DNA of 64,000 bases from Lewinellaceae bacterium (GTDB lineage Bacteria > Bacteroidota > Bacteroidia > Chitinophagales > Saprospiraceae): assembly GCA_024644235.1 (NCBI GenBank), contig JAHELJ010000007.1, positions 1-64,000 of the forward strand, read 5' to 3'. Position numbers and translations under genes: made by a program. How positions within the stretch are numbered: position 1 is the stretch's first letter; every line of letters begins with the position of its first letter. Below, one piece after another: positions 1 through 64,000 of the stretch. Under the pieces are notes generated by a model, which did no database searches, was not told the origin of the DNA, and saw only the letters and a list, made by a program, of their open reading frames with translations.

Positions 1-31
1 TATCTACAGCCTCTTTTTTATTTTTCAAGCT

Positions 32-889
32 GTGCTGTCCATACTGATACCCATTTATGATTTTGATGTAAGGAATCTTGTCGAGACCCTCCTGCGTCAA
101 TGCCAAACCGCTCAAGTTGATTACGAGATCATTTGTATCGACGACAATTCAAAAGAATCTTTCCGGAAGACGAATGAAATATTGAAAACTCTATCCAATG
201 TGGTCTGGATCGAAAACGATAAGAACGTAGGACGATCTGCCATCCGCAATCAGTTATTCGAAAAAGCCCGTTATCCCTATCTCCTATTTCTGGATTGTGA
301 CAGCACAGTTTTCCACGAGAGTTTTATCCAGAATTATCTGAACCACCTACCTACCGATAATGTACTGGTTGGGGGAAGGGCATATGAGCAAATGCCTCCC
401 TCTCCCCCTCACTACCTCCACTGGCTGTACGGGTCGAAGCGCGAGCAGCGATTGGAAGCAGGTTTCCAATCCAATAATTTTCTCATACCGAAAACCCATT
501 TTGATGGCATTCGATTTGACGAAAAGATCCTGCGTTATGGCCATGAAGACACTATCTTCGGTCAGGAACTGCAAGCCAACCAGATCCCGGTGGTTCGGAT
601 CGATAATCCAGTTATTCATAGCGGATTGGAGGAGTCCACGACCTTTCTCAGAAAGCAAGAGATCGCCATAGAAAACCTGATTTCTCTTGAAGGGGAAAAG
701 AGAATTCATACCAAACTGCAACGAACGGTTGCATTTCTCCGCAGAATGGGATTAGCAGGTCTTTTACTCTGGCTCTACAAATCGCAGAAGAACAGAATGA
801 AATCAAAGCTCCTTGGCCATAAGCCCAATTTGCTTGCATTGGATCTTTACAAAATTGGATATTATTTGGCTGCCTCAGCCCAGAAATGA
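32..889 (+). CDS. Family 2 glycosyltransferase
   Basis: Predicted GT-A fold glycosyltransferase that moves a sugar from a nucleotide-sugar donor to an acceptor, probably in cell-surface glycan synthesis. The N-terminus shows the family pattern: SILIPIYDFD as first beta strand, IICIDDNS as the nucleotide-binding acidic segment near residue 35, and FLDCDS near residue 87 as the DxD-like metal site. The C-terminal part (RYGHEDTIFG) fits the acceptor region with its ED pair. The start is GTG, only 31 bases from the window edge; no ATG fits the conserved first strand. No membrane segment is obvious. Acceptor and sugar cannot be told from the sequence. Confidence 0.85.
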   Translation: MLSILIPIYDFDVRNLVETLLRQCQTAQVDYEIICIDDNSKESFRKTNEILKTLSNVVWIENDKNVGRSAIRNQLFEKARYPYLLFLDCDSTVFHESFIQNYLNHLPTDNVLVGGRAYEQMPPSPPHYLHWLYGSKREQRLEAGFQSNNFLIPKTHFDGIRFDEKILRYGHEDTIFGQELQANQIPVVRIDNPVIHSGLEESTTFLRKQEIAIENLISLEGEKRIHTKLQRTVAFLRRMGLAGLLLWLYKSQKNRMKSKLLGHKPNLLALDLYKIGYYLAASAQK

Positions 890-892
890 AGA

Positions 893-917
893 AAGGCTTT
901 CAAGTTTTGAAAGCCTT
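893..917 (+). terminator. Hairpin terminator after the glycosyltransferase
   Basis: A perfect 11-bp inverted repeat (AAGGCTTTCAA / TTGAAAGCCTT) with a 3-base loop lies 4 bases after the glycosyltransferase stop and is followed by pyrimidine-rich sequence. The two flanking genes converge here, so it may end both transcripts. The T tract is weak, so efficiency is uncertain. Confidence 0.6.
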
Positions 918-1095
918 CCCTCATTCTCAGATTAGGTTTATTGTCTGATGGTCAATTATCACATCGTTTAATGAAATTAGTGCAAATTCCGCTGATAAAA
1001 ATACCCGTATAAAGGTATTTTTCAAGTGATAGAAACAATCAACATATAAACTGTTCATTCAGATTCAACAACGTATATAGCTGAATCATAATCCT

Positions 1096-1635
1096 TTACA
1101 AATGCCGTGTGGTACCACTAAAGATTAAGTGCCAGATCACAATGCCGGCACAAACAGCCACGTTGATCGAGTGTTTGGTACCCCATTGAGGAACCTCAAC
1201 GCAATGGTCCAGTAAGGGCAAAACCGCCTCATCAATGCCCCCGACTTCATTTCCAAATACCAAAGCAACAGGATTTTCACCGATTAATTGAAAGTCATTG
1301 AGTTGGACACTCTGATCGGTTTGCTCTACTCCAATGACTTCAAAATCCTTAGTCTTCAGCAATCTGATGCAGTCAATTATGCTGTGGTGGTAAGACCATG
1401 GAACCGAATCCGTAGCCCCGATTGCAGTTTTGAGGATCTCCCGATGCGGTGGTTTTGCAGTGATTCCACAAAGATGAATCTCCCTTAGTGCAAAGGCATC
1501 TGCCGTGCGAAATATGCTCCCCACATTAAGCCCTGATCGTATACTGTCCAGTACCAGCACAATAGGCCTTTTGGGTGCATGCTTGAATTGCTCCAGCGAT
1601 GGCCGGCCCAACTCTTCCAATTTCAGTTTTCTCAT
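1096..1635 (-). CDS. TrmH/SpoU-family RNA 2'-O-methyltransferase
   Basis: SPOUT-class methyltransferase that uses S-adenosylmethionine to methylate a ribose 2'-OH in tRNA or rRNA. The three family motifs are present in order: motif 1 (SGLNVGSIFRTADAF, residues about 34-48), motif 2 (LVFGNEVGGID, about 124-134) and motif 3 (HSINVAVCAGIVIW, about 155-168), which together form the knotted cofactor site. At 179 residues it is a bare catalytic domain without the extra N-terminal RNA-binding domain of RlmB. The start lies 14 bases from the divergent gene at 1650, so the two share a very short promoter region. Exact RNA target unknown. Confidence 0.85.
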   Translation of the reverse strand: MRKLKLEELGRPSLEQFKHAPKRPIVLVLDSIRSGLNVGSIFRTADAFALREIHLCGITAKPPHREILKTAIGATDSVPWSYHHSIIDCIRLLKTKDFEVIGVEQTDQSVQLNDFQLIGENPVALVFGNEVGGIDEAVLPLLDHCVEVPQWGTKHSINVAVCAGIVIWHLIFSGTTRHL

Positions 1636-1649
1636 AATAGCTGCCTATA

Positions 1650-4855
<3,206 letters not shown>

Positions 4856-4873
4856 CTAAAGCGTTACGGGATA

Positions 4874-4902
4874 TAAAGGTACGATCTATTTCACGAACCA
4901 AA
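4874..4902 (-). promoter_or_regulatory. Candidate Bacteroidota-type promoter of pyrG
   Basis: On the minus strand a TTTG element (4899-4902) lies 17 bases before TACCTTTA (4874-4881), close to the Bacteroidota -33/-7 consensus TTTG / TAnnTTTG with one mismatch in the -7 box. It sits 37 bases upstream of the pyrG start codon. Assigned by pattern only. Confidence 0.35.
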
Positions 4903-4944
4903 CGAACAGATGACTAATAATCTTTATTTGTTTTGTGCCAATCT

Positions 4945-5766
4945 CTAGCAGCACGGACCCGTACAACATTCCTCTGTCTTTGGCCGACGACCAAATACAG
5001 TAATGCTAAAAATGCCGAATTCAGACTCCTCATAAACTTTCTTTTGCTCATCATCCAGCAACGAATCGACAAGAGACTCCGGTAAAGAGATCTGGCGCTT
5101 TTTTACAATACTGATCTCTTCGAATCCAGCATTTTCAATCACGCCAAGATATTTCTCGAGATCAATTGCTCCGGATACACATCCGGCATAAAGTTCTGCC
5201 TGTTCTTTTAGCTCTACCGGTATATTTCCTTCAACCACAACGTCAGAAATGCTGAAGTGTCCTCCTGGTTTGAGTATTCGAAAAGTCTCACGAAAAGCAC
5301 TCTCCTTATCAGGTACCAGATTGAAAACACAGTTGCTGATCACTACATCGGTTACTTCATCTGCCAGAGGTATGTCTTCAATATCGCCTTGCCTGAATTC
5401 AATGTTGTCATAGCCCAATCGTTTCACATTGTTCCGGGCACGCTGCACCATCTCCTCACTAAAATCGATTCCAATCACTCTGCCATCACTGCCAGTTTCA
5501 GCCCTTGCCACAAATGCATCGTTGCCAGCTCCTGATCCCAGATCCACCACTATATCGCCAGGATTGATCTTTGCATGTTCTGTCGGCACTCCACAACCGA
5601 GCCCCAAATCAGCCTTAGCATCATATCCCTCTTTCCCTTGGTAATCATCACCGATAAATGAGTATTCCAAACAAGAAGAGTCACTACAGCACTCTTCGGC
5701 TTGAGACCTAGCAATCGAACTGTATTTGTCTTTTACCAGATCTCGTAATTCTTGATTTGACTTCAT
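4945..5766 (-). CDS. arsM: Arsenite methyltransferase
   Basis: Uses S-adenosylmethionine to methylate trivalent arsenic to mono-, di- and trimethyl forms, detoxifying and volatilising it. The SAM motif DLGSGAGND lies near residue 80. Family cysteines are visible: the ECCSDSSC cluster, LGLGCGVP, VISNCVFNL and YAGCVSGA, matching the As(III)-binding cysteines known in CmArsM, plus a Cys-rich tail (EECCTGPCC) common in bacterial ArsM. I chose the ATG at 5766 (MKSNQEL), 2 bases after the arsR stop; an in-frame ATG at 5778 would overlap arsR by 10 bases. It forms a two-gene operon with arsR; no arsenite efflux gene is nearby. Confidence 0.92.
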   Translation of the reverse strand: MKSNQELRDLVKDKYSSIARSQAEECCSDSSCLEYSFIGDDYQGKEGYDAKADLGLGCGVPTEHAKINPGDIVVDLGSGAGNDAFVARAETGSDGRVIGIDFSEEMVQRARNNVKRLGYDNIEFRQGDIEDIPLADEVTDVVISNCVFNLVPDKESAFRETFRILKPGGHFSISDVVVEGNIPVELKEQAELYAGCVSGAIDLEKYLGVIENAGFEEISIVKKRQISLPESLVDSLLDDEQKKVYEESEFGIFSITVFGRRPKTEECCTGPCC

Positions 5767-5768
5767 GA

Positions 5769-6086
5769 TCAACAACATTTTATATCACTAAATAAGGAAT
5801 TAAACTTCTTAAGAGCATCTTGACATCGACTCAAATTCAAACAGTAACATACCCGGGGTCCATCGATCTCACCCACTATTAAATCCACCTCTTTCAAAGC
5901 ACGGAGATGCTGCGAAACCGTAGCTTGCGATAATGGCAACTCATTGACGATTTCGCCACAGATACAGGAAGACTTCTGCGCCAAATAGCGTAGAATGGCA
6001 ATGCGGGCTGGGTGAGACAATGCCTTTGCTGCTGCTGCCAGCTCAATATCCTTCTTTTGAAATACTTCTGCCTTTGAGTAAGCCAT
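5769..6086 (-). CDS. arsR: ArsR-family metalloid-responsive repressor
   Basis: Small winged-helix repressor that should release DNA when it binds arsenite or a similar thiophilic ion. The recognition helix is [19 protein letters not shown] (residues about 52-70). The pair in SSCICGEI sits where the classic ELCVCDL metal site of ArsR occurs, and the protein ends in a further Cys pair (KCC) that could supply a third ligand. The start at 6086 lies 12 bases from a perfect inverted repeat that is its likely autoregulatory operator. The downstream arsM gene supports arsenic as the signal. Confidence 0.9.
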
Positions 6087-6098
6087 TTTTCTATTGTA

Positions 6099-6116
6099 TA
6101 TCGTAAATATACGATA
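6099..6116. promoter_or_regulatory. Candidate ArsR operator overlapping the arsR promoter
   Basis: Perfect 7-bp inverted repeat TATCGTA-AATA-TACGATA placed 12 bases upstream of the arsR start codon. Its right half and spacer contain a TATATTTA element on the minus strand (6104-6111) that resembles the Bacteroidota -7 box, so a bound repressor would block transcription. The position and symmetry fit an ArsR dimer site; binding is inferred. Confidence 0.55.
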
Positions 6117-6158
6117 AATATGACTTAGTCCAACATTTCTAAGATTAGTTGCACTATG

Positions 6159-6180
6159 CGGTCGTCGAGGTGATCGACCG
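6159..6180 (+). other. Small hairpin in the yebC leader
   Basis: CGGTCG (6159-6164) and CGACCG (6175-6180) form a 6-bp GC-rich stem with a 10-base loop, 34 bases before the yebC start codon. It lies between the divergent arsR and yebC genes and could be a leader structure or a protein site; no function is assigned. Confidence 0.3.
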
Positions 6181-6214
6181 ATAATTTGTATTTTCGGTTC
6201 AAATTTGGTTAGAT

Positions 6215-6976
6215 ATGGCGGGTCATAATAAATGGTCCAAGATCAAGCGAAAAAAGGGGGCTCAGGACGCAAAACGCTCCAAAGCTTTTAGTCGAATCAT
6301 TAAGGAAATCACGGTAGCGGTGAGGGAAGGGAATTCGGGCGATCCCGATTTTAATCCCCGGTTGAGGTTGGCTCTCTCGAATGCCAAAGGGGTAAACATG
6401 CCCAAGGAAAATGTCGACAGGGCGATCAAAAAGGCGCTTGATTCCGGTGGTGCTGCATTAATTCAGCCAACATATGAAGGATACGCACCCGGGGGAGTAG
6501 CCGTCTTCGTTGAGTGTACCACAGACAACTTGAATCGAACGGTTTCAAGTGTCAGAGCGATTTTTAACAAGAGAGGAGGTAACCTGGCTACTTCCGGATC
6601 TGTAGATTTTCTATTTGAAAGAAAAGGGGTGTTTCTCCTAGACCTCGACGGTAAAGTTCCGGAAGAGCTAGAATTGGAATTGATCGATGGTGGAGCGGAG
6701 GAGATCGATGTCGACAGGGAGGCAGGAGAACTCACTGTCACTGTTGCCTTTGAGGATTTTGGAACAATGCAAAAGAAGCTGGATGATTTGTCGATCGAAC
6801 CCAAAAGTGCTAACGTGGAGCGAATCCCCACCACCACTACTACCCTATCGGTGTCTGATGCGAAAAAAGCCCTCGCATTAGTAGATTCTTTGGAAGAAGA
6901 TGACGATGTTCAAAATGTTTTTCATAATCTCGAGATGACCGATGAATTAGAAGCTGCTATGAGCAGCGAGGATTAA
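6215..6976 (+). CDS. YebC/PmpR/TACO1-family protein
   Basis: Member of the conserved YebC family, described as DNA-binding transcription regulators in some bacteria and as translation factors that relieve ribosome stalling in others. The invariant N-terminus [20 protein letters not shown] is complete and starts at the first ATG. Domain I is basic; the middle contains [15 protein letters not shown] (about residues 88-102), the family's most conserved segment. The length of 253 residues is normal. The stop is 8 bases before dnaG, so the two are probably cotranscribed. Confidence 0.93.
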
Positions 6977-6984
6977 GTTTCCAC

Positions 6985-8943
6985 ATGATTTCTCAAAGAT
7001 CAATCGACACAATCTTTGCCACGACCCGAATTGATGAAGTAGTAGACGACTTCGTAAGGTTGAAAAAGAGAGGTATCAATCTCATCGGTCTCTGCCCTTT
7101 CCACGACGAAAAAACCCCGTCATTCACTGTATCTCCTACCCGAAATATTTTCAAGTGCTTTGGCTGTGGTAAAGGCGGTAACTCAGTAAGTTTCCTGATG
7201 GAGCATGAGGGGTTTTCCTACCCTGAGGCTCTCAGATACTTGGCAAGAAAATATTCGATCGAGCTGGAAGAGACTCAGGTATCCGAAGAATATCAGGAAC
7301 AACGGCAAGAAAGGGAAAGCCTTTTGATAATTAATGAATTTGCCCGCGACTTTTTTGTGAAACAGCTTCATGAAACAGACACTGGCAAGTCCATAGGTTT
7401 GAGCTATCTTAAGGAGCGAGGACTGATCCTTAAGACCATTCAAGCGTTTGAGCTTGGATATATTGGAAGTGATAGGGATGCGCTCACCGCTGCGTCAGTT
7501 GGCGCTGGTTACAATATCGAACTTCTTAGGAAGCTCGGCCTAACCACTTCAAGTGACCGGGATTTCTTTTTTGAGCGGATCATTTTTCCCATTCACGACC
7601 TCTCCGGCAAGGTGGTTGCTTTTGCCGGAAGACAGCTCAAATCCAACAAGAAATCTCCAAAATACATCAACTCGAAAGAGTCAGAAGTCTATAACAAGAG
7701 TCGGGTGCTATACGGCTTGCACCTGGCAAAGAAGTCGATCCGCAAGGAAGATAGATGCATTCTTGTGGAGGGCTACACAGATGTACTGGGATTGGTTCAA
7801 TCAGGAATTGAGAATGTCGTCGCTTCTTCGGGCACTGCTCTCACTGTTGATCAAATCAAATTGATCAAACGCTACACCAACAATATTCAGATATTGTATG
7901 ATGGTGACCCCGCCGGTATCAAGGCTGCGCTAAGAGGGATCGACCTTATTCTGGAGCAAGATTTAAACATCGAGCTCGTATTGCTGCCGGAAGATGAGGA
8001 TCCGGATTCATATCTCAAAGCAGTGGGAGTCACTGCTTTCCGGACTTATTTATCCGAACAAGCCAAAGACTTCATTCTTTTCAAGACTGGCCTGATCCTA
8101 GATGAGGCTGGCGATGATCCGGTCAAGAAGTCAAGTTTGATCAAAGATATCATAGAGAGTTTGGCCCACATTCCGGATCCAATAAAACGATCCGTTTATA
8201 CGAAGCAGTGCAGTTCCCTTCTATCTGTGGATGAAGACATTCTGATCAGCGAGACCAACAAAGAAATCAGCCGACGTATGCGAAACCAACGCATCGACAA
8301 ACTGAGAGAGGCCCGGTCAGATCATGAGATACTCCGTCAGCAAGTCGGTCAGCAGGCTGCCAAAACTCAAACATATGAGATTGATCCACCCACAGTTACT
8401 GACGAATATCAGGAACGAGATATCGCCCGGATTCTCATACTACACGGAAATCAAGTGATTGAAAAAGATCCAAAAGAGGTAACTGCAGCGGAATATATTC
8501 TCAGCAACATCCAAGAAACGCTGACGGCTTTCGACAATCCATTATATGCCAAGGTGGTGTCTGAGTATGGAAGACAAATTGAGCAGGGACGAAAGGTAGA
8601 CGCCAACTATTTCGTAAATCACGAAAACCAAGAGCTTGCCCAACTCGCTGTGGAGTTTTGCGCCAGTCCATATGAATACAGCGAAAACTGGGAAAAAATG
8701 TGGGATGTATACTTACAGACCCAGCCCAAGCCGGAAGAAAACGTGGTCAACGACAGTTATCAGGCTCTGTTGCGATTTACACTCCGCAAACTACAGAAGA
8801 TGAGCGACGAGAATCTTGCGAAAATCAAAGAGTGCCAACGTACCAATGATCAAGGAGAATTGATCAAGCACCTACAGGTCCAGCAGATACTTATTCAAAA
8901 ACGTAATGAAGTTGCCGACAAACTCAATACGGTAATCCTGTGA
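6985..8943 (+). CDS. dnaG: DNA primase
   Basis: Synthesises RNA primers at the replication fork. The CHC2 zinc ribbon has ligands Cys37, His40, Cys58 and Cys61 (CPFH and CFGC). The catalytic core with TOPRIM fold follows, with LVEGYTDVLGL near residue 260 and the acidic metal site YDGDPAGIKA near residue 305. The C-terminal part (about 430-652) should carry the helicase-interaction domain, as is usual. It follows yebC by 8 bases and ends 11 bases from the convergent aldolase gene. Confidence 0.96.
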   Translation: MISQRSIDTIFATTRIDEVVDDFVRLKKRGINLIGLCPFHDEKTPSFTVSPTRNIFKCFGCGKGGNSVSFLMEHEGFSYPEALRYLARKYSIELEETQVSEEYQEQRQERESLLIINEFARDFFVKQLHETDTGKSIGLSYLKERGLILKTIQAFELGYIGSDRDALTAASVGAGYNIELLRKLGLTTSSDRDFFFERIIFPIHDLSGKVVAFAGRQLKSNKKSPKYINSKESEVYNKSRVLYGLHLAKKSIRKEDRCILVEGYTDVLGLVQSGIENVVASSGTALTVDQIKLIKRYTNNIQILYDGDPAGIKAALRGIDLILEQDLNIELVLLPEDEDPDSYLKAVGVTAFRTYLSEQAKDFILFKTGLILDEAGDDPVKKSSLIKDIIESLAHIPDPIKRSVYTKQCSSLLSVDEDILISETNKEISRRMRNQRIDKLREARSDHEILRQQVGQQAAKTQTYEIDPPTVTDEYQERDIARILILHGNQVIEKDPKEVTAAEYILSNIQETLTAFDNPLYAKVVSEYGRQIEQGRKVDANYFVNHENQELAQLAVEFCASPYEYSENWEKMWDVYLQTQPKPEENVVNDSYQALLRFTLRKLQKMSDENLAKIKECQRTNDQGELIKHLQVQQILIQKRNEVADKLNTVIL

Positions 8944-8954
8944 TCCGGGAATTT

Positions 8955-10028
8955 TTAATTGCGATTCATGCAATTTAGATCTTCGAAAGCCTGCTTTAAT
9001 CTGGTCACGAAAGCCTGCTCACCAGCTCTCAACCATTGTCGTGGATCATAGCTCTTCTTGTTGGGCTTGTCGTCCCCATCCGGATTGCCAATCTGTGCCT
9101 GCATATAATCACGTTTGCCTTCGTAATAATCTCTGACACCCTTCCAAAATGCCCATTGCATGTCAGTATCGATATTCATCTTAATCGCTCCATAACCAAT
9201 GGCCTCCCGGATTTCCTCCTGAGATGAGCCCGATCCCCCGTGAAACACAAAGTTCACCGGATTTGGACCCGTCCCAAACTTCTCTTGAATATGCTCCTGA
9301 GAATTCTTCAGAATGACTGGTTTCAGCTCGACATTACCTGGTTTGTAGACGCCATGCACATTTCCGAAAGCAGCTGCTACAGTAAAACGATTACTAATTG
9401 CACTTAACTCTTCGTAAGCGTAAGCCACTTCCTCCGGCTGAGTATATAAGCGGCTACTGTCGATGTCGGTATTGTCCACACCATCTTCCTCGCCACCCGT
9501 GACTCCAAGCTCTATCTCCAGGGTCATGCCTATCTTATCCATTCTCTTGAGATATTCTTTGCAGATCTGAATGTTTTCTTCAATCGGCTCTTCGGACAGA
9601 TCAAGCATATGAGAACTGTATAAAGGGTATCTCCTTGATTCGTAAAATTTCTCGCCCGCCTCAAGAAGACCATCAACCCATGGAAGTAACTTTTTTGCAC
9701 AGTGATCGGTGTGGAGCACTACCGTAACCCCATAAGCTTTGGCCATGGCATGGACATGCATGGCCCCGGAAATACCTCCCAAAATGGCCGCTTGCTGTCC
9801 GTCATTTGACAAACCTTTGCCTGCGAAGAAAACTGCGCCACCGTTGCTAAACTGGATCATGACGGGAGAATTGACTTCTCTAGCTGTCTCCAGTACTGCA
9901 TTTACTGAGTTAGTGCCAACCACATTCACTGCGGGCAAAGCAAAGTCATTCTCATTTGCATATTTCAGCAGTTCGGTTACTTCTTCTCCATGTAGGACAC
10001 CAGGTCGAAATTTTGTAGATACGCTCAT
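8955..10028 (-). CDS. fbaA: Class II fructose-bisphosphate aldolase
   Basis: Zinc-dependent aldolase that interconverts fructose 1,6-bisphosphate with glyceraldehyde 3-phosphate and dihydroxyacetone phosphate in glycolysis and gluconeogenesis. Seen directly: HTDHCAKKLLPWVDGL (zinc His and catalytic Asp near residue 107), the Glu/Asp-rich LEIELGVTGGEEDGVD, and FHGGSGSS, the phosphate loop. The length of 357 residues matches the E. coli FbaA-type class II subgroup rather than the shorter GatY type. It lies 27 bases after trxB on the same strand. Confidence 0.95.
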   Translation of the reverse strand: MSVSTKFRPGVLHGEEVTELLKYANENDFALPAVNVVGTNSVNAVLETAREVNSPVMIQFSNGGAVFFAGKGLSNDGQQAAILGGISGAMHVHAMAKAYGVTVVLHTDHCAKKLLPWVDGLLEAGEKFYESRRYPLYSSHMLDLSEEPIEENIQICKEYLKRMDKIGMTLEIELGVTGGEEDGVDNTDIDSSRLYTQPEEVAYAYEELSAISNRFTVAAAFGNVHGVYKPGNVELKPVILKNSQEHIQEKFGTGPNPVNFVFHGGSGSSQEEIREAIGYGAIKMNIDTDMQWAFWKGVRDYYEGKRDYMQAQIGNPDGDDKPNKKSYDPRQWLRAGEQAFVTRLKQAFEDLNCMNRN

Positions 10029-10055
10029 TATAGTTCTTTTTAAACTTTTGACAAT

Positions 10056-10997
10056 TTAGATAATTCCCTCTTCAGTTAAGTAACGCTCAGCATCTAGAGC
10101 AGCCATACAGCCTGTGCCGGCTGCGGTCACCGCCTGACGATAAACTTTGTCTTGAGCATCACCACTGACAAATACACCTTTGATTCTCGTTTTGGCAGTT
10201 CCCGGAATTGAAATGATATAACCTGTTTCGTCCAGTTCTAACCAATCCTTAAATATATCAGTGTTTGGTTTATGGCCAATCGCCACGAAGAATCCACTAA
10301 CGGCCAACTCGGATTCTTCCTGCGTCTTATTATTGATGACGCGCACTCCGGTGACCTCCTTGTCACCTAATACTTCCAATGCCTCAGTATTCCAATGAAC
10401 TTGGATATTCTCTGTTTTCTCAACTCTTTCCTGCATGATATGAGACGCCCGCATTTGATCACGTCGAACCAACATGTGGACCTTAGGACACATCTTGGCT
10501 AGATAGGTGGCCTCTTCCGCTGCTGTGTCACCTCCACCCACTACGGCTACCTCTTGCCCCCTGAAGAAAAACCCATCGCACACAGCACATGCTGACACAC
10601 CCTTATTCTGAAGTCGCTGCTCTGACTCCAAGCCCAGCCATTTTGCACTGGCTCCAGTGGAAATAATGATTGAGTCACTATGTATCTCCTGTCCACCTTC
10701 GGTCCAAGCCCTATGGACCGGACCACTAAAGTCGACTTTGTCGATGAGTTCCATCCTTACTTTGGTGCCAAATCGTTCAGCTTGTTTTCTGAAGTCTTCC
10801 ATCATTTCAGGACCCTGGACACCATCGGGATAGCCCGGGTAATTCTCAACGTCTGTAGTAATCATTAGCTGACCACCTGGTTCCTGCCCCGTGTACAAAA
10901 CCGGCTCCAAGCCCGCCCTGGCGGCGTAGATTGCAGCTGTATATCCCGCTGGTCCTGAACCAATGATCAAACACTTTATTCTTTCAGCTTCTGCCAT
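10056..10997 (-). CDS. trxB: Thioredoxin-disulfide reductase
   Basis: Flavoenzyme that passes electrons from NADPH to thioredoxin. The FAD motif is IIGSGPAGYTAA (residues 11-22), the redox-active pair is Cys137/Cys140 in CAVCDG, the NADPH motif is VVGGGDTAAEEA, and the C-terminal FAD motif is GVFVSGDAQD. I chose the ATG at 10997 (MAEAERIK). The longer reading frame from a TTG at 11018 is unlikely because that codon lies inside the candidate -7 box TAAATTTG. The gene precedes fbaA by 58 bases, so they may share a transcript. Confidence 0.95.
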   Translation of the reverse strand: MAEAERIKCLIIGSGPAGYTAAIYAARAGLEPVLYTGQEPGGQLMITTDVENYPGYPDGVQGPEMMEDFRKQAERFGTKVRMELIDKVDFSGPVHRAWTEGGQEIHSDSIIISTGASAKWLGLESEQRLQNKGVSACAVCDGFFFRGQEVAVVGGGDTAAEEATYLAKMCPKVHMLVRRDQMRASHIMQERVEKTENIQVHWNTEALEVLGDKEVTGVRVINNKTQEESELAVSGFFVAIGHKPNTDIFKDWLELDETGYIISIPGTAKTRIKGVFVSGDAQDKVYRQAVTAAGTGCMAALDAERYLTEEGII

Positions 10998-11015
10998 CGT
11001 GTAAAAATTAAGAGG

Positions 11016-11023
11016 CAAATTTA
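11016..11023 (-). promoter_or_regulatory. Candidate -7 promoter element of trxB
   Basis: TAAATTTG on the minus strand is an exact match to the Bacteroidota -7 consensus TAnnTTTG and lies 18 bases upstream of the ATG at 10997. No convincing -33 TTG was found at the usual distance. It argues against the longer TTG-initiated form of TrxB. Confidence 0.4.
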
Positions 11024-11189
11024 AAAATTATTGGCACAGAGCATCTCTAAGGATTGGAGCATTTCGATTTCCCCAACAGTCTGTAACCTTCTCGCTCAGT
11101 GGCTGCTCATCGAATTATTTTCACTTTTCATCTGTTATTATGGTTGAGCAATCGAACATACATGCATATTTACAGTAAATTCTTGCCTA

Positions 11190-12734
11190 ATGGGAGTTAG
11201 TCTGTTGTATCAGGCATCGTATCTCGCTGTATTTTCTGCTCTACTTATGTGGATGCTACTTGCAGAGTATAAGACCGCAGGCAGGTATTTGAGTTTCATC
11301 TTTTTCTTTGCCTTCACTGCATGGGTAATCTCCATTATTCAGTCGGACACATCTAACAGTGCCAAGTTGTTGATTGTTTTTCGTGATATGATCACCGCAG
11401 CAGTAGGCAGTCTTATCATCTACCAGGCACGATCGAACAAGATGATAGGAATTCTGGCCCTGATCGGTATGTTCTTCATCATGAAGATATGGTACCTGCC
11501 AGTGCTAAAGGAGACTTTTGCACCCGCATCACCCAATGGTATCCCTCTTGATCAGGATGGAGAATTATTGATTGATCTGGCCCACGACGTGGATCCTCAA
11601 ATGTTGAGAGATGCGTTGGACAATCCGGGGGCTAAGGTGGTCCGCGCTTTTTATCCAGCGGACGAAGCATCGACTGATCTTGATGAATATTATCTGATCG
11701 ATTTGCCCGAGAATATTTCTGATGAGGAAATTGCTGAAATCAAAGAGCTGGTGGAGAAAAGCGGTCTCGCAGATTGGGTGGAAGAAAATGAAGTAGTCAG
11801 TATAGAGCCAATGGAGGGTACCGTCACCCAACGGCGTCAGCCGCGATCCAAACTCAATGATCCCTTTATCGATCAACAATGGGCATTTGAAGCACTCCAG
11901 GTTTCAGACTTGCACGAAGTGCTTAGTGATATTTCAATTGTCAAGAAGGCCAGGATAGCGATTCTCGACACAGGGGTTGACGGAAATCATGAGGATCTGG
12001 CTGACAACTATTTCAGTTTAAAGAAATCATATGATCGTGATGTAAAGGGGCACGGAACTCATGTGGCAGGTATTGCCGCAGCTGTAAGTAACAATGGAAA
12101 AGGAATCGCTTCTTTCCTTCCAAACGATAAACTGGTAACTATCACCAGCGTAAAAGTATTGACGGATATGGGGATGGGATCTCAAGCTACTATAATAAGG
12201 GGAATGATTGAAGCTGCCGATCATGGCGTGGACGTCATCTCCATGTCTTTGGGCGGTCGAACAAATGAAAGCAAACAATTAGCTTACACTCAAGCGTTGG
12301 AATACTGCAATTCCCGGGGTGCCATCGTAGTGGTCGCTGCGGGGAATGCCAATATGAATGCTAAAGAGATTTCTCCGGCTAATACTCCGGGTGTAATTGT
12401 AGTGAGTGCGGTAAACTCAAAATTCGAAAAAGCCTTTTTCTCAAACACAGTAGATGGCATGGATTTTCCCATTGCTGCACCAGGTGATGATATCTTCTCC
12501 ACCTATCCCCGTAACCAATACAGATCATTCAAAGGGACCTCTATGGCAACTCCTTTTGTAGCTAGTATAGTTGGAATCATGAAATGTCTTGATCCGGATA
12601 TAGCAACCCAAAAGGCTCACGAAATTCTTGTCAGCACTGGGATTGACAGTAAGTCTACAGCTAGTACCGGTCGCATTATACAGCCTTCTGAAGCCATTTC
12701 ATGGTTGGCAGGTAGTATCAAGGAGCCTTTTTAA
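11190..12734 (+). CDS. Membrane-anchored subtilisin-like serine protease
   Basis: S8-family protease with the full catalytic triad: Asp260 in AILDTGVDG, His288 in GHGTHVAG and Ser451 in GTSMATPF. The oxyanion Asn is in VVAAGNANM. Unusually, it has no signal peptide but about four hydrophobic helices in residues 5-115. Positive residues in the predicted 1-2 and 3-4 loops suggest both termini face the periplasm. Residues about 120-220 are acidic and could be a propeptide-like or linker domain (LIDLPENISDEEIAEI). The substrate is unknown. The 3' end overlaps the convergent shikimate kinase gene by 17 bases. Confidence 0.88.
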   Translation: MGVSLLYQASYLAVFSALLMWMLLAEYKTAGRYLSFIFFFAFTAWVISIIQSDTSNSAKLLIVFRDMITAAVGSLIIYQARSNKMIGILALIGMFFIMKIWYLPVLKETFAPASPNGIPLDQDGELLIDLAHDVDPQMLRDALDNPGAKVVRAFYPADEASTDLDEYYLIDLPENISDEEIAEIKELVEKSGLADWVEENEVVSIEPMEGTVTQRRQPRSKLNDPFIDQQWAFEALQVSDLHEVLSDISIVKKARIAILDTGVDGNHEDLADNYFSLKKSYDRDVKGHGTHVAGIAAAVSNNGKGIASFLPNDKLVTITSVKVLTDMGMGSQATIIRGMIEAADHGVDVISMSLGGRTNESKQLAYTQALEYCNSRGAIVVVAAGNANMNAKEISPANTPGVIVVSAVNSKFEKAFFSNTVDGMDFPIAAPGDDIFSTYPRNQYRSFKGTSMATPFVASIVGIMKCLDPDIATQKAHEILVSTGIDSKSTASTGRIIQPSEAISWLAGSIKEPF

Positions 12735-13242
12735 GAAGGTCGATCAATAGTCTGCTATTCTCAGACTTGGATCTGGTTAGATCAATCTCCAAGGTCTGAT
12801 CTGCCCGTGAGTAGATGGGGTCTCTTTCTGCTAAAAGACGTTTTACAAATGCTTCCTGCTCGAGAGGAGACTTGTTAGATAATAATGGACGCTTTGTACT
12901 GGACTGCAGCAATCTCGTCGACAAGTCATGAGCGGCTGCTCTCAGGTATATAGTGATCCCTGAGTCTTTCATGATTTCCAGATTTTTTCCGTGACAAGGT
13001 AGTCCGCCACCCGTAGCCATGATGAAGCGTTCGTAGGAATGTATCACCTTCTTCAAGCATTCAGTTTCCTGTTCTCTAAAGTAGGATTCCCCATCATCTT
13101 GGAATATCTGGGTGATTGTCCTGCCGTCCTCATCCTCGATCCATTCATCAAGATCGACAAATGGTATCACCAGTTGTTCTGCAGCCCGTTGACCCAGAGT
13201 ACTTTTACCAACTCCCATAAAACCCAACAAGAAAAAGCGCAC
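12718..13242 (-). CDS. aroK: Shikimate kinase
   Basis: Phosphorylates shikimate at O3 with ATP in aromatic amino acid synthesis. The Walker A motif is GFMGVGKSTLG directly after the first strand. The shikimate-binding residues appear in DLDEWIE and the TGGGLP motif near residue 80, and the lid Arg region is TKRPLL. I prefer the GTG start at 13242 (MRFFLLGFMG), which puts the P-loop at the usual position; an ATG at 13275 would add 11 residues. The length of 174 residues is normal. The gene overlaps the end of the convergent protease gene. Confidence 0.92.
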   Translation of the reverse strand: MRFFLLGFMGVGKSTLGQRAAEQLVIPFVDLDEWIEDEDGRTITQIFQDDGESYFREQETECLKKVIHSYERFIMATGGGLPCHGKNLEIMKDSGITIYLRAAAHDLSTRLLQSSTKRPLLSNKSPLEQEAFVKRLLAERDPIYSRADQTLEIDLTRSKSENSRLLIDLLKKAP

Positions 13243-13433
13243 GATTTGCAAGCTGTATTTACATACAAATATCATAAAATGTGATCGACGATATTGCTAC
13301 AGTATAGCAAACCATTCATAATTCCGATGATGGAAGATCATTTTGGATCGGAAATACTTTTTCGAAGATAGTTTGCATAGTGATGGGGCTTCACTGTCAA
13401 TCCTCTTCTTCGTCCTTATCCACAATTAAATAC

Positions 13434-13441
13434 TATTTTTG
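13434..13441 (+). promoter_or_regulatory. Candidate -7 element upstream of yajC
   Basis: TATTTTTG matches the Bacteroidota consensus TAnnTTTG exactly and lies 21 bases before the yajC start codon. No clear -33 element precedes it. The rest of the 220-base gap between aroK and yajC shows nothing else I can support. Confidence 0.35.
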
Positions 13442-13462
13442 AAGCTCTAAATCTGAGCGCAT

Positions 13463-13756
13463 ATGTTGTTTCTTCAGGCACAGGGTAATCCAATAATGAG
13501 TTTTCTTCCCCTTATTGGGATTGTGTTGGTGTTCTACTTCTTCTTTATCCGACCTCAACAGAAAAAACAGAAGTCACAGAATCAATTTGTGTCAGACCTG
13601 AATAAAGGAGATGAAGTAGTGACATCCAGCGGCATTATTGGAAAAATCAATAAAATAGATGACAATGTTGTGACAATACAGATTGATCAAAAAACATTTA
13701 TTAGGGTGTTGAAAGGGTCGGTCTCGAAAGAGATGACTGACGCAATTCGCTCGTAG
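13463..13756 (+). CDS. yajC: Preprotein translocase subunit YajC
   Basis: Small inner-membrane protein associated with the SecDF-YajC part of the Sec translocase. It has one N-terminal membrane helix (SFLPLIGIVLVFYFFF) followed by the signature RPQQKKQKSQ and a short basic cytoplasmic domain with GDEVVTSSGIIGKI. The start gives the family's usual short periplasmic tail; an internal ATG at codon 12 is a less likely alternative. The stop codon is directly abutted by the ybbR start, pointing to one operon. Confidence 0.93.
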   Translation: MLFLQAQGNPIMSFLPLIGIVLVFYFFFIRPQQKKQKSQNQFVSDLNKGDEVVTSSGIIGKINKIDDNVVTIQIDQKTFIRVLKGSVSKEMTDAIRS

Positions 13757-14689
13757 ATGACCGCAAGTGATCTTCGGCACCGCTTGAAGGATGACCGGAT
13801 CAGCATTGCGGTATGTTTTCTGATTTCTTTACTTGCCTGGCTGGTCATTAAGTTGAGTCAGGAGTACAATCATAACATACGTTTCAATGTCTCCTATCGA
13901 CTGCCTGCCGCTCAGGCTTTTGACAGATTACCACCATCTACATTAAACGCTCAACTTCGCGCCAAAGGGTGGACCTTCCTGAGCATGTCGTGGGATAAGG
14001 GCCGTGATACGATTGAGATTCCAATAATCGCATCTGGGGCTCTACCTCTAATACCCATCATCCAGGAAAGATTGCCGGCAGACCTGAGTGAAAGGATCAA
14101 TATCCTCTCTATCACCCCGATGCAGCTGGACATCAGACTTGAGGAAAAAGTCTCGAAAAAAGTACCAATCAGTCTACCTCCGGATCTAACAACAGCACCA
14201 CAGCATCAATTTAGCCAACCCATTGTCCTGCAACCAGATTCCGTGACTCTTTATGGCACGGCCAGACTATTGGCCCCTATCACCTCCTGGGCGACGGAGC
14301 CATTTGGGGGAGCACCTCTGAAGGAAAGTTTTGAAGGCGAGATAGAGCTTGTCAGATCAAGCAACACCCTGATTACCAAGGATGTGAACAGTTGTGTAGT
14401 CCGGGTGGCAGTGGAGGAAATTACAGAAAAACAAATCTACGTTCCCATCACCTTAGGTGACTCACATAAAGACAGCATTCAGATTTTTCCCGATCAAGCA
14501 CTAGTTAAATGCACCGTAGGATTGAGTTCTTATGATCAAGTTAAACGTGACGCTTTCATTCTTAGGGCAGCACCGGATCCGTCACTGCAAAAAAGTGAAT
14601 GGAAAGTGGAAATAACAAAGATGCCGGATTTTGTGACCTTGATAGACTACTCACCAAAGACAGTTGAGTTCTTTCTCATTAATCCCTAA
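13757..14689 (+). CDS. YbbR-like domain protein
   Basis: Predicted membrane-anchored protein with one N-terminal helix (ISIAVCFLISLLAWLVIKL, residues about 15-33) and an extracytoplasmic region of YbbR-type beta domains; the pattern VSKKVPISLP near residue 133 is typical. In Firmicutes, YbbR (CdaR) regulates the diadenylate cyclase CdaA. In Bacteroidota the gene commonly follows yajC, as here, and its role is unproven. It begins at the base after the yajC stop and ends 2 bases before the HAD gene. Confidence 0.8.
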   Translation: MTASDLRHRLKDDRISIAVCFLISLLAWLVIKLSQEYNHNIRFNVSYRLPAAQAFDRLPPSTLNAQLRAKGWTFLSMSWDKGRDTIEIPIIASGALPLIPIIQERLPADLSERINILSITPMQLDIRLEEKVSKKVPISLPPDLTTAPQHQFSQPIVLQPDSVTLYGTARLLAPITSWATEPFGGAPLKESFEGEIELVRSSNTLITKDVNSCVVRVAVEEITEKQIYVPITLGDSHKDSIQIFPDQALVKCTVGLSSYDQVKRDAFILRAAPDPSLQKSEWKVEITKMPDFVTLIDYSPKTVEFFLINP

Positions 14690-14691
14690 TC

Positions 14692-15342
14692 ATGGAAGAT
14701 GCACACCTGATCATATTTGATTGTGATGGTACTTTGGTAGACAGCGAGCCCATTGCCAACCGGGTATTTGTAGAGCAGGTCCAGGAATTTGGAATCCCAC
14801 TGACGGATGAAGAAGCTTGGAAACATTTTCCCGGTACTTCACTGGAGGAATGCATGCAATATGTCACGAAAACATATGGATTTGTCTTTCCGGAAGATTT
14901 TGTTCCTTCCCATCGAGAACTTCAGAGAGTAGCATTTGCGAAGGATATTAAGCCAATCCAAGGCGTAAAGATAGCGTTGGATCAAATTCCGTTTGCAAAG
15001 TGTGTAGCATCAAATGGACCTTTACAGGCGATACGATCCAATCTGGGAGCGACAGGATTACTATCTTACTTCGATGGGTTTTTTAGTGCCCATGAAATCG
15101 AAAGATGGAAGCCTGAACCTGATCTGTTTCTTCACGCAGCTGCCAAGCTTGATCGAATGCCGGAGCAGTGCTTGGTTGTCGAGGATAGTGATGCCGGAAT
15201 CCTCGCTGCCAGACGAGCAGGTATGAAGGTATTGGCATACCAACCCGTACATTCACATTATACTTTATCTGAGAACGGAACAATGAGCTTTGATGATATG
15301 AAGCAGCTGCCAGAGCTTGTTCAACACTTGCTAGTGAAGTAG
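14692..15342 (+). CDS. HAD-superfamily phosphatase/phosphomutase-like hydrolase
   Basis: Haloacid dehalogenase-like enzyme, subfamily I with a helical cap. Catalytic Asp10 and Asp12 lie in FDCDGTLVDSEP; motif II is the Ser in VASNGP, motif III the Lys in RWKPEPDLF, and motif IV VVEDSDAGILAA. This layout fits phosphatases or beta-phosphoglucomutase relatives acting on small phosphorylated sugars; the substrate cannot be decided. It is the last gene of the yajC-ybbR unit, where many Bacteroidota have coaE instead. Its end overlaps the convergent adhesin gene by 12 bases. Confidence 0.85.
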   Translation: MEDAHLIIFDCDGTLVDSEPIANRVFVEQVQEFGIPLTDEEAWKHFPGTSLEECMQYVTKTYGFVFPEDFVPSHRELQRVAFAKDIKPIQGVKIALDQIPFAKCVASNGPLQAIRSNLGATGLLSYFDGFFSAHEIERWKPEPDLFLHAAAKLDRMPEQCLVVEDSDAGILAARRAGMKVLAYQPVHSHYTLSENGTMSFDDMKQLPELVQHLLVK

Positions 15343-18300
15343 GGACACATTTCCCTTGTCGGAAAAGGAATCTCCATCTACACAGACTATTCGCAGGTAA
15401 TATCCGAACACGTCGGGACCCAACAATTCGCCCTTGAAAGTACCATCCCAGCCATTCTCAGGAGAATGAGACTCAAAGACCAGTTGTCCCCATCGATTGT
15501 ATACAAAGAGATCCATCTCTATGATGTAATCTCTATTGATCTCCGGATGGCGAATCTGCCAGATGTCATTGGTACCATCACCATTTGGACTGAATGCATT
15601 TGGCAGGAAGATTGTTGGGGGCTCGCACATGATCATGATCACCTCCACTGGCACCTCAATACTTGTGCTACAACCGCTCATATCGGTAATGTCAACAGTG
15701 AAAGTTGTGCTCTGAGGTGGCGTTGCAACAGTGCTGGATGATGTTGGATTCTGCACGATATCAGAGGGCGTCCATTGATAAGTAGCTCCCTCTTCTTGCG
15801 TGGCAATCAGGGTAGTTGATTCGCCAAACAAAATGGTATCCGGATCAGCAAAAGCATTGAAACGATCTAGATCGCTCACCGTAATTACCACCGAGTCTTG
15901 CATCATACAACCGTCTTCAAATATGACCATCGCAATGATTGTGGCGGTCTGTTCAGGACGCACCACTACAGTTTCACTACCCTGACCAAGGGCAATCAGA
16001 TCATCGGGTTTCCAGATAATGGAATCGATAACAAAGTCTGTGTTGTTCGTCACCGTAATCTCGACGGGTTCTTCGGGACACACCGGCAACTCTTTGTCAA
16101 GACTGAACATAAGCTCCCTCACTCCCAGGAAGACGCTGTCCATATACTCACAATTATCTTTGATGCCTGTGACTTTGTAATAGCCAGATTTCTCCACTGC
16201 TATGTCCAGAGGAGAGCCTGTTCCCAATACAATGCCATCAGGATCTGTCCAAATCAGCGAGTCAACCAACCCGCTGTTTGCGGATAATGTCACGGAGTCA
16301 CCCGGACAAAGCATATTCATGCTATCCGTAGTGATCAACGGAATATTGTCTCCGATAAACACATTAACCTCGGCCTGGACCATACAGGTTGAATCATTTG
16401 GATCAGTCACTGTGACGGAAAAAACTGCCGATCCCTCGACCTCTGCCGTTGGATTGAAACTGGTAGGATCATCGAGTAAGTCAGCAGGTTCCCACATATA
16501 AATCAATGTAGGATCGGCACCTGGGCTTAACTCAATCGGACCCGGTACGCAATTGATCACAGTGTCTGGTAAGTTGGGATTGATTTGATCGTCAACTAAA
16601 ACGACCACTTCACCCATAATGGTACAGGTATCGTTTAACGGGTCTTTCACGATCAGTTTAAAGATGGTGGTGTCTTCAAGGTCAACTCTGGGATTGGCTG
16701 CATTAGTATCTGCGATAGCAGGATGAGCTTCCCAGCAATAGTCGTAGTTGGGATTTCTGTCAGGGTTTAAATACACTAAACTTGGTCCACACAATCGGAT
16801 CGTATCCGAGAAATCCACGAAATCATCACCGGTAAGCGTAATCCGCATGGCACGTATAGCTGTACAGTTTGGATCGTCCGTGGCTCTGAGTTCGACTTCA
16901 TACGTGGCATTACCCATTGGATAAGTGTATGAAGGGCTTTCTTCGGTGGACACAAAATTCGGATTAGTGGGATCCCCAAATGTCCATTCAAATGATTCGG
17001 CATTCACCGATGTATTTAAGAATTGAACAGTAAGAGAACCACACTCCTTTTCTATTCTGAAATCGGCGAGTACATCGGACATCACGATCTCAATATGACC
17101 TATTTTAGTCAGCGAACAGGTACCTGATGAATCGGTAATCGTAACCGAGTAGGTAGTCGATTCCGTCGGTGAAGCAATGGGGTTAGGGCTGGTTGGATCA
17201 TCAAGGCCTTCAGTTGGAGACCATTGATACACCAGGTTTGGATTTGCTCCGGGATTCAGGAAAAAACTGCTACTATCGCAAATGAAAAGGGTGTCCATCT
17301 CTCCAAATCCTCCTGTATCATCAAGACCAATTGATACTCGCACCCTCCATCGGATAGTACAAGTCGCATCATTGGGATCTGTGATTAGGACAATATAGAC
17401 GATCTCCTCTATGACATTAGCCGTTGGGTTATGACTCGTAGGATCATCAAGATCAAAAATTGGAGACCATTCATATATCAAGTCAGGATCTCCCCCTGGA
17501 TTCAACTCTACTGGACCGGGCTCACAAACGAACAAAGAGGTATCGATATCGACAACAAGCTGAGAATCCACAATCACCACAACTTCTCCCGAAATGACAC
17601 AATCCATATTTAGTGGATCTGTTATAGTCACCTGAAAGGTAGCGTCATCGGCTAGAAATATGTCAGGGTTGGCAGCCGTACGGTCCGGAATCAGCGGATT
17701 ATCTTCCCATTCGTAGATGTAGAGTGGATTTCGGTCTGGATTCAGTTCTACAAAACTAGGACCACAAACTTCAATCGTATCAGAGAATCCGTCTACGAAA
17801 TCAGTTCCTGTCACAGGCAGTCTCTTCGTTCGCACGGCATTGCACTCATCACCAGGAATTGTCAGCACTGCTATAAAAGTGCCTCCCTCAGGTGGGTATG
17901 TGTGAACCGGATCTCGCTCCATGGATATTGAGTCTGGAAATCTTGGATCTCCAAATTCCCAAATAAATGTGTCACCACCCGTGCTTTCATTGATAAACCG
18001 GATAGTTTGCGTGCCACAATCTTTCTCTACTCTGAAGTCGGCAATCACATCTGTTACCGGTATGATCTCTACATGTACCGTTTTTGTAATCCTGCAATTA
18101 TTCACAGGATCCGAAATCAGTACCGTATATGTAGTACTCATCTCGGGCATGGCAATTGGATTGGCAATATTTGGATCATCCAGGCTTTCAGTAGGAGTCC
18201 AGCTGTATGTGTAGCAATCATTAGGATCACCCGCTCCAAGCACTACCGAACTTCCGGCACATACTCTAATAGTATCTCCATCACTGACCCCGGTATCTTT

Positions 18301-19512
18301 TACATCAATCGTTAAAGTTTGGGATTTACTGACGGTGCACTCTGAGCTGACTATGACCATTTGTTCAATTGTCAACTCCTGAGATCCATCAACATTAAAA
18401 GTCGGATTGGGCCCATCCAATGTAATATCCAATCCATTATCAGAGGTCACTCGATAACTCCATATGGATTCGTCAGTCGTACCTATACTGTTATCAGTTA
18501 TCTGAACTTCCACTACATCAGCACAGACTAGCGAAGTGTCAACCACGAACCCGGTGATTACCAACTCAGAACAATCAAGTACGTTGTACTCAAAATCTCT
18601 TCTAGTTGTACCGATCAGGTTACCATTGCGGTATTCTTCAACACAGACTCCAACTAAGAACTGACCAATGGTATTTGGAACTGCGGTGAGTCGACCACTT
18701 TGATCGATTTCCAAAGCTGTGCCTCCCAGTAAATTCTCCAGATTGTATGGGTCATTGTACTCGACGAGTGGATATGGCGGTTTACTCGGTGGTTGAGGTA
18801 TCGGGAACGCTTTTGAAGCTCCCATGAATGGATTGCATAAACTGTACACCAACGAATCACCATCTGCATCAGTGGCTGAGTGGTCATAGCTAAGCTGTTG
18901 GTCGACGCAAATAAATATCGGTGGCCACTCTCTAAATACCGGTGCCGAATTGCAAGACATCAACGCCTCCTCCGATACAGTAGCCACAAAGGAAGCCCCT
19001 GTCTCTAAGGGCTGATTTATATTAGTGAGCGTTTCGTTGCGACAACATCGCTGATAGACTAGTTGGTAGCCACCTTTAAGAAATGGTAATCTCACTGTGT
19101 CTTTATAGACGGTTCGATGTACACACACACCTTCATCACCATCCATGAAACAATCAGATTGCACCCGGATTGTATCATCTGGATTGAATTTGACCAATAT
19201 CTGACCGAGAGTTCCGAGATTCTCGGGACTTCCCAAATGAATCTGAAGGTTGCCTTCACTATCAAAAATCCCGATGGAGGCAGGGTCGTCAAATATTGCT
19301 TCTGGATTTCCAAAGTTGCAATCGCGATAGACCATCAAAGTTACTTCATATCGGTCATTGCCAATGCAGCGATAAGTTAGGTCACCTCCTACAATATGAG
19401 TGGCCCAAATCGAACTTGGTGCTGCAAATGCCAGTCCAAGCAGACATAGTTTGATCAGTGCTTTTGAGAACACTCTTACCGTACTCATATGTTGCAATGA
19501 CTTAGTCATCAT
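15331..19512 (-). CDS. Giant T9SS-secreted protein with PKD-like repeats and type B C-terminal domain
   Basis: Predicted secreted surface protein of 1393 residues. The N-terminus has a signal peptide (hydrophobic core ALIKLCLLGLAFAAP) and a Cys-containing domain beginning THIVGGDLTYRC. The middle is built of beta-sandwich repeats: ADFRVEKDCG and ADFRIEKECG start two PKD-like domains, each followed by modules with LNPDRNP and P(I/V)EL-PG-DP patterns. A block of about 325 residues (near 410-735) is duplicated in tandem. The C-terminus FLPNAFSPNGDGTND ... YNRWGQLVFES is the gliding-associated type B sorting domain. It is the last gene of an operon with the OmpA/PD40 and PorP/SprF genes. Likely an adhesin or matrix protein. 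Confidence 0.9.
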   Translation of the reverse strand: MMTKSLQHMSTVRVFSKALIKLCLLGLAFAAPSSIWATHIVGGDLTYRCIGNDRYEVTLMVYRDCNFGNPEAIFDDPASIGIFDSEGNLQIHLGSPENLGTLGQILVKFNPDDTIRVQSDCFMDGDEGVCVHRTVYKDTVRLPFLKGGYQLVYQRCCRNETLTNINQPLETGASFVATVSEEALMSCNSAPVFREWPPIFICVDQQLSYDHSATDADGDSLVYSLCNPFMGASKAFPIPQPPSKPPYPLVEYNDPYNLENLLGGTALEIDQSGRLTAVPNTIGQFLVGVCVEEYRNGNLIGTTRRDFEYNVLDCSELVITGFVVDTSLVCADVVEVQITDNSIGTTDESIWSYRVTSDNGLDITLDGPNPTFNVDGSQELTIEQMVIVSSECTVSKSQTLTIDVKDTGVSDGDTIRVCAGSSVVLGAGDPNDCYTYSWTPTESLDDPNIANPIAMPEMSTTYTVLISDPVNNCRITKTVHVEIIPVTDVIADFRVEKDCGTQTIRFINESTGGDTFIWEFGDPRFPDSISMERDPVHTYPPEGGTFIAVLTIPGDECNAVRTKRLPVTGTDFVDGFSDTIEVCGPSFVELNPDRNPLYIYEWEDNPLIPDRTAANPDIFLADDATFQVTITDPLNMDCVISGEVVVIVDSQLVVDIDTSLFVCEPGPVELNPGGDPDLIYEWSPIFDLDDPTSHNPTANVIEEIVYIVLITDPNDATCTIRWRVRVSIGLDDTGGFGEMDTLFICDSSSFFLNPGANPNLVYQWSPTEGLDDPTSPNPIASPTESTTYSVTITDSSGTCSLTKIGHIEIVMSDVLADFRIEKECGSLTVQFLNTSVNAESFEWTFGDPTNPNFVSTEESPSYTYPMGNATYEVELRATDDPNCTAIRAMRITLTGDDFVDFSDTIRLCGPSLVYLNPDRNPNYDYCWEAHPAIADTNAANPRVDLEDTTIFKLIVKDPLNDTCTIMGEVVVLVDDQINPNLPDTVINCVPGPIELSPGADPTLIYMWEPADLLDDPTSFNPTAEVEGSAVFSVTVTDPNDSTCMVQAEVNVFIGDNIPLITTDSMNMLCPGDSVTLSANSGLVDSLIWTDPDGIVLGTGSPLDIAVEKSGYYKVTGIKDNCEYMDSVFLGVRELMFSLDKELPVCPEEPVEITVTNNTDFVIDSIIWKPDDLIALGQGSETVVVRPEQTATIIAMVIFEDGCMMQDSVVITVSDLDRFNAFADPDTILFGESTTLIATQEEGATYQWTPSDIVQNPTSSSTVATPPQSTTFTVDITDMSGCSTSIEVPVEVIMIMCEPPTIFLPNAFSPNGDGTNDIWQIRHPEINRDYIIEMDLFVYNRWGQLVFESHSPENGWDGTFKGELLGPDVFGYYLRIVCVDGDSFSDKGNVSLLH

Positions 19513-19516
19513 TCAT

Positions 19517-21946
19517 TCAGTCATTTGATCTTCTTACATTGATTATCTCCACTCTCCGCTCCCGCGATGCCGGAATACTATAGATGGAATTTCTACTGTC
19601 AGCCCGGTCGTCGCTTACATAGATCGGTGCTGTACGTTCGCCTTGCGGCTCTTCAACAATCTTCAATTGTCCATTTCTAATGTACCGCATCAACACGGAA
19701 TCGGAATATCGTCTGAACTGATTCACCACACTGCTGATTCTCCGACTACTTAGTCTCTCATTGTAGGAGCTACTTGCCAATGGACTGGCAAATCCTTGCA
19801 TCACGATTTCGATCTGCTCTCCCTCTTCCAGATCTTCAGTAAGAATCTGAATAAACTTGATCAAATCATTTCTTCCCTCTCTGACATTATATTCAAAGAA
19901 GCGCTCGAGATCATCTTCAGCCTGCACTTTGGCATTATCAACCAATGGCGACGTAAATTCCGTCTTGAATATCTCTTTTCGCTCCATGTATGGAGGATAG
20001 GTGTCATCGTATGTACGTCTGGTGGTGCGATAATAAGTACGAGGATTGGGATGATCATTATCGAAGTAGACAGCTAGCGGCAAGAAGTCTTCCAAGTCGC
20101 CTTGCTTTAGATATATATTCTTTGTGATTTTATTACTTGGCACATTCACCGTACTCAACTGTAGTGTATCTGGTTTATATCCTCTTTTCGAAGTAATAAT
20201 CTCATATGATTTATCGCGTTCGAGCGGGAAAATAAAGCTGTTTCCATCCTCATTGATCTGGACAACGGTTTCGCTATCCGGATCAGATAGATCTTTCAGG
20301 TTTACCGTGGCACCCCTTAGTGCTTCTCTGGTGGCATCATCAAATACGAAAACCTCCAGATCCAGAGACTTGGATTGCAGGTACATGCGCTTGAGAATCT
20401 CTTGAGACTCATTCAAGCCCCTGGTGGTAAGCGTAATCGTATCAGGGAAGAATCCTTCCTTCTCAGCAATGACTTTATAACTGCGATTTCGGGTAAGTGG
20501 AAAGACAAACTCATTGGTGTTATCAGCGGAGAGTGTGGAGACCACAATCTCATCTCCATTTACCTCAAGTAGTGTTACGGTAGCACCCAACAAATCTGCC
20601 TGTGTCGCTTGATCAAAAGTCAGCACCTTAAGATCTATATCAAGCTTTGCAAATGCAGCCTTATATATATCATTACAGCAAGCTTCTTGAGCATCCTCTA
20701 TGTAGGCCGCCCCCTGCCGGTTTGAAGCTAAATAGGCCGTATCCTCATTCTCTTCAAGAAAGAAATACAGGTCATTGTAGCTACTATTTACCGGTACACC
20801 CAAATTCTCAATGAAGGGATCTACCAGATTGTGCAGGTATACACTATAAACATCGAATCCTCCAAATCCCTGATAACCTTGTGAACTGAAATAAAGAGTG
20901 TTGCTGGGTTCGTGGTAATAAGGTGTGATGTCGTCTTCAATGGTATTTATCGGCATCAGGTTGACGGGATCATCAAAGCTTCCGTCATCTCGCAATACTG
21001 AGTACCATATGTCCAACTTCCCTTTCGTTCCAGCGCGGTTAGAAACAAAATAAAGCGCAGGATCACCATTTATCGGGTCCTTCCCGATTGATGGTTGGGT
21101 TGTGGTGTGAGTGGTATCGTTTATCGTCCCTGGAAGTTTAACCGGGCTCCCCATTACTCCATTAACGATATCCCTGTAATACAGATCGCAACGAATATCG
21201 GTTGCATTCAAGTACTCACACAAGGTGTAGTATACCCGGTTCATGTCTTCTGCAAACACGGCATGCGCCGTATGCAGTGTGGCATCATTAAAGGTGGAAT
21301 CAATTTGAATTCCCTCGCCCCCTTTTATGGACCAAAGCACATTGGAAAATATCCTTCTGGGGACAGCTTCATCTGTCTCTGAAGGAAATCTTAGAGAAGA
21401 GTAATACAATGTATCTCCAATACGAATCGGCCCAAATTCTGAGAAAGGTGTATTAATGGTTTCACCCAAACGGTCAACCGTCACATAGGATCGCGGATTT
21501 TGTGACTGCTCAAGAGCCCAATCACAATCTTCAATCTGCCGGGTAGCAAGATCAGTGTAATAGGGATTGTCTAATTCATTCTCGGACAGATATATCTCGT
21601 AGTTACGTTTTGCTTGCTCGTACTTCCCAATCCGTTTTTGCATCTCGGCCAGGTGAAATAGTGCAAGTGGAAATTCTCCATTTTGTTCCAGATCGACTAC
21701 CTGTTGATAATATTGCTCCGCCAACTTATAAGCGTTGAACAAGCGGGCCGATTCAGCGCCCTTGTACAGCACATGAATATCTTCGTGGAACTCCAGTACG
21801 TTCTGATAATAGTGAAGAGCCGAATAGTAATCCTTTGAAGCAAAGGAAGCCTCCGCAGCTTCAAGAAATGCCTTGCGTGTCTGGCCAAATGCGGAAAGTG
21901 CAAAGGCCATCAAAAAGCAAATCAATATATTCTTTCGCATCATCAA
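19517..21946 (-). CDS. OmpA-family protein with TPR and PD40 repeats (T9SS-associated)
   Basis: Outer-membrane/periplasmic protein with a signal peptide (ILICFLMAFALSAFGQ). Residues about 22-150 form TPR-like helices (YYSALHYYQNVLEF, YEQAKRNYEIYL). Residues about 165-430 form a PD40-type beta propeller (GDPALYFVSNRAG, NTLYFSSQGYQGFGG). Two CarboxypepD_reg-like or PEGA-like beta domains follow (TLLEVNGDE and NLKDLSDPD). The C-terminal OmpA peptidoglycan-binding domain has MQGFASPLASSSYNERLSSRR near residue 720. This architecture resembles PorE-like T9SS components and the OmpA partners found beside PorP/SprF genes. It sits 4 bases upstream of the adhesin start. Confidence 0.88.
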   Translation of the reverse strand: MMMRKNILICFLMAFALSAFGQTRKAFLEAAEASFASKDYYSALHYYQNVLEFHEDIHVLYKGAESARLFNAYKLAEQYYQQVVDLEQNGEFPLALFHLAEMQKRIGKYEQAKRNYEIYLSENELDNPYYTDLATRQIEDCDWALEQSQNPRSYVTVDRLGETINTPFSEFGPIRIGDTLYYSSLRFPSETDEAVPRRIFSNVLWSIKGGEGIQIDSTFNDATLHTAHAVFAEDMNRVYYTLCEYLNATDIRCDLYYRDIVNGVMGSPVKLPGTINDTTHTTTQPSIGKDPINGDPALYFVSNRAGTKGKLDIWYSVLRDDGSFDDPVNLMPINTIEDDITPYYHEPSNTLYFSSQGYQGFGGFDVYSVYLHNLVDPFIENLGVPVNSSYNDLYFFLEENEDTAYLASNRQGAAYIEDAQEACCNDIYKAAFAKLDIDLKVLTFDQATQADLLGATVTLLEVNGDEIVVSTLSADNTNEFVFPLTRNRSYKVIAEKEGFFPDTITLTTRGLNESQEILKRMYLQSKSLDLEVFVFDDATREALRGATVNLKDLSDPDSETVVQINEDGNSFIFPLERDKSYEIITSKRGYKPDTLQLSTVNVPSNKITKNIYLKQGDLEDFLPLAVYFDNDHPNPRTYYRTTRRTYDDTYPPYMERKEIFKTEFTSPLVDNAKVQAEDDLERFFEYNVREGRNDLIKFIQILTEDLEEGEQIEIVMQGFASPLASSSYNERLSSRRISSVVNQFRRYSDSVLMRYIRNGQLKIVEEPQGERTAPIYVSDDRADSRNSIYSIPASRERRVEIINVRRSND

Positions 21947-21962
21947 ATCGGCTTCGTTTTCT

Positions 21963-23009
21963 CTAAAATATTGGGCAAGTTTTGAAATGACTCAAAGGCT
22001 TAACTTTGACTATTCGATAAGAAACCCAAATTTCCGGACCTCCCTGATTGTCGGTAGCTATATCAAAATCCGACACATTTATATCATAGCTTATTCCCAG
22101 ACTAAAAGTCTTTATATGTAGTTCAATCGTAGGAATAATAGCGTCAGTAGCATCATTATCATTATTCGTAAATCGAGCATTTACCCCAGCTTGAAAAGCA
22201 AGCTCCTTACCCCGGTTTTGGTTTAAATAGAGCCTCAGAGCTGCACCGGGAAGGTATTCCTGATACTGGTTTTGAAACTGTGCAGAGCCATGTAGCATAA
22301 GGTCCAATGGATTTGCCAGTTTGATAGCACCTATACCATATAATGCAATCCGATTGGGAAGTTTAATATCACTGTCATCAAAAAATTCTTGACGGGGCCT
22401 GTTTAAGTGATCCACAGACACTCCAAGATCAAGCTTGGTTCTTTGATTGTCATTTTGCAATCTGAGATTTGCTCCTATCGCAAAATCAATATAGAAGATG
22501 GAAGTATTGTCAAAGTCTTCGCCTGTGGGCAAGGCAGGATCAAATTGGGAACCATTATATTGATTGTCGAAAGTCAGATCGTCTTCCTTAAATCTTCTCG
22601 AGGCCAAACCAATCTGAGCCCCACCGGTTAGGAAAGTGTTTTTGCTCAGCTCCGTTGTATATGACCCACCAAGCTGAAGTTCTGCTAAACTAAGCTTTGA
22701 AAGTCCTGCCTTATCATAGTTAAAGTTGACTCCAAATCCCCAAAAGTCATTTCCCGGCTTCTTGCGAGGATAGTATTTCATGTCGTAAGTGCCCGAAAAT
22801 GTGGTATAATCAACAGGAACGTCTTTCCACTGATTTCGGTAATGACCCATAACCCGCACATCCCCATTGAAGATCCCAGTCAGTCCTGGATTCATGATTT
22901 GCGGAGCATGATAAAACATTGAATAATGGATATCCTGTGCCGCAACGTTGATTACAGTAAAGATCGAGAGAATGAAAGAGGCCCAGTAAATTGGTAAAAC
23001 TCTATTCAA
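21963..23009 (-). CDS. PorP/SprF-family outer-membrane protein
   Basis: Beta-barrel outer-membrane protein of the PorP/SprF family, which helps T9SS export or surface attachment of partner proteins with type B tails. The signal peptide ends near VAAQDIHYS. The family signature FYHAPQIMNPGLTGIFNGD is followed by YRNQWKDVPVDYTTFSG near residue 55, and the rest alternates as beta strands to the end. It is the first gene of the three-gene operon with the OmpA/PD40 protein (16-base gap) and the large type B protein, so the adhesin is its likely client. Confidence 0.93.
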   Translation of the reverse strand: MNRVLPIYWASFILSIFTVINVAAQDIHYSMFYHAPQIMNPGLTGIFNGDVRVMGHYRNQWKDVPVDYTTFSGTYDMKYYPRKKPGNDFWGFGVNFNYDKAGLSKLSLAELQLGGSYTTELSKNTFLTGGAQIGLASRRFKEDDLTFDNQYNGSQFDPALPTGEDFDNTSIFYIDFAIGANLRLQNDNQRTKLDLGVSVDHLNRPRQEFFDDSDIKLPNRIALYGIGAIKLANPLDLMLHGSAQFQNQYQEYLPGAALRLYLNQNRGKELAFQAGVNARFTNNDNDATDAIIPTIELHIKTFSLGISYDINVSDFDIATDNQGGPEIWVSYRIVKVKPLSHFKTCPIF

Positions 23010-23327
23010 GGTGTAATCGTTTTTGGTTATTTTCCTTTAGGAGGCTGCAAATATTATACCATATTTCGATATGTATCTGTGCCAATAAAAAAGGGTTATT
23101 ACATCCCCTTCAAACCACTAAATGTAGCTCATCCCCTTATGCCTGCAAAAAACTGTTAATATTTTAACCTATATGGAATTTGGTAAAGTGTTAAAAGCTA
23201 CTAATTATGGAATTACACATCGCTTTTTTATTAAGATCTTATTGATATTGTATATTATTATATATAATATATTTTTATATGTGATATATATGAAATAATA
23301 TATATGTGATATATTTTTAACTCGGTC
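23010..23327. promoter_or_regulatory. AT-rich divergent promoter region with 14-bp direct repeat
   Basis: This 318-base gap separates the divergent PorP/SprF and nnr genes. Its right end (about 23235-23320) is almost pure A/T. TATATGTGATATAT occurs twice there, at 23276-23289 and 23301-23314, with starts 25 bases apart, and the second copy ends 13 bases before the nnr start codon. It could be a regulator site or simply an AT-rich promoter. No gene is seen in the gap. Confidence 0.4.
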
Positions 23328-24839
23328 ATGAAAATCTTTAATCAGACTCAAATTCGGGAGTGGGATGCCGCTACAATAGCCCGGGAATCGATAAAATCGT
23401 CGGATTTAATGGAGCGGGCAGGTTATCAAATCACAAATTGGATCACCTCACGATTTCCGGAAACAGATCAAAAATTTCAGATTGCTTGCGGCATTGGAAA
23501 CAATGGAGGAGATGGATTGGTCGTAAGTCGACTACTGGCAGAGAAAGGATACCCTGTTGAGGTGTTGCTGCTGACATTAGGGTCCGAACCCAGCCCTGAC
23601 AATGCCCTGAACACTAAACAACTGCCGAAGTATTCCTACCTCACGATCACCTCGATCGGTCCTGATCGGGAGTTACCCAAGATCAATCCGGGGTCGGTGG
23701 TCATTGACGCCATCTTTGGATCAGGCTTAAACCGTCCCATTGAAGGCTACTTCGAAAAGTTATTCATCCACATGAACGACCGTGCAAGCCAAATCATCGC
23801 AATTGACGTCCCCAGCGGTATGTTTATTGATACTCCGGGCGATCATCATACCATCGAGGCTGAGATCACGCTTACTCTACAAACCCCAAAACTGAGTTTT
23901 TTCTTTCCGGAGAATAAGTCAAAGCTGGGAGAATGGAAAATCATTGATATAGGCCTTCATAAAGGTTGGGAGGCTGAGCAAGAAACTCCTTACCATTTTA
24001 TCACCGAAGGTGAGGTTCGTTCAATTCCAGTACCTCGACAGACTTTTGATCACAAAGGCACTTTCGGTCATGCCCTCCTGATATGTGGTAGTCATGGAAA
24101 AATTGGAGCTGCTATGCTGGCGGCAAAAGCTGCTCTGGTAAGTGGAGCTGGGTTGGTCAGCTGCTATATACCCTCTTGTGGTTACACTGCAATGCAGGCA
24201 GCTGTACCCGAGGTTATGGTACTGACTGATGACCATGAAAACAAGATTACTGCTATCCCTGACCTTAGGTCCTACAAGGCGTTAGGGGTGGGCTGTGGAA
24301 TTGGCCAGGCCGACCAGACCAGGCTAGCTCTCCGTAGTCTGCTGCAAGGCTCCAGTGTACCTCTCGTAATCGATGCCGATGCTTTAAACATTCTATCCGC
24401 AAATGATGGCGACTTGTCAAGAGTGCCTCAAGGCAGCATACTGACTCCACACCCCGGAGAGTTCGAAAGATTGGCAGGGAGCACCCATAGTGGATTTGAA
24501 ACCTTAGAGAAGCAAATAGCTTTGAGCAAGAAATACGGAATATACATCGTTCTCAAGCGGGCATTTACCTGTGTCAGTTTTCCTGACGGCACTGTCCACT
24601 TTAACAGTAGCGGCAATCCGGGTATGGCGACGGCAGGAAGTGGTGATGTCCTCACCGGTTTGATCACCGGACTTCTTGCACAAGGGATGGCAGCTGAGGA
24701 TGCAGCAATCTTTGGGGTTTATCTGCATGGATTAGCTGGAGATCTCGCAGCCGCTAAAATTGGAATGCCCTCTATGATTGCGTCAGATATCCTGAGCTGT
24801 GTTGGGGAGGCCTACCAAAAAATTGATAAACATCAATGA
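23328..24839 (+). CDS. nnr: Bifunctional NAD(P)H-hydrate epimerase/dehydratase
   Basis: Repairs hydrated NAD(P)H. The N-terminal domain (about 1-215) is the YjeF_N epimerase, with GIGNNGGDGLVVSRLL and DAIFGSGLNRPIEG. The C-terminal domain (about 225-503) is the ribokinase-fold ADP/ATP-dependent dehydratase, with LTPHPGEFERLAG and GNPGMATAGSGDVLTGL, the phosphate-binding loop with its catalytic Asp. The fusion is the normal bacterial form. The stop codon overlaps the start of the sirtuin gene in ATGA, so the two NAD-linked functions are translationally coupled. Confidence 0.95.
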   Translation: MKIFNQTQIREWDAATIARESIKSSDLMERAGYQITNWITSRFPETDQKFQIACGIGNNGGDGLVVSRLLAEKGYPVEVLLLTLGSEPSPDNALNTKQLPKYSYLTITSIGPDRELPKINPGSVVIDAIFGSGLNRPIEGYFEKLFIHMNDRASQIIAIDVPSGMFIDTPGDHHTIEAEITLTLQTPKLSFFFPENKSKLGEWKIIDIGLHKGWEAEQETPYHFITEGEVRSIPVPRQTFDHKGTFGHALLICGSHGKIGAAMLAAKAALVSGAGLVSCYIPSCGYTAMQAAVPEVMVLTDDHENKITAIPDLRSYKALGVGCGIGQADQTRLALRSLLQGSSVPLVIDADALNILSANDGDLSRVPQGSILTPHPGEFERLAGSTHSGFETLEKQIALSKKYGIYIVLKRAFTCVSFPDGTVHFNSSGNPGMATAGSGDVLTGLITGLLAQGMAAEDAAIFGVYLHGLAGDLAAAKIGMPSMIASDILSCVGEAYQKIDKHQ

Positions 24840-25543
24840 AATCAAAAGTAGTCGTGTTATCCGGAGCCGGAGTGAGCGCTGAAAGTGGCATCAAGACTTT
24901 CAGGGACGCAGATGGATTATGGGAAGGTTATGACGTGATGGAGGTCGCTTCTCCACAAGGCTGGCTTAAGGACCCAGCTATGGTCCTGGATTTTTACAAT
25001 CAACGAAGGCGCCAGCTACTCGAAGTGCAGCCTAATGAAGCACATCACACCTTAGTGAGGCTGGAAGAGTACTATGATGTGACTATCATTACTCAGAATA
25101 TCGATGACCTTCACGAACGGGCAGGTAGTTCGAAAGTAGTACACTTGCATGGTGAAATATTGAAAGCCAGAAGCACGTCAGACCCAAATCATATTGTTGA
25201 ATGGAAAAGTGATCTCAACCTCGGTGATTTGTGCATTCACAAGACTCAATTGCGCCCTCATGTGGTCTGGTTTGGTGAATCAGTCCCCATGATCGAAACT
25301 GCTGCGATGATTACCAGCACTGCCGATTATGTCATCATAGTCGGCACATCTCTGCAGGTTTATCCAGCTGCCGGTTTGATGAGCTACGCTTCATCTTCGA
25401 CACCTATATATTATGTTGACCCCGATCCCAAGGAGTCTTTTGAACTCAGATCACGCCGTCAGATTGAGATAATCCCGGAAAAAGCAACAGTCGGAATCCC
25501 TCAAGTGGTCCAAAGTTTGATAGAAGAAGTGCATACTCGATAA
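24836..25543 (+). CDS. Sir2-family NAD-dependent deacylase lacking zinc cysteines
   Basis: Sirtuin that removes acyl groups from lysines using NAD. Conserved parts: GAGVSAESGIKTFRDADGLW (NAD loop), QNIDDLHERAG (residues 87-97), catalytic His105 in HLHGE and RPHVVWFGE. Tyr54 and Arg57 (YNQRRRQ) match the pair that lets SIRT5/CobB-type enzymes bind succinyl- or malonyl-lysine. The usual zinc tetracysteine is absent: Cys133 is the only cysteine in the protein. The small domain must fold without that metal site. I recall similar Bacteroidota homologs but could not check. It overlaps nnr by ATGA. Confidence 0.9.
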   Translation: MKSKVVVLSGAGVSAESGIKTFRDADGLWEGYDVMEVASPQGWLKDPAMVLDFYNQRRRQLLEVQPNEAHHTLVRLEEYYDVTIITQNIDDLHERAGSSKVVHLHGEILKARSTSDPNHIVEWKSDLNLGDLCIHKTQLRPHVVWFGESVPMIETAAMITSTADYVIIVGTSLQVYPAAGLMSYASSSTPIYYVDPDPKESFELRSRRQIEIIPEKATVGIPQVVQSLIEEVHTR

Positions 25544-25562
25544 ATTAAGTGTAGAATAGAGC

Positions 25563-26066
25563 ATGCCAGCAGGGCTGTCAGATCAAAAGGTTTTCAAAGA
25601 GGTGTATCTCAAGCATTCGCGTGAGGTACGAAACTTCCTGTATTACAAGTGTGGAGATGAAGCACAAGCGGAAGACTTTATGCAGGAGGCCTTTCTCCGG
25701 CTTTGGAAAGCAAGAGACAAGGTACCTGTAGAAAAAGCTGTGGGCTTTCTCTTCACAGTGGGAAACCGTCTTTTCCTTGATCACATAAAACATAAAAAGG
25801 TTAGCCTCAAATTTCAGCAGCGACAAACAAACAAGAGCGAAAGGGAAGACCCGGAATTTCTCTACGAACAACAGGAATTCAAAGAGCGCTTGGAAAAAGC
25901 AATAAATGATATGCCCGAGAAATGGAGGGTCGTGTTTCTTATGAGCAGGATGGAAAAAATGAAGTACAGTGAAATTGCCGAAAGATTGGATATAAGTGTC
26001 AAAGCCGTGGAAAAAAGGATGCACAATGCACTTAGTGCTCTAAGGGAATTGCATAAGAAAATCTAA
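25563..26066 (+). CDS. ECF RNA polymerase sigma factor
   Basis: Extracytoplasmic-function sigma-70 factor of 167 residues. Region 2 covers about residues 8-80 (YKCGDEAQAEDFMQEAFLRLW), and region 4 about 110-165 (YSEIAERLDISVKAVEKRMHNAL) forms the -35-binding helix-turn-helix. The next two genes are a FecR-type anti-sigma factor and a TonB receptor with an STN domain, so this is a cell-surface-signalling sigma factor whose likely main target is the receptor gene. A start shortened to the second conserved region is not supported. Confidence 0.93.
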   Translation: MPAGLSDQKVFKEVYLKHSREVRNFLYYKCGDEAQAEDFMQEAFLRLWKARDKVPVEKAVGFLFTVGNRLFLDHIKHKKVSLKFQQRQTNKSEREDPEFLYEQQEFKERLEKAINDMPEKWRVVFLMSRMEKMKYSEIAERLDISVKAVEKRMHNALSALRELHKKI

Positions 26067-26119
26067 AAAAAGGAGGGGAATCACTAGAATGATCGTTATT
26101 AAGGCAGAATATCAAATTC

Positions 26120-27037
26120 ATGAGTAACAATACCGAGCACGACGATCTATTGGCCAAGTGGCTTGCTGGCACGTTGAGCGATGCCGAAATGGAGTTACTC
26201 AAGGAAACAACAGACCTTGACGAACTCAGCCAGACCTTAAATGCCATCGATCAATTAGAGCCACCTGCCTTCTCTCCTGAAGCATCCTGGGCTTCATTCG
26301 AGCAAAAACTGTCGAAAGAGGAAGCCGTAGTACGATCCATTTCTCGAAGAACATATATGCTTGCTGCAGCCGCTGTAGCCGCTGTACTCATTGGTCTATT
26401 CTTCTTCATGAATACAGCCAGCACGGTACAATTTCAGGTGGCAGCCGGCGATGAGGCTACCTACGAACTACCCGATGGTTCCAAAGTGGAACTTCAAGGA
26501 CCCTCGTCGATAGAATTCAACGAAGAGGATTATCTGTTGTCACGTCAACTTTCCCTGAATGGGGTTGCTTACTTCGATGTTATTGAAGGAAATGAATTTA
26601 TCGTCGACCACCCAAACGGCTGGGTAGAGGTTCTGGGTACAACATTTGATGTGGACACCCGAGAAGGATTGAAGGTATTCTGCTACACAGGCAAAGTGGG
26701 GGTCAACACTCCCCAGACAGACCAAATCATCCTTGAAAAAGGAAATGGAGTCCAAATTGCAACTGATGGGCACTTCGAATTGACCACCAGCAAGATGATC
26801 CAACCCCAATGGCTGGATGGATTGATCCATCTTAGTAGTGCGGAAATGGAAGAAATCGGGAAGATGCTAGAGGACCTATTCAACGTGGAAGTGGAACTCG
26901 TTGGAGAAATTTCGAAAGTTTATCATGGTCCCATTGATCCGGTAAATCTGGATCAGAACCTTGAGATGATCAAAACTACTTTAGAATTGGAGATCAATAA
27001 AATAGGCACAGATACGATCAGAATTTCAGCTAAGTAA
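26120..27037 (+). CDS. FecR-family anti-sigma factor
   Basis: Inner-membrane anti-sigma regulator of the preceding sigma factor. The cytoplasmic N-terminus (about 1-75) includes LLAKWLAGTLSDAEMELL, which should bind sigma. One membrane helix follows (MLAAAAVAAVLIGLFFFM, about 77-94). The periplasmic FecR domain has YELPDGSKVELQGPSSIEF and VLGTTFDVDTRE, and a C-terminal STN-like fold (DQNLEMIKTTLELEI). Signal from the downstream receptor's STN domain would be read here. The stop is 3 bases from the receptor ATG. Confidence 0.92.
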   Translation: MSNNTEHDDLLAKWLAGTLSDAEMELLKETTDLDELSQTLNAIDQLEPPAFSPEASWASFEQKLSKEEAVVRSISRRTYMLAAAAVAAVLIGLFFFMNTASTVQFQVAAGDEATYELPDGSKVELQGPSSIEFNEEDYLLSRQLSLNGVAYFDVIEGNEFIVDHPNGWVEVLGTTFDVDTREGLKVFCYTGKVGVNTPQTDQIILEKGNGVQIATDGHFELTTSKMIQPQWLDGLIHLSSAEMEEIGKMLEDLFNVEVELVGEISKVYHGPIDPVNLDQNLEMIKTTLELEINKIGTDTIRISAK

Positions 27038-27040
27038 TTG

Positions 27041-29704
27041 ATGAAGGAGAAATACCGGGTAATACGCACCCTGCTCTTCTTTTTCTTTAGCGGGGTTTCC
27101 CTGGTGCTGTCAGCCCAGACTGATACTGATAACCCAAACAAACCAAAAATTCCCCTTACTAAAGTCCTGGGCGTGTTTGAGTCCCAGCATGGTCTTCATT
27201 TTGCATATGATGTAACCCTTGTTGACTCTACATGGATTGAAGAACCTCCATCTTCTCTCACCAGAGAGGAAGCGATTGCCTTCCTCGCACGACATACACC
27301 TCACCAATACCAAATAGCAAATTCAGATTTTGTAATGATTGTACCGGGTAAAGGTTCTTCCACGGCTCCTCCTCCACCAGCTGAACTGATTTTGAAAGGT
27401 CGGATCACAGACAGTAAGACTGGCGAACCCCTACCATATGCTTCTGTGATCATATCTGGCACACTCTCTGGAACTCAAACTGATGATAGGGGATTCTTCG
27501 AGTTGTTGCTTAAAGACCCGGATGATCAATATATTGAGATTCATTATCTCGGTTATCAGAAAACGAACATTCACCATAAGGACTTTGAAGGCAAGAAAAA
27601 TCTCAAAATTGAGCTCAGCTCGGAAGAGGTTGAATTGGAGGATATCATAATTGAGGAGGAAGCAGTGCTCCCAATTGACTTCCAGGAGGCAAAGGGATAT
27701 TACAGTTTAAATCCTGATCAAATCAATCTACAGGCTGGCTGGGGGGAACCCGACATTCTTCGAATGATCCAAGTCTTACCTGGTATTCAATCACCCAATG
27801 AGACTGCCGCTGGCATCCATATTCGCGGTGGTACACCAGATCAGAATTTGATTCTAATCGATGGTATTCCCATCTATAAATCGGGGCATTTTTTCGGTAT
27901 GTTTTCTTCAATCAATCCTTATACCGTTGACAATGTTGAAATCTACAAAGGTGGGGTCAGTACTCCCTACGGGGGAAGAGTTTCAGGAGTAATCGATATT
28001 AAAAACGGACAAGACACTTTAGATCGATTGCACGCAGGTGCCGGAATAAACCTGATCAATTGGCATGCATTTGTAGAAGCTCCGCTTTTCAAGAAAAGAT
28101 CAAACTTGCTCTTTTCTATCAGACGATCACTAACGGAGTCAGTACAAACCATGGTCTACAAAAATATTTTCAACCAACTTTTTCAAGACGGGAAGATTGC
28201 CGAGTATCAAGATATCGAACGACAGGATCTACTGAACAAGAACACAAGTACTTTTGGCTATAACGATTTCAATTTTAAATGGAACTACCGATTTAAGAAA
28301 GATGATGAAATCTCCATCAGTGCTTTTAATGGCAACGATGACTTCCGGTATGATTTCGAGGTAGACCTGCCTCAGATCAGTCATGCAACGATGGATGACA
28401 TCAAGACAAAAAACACCGGCTTTAACCTAACGGCTTCGAATCGCTGGTTTCCCTGGTGGCAGTCAAGAATCCGTCTGATTTCTTCGGAATACTCCAACGA
28501 TTACCTAGGTATTTCTACAGGAGATCTCAGGGATTCATTTCATGTGAGATTAACGGAACAAAACACAATGAAAAACGGCGCCTTCTATCTTGATCAGATA
28601 TTTACTTTGTCAGAAGGTCAGACACTCGCCGCCGGCTTTCAGTACAATAATTATGATGTCACTTACAATCTCTTATTGGAACAAATTTGGCAAGATCGCG
28701 AGCCTTTTATTGTTGAACTGCAAAACGAAGTCGGGACCTTTTATCTTAATTACTTACTCGAACATGATGACCAGCTGTTCGTCGATGCAGGCATTCGTTT
28801 CAACCGTTTAAACGAATTACCGAATGACATCTGGGAGCCACGACTATCCGTAAAGTATCGGCCAAAAAGCTCCAAATTCATGTTTAAGGGAAGTGTCGGA
28901 TCGTACAAGCAGTTTGTGAGTCAAATCATCGTCGATGATATTCCTCTCAATCCCAGTGCAAATCGGGATATCTGGGTAACGACCGAACTAAACCTGATAC
29001 CACCATTGCGTAGTAAGGATTTGGTCATAGGTTTCAATTACCAAAACAAAGGTTTCCTGTTGGACATCGAGGGATACACGAAGCAAACTGAAGGCCTCTC
29101 TTTCCTAAACCTTGACATACCGAATCCGAACGACAATGTTTTCTCTCCCGGTTCTTCGGAGGCGAAAGGAGTAGAAATATTGTTACAGAATAAATGGAAC
29201 CGTTATCGAAGCATTCTTTCCTACAATCTAAGTAAAGTAGATTATCTATTTGAAGATCTCAATTTTGGCGGTCCTTTTCCGGCTTCGCATGATCAACGTC
29301 ATGTATTTCAATGGACCCACATGTACAGCGTCAAGAACTGGGATTTCATTCTGGGATTCAATATGTCATCAGGAAAGCCCTATACGGTTCCCAATCGGAT
29401 CGTCCCGCGACGCAATCCGGATAATATGGAGACAATTCTCCTTCTAGATGTGCGGGAAAGAAATCAGAAAAGGCTCCCCACCTACCACCGGATGGATTTA
29501 ACCATACAATACAAGTACATCTCCAGGAACTTTAAAGTCCAAGCGGGATTTTCGCTATTTAATTTGTACAACCGGACAAATGAGATCGATAGGGACTTTT
29601 TCATTGTTCAACCGGAAGATACCCCCGGCATTCCTCGCATAGAAAGTTTCACTGAATTCTCGCTGCAAAGAACTCCAAACTTTTATCTGCGATTTGAGCT
29701 TTAA
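27041..29704 (+). CDS. TonB-dependent receptor with N-terminal STN signalling domain
   Basis: Outer-membrane active-transport barrel driven by TonB. After a signal peptide (TLLFFFFSGVSLVLSAQ) come an STN domain (about 30-105), a CarboxypepD_reg-like beta domain (GRITDSKTGEPLPYASVII, from about 125), a plug (MIQVLPGIQSPNE ... IHIRGGTPDQNLILIDGIP) and a barrel of about 550 residues. The STN domain and the upstream sigma/FecR genes mark it as a transducer controlling its own expression. No SusD partner follows, so the ligand may be a siderophore, small glycan or peptide; it cannot be inferred. The ATG at 27041 is preferred over the TTG just before it. Confidence 0.92.
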   Translation: MKEKYRVIRTLLFFFFSGVSLVLSAQTDTDNPNKPKIPLTKVLGVFESQHGLHFAYDVTLVDSTWIEEPPSSLTREEAIAFLARHTPHQYQIANSDFVMIVPGKGSSTAPPPPAELILKGRITDSKTGEPLPYASVIISGTLSGTQTDDRGFFELLLKDPDDQYIEIHYLGYQKTNIHHKDFEGKKNLKIELSSEEVELEDIIIEEEAVLPIDFQEAKGYYSLNPDQINLQAGWGEPDILRMIQVLPGIQSPNETAAGIHIRGGTPDQNLILIDGIPIYKSGHFFGMFSSINPYTVDNVEIYKGGVSTPYGGRVSGVIDIKNGQDTLDRLHAGAGINLINWHAFVEAPLFKKRSNLLFSIRRSLTESVQTMVYKNIFNQLFQDGKIAEYQDIERQDLLNKNTSTFGYNDFNFKWNYRFKKDDEISISAFNGNDDFRYDFEVDLPQISHATMDDIKTKNTGFNLTASNRWFPWWQSRIRLISSEYSNDYLGISTGDLRDSFHVRLTEQNTMKNGAFYLDQIFTLSEGQTLAAGFQYNNYDVTYNLLLEQIWQDREPFIVELQNEVGTFYLNYLLEHDDQLFVDAGIRFNRLNELPNDIWEPRLSVKYRPKSSKFMFKGSVGSYKQFVSQIIVDDIPLNPSANRDIWVTTELNLIPPLRSKDLVIGFNYQNKGFLLDIEGYTKQTEGLSFLNLDIPNPNDNVFSPGSSEAKGVEILLQNKWNRYRSILSYNLSKVDYLFEDLNFGGPFPASHDQRHVFQWTHMYSVKNWDFILGFNMSSGKPYTVPNRIVPRRNPDNMETILLLDVRERNQKRLPTYHRMDLTIQYKYISRNFKVQAGFSLFNLYNRTNEIDRDFFIVQPEDTPGIPRIESFTEFSLQRTPNFYLRFEL

Positions 29705-29708
29705 CAGC

Positions 29709-30800
29709 TCATTGCTCATCAGCTTCGTCCACAACCAACCCAAGCTTCTTGGCTCGTTCGGTCCATTTTTGCCTTGCTAATTGTTGCATATCGGCAATAT
29801 CATCTAGCTCATCCAGAATCTCCAGTCCCAATAGAGTTTCTATTACATCTTCCATGGTGAGTATTCCGGCCGTGCCTCCATATTCATCTACCACTAAAGC
29901 TATGTGCTCACGACGGGCCATCAAAGCATTGAACAAAGCAGTAAGATTGTCCTTTTCATGAACTACATGGATCGGTCGAAGAATAGACTCAACCGGATTT
30001 TCGCCGTCTCCATTAATTACACTGGATAATAACTGATCCTTCAAAAAGAATCCAATTACCTGGTCCCTTGACTCTCGATAGACCGGTACGCGAGAAAATC
30101 TCAGTCCGGGATTGCTTTGATAAAAATCTAAAATACTGGTCGAAGCTTTGGCAGCAACTACCACCGGACGCGGTGTCATGATATCCTTCGCTCTGATCGA
30201 CTTAAATCGCAGAAGATTTTTAATCACTCTAAACTCCTCCTCTTCAAAAATACCAGCCCTTGCACCTAGCTCTGCTATAGCGCCAAATTCTGCCCTACTC
30301 AAAACACTTTTCTTTTTGTCCCCCTTCAAGAAATTGGTAATTCGCTGGCTCAACCACACGATCGGCCGTAGTATTACTCCAGTCGCATGCACCCCATAAA
30401 TGGTAAAGCCTAAAAGTGACTTCCAATAAGTAGCCCCCAATGTTTTGGGAATGATTTCAGAAAGTATCAGGATTGCCAGGGTCATAATGGCCGCTATTAC
30501 GGCCTCTATACTTAATTCTATCGGACCGACAGCAAGCTTGGCACTGGACCATATCTTGGCAGCCTGCGCTCCCACACCAATTGCACCCACCGTATGGGCA
30601 ATCGTGTTTAGCGTAAGTATTGCGGCTAAGGGACGATCAATCGCTGATTTGAAATACTTGAGCTTCTTCCCAACCCAGGTGCCTCCTTGATTCCTGATCT
30701 CCACCTGTGAGGGTGGTACAGTAAGCAATACTGCCTCCCAGATCGAACAGAGAAAAGAGAACAAAATTGAAAGCAAAAAGAAAAGTACAAGTAAACCCAT
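29709..30800 (-). CDS. CNNM-domain/CBS-pair membrane protein (HlyC/CorC family)
   Basis: Predicted metal-transport or stress-linked inner-membrane protein related to CorC and eukaryotic CNNM magnesium transporters. The N-terminal DUF21/CNNM domain has four hydrophobic stretches and the signature LILSEIIPKTLGA near residue 118. Two CBS domains follow (MTPRPVVVAA near 205 and VVDEYGGTAGILTMEDVIETLLG near 305). The protein ends about 35 residues later and lacks the C-terminal CorC/HlyC transporter-associated domain of the longer family members. It converges on the receptor gene with a 4-base gap. Confidence 0.9.
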   Translation of the reverse strand: MGLLVLFFLLSILFSFLCSIWEAVLLTVPPSQVEIRNQGGTWVGKKLKYFKSAIDRPLAAILTLNTIAHTVGAIGVGAQAAKIWSSAKLAVGPIELSIEAVIAAIMTLAILILSEIIPKTLGATYWKSLLGFTIYGVHATGVILRPIVWLSQRITNFLKGDKKKSVLSRAEFGAIAELGARAGIFEEEEFRVIKNLLRFKSIRAKDIMTPRPVVVAAKASTSILDFYQSNPGLRFSRVPVYRESRDQVIGFFLKDQLLSSVINGDGENPVESILRPIHVVHEKDNLTALFNALMARREHIALVVDEYGGTAGILTMEDVIETLLGLEILDELDDIADMQQLARQKWTERAKKLGLVVDEADEQ

Positions 30801-30965
30801 ATTATCAAATTGGTGGCGAAGATAAGCAAAGGCTGAAAAAACAAATTAAAGTTATCATCCATATGTTAAAAAGAGGGAAAAAGAACAGGTGCGATTAGGG
30901 TGTATTGGGATCATCTCGTTGTACGGTCGACATAATTTCTCAATACTTGATCTAATACTTCTAAA

Positions 30966-32402
30966 ATGATGAACGTATGCAACACTTCAACATTAGATCC
31001 ATATGTACCTAATGCCGAAAAACCCTGGAACCGTCACCGGGCCATTCATTTATTTCGACGATTGGGCTTTAGCGCCGATCTGGAAACCATCGATGATGCA
31101 CTGATAAAGTCACCGGCGGAATGTGTCGATGATCTTATCGATCAGGCCATTCAGAAGCCTGTAACCGACCCACCTGAATGGGCTGACTACACGCTACTTG
31201 ATTTCGAAAGCTTTGAGAAGAACATTGACGATTTCATTTACTGGAGGCCGATGTGGATGCGCGATCTGTACAACAACGGACCCCGTGACAAGATGGCTCT
31301 GTTTTGGATGAGCCACTTCGTCACCGAATTTGGAGCTTACCTGTGTGCTCCAGCCGGGTATCACTATCTAAAATGCCTTCAGGAAAATGCTTTGGGAAAC
31401 TTTCGAGAATTCGTTAGAAAAATTGGTCTGGAAGCCTCGATGTTAATCTATTTGAATGGCAACCAAAACACGAAACAACAGCCCAACGAAAACTATGCTA
31501 GAGAACTCTACGAGTTGTTTACCCTTGGTAGGGATAATGGATATACTCAAAACGATATTCAGGAGACTGCCCGTGCCCTAACCGGTTATATCGTTGTACC
31601 ATGTCCTGCTGTCAGTTTCATACCTGCTCTGTGGGATGACGGTGAGAAGACCATATTCGGACGAACCGGTAAATGGGGATACGATGATGTGATAGATATT
31701 CTCTTTGAAGAAAAAGCAGAGATTATTGCTAACTACATCGGGCAGAAGGTCTATAAGCATTTTGTCTACGCAGATCAGCCAGACGAAGTTATCATCAATG
31801 GTCTTGCTGTTACTCTTCTTGCCAATGATTTTGAGCTGGCTCCTGTCCTTCGACAACTCTTTAAAAGCGAGCACTTTTTCGATGATACAATTATCGGTAC
31901 TCAGATAAAGAGTCCGGTTGAGCTTTCGCTTGGTATCTGGCGAGAAATGGGCTTTGAAATTACTGATGATGCCCTGGAGCCCTTGACCAATGTAAATGAT
32001 TTCCTGGGTCAAGTCGTATTCCAACCACCGAATGTGGCCGGATGGCCAGGTCACCGGAGCTGGATCTCCTCCTCCTTCCTGAGGTCAAGATGGCAGGTGG
32101 GTAACCTATTTGTCGCCAGCATTTTTGAGAATGATCGCGAGCGGTTCCGAACCTTTGCGAAAGATCTTACTAACAATTCCAAAGATCCCGAGTTCATAAC
32201 TGCTACCCTAATAGACCACTTAACCCCTAACGGTTTTGAAAATTCAGATGCCTATAACCGGGCAGCCGTTGCCTTCAAAATCGAAATTCCCCAGGGGTAC
32301 TTTGACAGTGGTGCCTGGAACCTTGATTGGGACGAAGCTCCTTATCAGGTAGCCTCGCTGATCCTCTATATTATCCGGCAGCCCGAATTTCAGTTGATCT
32401 AG
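30966..32402 (+). CDS. DUF1800-family protein
   Basis: Member of the DUF1800 family, whose function is not established. The N-terminal pattern HLFRRLGFSADLETID and the later PNENYARELYELFTLG (about residue 177) are characteristic. The conserved C-terminal segment VFQPPNVAGWPGHRSWI lies near residue 345. I see no clear signal peptide. The gene is 39 bases upstream of the DUF1501 gene, the usual partner in Bacteroidota, Planctomycetes and Proteobacteria, which implies a joint, probably extracytoplasmic role. Confidence 0.88.
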   Translation: MMNVCNTSTLDPYVPNAEKPWNRHRAIHLFRRLGFSADLETIDDALIKSPAECVDDLIDQAIQKPVTDPPEWADYTLLDFESFEKNIDDFIYWRPMWMRDLYNNGPRDKMALFWMSHFVTEFGAYLCAPAGYHYLKCLQENALGNFREFVRKIGLEASMLIYLNGNQNTKQQPNENYARELYELFTLGRDNGYTQNDIQETARALTGYIVVPCPAVSFIPALWDDGEKTIFGRTGKWGYDDVIDILFEEKAEIIANYIGQKVYKHFVYADQPDEVIINGLAVTLLANDFELAPVLRQLFKSEHFFDDTIIGTQIKSPVELSLGIWREMGFEITDDALEPLTNVNDFLGQVVFQPPNVAGWPGHRSWISSSFLRSRWQVGNLFVASIFENDRERFRTFAKDLTNNSKDPEFITATLIDHLTPNGFENSDAYNRAAVAFKIEIPQGYFDSGAWNLDWDEAPYQVASLILYIIRQPEFQLI

Positions 32403-32441
32403 ATCGCAATTTCGTTCTGACAAATTCAAGACATAACAACA

Positions 32442-34082
32442 ATGAAAAATACTGATAAACAAAATAAAATTGCTGGAGCATCTTTGAAGGATGGACTGGC
32501 TCATCAACAACATCACAGGGCATGGAGTCGCCGGTCATTTCTCTCAACGCTTGGCTTAACCGGAGGTGTCTCAGTCATGCTGGGAAATATGCCAGTAAGG
32601 GCTGCAGCTCTATCTCCTCTTGGATCGGCTTTGTTGGAATCAGATTCCGACCGGGTATTGGTACTCGTGCAGCTAGGGGGCGGAAATGATGGTCTGAATA
32701 CAATCATTCCTCTTTATGATTATGATTTCTATCGCTCCCAACGGCCTCGCATTGGTTTTGATGAAACAAATGTTATCAAGCTTTCGGATGAAATTGGTAT
32801 CCAGCAAAGCATGGAGGATTTCATGCCTCTATGGAATGAAGATGCCATGAAAGTTGCGCACAATGTGGGATATCCCAATCCCAATCTGTCCCACTTCAGA
32901 GCCACCGACATCTGGTCTGCAGCCAGTGACGATGACGAACTGCTAAAATCCGGATGGCTGGGCCGTTGGCTCGACTTGGAATATCCGGATTTTGCAAATG
33001 AACCTCCCGAAGTGCCCCCTGCCATTCAGATTGGGGGCTACGGCAGTTTAATTTTTAACAATGGTATGTTTAATTTGTCCGTCAGTGTTTCTAATCCTGA
33101 GGAACTGGCAGAGATCGCCCAGAACGGTCAGCTCTATGATACTGCCAGTCCCCCTCCTACCTGCTATGGCGAGGAATTGCGATTTCTTCGCACCATCTCC
33201 AACAGTACTTTCACGTATGCAGCATCGATAAAGGAGGCCTATGATTCCTCTACAAATGATGCTGATTACCAAAACATAGCTAACAACCTCGCTGATCAAT
33301 TGCAGCTGGTGGCACGCCTAATTAAAGGTAACCTTGGATCTCGAATCTACATGGTATCTATCAGTGGATTTGATACACATGCCAATCAAAATCAGACACA
33401 TCCCAATATTTGGAGGGGAATTTCGGGAGCTATCAGGTCTTTCTATGATGATTTACAAGCTGACCAGATGGAGGATAAAGTGGTAACGATGACCTTCTCA
33501 GAATTTGGCAGGCGGATCGAGGAGAATGCCTCTCAAGGAACTGATCATGGTACTTCTGCCCCAATTCTCATCTTCGGCAATGGACTTGGTGCCAGCGGCT
33601 TCGTCGGAGAGGCTCCTCAGCTACAAGATCAGGACATGTACGGCAATCTGAAATTCGGCACTGATTTTCGATCAATTTATGCCACCCTACTTGAGCATTG
33701 GTTATGTATTGATGCTGGTGTAGTGAATCAAGCACTGGGTGCCAACTACGACAGAATTCAAGGACTGGTTCTGGGATGCAACCTCAGTACAGCCACCGAA
33801 GAAGGACCTCAGGTGGTACAGCGAGTGACCCACAAGCCACTTTACAATGAAAATGGCGATATCCTCATCCAATATCAGTTGCCCAAGTCAGCGTCAATTT
33901 CCTTGGATATTTATCACATAGACGGGAGAAAGGTGACAAGTATGGAGCAGGGCAGGAAATCTGCCGGAACCCATAACATGTTATTTAGCCCAAGTCGATA
34001 TCATATTTCAGCTGGCCAATATCTCTACCACTTGAGTGTAGATGGTCAACCACACAGCCAGCTGATCATGGTGTCCCGGTAA
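32442..34082 (+). CDS. DUF1501-family protein with Tat signal and T9SS type A tail
   Basis: Sulfatase-like-fold DUF1501 protein paired with DUF1800; activity unknown. Near residue 30 is a twin-arginine signal (SRRSFLSTLGLTGGVSVML), implying folded export by Tat. The core shows LVQLGGGNDGLNTIIPLYDY, the DUF1501 hallmark, and VTMTFSEFGRRIEENASQGTDHGTSAP, a metal-site-like segment with DHG. The last ~70 residues form a type A sorting domain (SISLDIYHIDGRKV ... ISAGQYLYHLSV), so the protein should cross the outer membrane through T9SS. Combining both signals is unusual. A terminator hairpin follows. Confidence 0.9.
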   Translation: MKNTDKQNKIAGASLKDGLAHQQHHRAWSRRSFLSTLGLTGGVSVMLGNMPVRAAALSPLGSALLESDSDRVLVLVQLGGGNDGLNTIIPLYDYDFYRSQRPRIGFDETNVIKLSDEIGIQQSMEDFMPLWNEDAMKVAHNVGYPNPNLSHFRATDIWSAASDDDELLKSGWLGRWLDLEYPDFANEPPEVPPAIQIGGYGSLIFNNGMFNLSVSVSNPEELAEIAQNGQLYDTASPPPTCYGEELRFLRTISNSTFTYAASIKEAYDSSTNDADYQNIANNLADQLQLVARLIKGNLGSRIYMVSISGFDTHANQNQTHPNIWRGISGAIRSFYDDLQADQMEDKVVTMTFSEFGRRIEENASQGTDHGTSAPILIFGNGLGASGFVGEAPQLQDQDMYGNLKFGTDFRSIYATLLEHWLCIDAGVVNQALGANYDRIQGLVLGCNLSTATEEGPQVVQRVTHKPLYNENGDILIQYQLPKSASISLDIYHIDGRKVTSMEQGRKSAGTHNMLFSPSRYHISAGQYLYHLSVDGQPHSQLIMVSR

Positions 34083-34117
34083 ATCATTATCGGGTACAAA
34101 TTGCCCGACTCATGGCA

Positions 34118-34147
34118 GGAGTTCCTTCTTGGTGGGGAACTCCTTTT
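34118..34147 (+). terminator. Intrinsic terminator of the DUF1800-DUF1501 unit
   Basis: GGAGTTCC (34118-34125) pairs with GGAACTCC (34136-34143) across a 10-base loop and is followed by TTTT and a T-rich stretch. It lies 35 bases after the DUF1501 stop and 20 bases before the end of the convergent transporter gene. Confidence 0.65.
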
Positions 34148-34167
34148 CATTTGGATAATTCTGAATA

Positions 34168-36378
34168 TTATCTCTGGTTGAGCAACTCGGGTACTGCATC
34201 TCCAATGCCGGCATTATAGACAAAGATTGTGGTATGAAGGGATGATGACATTTTATTCATCCAACTGGCCGTTTCTCTTTCGTAGCCTTCAGTGGGCACT
34301 GCCATTCCGATGAAAACCACATCCGATTGATTGCTCTCTGCTTCTATTACTTCTGCTACTGGCTGGTTTGAAAGGATGATCCGGACCTTTGCCTTTATTC
34401 GGGCCTGATCAAGTTGATGCCTGATAAATGATTCCAGTTCGTGAGTTTCCTCATTTTCCCTCACTACCGAAGCTATCTCTATTTCGTGCCCGGAATAATC
34501 TTGATCCAGTTGCAGCAGATAAGCCAGCAGGAGCATGAGGTCACCGTTTTTCTCTTTGCCTCTCCACCAAATCGTAACTTGTTTTTTAGGTAAATCGCTA
34601 CGGTCTGCATGCTGGATCAGCATCATGCTCTTACCAGCAAGGGCAAGGGCTATCAGGCTTTCGAGTTGATGTACCCTTCCCTCCTCTGTCTCCGAGAATC
34701 CCTGTGCAACCGTGTTGGATTTCAACCCGGCTAAGCCATGCCCTTTTGCAATGTCAATGGCACCTGCCTGAAGATCAGCTACCACACTCACCTCGCAGAA
34801 AGCCTCTATCCCATGGCGTGATAGCACATCAACCATAAACGATCGTTTTTCTTCGACTTGCTCAAACTCATGTTGCTCTCGAATGGGAATCAAGGTACTG
34901 ATGGTCAGGATGCCTTTGTTCTGGCAAAGGGCAGCCATCAACTTGACCGTTTCAATGCGCTCGGCAACATCTCTGGTGAACAGCAAAATCTGCGGTCTCC
35001 AATTTCGGGGATCTCGTTTCCGTTTGCTGTGGTTCAACAAGGCTCGCTTGGCAATATTCAACCACACTCCAGATGTGACATCACCCCATTGCTGTTCGAG
35101 AGATCTCTTTCGCAACAGCACGTATATACCGATCTCAATTATGATAGCTATCAGGCATGCTATCGGACTCACCAGAAACATCACAAATATGGCACCAAGG
35201 GCTCCCAGAATTGACACATACCAAGGCACCTTGATTTTTGGTCGAAAGTGAGGTTCACCGACCAGTACTTCCAATGCCGCACTGAGATTTATGGCAACAT
35301 AAAGGGTTAGGAATAATACGGATACGAGCCGGGCTACCGTATTTAGTTCACCAAGGGAGACTGCAACCAGTGCAATTGCCCCAGTAACCCATGTTGCCAA
35401 AGTAGGTTGACCGCTCTTGGAAAGCTTCGAGAATTGTTTCGGAGCCAAGCCATCGGTGGAGAGAGCTTGCAATACTCTGGGTCCACCTAGAATACTTCCA
35501 AATGCTGAGGACAAGATGGCACCAAGAACTGCAGGTAAGATCAATATGCTGCCCAAAAAAGCGACGGTGATCCAATTCTCGATACCTTGATAAGGATCAA
35601 GAAGATTTTCCTGGCTTAACTGGTTAGTACTACCCAATGCAACCGGTATCAGTAGATAGATCAAAAGGCAGGTTAGCACCGCTCCGATCGTTCCAATTGG
35701 AATTGATTTCTTGGGATCCTTAAGATCACCACTCATTCCGATGCCCGCAGTAAAGCCCGTCACCGCAGGAAAAAATACAGCAAATACATACCAAAATCCC
35801 TCGGGTGCGCTTTCATAACTACTTTCGAAAGAAGGAGCTTGCAAGGGTCCAGAAAAAACTCCAAAGAATAGTGCGACAAGCGACAGACCTACTAGTACCA
35901 GAATGGGTATCTGTGCTTTTAATACCAACTCCGCACTCTTCCCTGACAACAGTGTTATCAGAACGATAATGACTGCAGCTACCAGCTGGATCGTATATGC
36001 TGGCATTTCACCCCACTCCGGCGACCAGAAGATGGTCAGTGTTTCCGCTAGTCCAAAACAATAGAAGGTAACACTGAGAGTTCGACAGAAATATAGCGGG
36101 ATACCAATTGCACCACCAAGTTCGAGCCCAAGACTACGGGAAATCATGTAGTATTCACCCCCTACGCCCACCAGCATGTTTGTGGCAATTGCCGAAGCGC
36201 TTAGTCCGGTAATGAACGTAATGGAACTCGCCAGCAGGACGATCACCATTGTCCAGCCAAATCCAACATTTCCAACAACCCAGCCAAACCTCAGGTACAT
36301 GATGAGACCCAGAATGGTTAGGACACTGGGAGTAAAAACACCTAGGAAGGTTCCAAACTTCTTGGCCTTTGCTGTCAT
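34168..36378 (-). CDS. SLC12-like cation-chloride cotransporter/APC-family permease
   Basis: Integral membrane transporter with about 12 helices in residues 8-425 and a cytoplasmic C-terminal region of about 300 residues. The first helices (FTPSVLTILGLIMYLRFGWVVG) match the conserved start of SLC12 (NKCC/KCC) carriers, as do GGEYYMISRSLG and GFTAGIGMSGDLKDPKKSIP. The C-terminus (ILLFTRDVAERIETVKLM; DVVFIGMAVPTEGYE) resembles the regulatory domain of the same family and has a universal-stress-like look. Ion-coupled chloride or potassium transport is likely but not certain; amino acid transport is the alternative. Confidence 0.85.
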   Translation of the reverse strand: MTAKAKKFGTFLGVFTPSVLTILGLIMYLRFGWVVGNVGFGWTMVIVLLASSITFITGLSASAIATNMLVGVGGEYYMISRSLGLELGGAIGIPLYFCRTLSVTFYCFGLAETLTIFWSPEWGEMPAYTIQLVAAVIIVLITLLSGKSAELVLKAQIPILVLVGLSLVALFFGVFSGPLQAPSFESSYESAPEGFWYVFAVFFPAVTGFTAGIGMSGDLKDPKKSIPIGTIGAVLTCLLIYLLIPVALGSTNQLSQENLLDPYQGIENWITVAFLGSILILPAVLGAILSSAFGSILGGPRVLQALSTDGLAPKQFSKLSKSGQPTLATWVTGAIALVAVSLGELNTVARLVSVLFLTLYVAINLSAALEVLVGEPHFRPKIKVPWYVSILGALGAIFVMFLVSPIACLIAIIIEIGIYVLLRKRSLEQQWGDVTSGVWLNIAKRALLNHSKRKRDPRNWRPQILLFTRDVAERIETVKLMAALCQNKGILTISTLIPIREQHEFEQVEEKRSFMVDVLSRHGIEAFCEVSVVADLQAGAIDIAKGHGLAGLKSNTVAQGFSETEEGRVHQLESLIALALAGKSMMLIQHADRSDLPKKQVTIWWRGKEKNGDLMLLLAYLLQLDQDYSGHEIEIASVVRENEETHELESFIRHQLDQARIKAKVRIILSNQPVAEVIEAESNQSDVVFIGMAVPTEGYERETASWMNKMSSSLHTTIFVYNAGIGDAVPELLNQR

Positions 36379-36501
36379 TGGGATAACAATTAATTTGTCA
36401 AATATCTCTATAAAGCGAAGGAAAGATAATTCTAAGCTGCACTATGACAAAAGATTCTCTTTAATGGCCTGTCAACGCTGAGTCCATTAAGCAAAAAAAA
36501 A

Positions 36502-36523
36502 GGGGAACAACATGTGTTCACCC
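36502..36523 (-). terminator. Intrinsic terminator of nrdBA
   Basis: Read on the minus strand, GGGTGAACA and TTGTTCCCC form a GC-rich stem with one bulge and a short CATG-centred loop, followed at once by nine T residues (36493-36501). It lies about 100 bases after the nrdA stop and is the strongest terminator in the window. Confidence 0.75.
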
Positions 36524-36560
36524 TTATAAGAATGGTAAAAAGACTGTCTCTTAGGAAATT

Positions 36561-36613
36561 AGCAGGCCAGTAACTGTCACAATCTATGGCTTTCTATCAG
36601 GTACTGACCTGCT
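36561..36613 (-). repeat. Inverted repeat directly after nrdA
   Basis: AGCAGGCCAGTA (36561-36572) and TACTGACCTGCT (36602-36613) pair over 11 of 12 positions with a 29-base loop. The right arm ends 6 bases from the nrdA stop, so the transcript should carry this hairpin ahead of the terminator. It may stabilise the 3' end. Confidence 0.45.
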
Positions 36614-36619
36614 ATGATC

Positions 36620-38998
36620 TCATGCTCCACACGCTTCACAGGATGGGTCATCGAGACTACAAGCTATAGCCTCTGTTTCCACCATTTCGGCGCTGATAAC
36701 TGTTCCATTTTTGCTATCCACAAACTTTTGTTGATGCTTTTTGCTCAAGGTAAACTTGATCGGATCTACCGCAGCCTTTGTTCTCAGATAATACATACCT
36801 GTTTTCAAGCCTGCTTTCCAAGCGTAGAAATGCATCGATGTAAGTTTGCCAAAGTTTGCATCTTCTATGAACAGGTTTAGACTTTGGCTTTGACATATGT
36901 ATGCCCCTCGATCGGCACTCATATCGATCAGCACCTTCTGACTCAACTCGTATGCCGTTTTATAGAGAGATTTTAAGTCGGCTGGGATGGCCTCTATATT
37001 TTGTATCGATCCATTTGCTGCCATCATCTGTTCCTTCATCTCATTGTCCCATAGGTCCAATTCGATCAGATCTTTCAGTAAATGCTTGTTCACGACGATA
37101 TATTCACCACTGAGTGTACGTCGAGTATAGATATTGGAAGTATAAGGCTCAAAGCACTCATTATTACCGAGGATCTGCGAGGTAGAAGCAGTCGGCATTG
37201 GCGCCAGCAACAAGCTATTGCGAATGCCGTGCTCCTGAATATCGGCTTTTAGGCTGGCCCAGTCCCAGCGATCTGTTGGGGCCACACCCCACATATCAAA
37301 CTGTAGGACACCCTCGCTGGCAGGTGATCCTTTAAACGATTCATAGTGACCATCTCTTTTTGCCAGCGCACAACTTTCAGTGAGTGAGGCGAAGTAAATG
37401 GTCTCAAAAATATCTCGATTCAGCTGCCGGGCTTCGTCACTATCAAATGCATATCTCATCAAAATGAAAGCATCCGCCAAGCCCTGCACTCCTATACCGA
37501 TCGGACGATGTCTCATATTCGAATTCCTTGCTTCCGGAATCGGATAGTAATTGATGTCGATTACCTTATTCAAATTGCGCGTAACTACCCGAGTAATCTC
37601 GAATAACTTATCAAAGTTGAATACACCGTCTTCGACAAACTTTGGAAGCGAAAGTGAAGCCAGATTGCATACCGCCACTTCGTCCGGTGAAGTAAACTCC
37701 ATGATTTCTGTACAGAGATTACTTGAACGGATCGTGCCAAGGTTCTTCTGGTTTGATTTCTTATTGGCGGCATCCTTGTAAAGGATGTATGGAGTACCAG
37801 TCTCAATTTGGGATTCGAGTATGGCAAACCAAAGTTCTTGCGCCTTCATTGTCTTTCGTGCACGACCTTCCACCTCAAACTTCTCATACAGCTCCGTAAA
37901 TTTATCACCGTACGCATCGTAAAGTCCGGGGCATTCATTCGGACAGAATAGTGCCCAATCTCCATCTTCCTTCACACGCTGCATAAACAAGTCGGGAATC
38001 CACATGGCATAGAATAGATCCCGGGCTCTCAATTCCTCCTTACCATGATTTTTCTTCAGATCGAGAAACTCCATCACGTCAGAGTGCCATGGTTCGAGGT
38101 ATATTGCGAAGGCACCCTTCCGTTTGCCCCCGCCCTGATCTACATAACGGGCGGTGTCGTTATATACTCTGAGCATCGGTATGATCCCGTTTGAGGTTCC
38201 TCCGGTGCCCTTGATGTAACTTCCCTGCGCCCGGATATTATGAATGCTCAGTCCGATGCCCCCAGCACTTTGAGAAATCTTAGCACAACGGCTCAATGTT
38301 TCGAAAATACCCGGAATGCTGTCTTCTGTCATACTTAGTAAGAAGCATGAAGACAATTGTGGTTTCGGTGTGCATGCGTTGAACAAAGTAGGTGTCGCAT
38401 GGATAAACCACTTCTCTGACATCAGGTTGTAGGTCTCAATAGCTGCTTCCACTTCATTGCCATGGATACCAACAGCTGTTCGCATCAGCAAATGCTGTGG
38501 GCGCTCGACAACATTCCCGTTCATTTTGAGGAGGTAAGACCGCTCCAACGTCTTAAATCCAAAGTAGTCGAAGTTAAAATCTCGTGCATAGATGATAGCC
38601 GAATCCAATTTGTCACGGTGCTTTCTTATGATTTCGATGCTTTCATCAGCGATCAAGCCTGCCTTTTCCCCGGTTTCAGGATCGATATAATTATACAGAT
38701 CCTCCATCGTCTTGGAAAAAGACTTTTTGGTCTCCTTGTGCAGATTAGACATGGCAATTCTGGCTGCAAGCGACGCATAATCCGGATGAATAGCTGCCAT
38801 CGTAGCAGCCGTCTCAGCAGCCAGGTTATCCAATTCTACGGTGGTGACACCATCGTATAATCCTTGTATGACCCGCTTGGCGATCTCAATTGGGTCAACA
38901 AATTGAGAATTTAGACCGTAACATAATTTCTTGACTCGAGCTGTAATCTTGTCGAAACTAACGTTCTCCTTCTTACCGCTCCTCTTGACTACTTGCAT
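36620..38998 (-). CDS. nrdA: Class Ia ribonucleoside-diphosphate reductase, alpha subunit
   Basis: Catalytic subunit that reduces ribonucleoside diphosphates to deoxy forms. An N-terminal ATP-cone ([21 protein letters not shown]) gives allosteric control of activity. Active-site cysteines appear in [10 protein letters not shown] (near 218) and [10 protein letters not shown] (near 430), and the catalytic Asn/Glu lie around them. The C-terminal redox pair is in [13 protein letters not shown]. The length of 792 residues is typical. It lies 36 bases downstream of nrdB and is followed by an inverted repeat and a strong terminator. Confidence 0.97.
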
Positions 38999-39034
38999 AA
39001 TACTTCAAAGGGTTAAAGTGTGGTCGAAATAGTT

Positions 39035-40012
39035 TTAAAAGTCTTCGTCGAGCTTAAATACCTGCTTGTCCTTGTCGGCCATGACACCGGCTTTCTGATA
39101 GTCCCCAACTCTTTTCTCAAAGAAATTGGTCTTTCCTTGTAGTGAGATCATTTCCATCCAGGGGAAGGGATTTTCTGCATTGAATATTTTCTCACAACCC
39201 AACGCCAACATCAGGCGGTCGGCTACAAATTCAATGTATTGACACATCATATCAGAGTTCATCCCGATCAGGTTGACTGGCAATGCATCGGAGACAAATT
39301 CTTTTTCGATCTCAACTGCCTCGCCGATGATTTTGGCGACAGTCTCATCTGGCATACGATTTTTAACATGCTTGTTGTATAGCAGACAGGCAAAGTCACA
39401 GTGCATTCCTTCATCACGGGATATAAGTTCATTAGAGAAAGACAGCCCCGGCATCAGTCCTCTTTTCTTCAGCCAGAATATCGAACAGAAAGAACCGGAG
39501 AAAAAGATACCTTCTACTGCAGCAAAAGCAATTAATCTCTCCACAAAGCTCCCGTTCTCAATCCATCGCAATGCCCAATCAGCCTTTTGCTTCACACATG
39601 GCATGGTATCTATGGCATTCAGGCAAAAATCCTTTTCCTTAGGATCCTTTATATACGTATCAATTAAAAGAGAATAAGTCTCCGAGTGGATATTCTCCAT
39701 CATAATCTGAAAACCATAGTAAAACTTTGCTTCGGTGTACTGTACCTCTGACACAAAGTTCTCTGCGAGGTTCTCATTCACGATACCATCACTTGCGGCA
39801 AAGAAGGCAAGCACGTGCTTTATGAAATGTCTCTCATTGTCATTTAGCTTTTCGTGCCAATCCGTCAAATCCTGACTAAGGTCAATTTCTTCAGCCGTCC
39901 AGAAGCATGCCTCCTGCTTCTTGTAGAATGCCCAAATGTCGTCGTGTTGAATAGGGAAGAGTACAAATCGGTTTGGGTTGTCCGCTAAAATTGGTTCTTG
40001 ATGCATGTTCAT
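39035..40012 (-). CDS. nrdB: Class Ia ribonucleoside-diphosphate reductase, beta subunit
   Basis: Diiron protein that generates the tyrosyl radical used by NrdA. Metal-ligand segments are visible: [10 protein letters not shown] (first carboxylate), [13 protein letters not shown] (Glu/His), [11 protein letters not shown] (His ligand with the probable radical Tyr) and [14 protein letters not shown]. The C-terminus ends in acidic DEDF, the peptide that docks into NrdA. The gene order beta then alpha is common in Bacteroidota. The start at 40012 has a second in-frame ATG two codons on. Confidence 0.97.
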
Positions 40013-40377
40013 ATCTTTCTTTTTTTTAGTCCTTTTACAATGAGTTCCCTGATGTTTGTTCGCTTGTTACCGAAGCGAAAATTGGCCTGACTTCTCAGCC
40101 TTTATATGTCTAAAATCTATATATATAAAAATTCTAAATGCTTATCCCTCTAGGAAGGAATGGATTACGCTTTCACTTTGGATGCTCTCGATATCATATT
40201 AAAAATAAATAGTATATCTAGGAGCGAAGGCTAATTTAGATAAATCACCTTTTTGTCAACCGATTAGTTATTAACAATATGTTAGTAAAATATCTAATTT
40301 GTTGACGTTCATTATATAAGTGAATTTTGTAATGTGTGGTAGTCAGTGGAAATCTTATTTGACCTACGATATCAGGC
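40013..40377. promoter_or_regulatory. nrdBA upstream region
   Basis: This 365-base gap lies between the end of corA and the start of nrdB, both on the minus strand, so it should hold the nrdBA promoter. It is AT-rich with a TCTATATATATA tract near 40117-40128 and an imperfect palindrome TAACA-ATA-TGTTA at 40272-40284. Neither matches an NrdR box well. No gene or RNA is recognised. Confidence 0.35.
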
Positions 40378-41328
40378 TCAAAACAGACGTCGGCTGCGAA
40401 AGAACCAGGCCAAAATCAAACTCAGTATAATTGAAATAACTACGACTAGGAGAAACCCATAACGCGAGTTTGCCAGAGGAAGCCATTCAAAGTTCATCCC
40501 ATAGTAGGAGGCAACGAGAGTAGGCACCATCAGTATGATCGTAATCAAGGTGAGTCGTTGGATGACGTAATTTAGATTATTTGATATGATGCTGGCGTAC
40601 GCCTCCATCGTACCATTAAGAATGTTGGTATGAACATTGGCCATTTCCAAAGCCTGGCTATTGTCGATGATCACATCCTCAAATAAGTCGATCAGATCCT
40701 CATCACCTCCGATCTTCAAGAGATCTGTCCGCTTCATCTTCATCTTTAGTAAATCATTGGCACTGAGAGAGTTTACAAAGTAGACCAAACTCTTTTCTAT
40801 CCGCAGGAGCTGTTTCAGATCTGAACTCCTACTCGAGTCGTAAAGCTCCTGTTCATAAATATTGCGCTGTAAGTTTAGTTTCTTGAGGCAGGCTAGGAAC
40901 CGGAAGACAATTTGCTCGAAAAGTTGCAAGACAAATCTTTTTTCATCGGAAGGATTGAAGTTCTTTACTCTACCTTCAAGGAAAACAGACAGTACTGGAT
41001 TGTCCCTTGACGAGATTGTTAGTAGGTTTTCTGGGGTGAGTATGATGCCTATAGGTACTGTCAGGTAGATAGCCTCATTTTCCTGCACGTTTTCATTAAG
41101 TAAAGGAGTATTCACCAGAATGAGCCGGGAATCGTCCTCCCGCTCGTACCGCGATCGTTCATCGATATCGAGAGAGTCGGTCAGGAAATCAAGAGGAATT
41201 TCTAATTCTTTGGAGAGTCCGTCGAGTTCATTTGGCCCGATCGGGGGCACTACGTTAATCCAGCAAGACGGAACCCGCTCGGGTATTTCCACAATCTTGC
41301 CATCCTGTTTGAGGTAGTATTGTATCAT
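40378..41328 (-). CDS. corA: CorA-family magnesium/divalent cation channel
   Basis: Homopentameric inner-membrane Mg2+ channel. The cytoplasmic N-terminal domain of about 250 residues ends in a long stalk helix. Two C-terminal membrane helices flank the signature YYGMNFEWLP near residue 280; the Gly-Met-Asn triplet forms the ion entrance. The protein ends in a short basic tail (FFRSRRLF). The length of 316 residues is normal. It lies 102 bases downstream of the metallopeptidase gene on the same strand. Confidence 0.95.
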   Translation of the reverse strand: MIQYYLKQDGKIVEIPERVPSCWINVVPPIGPNELDGLSKELEIPLDFLTDSLDIDERSRYEREDDSRLILVNTPLLNENVQENEAIYLTVPIGIILTPENLLTISSRDNPVLSVFLEGRVKNFNPSDEKRFVLQLFEQIVFRFLACLKKLNLQRNIYEQELYDSSRSSDLKQLLRIEKSLVYFVNSLSANDLLKMKMKRTDLLKIGGDEDLIDLFEDVIIDNSQALEMANVHTNILNGTMEAYASIISNNLNYVIQRLTLITIILMVPTLVASYYGMNFEWLPLANSRYGFLLVVVISIILSLILAWFFRSRRLF

Positions 41329-41430
41329 GGCACGACGCGTATTCCATTCTTAGAATTAGATGATTGCGGTCCAAACTTACATATTATTTCGGGAAGGAGG
41401 CTTCCAGCTTCCAGTGTTCACCATTGGTAA

Positions 41431-42186
41431 TCAAGCCGCTGTGTTCCGAATATCTTCTACCAGGTGCTCGAATACCCAAAGATCATCACTGGTGATATTG
41501 CCCCACCTGGCGCTCTTGCCCTGTTGTATCCTACTATAGTCAGCTAGAATGTCTCCCTGTTGCTCGAGATTGAAATGTTGCAATCCTCTGCCTGTACGAA
41601 TGGCAAGAAGTAGATTGGGCAATCCTCCATAATTATATCCTTCTTCAGAAAACTGAGCACGAAGAGCTCTAGGTATGTAAACAGAGCCCAACTTATGATA
41701 TTGCCAGACATGAGCCATCTCATGCACAAATAGCTCTGACGGCAGCTCTCCCCAACAATTAATGGTACTACCACTGACATAGGCAAATCCATGAGTTCGG
41801 GGACCCAGAAATGCAAATTCGTCGATCCTGATGCGGGCCAGATTGACGCTCCTGCCAAAGATGCGGCTAACTGTAGCCCTTTCTGTGCTCGTGAGTGGGC
41901 GACTATTGAACTTCACCACGTCGCAGACTGTTTCATAGATCTCCCCCACCCCGATTATATCCATGATATAGAATATCAGTTCAATGATCCAAAAGAAATG
42001 CTCATTAAAACTGAGAACCCGGGAAGGACTTCTCTTTATTTCGACAAAAGGTTTGATGAAATGACGAAAGATCCGCTCTACCCGAACCGGCAGAAAACGA
42101 ATGATGTGGAACACTCTGACTACAATACCTTCAAATTTGGCATAGCAGAGTACGGCAAAACTTGGACTCTGACTTTCCGTCATCAA
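41431..42186 (-). CDS. DUF4157-like zinc metallopeptidase
   Basis: Unusual protein of 251 residues. Residues 155-159 are HEMAH inside LFVHEMAHVWQY, a zincin HExxH motif. The preceding segment (FGRSVNLARIRIDEFAFLG ... GSTINCWG) resembles the DUF4157/eCIS-core family, in which Val-Arg-Ile strands lead to the HExxH helix. The N-terminal half (about 20-90) is hydrophobic and aromatic with possible membrane segments but no classical signal peptide. Its start codon overlaps the stop of the LolE-like permease gene in ATGA, so the two are translationally coupled. Role not known. Confidence 0.65.
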   Translation of the reverse strand: MMTESQSPSFAVLCYAKFEGIVVRVFHIIRFLPVRVERIFRHFIKPFVEIKRSPSRVLSFNEHFFWIIELIFYIMDIIGVGEIYETVCDVVKFNSRPLTSTERATVSRIFGRSVNLARIRIDEFAFLGPRTHGFAYVSGSTINCWGELPSELFVHEMAHVWQYHKLGSVYIPRALRAQFSEEGYNYGGLPNLLLAIRTGRGLQHFNLEQQGDILADYSRIQQGKSARWGNITSDDLWVFEHLVEDIRNTAA

Positions 42187-43484
42187 CTAAATCTAATCGC
42201 CTTACTGGGTGAAATTCTGCTGATCAGGTAGGAGGGCAAAATTAAGAATAATATGGTGACTATGAGAGTACCTATATTGATGAGAATGATCATCGGTATG
42301 TCAAATTGTATCGGCGCTACTGCCAGATAATAATCTTCTTCTCTCAATTTGACTAGTTCGAAATGCTTTTGTAGAAAACCCAGGGTAATCCCCAGAATAT
42401 TCCCCATAAGCAAACCCCTAATGAGAATACGCGAAGATTGCCTTACAAAAATTTGCCGCACCTGCCAATTATTCGATCCCAGTGCCTTGAGGATACCAAT
42501 CATATTAGTACGCTCCAGAATCAGTATGAGCATCGTAGTGATCATGTTTACCACGCATACTATTAGCATTAGCGAAAGGATTATGGTCTCGTTTATGTTT
42601 TGAAGATCCAACCAATCAAAAATTGAGCTTGATCTTTCCCTTACTGTTTGTGTGTAGATTTCCGGAGGTAGCACATCCTGATAAATGTAGTCATTGATCA
42701 CATTCAGATCATCGATATCATCCAACAGTATTTCCACTCCACTAACTTGGTTCGGGTTCCACTGCAATACCCTTTGGAGGTGATCGAGGTGTACAAAAGC
42801 TATCTTTCTGTCGTATTCCGCCAGGCCGGTTTTATAGATTCCCACTACCTGAAACCGTCTGGGGATCTGCCGGCCATCTCGAATAAAATGTATGATGACC
42901 TGCTGATCAACCGAAAGATGTAGCCGGTTGGCAGTGATCTGTGATATGGTGATTTCAGTAGTAGGTGTAGAATCCGAAAGAGAAATTCCCCTTCCTTCTA
43001 CCAGATATTCCTGAAAAAAATCCGGATTAAAATCCTCTCCCACACCTTTCAAGATTAAGCCTTCAAAGTCATCGTTGGCAGTGATTACTCCCGGATACTG
43101 AACGTAGCGATAGGCAAGCCTGACGCCACCTTTGGTCCGCTTTGTGCGCCTGCTATTGATTCTGATGCCAAAGACTTCCCTTTGCTCACCGTAATACACA
43201 TGGTCAATATCGTAAAGGGAATCAATGAGATCGGGGTCGTACTCTATTGGTATGGCTTCAAAAGATGGAGTTATGAAGGCATCGGTAATTTGAATATGTC
43301 CCCAAAAATCAAAAATCTTCTGGCTGATCTCTTTCTTGAAGCCATTAATCAAGGCTGAGGCCAGGATCATTACTGCAATGCTTAATGCCACGGAAGCAAT
43401 CGCAATCTGTATAATAACCCTCGAGAACGATTTCGTACTTGAAGAGGTTCGAAGCCTGGATGCTATAAACTGATCAAATCGCAT
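42183..43484 (-). CDS. LolC/LolE-type ABC transporter permease (FtsX domain)
   Basis: Inner-membrane permease of the MacB/FtsX superfamily, like the subunits of the lipoprotein-releasing LolCDE complex. One N-terminal helix (IAIASVALSIAVMILASALI), a large periplasmic domain (about 60-260) and three C-terminal helices (SLMLIVCVVNMITTMLIL, GLLMGNILGITLGF, ILINIGTLIVTILFLIL) are seen. No ATPase gene is adjacent, as is usual for this family in Bacteroidota. I chose the ATG at 43484 (MRFDQFIASRL), the typical family start; the longer frame to 43622 would crowd the tyrS promoter. Confidence 0.88.
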   Translation of the reverse strand: MRFDQFIASRLRTSSSTKSFSRVIIQIAIASVALSIAVMILASALINGFKKEISQKIFDFWGHIQITDAFITPSFEAIPIEYDPDLIDSLYDIDHVYYGEQREVFGIRINSRRTKRTKGGVRLAYRYVQYPGVITANDDFEGLILKGVGEDFNPDFFQEYLVEGRGISLSDSTPTTEITISQITANRLHLSVDQQVIIHFIRDGRQIPRRFQVVGIYKTGLAEYDRKIAFVHLDHLQRVLQWNPNQVSGVEILLDDIDDLNVINDYIYQDVLPPEIYTQTVRERSSSIFDWLDLQNINETIILSLMLIVCVVNMITTMLILILERTNMIGILKALGSNNWQVRQIFVRQSSRILIRGLLMGNILGITLGFLQKHFELVKLREEDYYLAVAPIQFDIPMIILINIGTLIVTILFLILPSYLISRISPSKAIRFS

Positions 43485-43631
43485 AGAAGGTGATCCAAAG
43501 TAATCCTTTTTTGGTTGAATGAAGCGGTTGGAATTTTCTCTTCTTCTACCGGGCATGATCGTCCTACCCCACTTATTAACTTCAATTCTCGAAGTCCATA
43601 TTATTTTATTTTTACCCCTCAAATCAATCTA

Positions 43632-44906
43632 ATGGATTTCATCAGTGAGTTGCGATGGAGAGGTATGTTGCAGGACATAACTGAAGGGGTGGAAGAAGCT
43701 CTTGGCCAAGCAAGTGTATGTGGTTATATCGGATTTGATCCCACGGCTCCTTCCCTGACCATTGGCAACTATGTTCAAGTTATGATTCTGCATTTTTTCC
43801 AGCAAGCCGGGCATACCCCTATCGTGCTGATGGGTGGAGCCACGGGCAGGGTTGGTGATCCTTCAGGAAAGGACAAGGAACGTGAACTATTGGATGAAGA
43901 TATCCTGGAGAAAAACTTAAGCCACCAGATGGCCCAGTTTCATAGTCTTTTGAATTTTGAGTCGGGTGAAAACCGGGCAATCATGGTGAATAACGTGGAC
44001 TTCTATAAAGAGATGAATGTTCTGACTTTTCTTCGTGACGTGGGAAAAACCCTGACTGTAAATTATATGTTGGCCAAGGATTCGGTGAAAAACCGGCTTG
44101 ATAAGGGTATTTCTTTCACTGAGTTTAGCTACCAACTTTTACAAGCATATGACTTCCTGTGTCTTTATAGAGATAAGAATTGTCTGATTCAAATGGGAGG
44201 TTCAGATCAGTGGGGTAACATTACTTCGGGCACTGAGTTTATACGCCGGCATGTGGGAGGAAAAGCATATGCTATTACCACGCCTTTGCTGACCAAAGCA
44301 GATGGAAGCAAGTTTGGAAAATCAACTGAAGGCAATATCTGGCTTGATCCGAATATGACAAGTCCTTATAAATTCTATCAGTTTTGGATCAACTCAGATG
44401 ACCGTGACATTGGGAGATTTCTTCGCTACTTCTCCTTCAGGAAGCAAGATGAAATTGAGGCATTAGAAGCTGAATTTAAAGATGATCTGCAGCAGCTTAA
44501 GAAGGTATTGGCCGAGGAGATAACCCGTCGAATCCATGGAAACGAAAACTATGAAGCAGTCATGACCGTCTCCGAACTGTTATTCAATAGAAAAGCAGAC
44601 CGAAGCTTCCTCGAGAAAATCAACTCAAAGCAATGGAGAGCAGTGGCAGACGAAATTCCCAGTCACCAGGTGTCTAAAACTGTGTTTTCAGCCGGCATCA
44701 ATGTCGTGGACTTCCTTGCTGAGACCACCTCGATCGTGGGATCAAAGGGAGATGCACGACGCGCGATCAAGGGAAACGCCATCAGTATAAACAAAGTAAA
44801 GATATCTGACTTCGAGGCGGTAATCGATCAGCATCAGTTGCTACATGGGCAGTACTTAATGATAGAGAACGGCAAGAAAAACAAATATCTGGTGGAAGCT
44901 ATCTAA
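43632..44906 (+). CDS. tyrS: Tyrosyl-tRNA synthetase with a degenerate HIGH motif
   Basis: Charges tRNA(Tyr). The typical Bacteroidota start MDFISELRWRGM, the tyrosine pocket (YQLLQAYDFLCLY, QMGGSDQWGNI) and the KMSKS-type loop KADGSKFGKS are all present, and the C-terminal S4 RNA-binding domain follows (SKGDARRAIKGNAISIN). The HIGH signature reads TIGN (residues 43-46, in PTAPSLTIGNYV) instead of HIGH, replacing both ATP-phosphate-contacting histidines. The length of 424 residues is normal. The frame is open further upstream, but homology begins at the ATG at 43632. Confidence 0.93.
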   Translation: MDFISELRWRGMLQDITEGVEEALGQASVCGYIGFDPTAPSLTIGNYVQVMILHFFQQAGHTPIVLMGGATGRVGDPSGKDKERELLDEDILEKNLSHQMAQFHSLLNFESGENRAIMVNNVDFYKEMNVLTFLRDVGKTLTVNYMLAKDSVKNRLDKGISFTEFSYQLLQAYDFLCLYRDKNCLIQMGGSDQWGNITSGTEFIRRHVGGKAYAITTPLLTKADGSKFGKSTEGNIWLDPNMTSPYKFYQFWINSDDRDIGRFLRYFSFRKQDEIEALEAEFKDDLQQLKKVLAEEITRRIHGNENYEAVMTVSELLFNRKADRSFLEKINSKQWRAVADEIPSHQVSKTVFSAGINVVDFLAETTSIVGSKGDARRAIKGNAISINKVKISDFEAVIDQHQLLHGQYLMIENGKKNKYLVEAI

Positions 44907-44919
44907 AATTGTAAACGCA

Positions 44920-46035
44920 GTGAAGAGAATAAGTCGAAAAAAGTTTATGAGAAATACTGCGATCGGACTTGCATCAGGAGCGGTATTAGGTAGTGGCTGT
45001 CAACCCACACAGACAGAGACCCAGGTTTCTGAGATTGACCCAAACCGAAAGTACCGGTGGAACATGGTAACCACCTGGCCTCCCAATTTTCCAATTATCG
45101 GAGAAGGCTGTGAGCGCTTTGCTGAATGGATAAATCAGATGTCTGGAGGACGACTTCAGATCAGAGTGTACGGAGGTGGAGAGTTGATACCCCCTTTGGA
45201 GGCTTTTGATGCTGTTAGTACTGGTACCGCCCAATTAGCACATGGATCTGCCTACTATTGGGCCGGTAAGATTCCGGCAGCTCAATTTTTTGCTTCCGTT
45301 CCCTTTGGTATGAATGCCCAACAGGTTAACGCCTGGATATTGAAGGGAGGGGGATTGGAGCTATGGAGAGAAATCTATGAAGATTTTGATCTGGTTCCAT
45401 TCTTAGCGGGCAACACCATTGCCCAGATGGGCGGATGGTTTAATCGAGAGATAAACAGCATCTCCGATCTTAAAGGCTTGAAAATGCGGATCCCGGGACT
45501 TGGCAGCCGGGTGTTTGAGAAAGCGGGAGGATCTGCTGTGTTGAGTGCAGGAAGTGAAATCTACACAAATCTCGAGAGAGGAGTGATCGATGCGACAGAG
45601 TGGATTGGTCCCTATCATGACTATCTAATGGGTTTTCATAAGATCGCCAAGTATTACTATAGCCCGGGCTGGCACGAGGCCGGTACCGCATTGGAATTGA
45701 TTATAAATAAATCCATTTATGACGAGCTCTCACCTGATCTACAAGAGATCATTGCATCCGCGGCGGGAAGACTAAATCAGGAGATGATGGCAGAAATGGA
45801 AGTGAAGAATTCCGAATATTTGGAACTGATCCGAAGTGAAGCTGAAGTGGAAATTCGAAAGTTTCCCGATGAGGTCCTGGAAGTGCTGAAAGCAAAAACG
45901 AGTGAGATTATCCGCGAAATGACATCAAATGATCCTCTCAGTGCCCGCGTGTATGAATCATTTCGCAAGTTCAAAGAGATCAACAAACCATGGAGTGATC
46001 TTACCGAAAGAGTGTTCTACACTGAAATCGCATAG
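44920..46035 (+). CDS. TakP-like TRAP transporter substrate-binding lipoprotein
   Basis: Periplasmic solute-binding protein of the DctP family, subgroup similar to TakP (alpha-keto acids). It has a twin-Arg-like basic start (RISRKKFMRN) and a lipobox LGSGC near residue 27, so it is probably a lipoprotein. Family segments are WNMVTTWPPNFPIIGEG, GGWFNREINSISDLKGLKMR, IDATEWIGPYHDYLMGF and YYYSPGWHEAG. Start is GTG, 13 bases after tyrS. No DctQ or DctM membrane subunits are present in the window, so the binding protein is an orphan here. Confidence 0.9.
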   Translation: MKRISRKKFMRNTAIGLASGAVLGSGCQPTQTETQVSEIDPNRKYRWNMVTTWPPNFPIIGEGCERFAEWINQMSGGRLQIRVYGGGELIPPLEAFDAVSTGTAQLAHGSAYYWAGKIPAAQFFASVPFGMNAQQVNAWILKGGGLELWREIYEDFDLVPFLAGNTIAQMGGWFNREINSISDLKGLKMRIPGLGSRVFEKAGGSAVLSAGSEIYTNLERGVIDATEWIGPYHDYLMGFHKIAKYYYSPGWHEAGTALELIINKSIYDELSPDLQEIIASAAGRLNQEMMAEMEVKNSEYLELIRSEAEVEIRKFPDEVLEVLKAKTSEIIREMTSNDPLSARVYESFRKFKEINKPWSDLTERVFYTEIA

Positions 46036-46057
46036 CCTTAAGGTTGCAAACGTTCTC

Positions 46058-46528
46058 ATGACACGTACTCAGTATCGCAAAGTAAAGTCCTCCATCCAGC
46101 GACACCCACATTCAGCCAAGAAGGTCTTTCCCCTTCTATGTCCGGTCAGAGAAAAAGACTGGGTGCCCGGGTGGCAATACCGAATGATATATAGTAGATC
46201 CGGACTAATCGAACCCGGCTGCATTTTCGCCACTCCCCACCATGGTGATCAGGAGACAATCTGGTATGTGACTCTTCATGATCCCTTTCAGTATCAGGTA
46301 GGGTTTGTACGTCTCACACCGACAGAGACAGTCGTGAGCATCGGCATTCAGTTGATCGAGACTTCTGACCAATCATGTGAAAGTCATATTACCTATGAGT
46401 ATACTGCCCTCCATGAAGCCTCAGCTCAATCCTTACGTGAGCACTTGGACCGTGATTTTGCAGAACAGATGGCTGTATGGGAAAGCTGTCTTAATATATT
46501 TCTTGCACAGACCAGCGAATCAGAGTAG
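46058..46528 (+). CDS. SRPBCC-fold protein
   Basis: Predicted START/SRPBCC-like protein of 156 residues that would bind a hydrophobic ligand. The pattern FPLLCPVREKDWVPGWQYRMIYS near residue 27 (core CPVREKDWVPGW) is typical of a small family of uncharacterised proteins, and ITYEYTALHEAS near residue 113 is the late strand. The open frame extends upstream into the TRAP gene, but the ATG at 46058 lies just after that gene's stop and fits the fold. Function unknown; likely cotranscribed with the TRAP protein. Confidence 0.75.
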   Translation: MTRTQYRKVKSSIQRHPHSAKKVFPLLCPVREKDWVPGWQYRMIYSRSGLIEPGCIFATPHHGDQETIWYVTLHDPFQYQVGFVRLTPTETVVSIGIQLIETSDQSCESHITYEYTALHEASAQSLREHLDRDFAEQMAVWESCLNIFLAQTSESE

Positions 46529-46602
46529 TCTCCAAGCCTTTTACTTAAATTGGGAACAGATCGTTTCTTGTTGATACATATTTTACAAATTCCATTTTAA
46601 GT

Positions 46603-48957
46603 ATGAAATCTATCAATTTATCTACAATGACGCCTAGATTTATTTTGGTCCGACACCTGCTAATTCTGGCCTTTATTTATGCTTATTCTATTTCTACCCA
46701 CGCAGCGGATACCTTGCAAGTTATAGTCATCGGTGCCCACCCAGATGATTGTGATATCTGCGCCGGAGGGACAGCCATACAGTGGGCAAAGATGGGTCAT
46801 CAGGTTAAGTTTCTTTCTCTAACAAATGGCGATGCCGGACATCAAAGCATGGGAGGCGGAGCTCTGGCACGTCGACGACGAGCGGAATCGCAGGAGGTAG
46901 CCAGGAGGCTGGGAATAGCTGAGTACGAAGTACTGGATAACCATGATGGTGAATTAGTCCCTTCGTTGGAAGTGCGTAAACAGGTGATCAAAGCCATAAG
47001 AGAATGGAAAGCAGATGTGGTGATTTTGCCCCGGCCAAATGACTATCATCCTGACCATCGAAACACCGGTCTGGTAGTGCAAGATGCCGCCTATATGGTG
47101 ATCGTGCCTAATGTTGTAACGGAGGTACCACCATTGAAAAAAAATCCGGTGTTCCTTTATTGCCGGGATAGATTTTCAAAGCCCAACCCTTTTTCACCTG
47201 ATATCGCCGTTGATATTGATGCTGTTTATGATCAAAAGACATATGCTCTCGATGCCCATCAATCTCAATTTTACGAATGGCTCCCCTGGACGGCTCACCG
47301 GCTTGATGAAGTGCCTTCCGACCCAGTGGAACGACTGAATTGGTTAGGAAAAATTCGTAAGAGGACGATTACCGAAGAAATCAGGCACAGCCTGACTCGT
47401 TGGTATGGACCTGAGCGAGGCCCATGGACCAGTCAGGCAGAGGCATTTGAAATCTGTGAATACGGCAACCAACCCACCGTCACCGAGATACATGAGCTTT
47501 TTCCAATGTTGCCAAATCCCGCTGGAAACATTGCGGGAATTACCGCCTTATCTGCAACGGATATCGTTATAGATGGTCATCTGAGGGAGGCATTTTATGA
47601 CAAAGCTCCTCCGCTCTTTCTGCAAAACAGTCTTGATCCGGATGATCTGGTGCCTAGCACCTACCAGTCATTTGCCCAGGTAGGTTATGATAAAAAGTAC
47701 CTTTACATTGCCTTCACCTGCTTCGACACTGATATCTATTCTACCTTCACTAAGCGTGATCAACGACTTTGGGAGCAAGAGGTTGTCGAGGTTTTCATCG
47801 ATACAGATGATAATCCAAATGATTATGTTGAACTTGAAGTTTCACCTGCTAATATACTGTACGACAGCTGGATAGATGATCCTCGAAATATCACGTCTGA
47901 GACTGCCGACTTTAATCTCGATGATATACATACTGCCGTTCAGGTTTTTGGTACTCTGAATGAGCGCAATGACCAAGATCGCAAGTGGACGGTTGAAATG
48001 GCTATACCCTTGACTGAATTGAGTTCCGGGGGAACTATGGATATCCGGGAATGGAGAATTAATCTCTACCGGATAAACAACGATGCCTATGGTCCCCGGC
48101 TGATGGCATACTCTCCTACGGGAGGAAGCTTTCACCAACCCGACAAATTCACTTCAATCTTAATCGATCCCGCATCGGAGGAAGAATGGAGGCCTTTGTT
48201 TAATGGTCAGGATTTAAAGGATTGGCGTGTCAAGATCAGAGGCTATGAATTGGATGACAACTATGCTGGAACTTTTGGTGTACAGGATGGAGCCATGACC
48301 GTTTCCTATGATGAATACGAGGGTGATTATAATTCCAGATTTGGTCATATATTTTATAAAGAACCATTTTCATATTACCGGATCAAGGTGGAATACCGAT
48401 TCAGAGGCAATCAGGTATCTGGAGGGCCGGGATGGGCCTTTCGAAACAGCGGCATTATGCTACACTGTCAGGATCCTGAATCCATGAAAACAGAACAGGA
48501 CTTTCCAGTATCTATTGAGGCTCAACTCCTGGGAGGTAATGGCAAAGATCCACGAAGTACCATGAACCTTTGTACCCCCGGGACAAATGTGGTCATGAAC
48601 GGAGAGTTGATCACCACCCATTGTCTCAACTCTGGTTCAGAGACCTTTCACGGTGATGGTTGGGTCACCGCTGAAGCATTGGTACTAGGTGATTCGATCA
48701 TTCGGCATTTTGTAAATGGAGAGCAGGTAATCGAATATGGGAGCCCTCAGTATGGGGGAGGAAACGTTTCTCCGGCAGATCCCGGATTTTCGCCCGGGAC
48801 TCCACTGGCTAAGGGGTATATTTCCTTACAAAGCGAAAGTCACCCTATAGAGTTCAGAAGGGTGGAATTGCTCAATCTAGAAGGTTGTATGGACCCGGAA
48901 GCGATCAATTATAAATCTTATTATATCAAAAGCAAACCTGGAGACTGCCGATATTAA
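46603..48957 (+). CDS. PIG-L deacetylase / CBM9-like / DUF1080 three-domain secreted protein
   Basis: Exported fusion of 784 residues with a signal sequence (LLILAFIYAYSISTHA). Domain 1 (about 38-240) is a PIG-L/LmbE zinc deacetylase: VIGAHPDDCD near 43 and NDYHPDHRNTG near 146 supply the metal ligands and catalytic Asp. Domain 2 (about 325-520) looks like a family 9 carbohydrate-binding module (YLYIAFTCFDTD, EVVEVFIDTDDNPNDYVELE). Domain 3 (about 527-765) is a DUF1080/3-keto-disaccharide hydrolase-like beta sandwich (RPLFNGQDLKDWRV, FRNSGIMLHCQDPESM). It probably deacetylates or hydrolyses a glycan. The Smr gene follows after 2 bases. Confidence 0.88.
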   Translation: MKSINLSTMTPRFILVRHLLILAFIYAYSISTHAADTLQVIVIGAHPDDCDICAGGTAIQWAKMGHQVKFLSLTNGDAGHQSMGGGALARRRRAESQEVARRLGIAEYEVLDNHDGELVPSLEVRKQVIKAIREWKADVVILPRPNDYHPDHRNTGLVVQDAAYMVIVPNVVTEVPPLKKNPVFLYCRDRFSKPNPFSPDIAVDIDAVYDQKTYALDAHQSQFYEWLPWTAHRLDEVPSDPVERLNWLGKIRKRTITEEIRHSLTRWYGPERGPWTSQAEAFEICEYGNQPTVTEIHELFPMLPNPAGNIAGITALSATDIVIDGHLREAFYDKAPPLFLQNSLDPDDLVPSTYQSFAQVGYDKKYLYIAFTCFDTDIYSTFTKRDQRLWEQEVVEVFIDTDDNPNDYVELEVSPANILYDSWIDDPRNITSETADFNLDDIHTAVQVFGTLNERNDQDRKWTVEMAIPLTELSSGGTMDIREWRINLYRINNDAYGPRLMAYSPTGGSFHQPDKFTSILIDPASEEEWRPLFNGQDLKDWRVKIRGYELDDNYAGTFGVQDGAMTVSYDEYEGDYNSRFGHIFYKEPFSYYRIKVEYRFRGNQVSGGPGWAFRNSGIMLHCQDPESMKTEQDFPVSIEAQLLGGNGKDPRSTMNLCTPGTNVVMNGELITTHCLNSGSETFHGDGWVTAEALVLGDSIIRHFVNGEQVIEYGSPQYGGGNVSPADPGFSPGTPLAKGYISLQSESHPIEFRRVELLNLEGCMDPEAINYKSYYIKSKPGDCRY

Positions 48958-48959
48958 AT

Positions 48960-49448
48960 ATGAATTTAGAAGAGTTGTGGATTGGAGACTACTTACTAGT
49001 CAAATCGATCGACAAGCTGGGTAGATTTGAAGGTCTAGACAGTACTAAATTAAAGGTACGCATTGGAGCGCAGGTAGTGCTCTGTGAGCCGAGCGACTGC
49101 ATCCAGGTAGAAGACCCGCCCACAGTTGAGTTGAACGCATTAGACACTGATTATCCAAAAACAGTTGTACTAGTCGACACTACAATTGACCTTCATTTGG
49201 ATAAACTAGATGGCAATAGCTCGGTGAAGCCCGGAGAAGAGTTATCTTTTCAAAAGAGATCTTGCCGGAACTTCGTGGTCACGGCCATCCGGGCGAAGGC
49301 ACCACGGATAGTCATAATACATGGACATGGCGAAGGGGTCCTCCGGCATGAGATCTATTCGATCCTGCAGTCATTTCCGGAGGTAGATCGATATGGTGAT
49401 TGGCTTTCCGGGGCTGCAACAGAGGTATGGCTAAATTACGAATCATGA
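48960..49448 (+). CDS. Small Smr-domain protein
   Basis: Protein of 162 residues with an N-terminal beta-rich part (DYLLVKSIDKLGRFEGL, about 9-60) and a C-terminal Smr domain: IDLHLDKL near residue 76 and VIIHGHGEGVLRHEIYSIL near 118 are its two signature segments. Smr domains, known from MutS2, bind or nick branched or structured nucleic acids, and some act as ribosome-linked endonucleases. The layout resembles DUF2027 proteins of Bacteroidota. It sits between two exported glycan-type proteins and overlaps the next gene by ATGA, though no functional link is evident. Confidence 0.75.
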   Translation: MNLEELWIGDYLLVKSIDKLGRFEGLDSTKLKVRIGAQVVLCEPSDCIQVEDPPTVELNALDTDYPKTVVLVDTTIDLHLDKLDGNSSVKPGEELSFQKRSCRNFVVTAIRAKAPRIVIIHGHGEGVLRHEIYSILQSFPEVDRYGDWLSGAATEVWLNYES

Positions 49449-50467
49449 AAAAAACTTTACTTTATATTTTATCTACTAATGTTCTGATTTTGTGTGCTTT
49501 ACCGGGAACATCTCAATTACCAATTGAACAATCATTTATCTTTGAAGAGGCCTCATTTCCTCAGTGTCATGCTTCGACCTTGGTGGCAACACCTGAAGGC
49601 ATCATTGTGGCATGGTTTGGTGGAACTCATGAAAAACACGAAGATGTAGGTATCTGGTATAGCCGTCAAGAGAATGGAGGTTGGTCAGAGCCCCATGAGG
49701 TAGCCAATGGCATCCAACATGAGGATAAGCGCTATCCTTGCTGGAACCCTGTGCTCTATCTCAGTGAAAATCAGGAGTTGTTCCTGTTCTATAAAGTGGG
49801 TCCTAGCCCCCGGGAGTGGTGGGGAGAGTACATTACATCGTCCGATTTTGGAAAGACGTGGTCGAAGCCTCATCGACTTCCGGAGGATATCTTGGGACCG
49901 GTGAAGAATAAACCGATTGCTCGCTCGGATGGAAAGTTGCTTTGTGGATCAAGCACAGAGCATGACGGCTGGCGAGTCCATGTGGAAATTCATGACCCGA
50001 AACTTGATCGCTGGAAAAAGATAGACCTTCATTCAGATTCGGTACTGCAAGTGATTCAGCCTACCCTACTGCGGCATGCTAATGGACGGATCCAGATGTT
50101 ATGTCGAAGTAAGAACAATGTCATTGTGGAAGCCTGGTCTATGGACGAGGGTGACACCTGGTCAAGGCTCGAACCAGTTGAACTACCCAATCCCAATTCG
50201 GGTATTGATGCAGCGACCGGCACAGACGGCACTCATTGGCTTATTTACAACCCTACGACAGTACCTGAGGGAGAATGGGGAGGAAGCAGATGGCCTCTGA
50301 CCCTGGCTAGATCCAAAGACGGCAAAGAATGGCACAAGGTGATCGATCTGGAGATCGAACCAGGAGAGTACTCTTATCCTGCGATCATAGCGACTGACGA
50401 TGGATCTTTACACATGTCCTATACCTGGAAACGCGAAAGGATAAAGTATGTACGAATTGATCCTTAG
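49445..50467 (+). CDS. Exported sialidase-fold (BNR/Asp-box) protein
   Basis: Secreted six-bladed propeller protein of 340 residues. The signal peptide is LLYILSTNVLILCALPGTSQ. Asp-box repeats are seen as SSDFGKTWS, SMDEGDTWS and SKDGKEWH. The signature segments FPQCHASTLV, AWFGGTHEKHEDVGIWYSR and RYPCWNPVL mark a widespread subgroup annotated as exo-alpha-sialidase, but I do not see the full Arg triad of true neuraminidases, so activity is open. I use the ATG at 49445, which overlaps the Smr stop; a longer upstream frame is not supported. Confidence 0.82.
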   Translation: MKKTLLYILSTNVLILCALPGTSQLPIEQSFIFEEASFPQCHASTLVATPEGIIVAWFGGTHEKHEDVGIWYSRQENGGWSEPHEVANGIQHEDKRYPCWNPVLYLSENQELFLFYKVGPSPREWWGEYITSSDFGKTWSKPHRLPEDILGPVKNKPIARSDGKLLCGSSTEHDGWRVHVEIHDPKLDRWKKIDLHSDSVLQVIQPTLLRHANGRIQMLCRSKNNVIVEAWSMDEGDTWSRLEPVELPNPNSGIDAATGTDGTHWLIYNPTTVPEGEWGGSRWPLTLARSKDGKEWHKVIDLEIEPGEYSYPAIIATDDGSLHMSYTWKRERIKYVRIDP

Positions 50468-50476
50468 CACTGATAC

Positions 50477-51130
50477 TTATTCCTCTTTGACATAGAGCCG
50501 GAGATTGGCTGTAAAATGAATACTGTCGCCTACCGCACCTCCTAGCTTGGAAGTATCCCTGGCACCAATATGGAAATCATAGCGATTAAAGGCTCCATGG
50601 ATAGTGAAACCAGGCAGTCCGCGGGCCTCGGCATAAGCGAATCCATTGAAGGTCCCTTGCATCTGAATAGGCTTCTCAATTTCTTTAATCTCCAACTGAC
50701 CAGATACCTCTAATTCTCCGCTTAAAGTTGCCCGAGATACGCTTCCTCTAAAATGAGCTCGGGGATGCCTCGACACATCAAACATACCTTCCTGCTCAAG
50801 ATTTCGTACCATACCCATGTTAGGCATCATGAGAGTACGTAGATCTGCACTAGCTACAATGGAAGCATCAGAAAAATCGAATTTTTGAGAAGTGACCTCA
50901 ATCCGATAGCGATCAATCCAACCAATCACATCGTGGACATCAGTATGTCGGGCTTTGAACTGTATGGATGAATGTGTGGTATCCGCTATCCAGGAGATCG
51001 AGCGGGAAAATGAACCAGGCAGTATGGATGAAGTAGTAGAATCATTAGTACCAGTTGTGGTACAGGAAAGAAAGATAATGATCATGGTGGCAGACAAAGA
51101 AGCACGATATGTTAAACAAATTCTGTTCAT
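50477..51130 (-). CDS. YceI-family lipoprotein
   Basis: Lipocalin-like YceI protein of 217 residues that probably binds an isoprenoid or similar lipid in the periplasm. The N-terminus has a lipobox-like IIFLSC near residue 23. The core begins with WIADTTHSSIQFKARHTDVHDVIGWI and ends with DSIHFTANLRLYV, both typical; MFDVSRHPRAHFRG is the middle hallmark. It converges on the sialidase-like gene with a 9-base gap and follows the metY gene on its strand. Confidence 0.88.
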   Translation of the reverse strand: MNRICLTYRASLSATMIIIFLSCTTTGTNDSTTSSILPGSFSRSISWIADTTHSSIQFKARHTDVHDVIGWIDRYRIEVTSQKFDFSDASIVASADLRTLMMPNMGMVRNLEQEGMFDVSRHPRAHFRGSVSRATLSGELEVSGQLEIKEIEKPIQMQGTFNGFAYAEARGLPGFTIHGAFNRYDFHIGARDTSKLGGAVGDSIHFTANLRLYVKEE

Positions 51131-51192
51131 GCGAAATAGACTGCCACCACAACCGATAATTCGGCAGACTTCACTGCCGATAAAATATCATC

Positions 51193-52524
<1,332 letters not shown>

Positions 52525-52718
52525 TTAATGGTTAATAAAAAGGCTCTGGAAGATAAGAAATGGTGATGAAAGTCCTCCATCCCCATGCTGATCTTCCCTC
52601 TATTTCACTTAATACCTTTAGAGAACTTATTACCGGCGACTGACAAGCTTATTCCACCGTAATCTAAGCTTCTTAGGAGTATAAATAATTCTATTCTGTC
52701 CGGGACCTAATCGTTTTC

Positions 52719-53072
52719 TCAGGCCCACCCAATGTAAATCAACTCAGTCAATATGGCGAGATTTTTTGCAAAATGCATGCTCTCTACCAGTCGATCCTTT
52801 GGTTCCTTCTCCCTCCAGAAACTGTGAATGGTAAAAGATGCAACCATCAGAAAGGCACAAAGACCGATAATTCCATAAATGCGTACAGCTGGGACCACGA
52901 GGGATATCCCACCAAAAATCAGTGCCAACCCACTTATTAAAACCATGATCCTCGGGGAGAAAAGTCCTTTCTTCTCAGCATATTCTCTCAACACATTTGT
53001 ATTGAAAAGGTGATTCAGACCATTCAACACAAAGAAAATTCCAAGCACTATCAGGAGTATTGTTTTCAGCAT
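52719..53072 (-). CDS. DoxX-like small membrane protein
   Basis: Four-helix membrane protein of 117 residues similar to the DoxX/DoxD family. The first helix is TILLIVLGIFFVLNGLNHLF, followed by LISGLALIFGGISLVVP, IYGIIGLCAFLMVASFTIH and a C-terminal segment. The short acidic motif at the end of helix 1 (NGLNHL) is family-like. I prefer the ATG at 53072; the open frame extends to 53165, but those residues do not look like a signal or membrane segment. Function unknown. Confidence 0.75.
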   Translation of the reverse strand: MLKTILLIVLGIFFVLNGLNHLFNTNVLREYAEKKGLFSPRIMVLISGLALIFGGISLVVPAVRIYGIIGLCAFLMVASFTIHSFWREKEPKDRLVESMHFAKNLAILTELIYIGWA

Positions 53073-53170
53073 ACCAGTTGTTTTTGTCGGATTGTACATG
53101 AATGTAATAAAACAGGGTATTATCATTTGCTGTGGTTGGAATTGAGCAAGCTCGGGCAACTTCACAATGC

Positions 53171-53247
53171 AGACCTTTAGACCCTAGACCTTAGACCCTA
53201 GACCTTAGACCTTAGACCTTTAAACTCTAAATATTAAACCCTCAACC
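53171..53247. repeat. Heptamer tandem repeat, TAGACCT type
   Basis: About seven copies of a 7-base unit (TAGACCT/TAGACCC) run from 53171 to 53219. The 7-base period continues in diverged form as TTAAACT, CTAAATA, TTAAACC and CTCAACC up to 53247. The array lies between the DoxX-like gene and the GcvT operon, upstream of both. It looks like a slippage-prone minisatellite with an ageing edge. Confidence 0.85.
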
Positions 53248-53310
53248 AAAAAATTGTATCATTACAGCTATGATCGCATTTGCAGGTCCCCGCTTAAAAT
53301 TCAATCCGTG

Positions 53311-53358
53311 GGTGATCATTCCCGGGCTTTAGTCTTATCTGTAAAAGCCCAGATCACC
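53311..53358 (+). promoter_or_regulatory. Extended leader hairpin of the GcvT/PYROXD2 operon
   Basis: GGTGATC (53311-53317) pairs with GATCACC (53352-53358), and inside it GGGCTTT (53324-53330) pairs with AAAGCCC (53344-53350). The two perfect 7-bp helices are separated by an asymmetric internal loop and capped by 13 bases. A pyrimidine-rich run follows and the ATG lies 31 bases on. It could be an attenuator, a terminator or a leader RNA element; it does not resemble the glycine riboswitch. Confidence 0.5.
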
Positions 53359-53389
53359 TTTCTCTTTCTCGTTTCACAAAATTTCTGTT

Positions 53390-54610
53390 ATGCCTATCAA
53401 ATCACCTTTCTTTCCCCGTACGTCTGAACTCTGCACCAGTATGTTGTGGAAGGAATGGGCCGGCTACTACGCTGTCAATAGCTATCAAATTCCTCACGAT
53501 GCTGAATATTTTGCGTTCAGGGAATCTGCCGGCCTGATCGATATCACCCCCTTGTTTAAGTATAGGGTTACCGGACCAGATGCAGCGGAATATCTGGCGA
53601 GGATCATGGTGAAAGATATCACCAAGCTTAAGGTAGGCAGGGTAGCCTACTGTTGTTGGTGTAATGATGCTGGGAAAATCATTGATGACGGGACCGTGAT
53701 GCGACGGGATGAATATGAGTTTTTTGTCACTTCGGCCGATCCTAGCTTCAGCTGGTTCAGTCGATTTACCCGGGGCTACCAGGTTGAATTGGAAGATATC
53801 TCGGATCAAATTGCCGCACTAGCCCTGCAGGGCCCATCTTCCCGAGCAATTCTGAAGCGGATTTGTGATGCGGACCTGGACCGGCTGAGGTTCTTCCGAA
53901 CTACATCTGCACGATCCGGTGATAACGAGTTTCACATATCCCGCACCGGCTATACCGGTGATTTGGGCTATGAGCTTTGGGTAGAGAATAAAAATGCTTT
54001 AAGACTCTGGGATGCTATCATGGAAGCGGGAGCTGACTACAATATCCGTCCAGCTGGTCTAGATGCCCTGGATATGACCCGGGTAGAAGCTGGATTGATA
54101 TTAAAGGATGTGGACTACTTCAATGCACAGCATGTCCTAATTGACGACCGGACGTCATCACCGTTCGAAGTCTCCCTGGGTTGGATGGTGGACCTCGACC
54201 GGAGGCCATTTATTGGTCAGAGAGCACTACAGTTGGAAAAAGCAGAGGGGTCAGCATGGTCTCTGGCAGGCATCGAACTTGAATGGACCGAGATCGAAGA
54301 TTTGTATGCTCGATATGGGCTTCCACCAGAGGTGCAACACCATGCCTGGAGATCATCAATACCAATCTATACGGACAAGAGCCAGGGTAAACAGATAGGA
54401 TATGCCACCAGTGGAACGTGGTCTCCCCTTCTTAAAAAAAATATTGCTCTGGCAACTCTCCAAAGCAAATATGCGACTCCGGGCACAATGGTAGCCATGG
54501 AACTCTCGGTAGAGCATGTGCGACACACAGTCCATGCCTGGATATGTGATCCTCAGTTCTACAATCCCGAGCGAAAAAGATCTAATCCTGTAAAAGACAT
54601 AGCAGCATGA
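53390..54610 (+). CDS. GcvT-like folate-dependent aminomethyl/methyltransferase
   Basis: Member of the GcvT/DmdA/LigM/YgfZ superfamily, which uses tetrahydrofolate to accept one-carbon units. Seen in order: FRESAGLIDITPLFKYRVTG (residues about 44-63), the loop CNDAGKIIDDGTV near 95 that carries the catalytic Asp in GcvT, RTGYTGDLGYELWVE near 185, and GLDALDMTRVEAGL near 225. At 406 residues it is close to GcvT, but no gcvH or gcvP is nearby and its ATGA-overlapping partner is a flavoprotein. A role in demethylating an N-, O- or S-methyl substrate is inferred. Confidence 0.85.
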   Translation: MPIKSPFFPRTSELCTSMLWKEWAGYYAVNSYQIPHDAEYFAFRESAGLIDITPLFKYRVTGPDAAEYLARIMVKDITKLKVGRVAYCCWCNDAGKIIDDGTVMRRDEYEFFVTSADPSFSWFSRFTRGYQVELEDISDQIAALALQGPSSRAILKRICDADLDRLRFFRTTSARSGDNEFHISRTGYTGDLGYELWVENKNALRLWDAIMEAGADYNIRPAGLDALDMTRVEAGLILKDVDYFNAQHVLIDDRTSSPFEVSLGWMVDLDRRPFIGQRALQLEKAEGSAWSLAGIELEWTEIEDLYARYGLPPEVQHHAWRSSIPIYTDKSQGKQIGYATSGTWSPLLKKNIALATLQSKYATPGTMVAMELSVEHVRHTVHAWICDPQFYNPERKRSNPVKDIAA

Positions 54611-56199
54611 GCTCAGCAAACTACGATGCTATCATCATCGGTGGCGGTCACAATGGTCTTATCTGCGCCGCTTATCTGGCCAAAGCAGGCAGGAAGGTTC
54701 TTGTCTTGGAAAAGCGACACGTATTGGGAGGAGCTGCCGTCTCCGAAGAATTACATCCGGGTTTTACTTTTTCAGTAGCTAGCTATGTCGTCAGTCTCTT
54801 TCGTCCTCACATTATTCGTGAACTAGATTTGGCTAAGCATGGGTATGAGGTTATTCCTATGGATTGCTCATTCCTTCCGTTGCCCAATGGCGATTCACTC
54901 GCCCGCTGGGCTGATGGGAATCGGTCGCGCCGCGAGATTTCCCGGTTCAGCAGAAAGGACGCAGAGACCTATCCGGAGTTTAGCCGGGTGATGACGCACA
55001 TGGGTAAGCTAGCCAAGGCAGTCATAGACCATCCAGCCCCTGATATCACATCACTTCGCCCTGCTGAATTGAGCAATATGCTCCGGCTAGGTAAATCTTT
55101 CAAGTCCTTGGGGCCTGAACTGCTGCATCTCAATATCAAGTTGGTGACTATGAGTGCCGCCGATTTTCTGGACCGGTGGTTTGAATCTGACACGCTCAAA
55201 GCACCCATGTCCGTCAGTGGAATCATAGGTACATTTCAGGGCGTCCGCTCACCAGGAACTGCATACGTTTTGCTCCACCATTATATGGGACAACTTGATG
55301 GTGTATTTCGATCCTGGGGATTTTCCAAAGGGGGTACTGGTGGAATCAGCATGGCCTGTGCCCGAGCAGCCGAAGCATTTGGAGCTGAGGTCAGAACAAA
55401 TTCTCCCGTGCAACACGTGCTGCTGAGAAATGGCGAGGCCAAGGGTGTTGTATTGGAAAATGGAGATGAGCTTCTGGCTAATCAGATCATATCGAACCTG
55501 GATCCAAACCGCACCTATCTAAAGATGGTAGGTGAAGAGCATTTGCCGCAAGAGGTAGCTAATGATATTAAACGATATAAGCTGCGAGGAAGTTCGGGCA
55601 AGGTAAATCTGGCACTTGACCGGGTTCCTGAGTTTAGCTGCCGGCCCGGTATCGGCGATCATCTCAGGGGTGACGTGGCTATCGCACCCAGCATCGATTA
55701 CCTGGAGAAAGCATTTGACCAGGCAAAGTATGGTGATTTTTCCACCAGGCCGTATATCAATGCAGTAATACCCACCCTGACCGATCCCACCTTGGCTCCG
55801 CCGGGTAAACATATCCTTTCCTGTTTTGTGCAGTATGCTCCCTATCACATCAAGGAAGGCGCAGAGAATTGGCCAAAGTTTCGTGATGCCTTTGGTGAGG
55901 CGGTCATAGATACCATGGAGGAATATGTGCCCGGATTGAGAAACATGATTATTTACAAACAGGTACTCACTCCCTGGGATCTGGAGCAACAGATGGGACT
56001 CACAGAAGGAAATATTTTCCAGGGCGAACTAAGTCTCGAGCAACTTCTGTTTCAGCGACCGGTTGCCGGTTATGCCAAATACAAAACTGCAATCAATAAT
56101 CTATGGATGTGTGGCTCTGGCACCCATCCGGGTGGAGGCATCATGGGAGCAAGCGGAGAACTCTGCGCCAAGACTATGTTGCAAAATCGATCCGTTTAA
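54607..56199 (+). CDS. PYROXD2-like FAD-dependent oxidoreductase A
   Basis: Flavoprotein of 530 residues in the phytoene-desaturase-like amine oxidase group, closest in pattern to PYROXD2. The N-terminal dinucleotide fold is IIGGGHNGLICAAYLAKAG, followed by VLEKRHVLGGAAVSEELHPG. The C-terminal FAD-contact motif is CGSGTHPGGGIMGASG. Middle segments (FSKGGTGGISMACARAAEAFG) are also typical. It is translationally coupled to the GcvT-like gene by an ATGA overlap and followed 11 bases later by a diverged paralogue. Substrate unknown; it may oxidise an amine whose carbon unit passes to the GcvT-like protein. Confidence 0.88.
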   Translation: MSSANYDAIIIGGGHNGLICAAYLAKAGRKVLVLEKRHVLGGAAVSEELHPGFTFSVASYVVSLFRPHIIRELDLAKHGYEVIPMDCSFLPLPNGDSLARWADGNRSRREISRFSRKDAETYPEFSRVMTHMGKLAKAVIDHPAPDITSLRPAELSNMLRLGKSFKSLGPELLHLNIKLVTMSAADFLDRWFESDTLKAPMSVSGIIGTFQGVRSPGTAYVLLHHYMGQLDGVFRSWGFSKGGTGGISMACARAAEAFGAEVRTNSPVQHVLLRNGEAKGVVLENGDELLANQIISNLDPNRTYLKMVGEEHLPQEVANDIKRYKLRGSSGKVNLALDRVPEFSCRPGIGDHLRGDVAIAPSIDYLEKAFDQAKYGDFSTRPYINAVIPTLTDPTLAPPGKHILSCFVQYAPYHIKEGAENWPKFRDAFGEAVIDTMEEYVPGLRNMIIYKQVLTPWDLEQQMGLTEGNIFQGELSLEQLLFQRPVAGYAKYKTAINNLWMCGSGTHPGGGIMGASGELCAKTMLQNRSV

Positions 56200-56210
56200 G
56201 AGAAAATACC

Positions 56211-57737
56211 ATGGAGAAACCTTACGATGCCATCATTATTGGAGCCGGACACAATGGTCTTATTGCTGCGACATATCTGGGCAAGAAGGGCAAAAAAGTA
56301 GTAGTCCTGGAGAAGAATACCTTCCCTGGCGGTTTAGCAACCAGGACTGAGTTCCACACTGGCTATCGGTCACCTGGAATTTTGCAGGATTCAAGTCTGC
56401 TTGATTATAAAGTAGTACAGGACCTTGGCCTGGAAAGCAAGGGGCTGGTCATACAAAACCAAAGGCCAGAGATAATGCTCCTAGGTAGAAATCATGATGA
56501 GATATTGCTGGAGCAGGATGCTGAGAAAAGCGTCGCTGCCATCGCTAGGCACTCAAAAAAAGATGCCCAGCGATACCTCGACTATCTCCAATTTATTCAA
56601 GACATCCGTCCATTCATTCAATCAGTCTTCAGTAACATGCCACCCGATCTTTCCGGCTTTGCCCCGGGTCAAGTGATGAAGTTGGGACAGCTCGGCTGGA
56701 AGCTAAGGCGGCTGGGTAAGGCTACCATGCTGCAGCTGTTGAAAGTGGCACCGATGTGCGTGAGCGATTTCCTGGATGAATACTTTGAAACTGATTTACT
56801 CAAGTCCGGCTTGTCCTTCCCTGCACTACTCGGATCTTTCACCAGTCCCAGATCAGCATATACCACCTTGAACCTGTTGATGTGGGATTGTCGTTCTAAG
56901 TGCTACCTCCCGGGTGGACCGGCAGCCCTGATTGATAGCCTCCTCAAGGCAGCAGAATCATTGGGAGTTGAAGTCAAGATGGATAGCGAGGTAAAGAGCA
57001 TCCACTTTGATGATAAGAATTGCGTGGAGGGTATCGCCCTTGAAAATGGTGATACCTACCTCTCACCTATTGTCTTGTCATCAGCCACGCCCAGGCATAC
57101 GTTCTTTGATCTCGTCCCAAATTACCAGCTCAGTTTTGAGCTGGAGCACGATGTGAAAAATTACCGGTCACGAGGAATGACTGCCAAAATGAATTTAGCT
57201 CTAGATCGTATTCCCAGCCAGGTGAAGGCATCGATTATTCGCTTGGGTTCAGATTGGGCTACGATGGAGCTTGCGTTCGATCCCTCAAAATACAGGCAAA
57301 TACCGGAGGAACCCACCCTCGAGTTGTCAATCCCTAGCCTTGGTGATCCGCAACTCGCTCCTGAAGGACATGCAGTACTTTCTATCCTGGCCCACCATAT
57401 CCCTTACAACTTAGAGGGTGGCTGGACAGATGCTGCAAAGACCACCTTGAGTCAAGCCATCCTTTCCGCATTGGATAGCTATCTACCCGGGATTAGTGAA
57501 ACGATCGTGGGATCTGAGATCATCACCCCTCAGGATCTGGAGAACAATTATGGTTTGACAGAAGGACAGATCTTTCATGGGGAACACGCAATTGATCAGA
57601 TTCTAGCCCGACCCATTCCCTCCTGTGCTCGTTATGCGACACCCTTAGCGGGTCTATTTCTTTGTGGCAGTGGCACATTTCCCGGTGGAGGAATAACGGG
57701 TACGCCAGGTAGGTTGGCAATAGAAGCTATTCGATGA
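56211..57737 (+). CDS. PYROXD2-like FAD-dependent oxidoreductase B
   Basis: Second flavoprotein of the same family, 508 residues, clearly paralogous to its neighbour: IIGAGHNGLIAATYLGKKG at the start, VLEKNTFPGGLATRTEFHTG next, and CGSGTFPGGGITGTPG near the end. The overall match to paralogue A is moderate, so the pair diverged long ago and may form a heterodimer or act on successive steps. I start at the ATG at 56211, which places the dinucleotide fold at residue 5; the frame is open further upstream inside the previous gene. Confidence 0.88.
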   Translation: MEKPYDAIIIGAGHNGLIAATYLGKKGKKVVVLEKNTFPGGLATRTEFHTGYRSPGILQDSSLLDYKVVQDLGLESKGLVIQNQRPEIMLLGRNHDEILLEQDAEKSVAAIARHSKKDAQRYLDYLQFIQDIRPFIQSVFSNMPPDLSGFAPGQVMKLGQLGWKLRRLGKATMLQLLKVAPMCVSDFLDEYFETDLLKSGLSFPALLGSFTSPRSAYTTLNLLMWDCRSKCYLPGGPAALIDSLLKAAESLGVEVKMDSEVKSIHFDDKNCVEGIALENGDTYLSPIVLSSATPRHTFFDLVPNYQLSFELEHDVKNYRSRGMTAKMNLALDRIPSQVKASIIRLGSDWATMELAFDPSKYRQIPEEPTLELSIPSLGDPQLAPEGHAVLSILAHHIPYNLEGGWTDAAKTTLSQAILSALDSYLPGISETIVGSEIITPQDLENNYGLTEGQIFHGEHAIDQILARPIPSCARYATPLAGLFLCGSGTFPGGGITGTPGRLAIEAIR

Positions 57738-57756
57738 CCTGTATGCAAAACGGTGA

Positions 57757-57906
57757 TTAATACTCAGCGCAATATGCTTCAGCTTGTGAGCCCTCAAAAT
57801 ACTTCACAAATATTTTGACTCTGCTATCCTGTCAGTAATCTGGGCGGATGGAGAAGAACAACCTGCCAAACTGATTAAGAACAGAGTGGATGCAACTAGA
57901 TAACAT
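57757..57906 (-). pseudogene. Possible small gene remnant with in-frame TGA
   Basis: A minus-strand frame from an ATG at 57906 to a TAA at 57757 is interrupted once, by TGA at codon 25. The first half (LSSCIHSVLNQFGRLFF) looks like a lipoprotein signal; the second (RVKIFVKYFEGSQAEAYC) looks like ordinary coding sequence. It lies 32 bases downstream of the amidohydrolase gene. It may be a decayed short gene or chance; the evidence is thin. Confidence 0.2.
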
Positions 57907-57938
57907 CTAGGTTTTTATGAAATATTTTTGATCCGGGT

Positions 57939-59609
57939 CTAATTCAATTCAAATACTTTCTTCCCGCCCACATAGGTCTGCAACACCTGTACATTCTTAA
58001 TCTTATTAGGATCTATCTCGGTGATATTTTCACTCAGCAGGACAAAATCCGCCAATTTCCCTGCCTCAAGAGTTCCTTTAATGTTTTCCTCAAATGATGC
58101 GTAGGCGGCATTTTTTGTATAGGCCCTAAGGGCTTCTTCAACCGTAATCTTCTGCTCCGGCACCCAACCGTCAGGGTTCTGATCATCCAAGGTCCTCCTG
58201 GTTACGGCAGCATAAATACCCATTAGGGGTGAAGCAGGAGCCACCGCCCAGTCACTTCCAAATGCCAGAATAGCACCCTCATCCAACAGAGACTGGAAGG
58301 CATAAGTCGTTTTGATTCGTTCCGGACCGATGTAGGCCTCTGCCCACCTGCCATCATCGATGGCATGGTATGGCTGCATACTGGCAATCACACCCAACTT
58401 TTGAAATCGACTTATATCTTCTCGAGCTAAGTGTTGGGCATGTTCAATCCGAAACCGGCGGTCTCTTTCCTCATTTGTTCTGATCACTTCTTCAAAAATA
58501 TTCAGCAAAGTATGATTGGCGCTGTCACCGATAGCGTGGACAAAAAGATGGAGGCCAGCCCTATCCGCATCTAAAATCCACTGGTTTAGATTTTCTTCGC
58601 TGTTGATAAAAAATCCCTTGTCATCTGCCTTGTCGGTGTAATGTTCATGAAAGGCAGCGGTGTGTGATCCCAGAGAACCATCCACAAATCCCTTAAGGCA
58701 ATCCGTTCGAAGATAAGAGTCACTTTCATCCGGCATAGCTGCTAGTCGTCGCCAATCTTTAATGGGTGTAGCGGCGTAAATCCTCACCTGCAGATCTCCT
58801 GTTTGTCGAAACCTCAAAGCAGTTGAATAGGACTCGACATCGCCATTCAAACCGTCCACATCATGTACTGAAGTCACTCCATTTTCCAGGAAATATTTCA
58901 TTGCCGCATCGAAGGCTTTATCCCTCTGCGCTTCGTTCATTGGCGGAACTTCTTCAAATACCAGGCTCATGGCATTGTCCTTCAGTATGCCAGTTAGGTT
59001 TTCACCGGCATCCTTAATAATTTCTCCTCCATCAACCTCCGGAGTATCCTTATTTATTTCCGCAAACTGCAGGGCCAAGCTGTTCGCCAGTGCCATGTGT
59101 CCATCGAGCCTGGAAAGAAACAGGGGATTATCGGGGGTAACACTGTCCACCCAATTTCTGTGAGGAAGCTCACCTCCCCAAAGAGTGTGGTCCCAATTGC
59201 CTTCGAGGATCCACTCGCCTGGTCGAAGGGTTTTCGCATATTCGGCAACACGCCGGATGAATTCTTGTGGAGTTGCTGCATCGCGGAGATCAACACTCAG
59301 TAAGCTGCGACCTCCGGTTATCAAATGAACATGGCAATCAATGAATCCGGGTACAATAAATTTTCCCCGACCATCGATCACTTCGGTTTCAGGGCCCTTC
59401 AATTCTAGAACGTCATCATGCCTGCCGATGGCTATAATGGTGTCTCCGCTGACTGCCAGGGCATCAGCAGAAGGCTGCACATCGTTGCCGGTCCATATGT
59501 TTGCATTATGAATGATCAAGTCTGCCATGGATGCTTCATCGTTACACGAGATAATTAAGATCAAAAGAAAAAATATATAATAACCCCTGCGGGTCTTAAC
59601 ACATGCCAT
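57939..59609 (-). CDS. YtcJ-like amidohydrolase lipoprotein
   Basis: Metal-dependent amidohydrolase of the family that includes YtcJ and NfdA, hydrolysing amide bonds in unknown small molecules. The N-terminus has a lipobox-type signal (FFLLILIISC near residue 22). The metal His pair is in PGFIDCHVHLITGG near residue 92; later ligands are in LFVHAIGDSAN, RIEHAQHL and LAFGSDWAVAP. The length of 556 residues is typical. It lies 11 bases downstream of the small VOC gene, so they probably share a transcript. Confidence 0.9.
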   Translation of the reverse strand: MACVKTRRGYYIFFLLILIISCNDEASMADLIIHNANIWTGNDVQPSADALAVSGDTIIAIGRHDDVLELKGPETEVIDGRGKFIVPGFIDCHVHLITGGRSLLSVDLRDAATPQEFIRRVAEYAKTLRPGEWILEGNWDHTLWGGELPHRNWVDSVTPDNPLFLSRLDGHMALANSLALQFAEINKDTPEVDGGEIIKDAGENLTGILKDNAMSLVFEEVPPMNEAQRDKAFDAAMKYFLENGVTSVHDVDGLNGDVESYSTALRFRQTGDLQVRIYAATPIKDWRRLAAMPDESDSYLRTDCLKGFVDGSLGSHTAAFHEHYTDKADDKGFFINSEENLNQWILDADRAGLHLFVHAIGDSANHTLLNIFEEVIRTNEERDRRFRIEHAQHLAREDISRFQKLGVIASMQPYHAIDDGRWAEAYIGPERIKTTYAFQSLLDEGAILAFGSDWAVAPASPLMGIYAAVTRRTLDDQNPDGWVPEQKITVEEALRAYTKNAAYASFEENIKGTLEAGKLADFVLLSENITEIDPNKIKNVQVLQTYVGGKKVFELN

Positions 59610-59620
59610 TATTGCTTCAT

Positions 59621-60007
59621 TTATTCAGTAATCTCAATTAAGTTGCCTTCCGGATCACTAACTACACTTTCATAATATCCGTCACCAGTGATTCTCGGCT
59701 CTCCAAGTATCTTATGTCCTGCGTTTCTGATCTCTTCCGTCAGCAAATCGACTTTCTCACGAGAGCCGACCGATATCGCAATATGTGCCAGCCCAGATCT
59801 TGGATGATCTGTTTCCAACATCTTACTTACATCTGGCTTATACATCAACTCGATGCGGGCCCCACTTTCGAATGATAAGAAGTAAGAGCTAAACTCTTTC
59901 TTTGGATTGAAATAGAGCTGATTAGAATGGACATCAAAAAAAGTGAGATAGAATGATCTCATTTTTTCGAGGTCTTTTGTCCATATGGCAACGTGCTCAA
60001 TTTTCAT
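59621..60007 (-). CDS. VOC-family (glyoxalase-like) protein
   Basis: Vicinal-oxygen-chelate fold protein of 128 residues. MKIEHVAIWTKDLEKMRSFY is the first module, with a metal-ligand His; LAHIAISVGSREKVDLL near residue 71 supplies the second, and DPEGNLIEITE at the end supplies the Glu. The arrangement is that of lactoylglutathione-lyase relatives, but no specific substrate can be named. It sits between the amidohydrolase and the C-GCAxxG-C-C gene on the same strand. Confidence 0.88.
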   Translation of the reverse strand: MKIEHVAIWTKDLEKMRSFYLTFFDVHSNQLYFNPKKEFSSYFLSFESGARIELMYKPDVSKMLETDHPRSGLAHIAISVGSREKVDLLTEEIRNAGHKILGEPRITGDGYYESVVSDPEGNLIEITE

Positions 60008-60105
60008 ATTAGCTGAGGTCTAAGAATATATAAAGGAACAGCTGTAAGATATCAGTGTGCCTGGAATCGACCTAAATCTATGGCTCATTGACTCCGGGTG
60101 AGGAG

Positions 60106-60966
60106 TTAGCAAGCTCCTACGCTGGTGGCAGTCAGACATGACATGATCTCAGCACATCCTCCTTGCTCGAGGTGCGCATTATGGGATTTGAAGGTAAATT
60201 TCTCACCTGTGATTTGCTGGCACAGTATCTGACCATCAGTCACCTCTTCGAATGCCTTCATAGTTGCCTCGGCCGCTGGATTATGAAAAGCAGAATTGAT
60301 CTCTCTTTCTCTACACCACTCCAATGTATTCAGCCAAATTGCAGAGGCAAGAGCTCCACATCCTCCTCCAGATAATCCCAGTCCTCCTGCGAAGCCAGCT
60401 ACCATCACCATCTGCTCATCACTGGCGCCCATTCTCCGGGCTACTTCCGAAGCACAACTCACCGGTCCTGATATCAGGCTGCTTGATGATTTTTGTAAGG
60501 CCTCTTTTGCTATTTCTATGGCCTCAGGTGCCCACTCTTCGGCCAGCCGGAAACAATGCAGGAACCTACCAGTCAGAAAGTATTTGGCAAAGCTCCAATT
60601 GTTGGAAAAGTCACAGTGCGTGATTTCCCGGCAGTTAATGGTTCCCTCACGCTGTACAAAAGAATCCATGATACTCCGGGTAGCCAAGACAGCAAGAGCC
60701 ATGGCCTCCTGAAGATCATCAAATCGTCGATAGGCCTCTGCACCGGCAGCCATCGATGCACCCCAAAGCATTCCGCATTGATGCCCGCGAGCCAGTATGC
60801 CACCCGCCAAAGGGTCTATAGCGACCTCGGCTTCGACGTTAGGGTGCTCAAATTCGCGGTTGAGGATATAAAAAAGGGTACGTGAACACGTACCCAGCTT
60901 TCGAAATACCTTCTTTGGCCTTTGAGGTTCGGGATCGTATTTTTTTGTCTTTTCCTGATTCTTCAT
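60106..60966 (-). CDS. C-GCAxxG-C-C family protein
   Basis: Protein of 286 residues of the C_GCAxxG_C_C family, which is often placed near redox or selenium-related genes and has no proven function. Key cysteines are in ARGHQCGMLWGASMA near residue 54, INCREITHCDF, ISGPVSCASEVARRMG near 178 and GGLGLSGGGCGALASAIW near 205 (the GCAxxG-like core), with more in the tail (CQQITG, GCAEIMSC, SVGAC). The Cys pattern suggests metal or iron-sulfur binding. It starts well away from its upstream neighbour. Confidence 0.75.
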   Translation of the reverse strand: MKNQEKTKKYDPEPQRPKKVFRKLGTCSRTLFYILNREFEHPNVEAEVAIDPLAGGILARGHQCGMLWGASMAAGAEAYRRFDDLQEAMALAVLATRSIMDSFVQREGTINCREITHCDFSNNWSFAKYFLTGRFLHCFRLAEEWAPEAIEIAKEALQKSSSSLISGPVSCASEVARRMGASDEQMVMVAGFAGGLGLSGGGCGALASAIWLNTLEWCREREINSAFHNPAAEATMKAFEEVTDGQILCQQITGEKFTFKSHNAHLEQGGCAEIMSCLTATSVGAC

Positions 60967-61025
60967 GATTGGTTGAGACCATCGTTCTAGTCTAACTAAT
61001 CATGACAAGAATAATACGCCATGAG

Positions 61026-61086
61026 ATCAATCATCATGTTAGATGATTTAGAATGATCCCACTGGTTTTCTAGGGTGATGATTGAT
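61026..61086. repeat. Inverted repeat upstream of the C-GCAxxG-C-C gene
   Basis: ATCAATCATCA (61026-61036) and TGATGATTGAT (61076-61086) are perfectly complementary 11-base arms separated by 39 bases. They lie between the small acidic frame and the C-GCAxxG-C-C gene and could form a terminator-like or regulatory hairpin; there is no T run. Confidence 0.4.
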
Positions 61087-61090
61087 TGAG

Positions 61091-61210
61091 TTACTCACCT
61101 TCTCCGTTCGCCTCTATTTCTGTCAACAATGCTTCACTATGACCTTCACCTCCGTCCTCCTGCTGATTGGCTTCATCATCGCCTTCATCAATGAGTGATT
61201 CTTCAAGCAC
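61091..61210 (-). CDS. Possible 39-residue acidic peptide
   Basis: Short open frame on the minus strand from GTG (61208-61210) to TAA, 24 bases downstream of the PD40 lipoprotein gene. Its composition is very acidic (many Glu/Asp, with Gly and Asn; e.g. LIDEGDDEANQQEDGGEG) and codon choice looks coding. There is no recognisable motif or start signal. It may be a real small protein, the tail of a lost gene, or chance. Confidence 0.25.
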   Translation of the reverse strand: MLEESLIDEGDDEANQQEDGGEGHSEALLTEIEANGEGE

Positions 61211-61234
61211 CAGGTTACCTTATTTAAGTGGTTC

Positions 61235-62191
61235 CTATTTCACCTCTACAAATACAGGTGCCTGTTGGTACTTGTATGTAGTATCAGTCAACATGGTCAC
61301 TTCTTTGGTAGTCCAGTTCAACAAAGCAATGTCAAATTGACTTTGTTCCTTGTCAAATACTTCGATGGCTAACCATCTTGCATTTGGGCTCCAGTCGTGC
61401 CAACCCTCGCTCATTTCTTTGTCCGTCAGTTTCCACTGTCTGCTTCCATCCGGCGTTGTAGCAAAAAGTGAATACTGGCCATCTTGCATGGATTGATAGG
61501 TGATATAGTTGTCGATCAGGTTCCAGCGGGGGGGACCTGCCTTGTATGAGTGCCAACGGGCTGTGGTATCGCTGCGCGGGTACTCGGTGATTTGCTTCAA
61601 CCCGGTGCCATCGACATTGATCACAAAAAGCTCATCGTAAAACATAGAATCTCTCACCATGGGTACCGGCGATCCCCGAAAATAGATCTGACTCCCATCT
61701 GGAGAGAAGGTTGGATCATTGATCATGGCCAGATCAGGCTCAACCCGCTGAAGGAGATTACCCTGCAGATCAATGATATGAAATGCAGAATCGACCGTTC
61801 GAAAAGGTCTGACTACCAGCTCGCTGCCGTTCTTTCGGCTTCCCATCCAGGAGTCCGCTAGCCGGACATCGTATACCTTACGAATGCCATTGCCATGAGC
61901 ATCCACCTCGTGCAAGAAATAATGTCGATGGGCTGTATCTCTATCCGACAAAAAGTACACCTTATCGGCATGAGCGTAGTAGACCCAATCCACTCCGGGC
62001 GATCTGCTGATTTGCTTCTTGTCAGATCCGTCTAGATTCATGCTGAACACTTCATAGTCATCTGCTTCTTCATCATACAAAACATTGTAGGCAATCCTGT
62101 AAACAACATCTTCTTCTGTGACACCCCTGTCGTCGGAGCTGCAGGAAAGTATAATTACGGTAAGCCAAAAACCATATAGCAGATTCTTCAT
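61235..62191 (-). CDS. PD40/TolB-like beta-propeller lipoprotein
   Basis: Exported lipoprotein of 318 residues. The signal ends in a lipobox (VIILSC, Cys about residue 16). The body is built from TolB/WD40-like PD40 repeats: YEVFSMNLDGSDKKQISRSPG, DPTFSPDGSQIYFRG, LFVINVDGTGLKQITEYPR and YSLFATTPDGSRQW. No catalytic domain is attached, so a binding or scaffolding role is likely. I prefer the ATG at 62191 (MKNLLYGF) over a codon 7 residues upstream because it begins a clean signal peptide. Confidence 0.85.
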   Translation of the reverse strand: MKNLLYGFWLTVIILSCSSDDRGVTEEDVVYRIAYNVLYDEEADDYEVFSMNLDGSDKKQISRSPGVDWVYYAHADKVYFLSDRDTAHRHYFLHEVDAHGNGIRKVYDVRLADSWMGSRKNGSELVVRPFRTVDSAFHIIDLQGNLLQRVEPDLAMINDPTFSPDGSQIYFRGSPVPMVRDSMFYDELFVINVDGTGLKQITEYPRSDTTARWHSYKAGPPRWNLIDNYITYQSMQDGQYSLFATTPDGSRQWKLTDKEMSEGWHDWSPNARWLAIEVFDKEQSQFDIALLNWTTKEVTMLTDTTYKYQQAPVFVEVK

Positions 62192-62249
62192 CTTTCCTTT
62201 GTTTAGCACCAAAGGAAATACTTCTCATCCGGATATCATTGTAAAAATT

Positions 62250-63074
62250 TTACCTGATGGGAACGTAGTGCATATAGGCACCTTTTGAACTCAGATAGAG
62301 TTCAGGGTTGATGCCGGAAAAGTTTCTAAAGTCTTTGATGAAATGCGATTGATCGTAATACCCAAAATCGTCGGCGAGCCCGATCCAATTCAAGGAATTT
62401 TTCCCGAAAATTTCGAAGAGTATTTTGTTGAATCTTGAGATTCTTTGAAATGATTTTGGCGTTACTCCAACTTGCGATTTAAACAAATGAATAAACTGCT
62501 TGCTGGAATAGCCAGACCGATCCACGATTTCCGCAATTGCAGCCTTTGAAGGCATCGACGAGATTTTATCGATTCCAAACCGTATCACAGGAGATATCGT
62601 CTCTGCCCGGTATAGTTTAGCCAATAGCCATGATGTGATAATCTGAAAGTAGAATTCTGTGGTTGTTGCTCCCAACCGTTCACGAAGATCCTCTATCTCC
62701 CTGCCAAAAACCACTGATGTCTCAATCACCTGGTTGCGTAATTCTGTGACTGGCATACCAACAAAGGGAAAGCATCCTCCCGGGAGAAAAGAAACAACGA
62801 TCATTTCCACCTCGGATCCGGAAGAAATTGTCAAGAAAGTTTCCTGCATACCAGATAGCCAGGAATGCTGAAACTTCTTAACGGGTTCAAGAGTTACGTT
62901 ATCGAAAAGATATTGCGGGTCATCGTTTAGAGCGATCAATAGTGAGACACTGCCATCTGGCACAAGTCGATCAATCTTATGATCGGGACGATAATCACGG
63001 TAATAAACATAATCACGAACGTATTGATCTAGAGGAGGTCCCGGTTGGAACGATTGAAATATCATAGCAATCAA
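62250..63074 (-). CDS. AraC-family transcription regulator
   Basis: DNA-binding regulator of 274 residues. The N-terminal DUF6597-like sensor domain has PLDQYVRDYVYYR and LVPDGSVSLLIALND. The C-terminal double helix-turn-helix is AAIAEIVDRSGYSSKQFIHLFKSQVG ... WIGLADDFGYYDQSHFIKDFRNFSG (about residues 175-255), the AraC signature. The next upstream gene on the same strand is a VOC protein, a frequent companion. The inducer is unknown. Confidence 0.9.
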   Translation of the reverse strand: MIAMIFQSFQPGPPLDQYVRDYVYYRDYRPDHKIDRLVPDGSVSLLIALNDDPQYLFDNVTLEPVKKFQHSWLSGMQETFLTISSGSEVEMIVVSFLPGGCFPFVGMPVTELRNQVIETSVVFGREIEDLRERLGATTTEFYFQIITSWLLAKLYRAETISPVIRFGIDKISSMPSKAAIAEIVDRSGYSSKQFIHLFKSQVGVTPKSFQRISRFNKILFEIFGKNSLNWIGLADDFGYYDQSHFIKDFRNFSGINPELYLSSKGAYMHYVPIR

Positions 63075-63204
63075 ATAATTCGATAAACCAATAGGATCTA
63101 GTAATCTATTTATTGCACCCCGGAAATACCTCTATTAATTTCATACGACCTAGATTGATCAGCGATCAACCTTTGATAGCCCAGTCAACCGTGCAATATT
63201 GTGG

Positions 63205-63564
63205 TCACTTCTGGTACAGCGGTTCATAGAGCTGCACAATGACCCCACCTGGCATTTTGAAATGAGTAACCATTCCGTATCCCATGTTTTGAATATCATC
63301 AACAAACTCCACCCCTTTTGCTTTGAGGTCTCCAACTGTACCATTGATATCGTCGCAATAGAATGAAACATCATGTGCACCGGCTGGCTGACCATGCTTA
63401 GCGGTTGGATCAGCAGGGTGTACACCCATATCCGCTTCGGGTACATCAAAGATGAGCCAACCCTCTCCAATATCGGTTGCAGCAAAGCCAAGTTTGTCTC
63501 GCAGGAAGTCTCGAAGCTTGTCGGCCTCAGAACTGTAGAACATCGTATGTACACCTTTGATCAT
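63205..63564 (-). CDS. VOC-family (glyoxalase/bleomycin-resistance-like) protein
   Basis: Small VOC-fold protein of 119 residues. MIKGVHTMFYSSEADKLRDF carries the first ligand region, AHDVSFYCDDINGTV near residue 64 the second, and GVIVQLYEPLY the C-terminal Glu. The central GWLIFDVPEADMGVHP segment is common in bleomycin-resistance-like dioxygenase relatives. Substrate unknown. It lies 130 bases upstream of the AraC gene on the same strand. Confidence 0.87.
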   Translation of the reverse strand: MIKGVHTMFYSSEADKLRDFLRDKLGFAATDIGEGWLIFDVPEADMGVHPADPTAKHGQPAGAHDVSFYCDDINGTVGDLKAKGVEFVDDIQNMGYGMVTHFKMPGGVIVQLYEPLYQK

Positions 63565-63747
63565 AGTTGTCTCAATTTGCCAATTAAGTTATGTGATTCT
63601 GTTTGGATTAGTTGCAGCCATATATCGAAAACGGTAGAAGACCGGAGTAACCAGCTCACCTATTTTGCATTTCATCTGCGACTCGACACTTCAAGCCCCA
63701 TCCCTGAAATATTAATACATTACGTTGAAAATCAAAACTACACTACT

Positions 63748-64000
63748 ATGAGGCTTCTGGTTGCACTATCGCTTGTGTACTTTATCACCGATTCTACCCA
63801 AAGCCAGATTAATGCCAAGCTGATGCGCTACCTTGACGTATCCGGTACGCAAATTACCTTTGTATATGGAGGAGATATCTGGCTGGTCCCAAAGTCTGGC
63901 GGCCTCGCAACCCAGCTTACCCACTCCCCAGGAGAAGAAAGCTGGCCACGGTTTTCACCCGATGGCCAGACAATCGGTTATACAGCAAGCTATCATGGCA
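63748..64000 (+). CDS. Tricorn-like protease, N-terminal part (cut by window end)
   Basis: Open frame from the ATG at 63748 to the window edge, 84 codons seen. A signal peptide (LLVALSLVYFITDSTQSQ) is followed by a PD40 propeller start: LMRYLDVSGTQITFVYGGDI, LVPKSGGLATQLTHSPGE and WPRFSPDGQTIGYTASYHG. This is the typical beginning of the tricorn/S41 proteases of Bacteroidota; the catalytic part lies beyond the window, so the protease call is inferred. Confidence 0.75.
   Translation, partial: MRLLVALSLVYFITDSTQSQINAKLMRYLDVSGTQITFVYGGDIWLVPKSGGLATQLTHSPGEESWPRFSPDGQTIGYTASYHG

Follow-up and report, generated by a model that had tools for sequence, protein, structure and literature searches.

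What does a GcvT-like folate protein do beside two flavoproteins? The question is raised by three co-directional genes on a contig (JAHELJ010000007.1) of a Lewinellaceae bacterium, within the stretch of 64,000 nucleotides analysed here and referred to as the window. We consider it fairly probable that the three genes constitute an oxidative N-demethylase module that uses flavin and folate, a reading built on linkage, phylogeny, conserved residues, fold and neighbour genes. In the chemistry that we infer for it, the two flavoproteins would act on a tertiary or secondary amine, turning it into an iminium by oxidation at its N-methyl group, and the folate protein, in which the folate-site positions are kept, would bind tetrahydrofolate (THF) and capture the carbon as 5,10-methylene-THF.

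The three genes and their linkage

The first gene, T (53390..54610, + strand), encodes a GcvT-like folate protein of 406 aa, predicted to be of the demethylase type, with matches to the Pfam models GCV_T (1.9e-63) and GCV_T_C (1.8e-11). It is followed by F1 (54607..56199, + strand; 530 aa; PF01593/PF01266) and F2 (56211..57737, + strand; 508 aa; PF01266/PF13450/PF01593), which encode paralogous FAD-dependent oxidoreductases, F1 being the better conserved. The preliminary description had the genes in tandem with an ATGA overlap and an 11-base gap, and the coordinates bear this out: the ATG of F1 (54607-54609) overlaps the TGA of T (54608-54610), and the spacer between F1 and F2 occupies positions 56200-56210. 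The likely start of F2 is the ATG at 56211 (MEKPYDAIIIGAGHNG), giving 508 aa; the start in the ORF list, 56103, falls inside F1. The flanking genes encode an O-acetylhomoserine sulfhydrylase scoring above its NCBIfam cut-off (opposite strand), a small protein without an NCBIfam match, and a protein with amidohydrolase-type matches, all sub-cut-off (opposite strand). The further claim that no gcvH, gcvP or sarcosine oxidase genes lie alongside holds among the immediate neighbour genes identified. The window's genome has exactly two GCV_T matches, T and an ordinary gcvT on another contig; its one PF02574 protein is also encoded on another contig.

The linkage of T, F1 and F2 is not due to chance, because three counts agree on it. 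Of the 395 genomes examined from the phylum of the window, taken to be Bacteroidota, 10 carry T (E <= 1e-100), and F1 (E <= 1e-90) was found in the same 10. When equal flanks of 1.5 kb were inspected, F adjoined T in 9/9 relatives (L004-L012) and adjoined other gcvT-like matches in 0/45, the 45 controls being gcvT-like loci already fetched rather than a random draw. Finally, an F gene was near T in 80 of the 89 T loci sampled. These counts rule out a chance neighbourhood and confirm the earlier expectation that relatives preserve the gene association; the trio is found together across many bacterial phyla. The wider search for T loci took the best 80 of 587 relatives, all titled MAG except L132, and this sample therefore leans to close T sequences.

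Most of the 89 loci (59) have T and F in tandem with a gap below 1.2 kb, which in 56 of the 59 is at most 100 bases (median 15), and in another 21 the two genes are divergent and less than 3.6 kb apart. The remaining loci have F elsewhere in the locus (2), T near a contig end without F (4) or no F (3). Two of the last three genomes carry a strong F pair elsewhere and the third a weaker F (9e-134). Among the contig-end cases, a strong F1 is encoded in the L085 and L130 genomes and a weak F (6e-125) in the L094 genome; no F was found in the L097 genome at 1e-120.

Neighbouring genes and candidate substrates

Rieske neighbours were counted by tblastn over the 89 loci. A Rieske oxygenase gene was present in 24. 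In 22 of these 24 it is at most 304 bases from a module gene, and in 18 of the 22 it is on the same strand. It lies only 0-9 bases away in L093, L114, L119 and L136, and two Marinimicrobia loci (L113 and L115) have in this same slot, 27-28 bases from the module, an MttB gene in place of the Rieske gene, so that a first-step demethylase of either type is found in 26/89 loci. Close relatives of the window's locus differ: L064, L074 and L078 have a Rieske gene after F2, and L072, L075, L076 and L077 have none there, although the sequence extends that far. There was no Rieske match in 65/89 loci, many of them short, or in the window's genome (one query, an empty answer being no proof of absence), and we count this against the N-demethylase module. 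MttB was likewise not found in the window's genome, which is counted in the same way, as is a whole-genome search of 16 module genomes: nine had a Rieske match at 1e-30 and seven did not, the latter including the genome of L113, which has MttB.

The top solved relative for both Rieske queries was the carnitine monooxygenase (CntA); 3vca we take to be Stc2. GbcA was the top model in all eight Rieske neighbours scanned (7 + 1), far below its cut-off. The Rieske cluster motif was present in 15/15 neighbours and a CxxC pair in 11/15, a CxxC pair beside the catalytic iron being given as a trait of group-V Rieske oxygenases in PMC10952381. Where a quaternary-amine enzyme is encoded next to the module, as in some relatives, that enzyme, either a carnitine/betaine-type Rieske oxygenase or an MttB-type methyltransferase, would probably supply the module with its substrate. 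These linked quaternary-amine enzymes point to N-methyl compounds as likely substrates more than to DMSP or methoxy compounds.

Other neighbours are more varied. PurU occurs near F in three loci and IclR regulators in three, one of each being named by NCBIfam; both were counted in favour of the demethylase module. There are also DDAH/arginine-deiminase-like, M20, amino-acid permease (APC) and Thr-aldolase-like genes, and the proteobacterial sister clusters have PotF-like, PuuC-like and glutamine-synthetase-like genes nearby. An antisense shadow ORF in L102 had no Pfam match. A homocysteine S-methyltransferase near T carries little weight, because clustering placed it in four loci (L090, L106, L112, L113) and tblastn in three, and it is on the strand of T in L113 only. 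Taken singly, dimethylglycine/sarcosine, methylated amino acids and methylated polyamines each receive some support from neighbour genes. Our leading guess for the substrate, itself of rather low probability, is dimethylglycine together with sarcosine; the main alternative is a methylated amino acid or polyamine. The DDAH-like, M20, permease, PotF-, PuuC- and glutamine-synthetase-like neighbours, which fit other substrates, were counted against the demethylase module.

In four loci (L096, L098, L104, L138), T, the Rieske gene and a permease gene follow one another in the same direction, and F1 is on the opposite strand. F1 facing away in this manner also counts against the demethylase module, and it favours an alternative in which T would be a stand-alone formaldehyde trap for the Rieske demethylase, with F1 and F2 oxidising the carbon skeleton or a non-methyl amine. 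In addition, the closest solved relative of T is the trimethylamine-N-oxide (TMAO) demethylase, Tdm, whose C-terminal domain is such a trap, and the sister clusters are surrounded by amine and polyamine genes. We nevertheless regard this as unlikely, since the Rieske gene was unmatched in those 65 loci and in the window's genome, and since F1 follows T one-to-one in the phylum sample.

Residues and fold of the module proteins

The best NCBIfam model for T is the TMAO demethylase model NF053776 (260 bits vs a cut-off of 1100, over the C-terminal part only), and its best solved-structure match is 9q5a, the TMAO demethylase (1.8e-48). T is below all three GcvT cut-offs listed (227 vs 300 for NF001567, 174 vs 236 for TIGR00528, 151 vs 459 for NF010093), and also below those of DmdA (NF009133; 126 vs 410 bits) and soxA (TIGR01372; 168.5 vs 1164 bits). 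In the tree, the T clade has a support of 0.982, rising to 0.997 with the alphaproteobacterial T included, and a split with support 1.0 sets all 45 GcvT apart from these, which are joined by Tdm and a DmdA-like protein; the placement of Tdm inside its group has a support of 0.057. At position 227, every one of the 45 GcvT has Arg, whereas the 53 T have Leu (44) or Met (9), and Tdm has Leu. Judged by the tree and the missing Arg, T is not a GcvT; it groups with TMAO-demethylase and DmdA-like proteins.

The Asp-bearing IIDD loop that had been noted in T is present at residues 97-100. D100, Y188 and E195 are folate-site positions, by the roles of these residues in T. maritima GcvT. In a 53-row alignment (the window's T and 52 relatives of 77 T, with loci such as L006-L012 left out), D100, E195 and R231 are each found in 53/53, D99 in 52/53 and Y188 in 51/53, the other two having F. 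A separate 8-row alignment of the window's phylum has D100 in 7/8 and D99 in 3/8: several T have G-D at 99-100, L012 has Q-E in place of D-D, and Y188 varies as D99 does. The folate-site positions proposed for T are thus kept with a single outlier, L012, in a sequence alignment rather than a structural one. The Q-E of L012 and the absence of D99 from 5/8 rows were counted against the demethylase module.

These residues bear on another alternative, in which T would be a redox-neutral methyltransferase like DmdA, passing a methyl group from a sulfonium compound or quaternary amine to 5-methyl-THF, and the flavoproteins would oxidise the demethylated product. The grouping of T with Tdm and the DmdA-like protein, apart from GcvT, agrees with this, as do the quaternary-amine neighbours in part of the loci, and the G-D of several T in the window's phylum weakens the argument from the DD pair. 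On the other side, the pair shared with GcvT and Tdm is present in all but one of the 53 T, whereas N-D is found in the single DmdA-like protein used for comparison, and the loci with a Rieske or MttB gene already have a first-step demethylase. The outlier L012, the variation at D99 and the lack of a Rieske gene in some close relatives slightly weaken the N-demethylase reading and slightly strengthen the methyltransferase one, which we still judge improbable.

F1 and F2, which the preliminary description named PYROXD2-like, are 35% identical, well diverged as described before, and match the amine-oxidase, DAO and NAD_binding_8 models of Pfam. F1 is 51-85% identical to 52 relatives (out of 59 F1 references; mean column identity 66%) and F2 30-48% identical to 41 relatives (out of 51 F2; mean column identity 45%), loci such as L006-L012 being left out of both alignments. 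An N-terminal GxGxxG is present in 36/42 F2, and its absence from the rest was counted against the demethylase module. The F1/F2 tree was built from 78 F1 and 69 F2 segments, some partial, without an outgroup. Predicted models (pLDDT 87.6 for F1, 94.0 for F2) suggest a fold of the CrtI/amine-oxidase type: structure comparison places 4rep, a gamma-carotenoid desaturase, nearest to both, and for F1 amine oxidases lower down (Z 34.6 for 4rep, about 24 for putrescine oxidase). A carotenoid desaturase as the closest fold was also counted against the demethylase module.

CrtO is likewise the top NCBIfam model for F1 and F2, and they could be carotenoid desaturases or ketolases lying next to T by accident. 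On family scores and linkage we judge this very improbable: the CrtO scores are 310 and 220 vs a cut-off of 1000, those for crtI_fam 138 and 127 vs 238, and F is linked to T across phyla. The GCV_T match might suggest that T belongs to the glycine-cleavage T-proteins, as an ordinary or duplicated copy, but this is hardly credible and can be set aside given the separate gcvT elsewhere in the genome, the sub-cut-off GcvT scores, the tree and the lack of Arg 227 in all 53 T.

Relation to known demethylases

The N-demethylase reading can be set beside several known systems. Tdm (9q5a; NF053776) couples demethylation to THF. T resembles the C-terminal domain of Tdm, shares its DD pair and in most cases its Leu at 227. 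Tdm is a single chain (763 model positions, 793 crystal residues) with, to our knowledge, no flavoprotein partner, whereas T has 406 aa and is accompanied by two flavoprotein genes. Dimethylglycine and sarcosine dehydrogenases and dimethylglycine oxidase combine flavin-dependent N-methyl oxidation with a GcvT-like domain that yields methylene-THF, and their flavin domain is of the DAO type and fused. Dimethylglycine oxidase and dehydrogenase chains can be aligned with T over their C-terminal parts, but the flavoproteins of T-F1-F2 are separate, duplicated and CrtI/amine-oxidase-like. Heterotetrameric sarcosine oxidase, SoxABDG, has separate subunits with the GcvT-like part in SoxA; T matches soxA at 168 bits, under the cut-off of 1164, and F1 and F2 reach 23-26 bits with soxB, under its cut-off of 529. 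With GcvT, T has in common the fold and D100, E195 and R231, but it lacks Arg 227 (53/53) and forms a separate clade. F1 shares its fold with CrtI, CrtO and CrtD and with flavin amine oxidases (putrescine oxidase, NicA2, MAO, renalase); it is 12-24% identical to the 50 fold matches listed, and F1 and F2 remain under the CrtO and crtI_fam cut-offs.

Two flavoproteins per folate protein would fit two successive demethylations, the first giving the monomethyl compound from the dimethyl one and the second the free amine; a mixed complex would fit as well. A literature search, by titles, found no description of the T-F1-F2 gene set. We would give slightly less than an even chance to a broader proposal, that this is a widespread N-demethylase not described before, in which two CrtI-fold flavoproteins and a free-standing GcvT-like T replace the fused dimethylglycine/sarcosine dehydrogenase downstream of an interchangeable Rieske or MttB enzyme, so that betaine-type methyl groups would pass to folate and not to free formaldehyde.

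Phytoene desaturase is a frequent annotation for flavoproteins in the CrtI/CrtO branch. If the group of F1 and F2 couples to folate for N-demethylation, many of these genes would gain a testable function. The exchange of Rieske and MttB genes in one slot offers a simple hypothesis on their common product. If the coupling to folate is real, a betaine-derived one-carbon route would exist in Acidobacteriota, Chloroflexi, Gemmatimonadota, Marinimicrobia and Planctomycetota, among others.

Organization and distribution of the gene trio

Three genes lie in tandem on the forward strand of the window, just as the preliminary description stated. T (53390–54610) encodes a GcvT-like protein with the folate-binding and C-terminal GcvT domains and shares an ATGA overlap with F1 (54607–56199), which is followed after an 11-base gap by F2 (56211–57737). 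F1 and F2 are paralogues, 35% identical, and both match FAD-dependent amine-oxidase and DAO-type models. GCV_T matches in the whole genome number two, T and a separate GcvT gene on another contig. Just upstream of T, seven tandem copies of the heptamer AGACCTT occupy 53171–53220; with one mismatch allowed, TAGACCYTAGACC has five matches in the window, all within this interval, against 0.05 expected.

The idea of a working set, put forward in the same description, rests on the genes being kept together in relatives, which is what we found. Among 395 genomes from the window's phylum, probably Bacteroidota, T was detected in 10 at E ≤ 1e-100, and F1 at E ≤ 1e-90 in the identical 10; the next matches below the T set in this search start from 1.8e-55 and appear GcvT-like. 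When equal 1.5-kb flanks were compared, an F gene (F1/F2-type flavoprotein) adjoined T in 9/9 relatives, as opposed to 0/45 for other gcvT-like genes. The neighbourhood of T and F is not due to chance. Among 60 near relatives, counting the window's own genome, a T at the 1e-100 level was found in that genome only, a patchiness suggesting that the gene set has often been lost or moved. Matches at 1e-100 were also found in 5 of 337 and 3 of 350 genomes sampled from the classes of genomes G451 and G452, respectively, the centre genome counted in each case.

Gene order was examined in 89 loci, comprising the best 80 of 587 relatives from a species-genome scan and nine further loci. The best 80 include Bacteroidota, Rhodothermales, Zixibacteria, Dadabacteria, Planctomycetota, Acidobacteriota, Gemmatimonadota, Chloroflexi, Marinimicrobia, Eisenbacteria, Actinomycetota, Polyangia, Oligoflexales and Proteobacteria. 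In 59 of the 89, an F gene comes after T at less than 1.2 kb (within 100 bases in 56 of these); in 21 a divergent F lies within 3.6 kb, and in two F is more distant. F is absent from the locus in four cases with T near a contig end, and in three others. A strong F pair occurs elsewhere in two of these last three genomes, and a weaker F (9e-134) in the third; the four contig-end genomes have a strong F1 (two), a weak F (one) or none at 1e-120 (one). The sample is skewed to close relatives and metagenome bins, which counts against reading the trio as a folate-coupled oxidative N-demethylase module, the interpretation that we favor.

Identity of the encoded proteins

The closest solved relative of T is the TMAO demethylase (Tdm), which is also its best NCBIfam model, matched over the C-terminal part of the model; T falls below all three listed GcvT cut-offs. 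In a tree of 53 T, four alphaproteobacterial T, 45 GcvT, one DmdA-like protein and a Tdm fragment, T formed a clade with support of 0.982 (0.997 with the alphaproteobacterial T), and these sequences, Tdm and the DmdA-like protein were split from all 45 GcvT with support of 1.0; the placement of Tdm inside that group had support of 0.057. All 45 GcvT have Arg at position 227, where T has Leu (44 sequences) or Met (nine) and Tdm has Leu. The folate-site residues of T are kept in large part: the positions aligned to D96, E195 and R231 of T. maritima GcvT (numbering counted from an alignment) are D, E and R in 53/53, and Y188 is conserved in 51, with F in the other two. A contrary result concerns the DD pair at residues 99–100. 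In an eight-row alignment with further genomes of the phylum, D99 is found in three rows, with G in four and Q in L012; D100 is found in seven, with E in L012. Both the variability of D99 and the absence of the pair from L012 count against the favored reading. Taken together, the conserved positions, the tree and position 227 suggest that T mostly retains the folate site and is of the demethylase type, not the H-protein type.

F1 grouped apart from F2, with support of 0.994, in a tree without an outgroup built from 78 F1 and 69 F2 segments. Mean column identity is highest for F1 (66%), followed by T (55%) and F2 (45%), and a GxGxxG motif lies near the N-terminus in 52/53 F1 and 36/42 F2. Both predicted structures are confident (pLDDT 87.6 for F1, 94.0 for F2). 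The nearest solved fold to each is the gamma-carotenoid desaturase 4rep, and a carotenoid enzyme in this place counts against an amine-demethylating role. Nicotine oxidase NicA2 and putrescine oxidase rank lower for both, as do monoamine oxidases for F1 only; in a second fold comparison of F1, 4rep scored Z = 34.6 and putrescine oxidase about 24.

Rieske, MttB and other neighbours

A Rieske oxygenase gene is present in 24 of the 89 loci, no more than 304 bases from a module gene in 22 (same strand 18, opposite four) and at 2.4 and 4.4 kb in the other two. Against the favored reading, a Rieske match was not found in the remaining 65, and T lines up with the Rieske gene, not with F, in four loci. 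Close relatives differ, with a Rieske gene after F2 in L064, L074 and L078 and none there in L072, L075, L076 and L077. A whole-genome probe at 1e-30 found a Rieske match in 9 of 16 module genomes. Carnitine monooxygenase was the closest solved relative for both Rieske queries tried, and 3vca, which we take to be a stachydrine demethylase, was fourth for that of L064. Seven Rieske proteins scanned matched the GbcA model first, with scores of 132–239 bits, below its cut-off of 670. A CxxC pair, given in PMC10952381 as a mark of some group-V enzymes, occurs in 11 of 15 Rieske proteins.

The slot after F2 holds a Rieske gene in L093 and in the Marinimicrobia L114, L119 and L136, and an MttB-family methyltransferase gene in two other Marinimicrobia, L113 (12343–13788, PF06253) and L115 (12342–13007). 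The L113 frame runs for 481 codons with no internal stop, which makes it a probable member of the pyrrolysine-free type. PMC12478193 names GbcAB, Bhmt and a PF06253 methyltransferase as alternatives for glycine betaine demethylation.

Counted anywhere in the 89 loci, with one or two per class name-scanned, other neighbours include an amino-acid permease (17), a DDAH/arginine-deiminase-like gene (7), and PurU, IclR and threonine-aldolase-like genes (three each). Proteobacterial sister clusters have the order F1-F2-T, some with BetI-like regulators, PotF-like binding proteins, PuuC-like aldehyde dehydrogenase and glutamine-synthetase-like proteins. One alphaproteobacterial cluster also has a second, DmdA-like GcvT (L193, 9206–10468; DMSP demethylase model 349 bits, cut-off 410). 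The gene just upstream of T in L107 (6745–7998) begins, by eye, like a DAO-type FAD oxidoreductase. An actinomycetotal genome with the module (that of L106) has a further stretch (L189, 848–13100) that combines two F1-like genes (41 and 43%) with a Rieske gene, genes of Pot-type transporters and one resembling acetate-CoA ligase; no T match was found in that stretch.

Proposed role of the module

Linkage, phylogeny, conserved residues, folds and neighbours point to a module in which F1 and F2 would oxidise the N-methyl groups of a tertiary or secondary amine, while T would trap the resulting carbon on tetrahydrofolate. If a Rieske oxygenase or MttB-type enzyme first took one methyl off a trimethylated amine, two methyls would be left for two flavoproteins. 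Such a module would work similarly to the dimethylglycine/sarcosine dehydrogenases and Tdm. The trio passes the membership test of none of the named families, and a paper describing the T-F1-F2 set was not found in the literature searched, which takes in few subscription papers. The simplest substrate case is dimethylglycine and sarcosine; given the DDAH-like and polyamine-type neighbours, methylated amino acids and polyamines are also possible. The window's own genome has no match to the Rieske query or to MttB, so the route in this organism may start at a tertiary amine.
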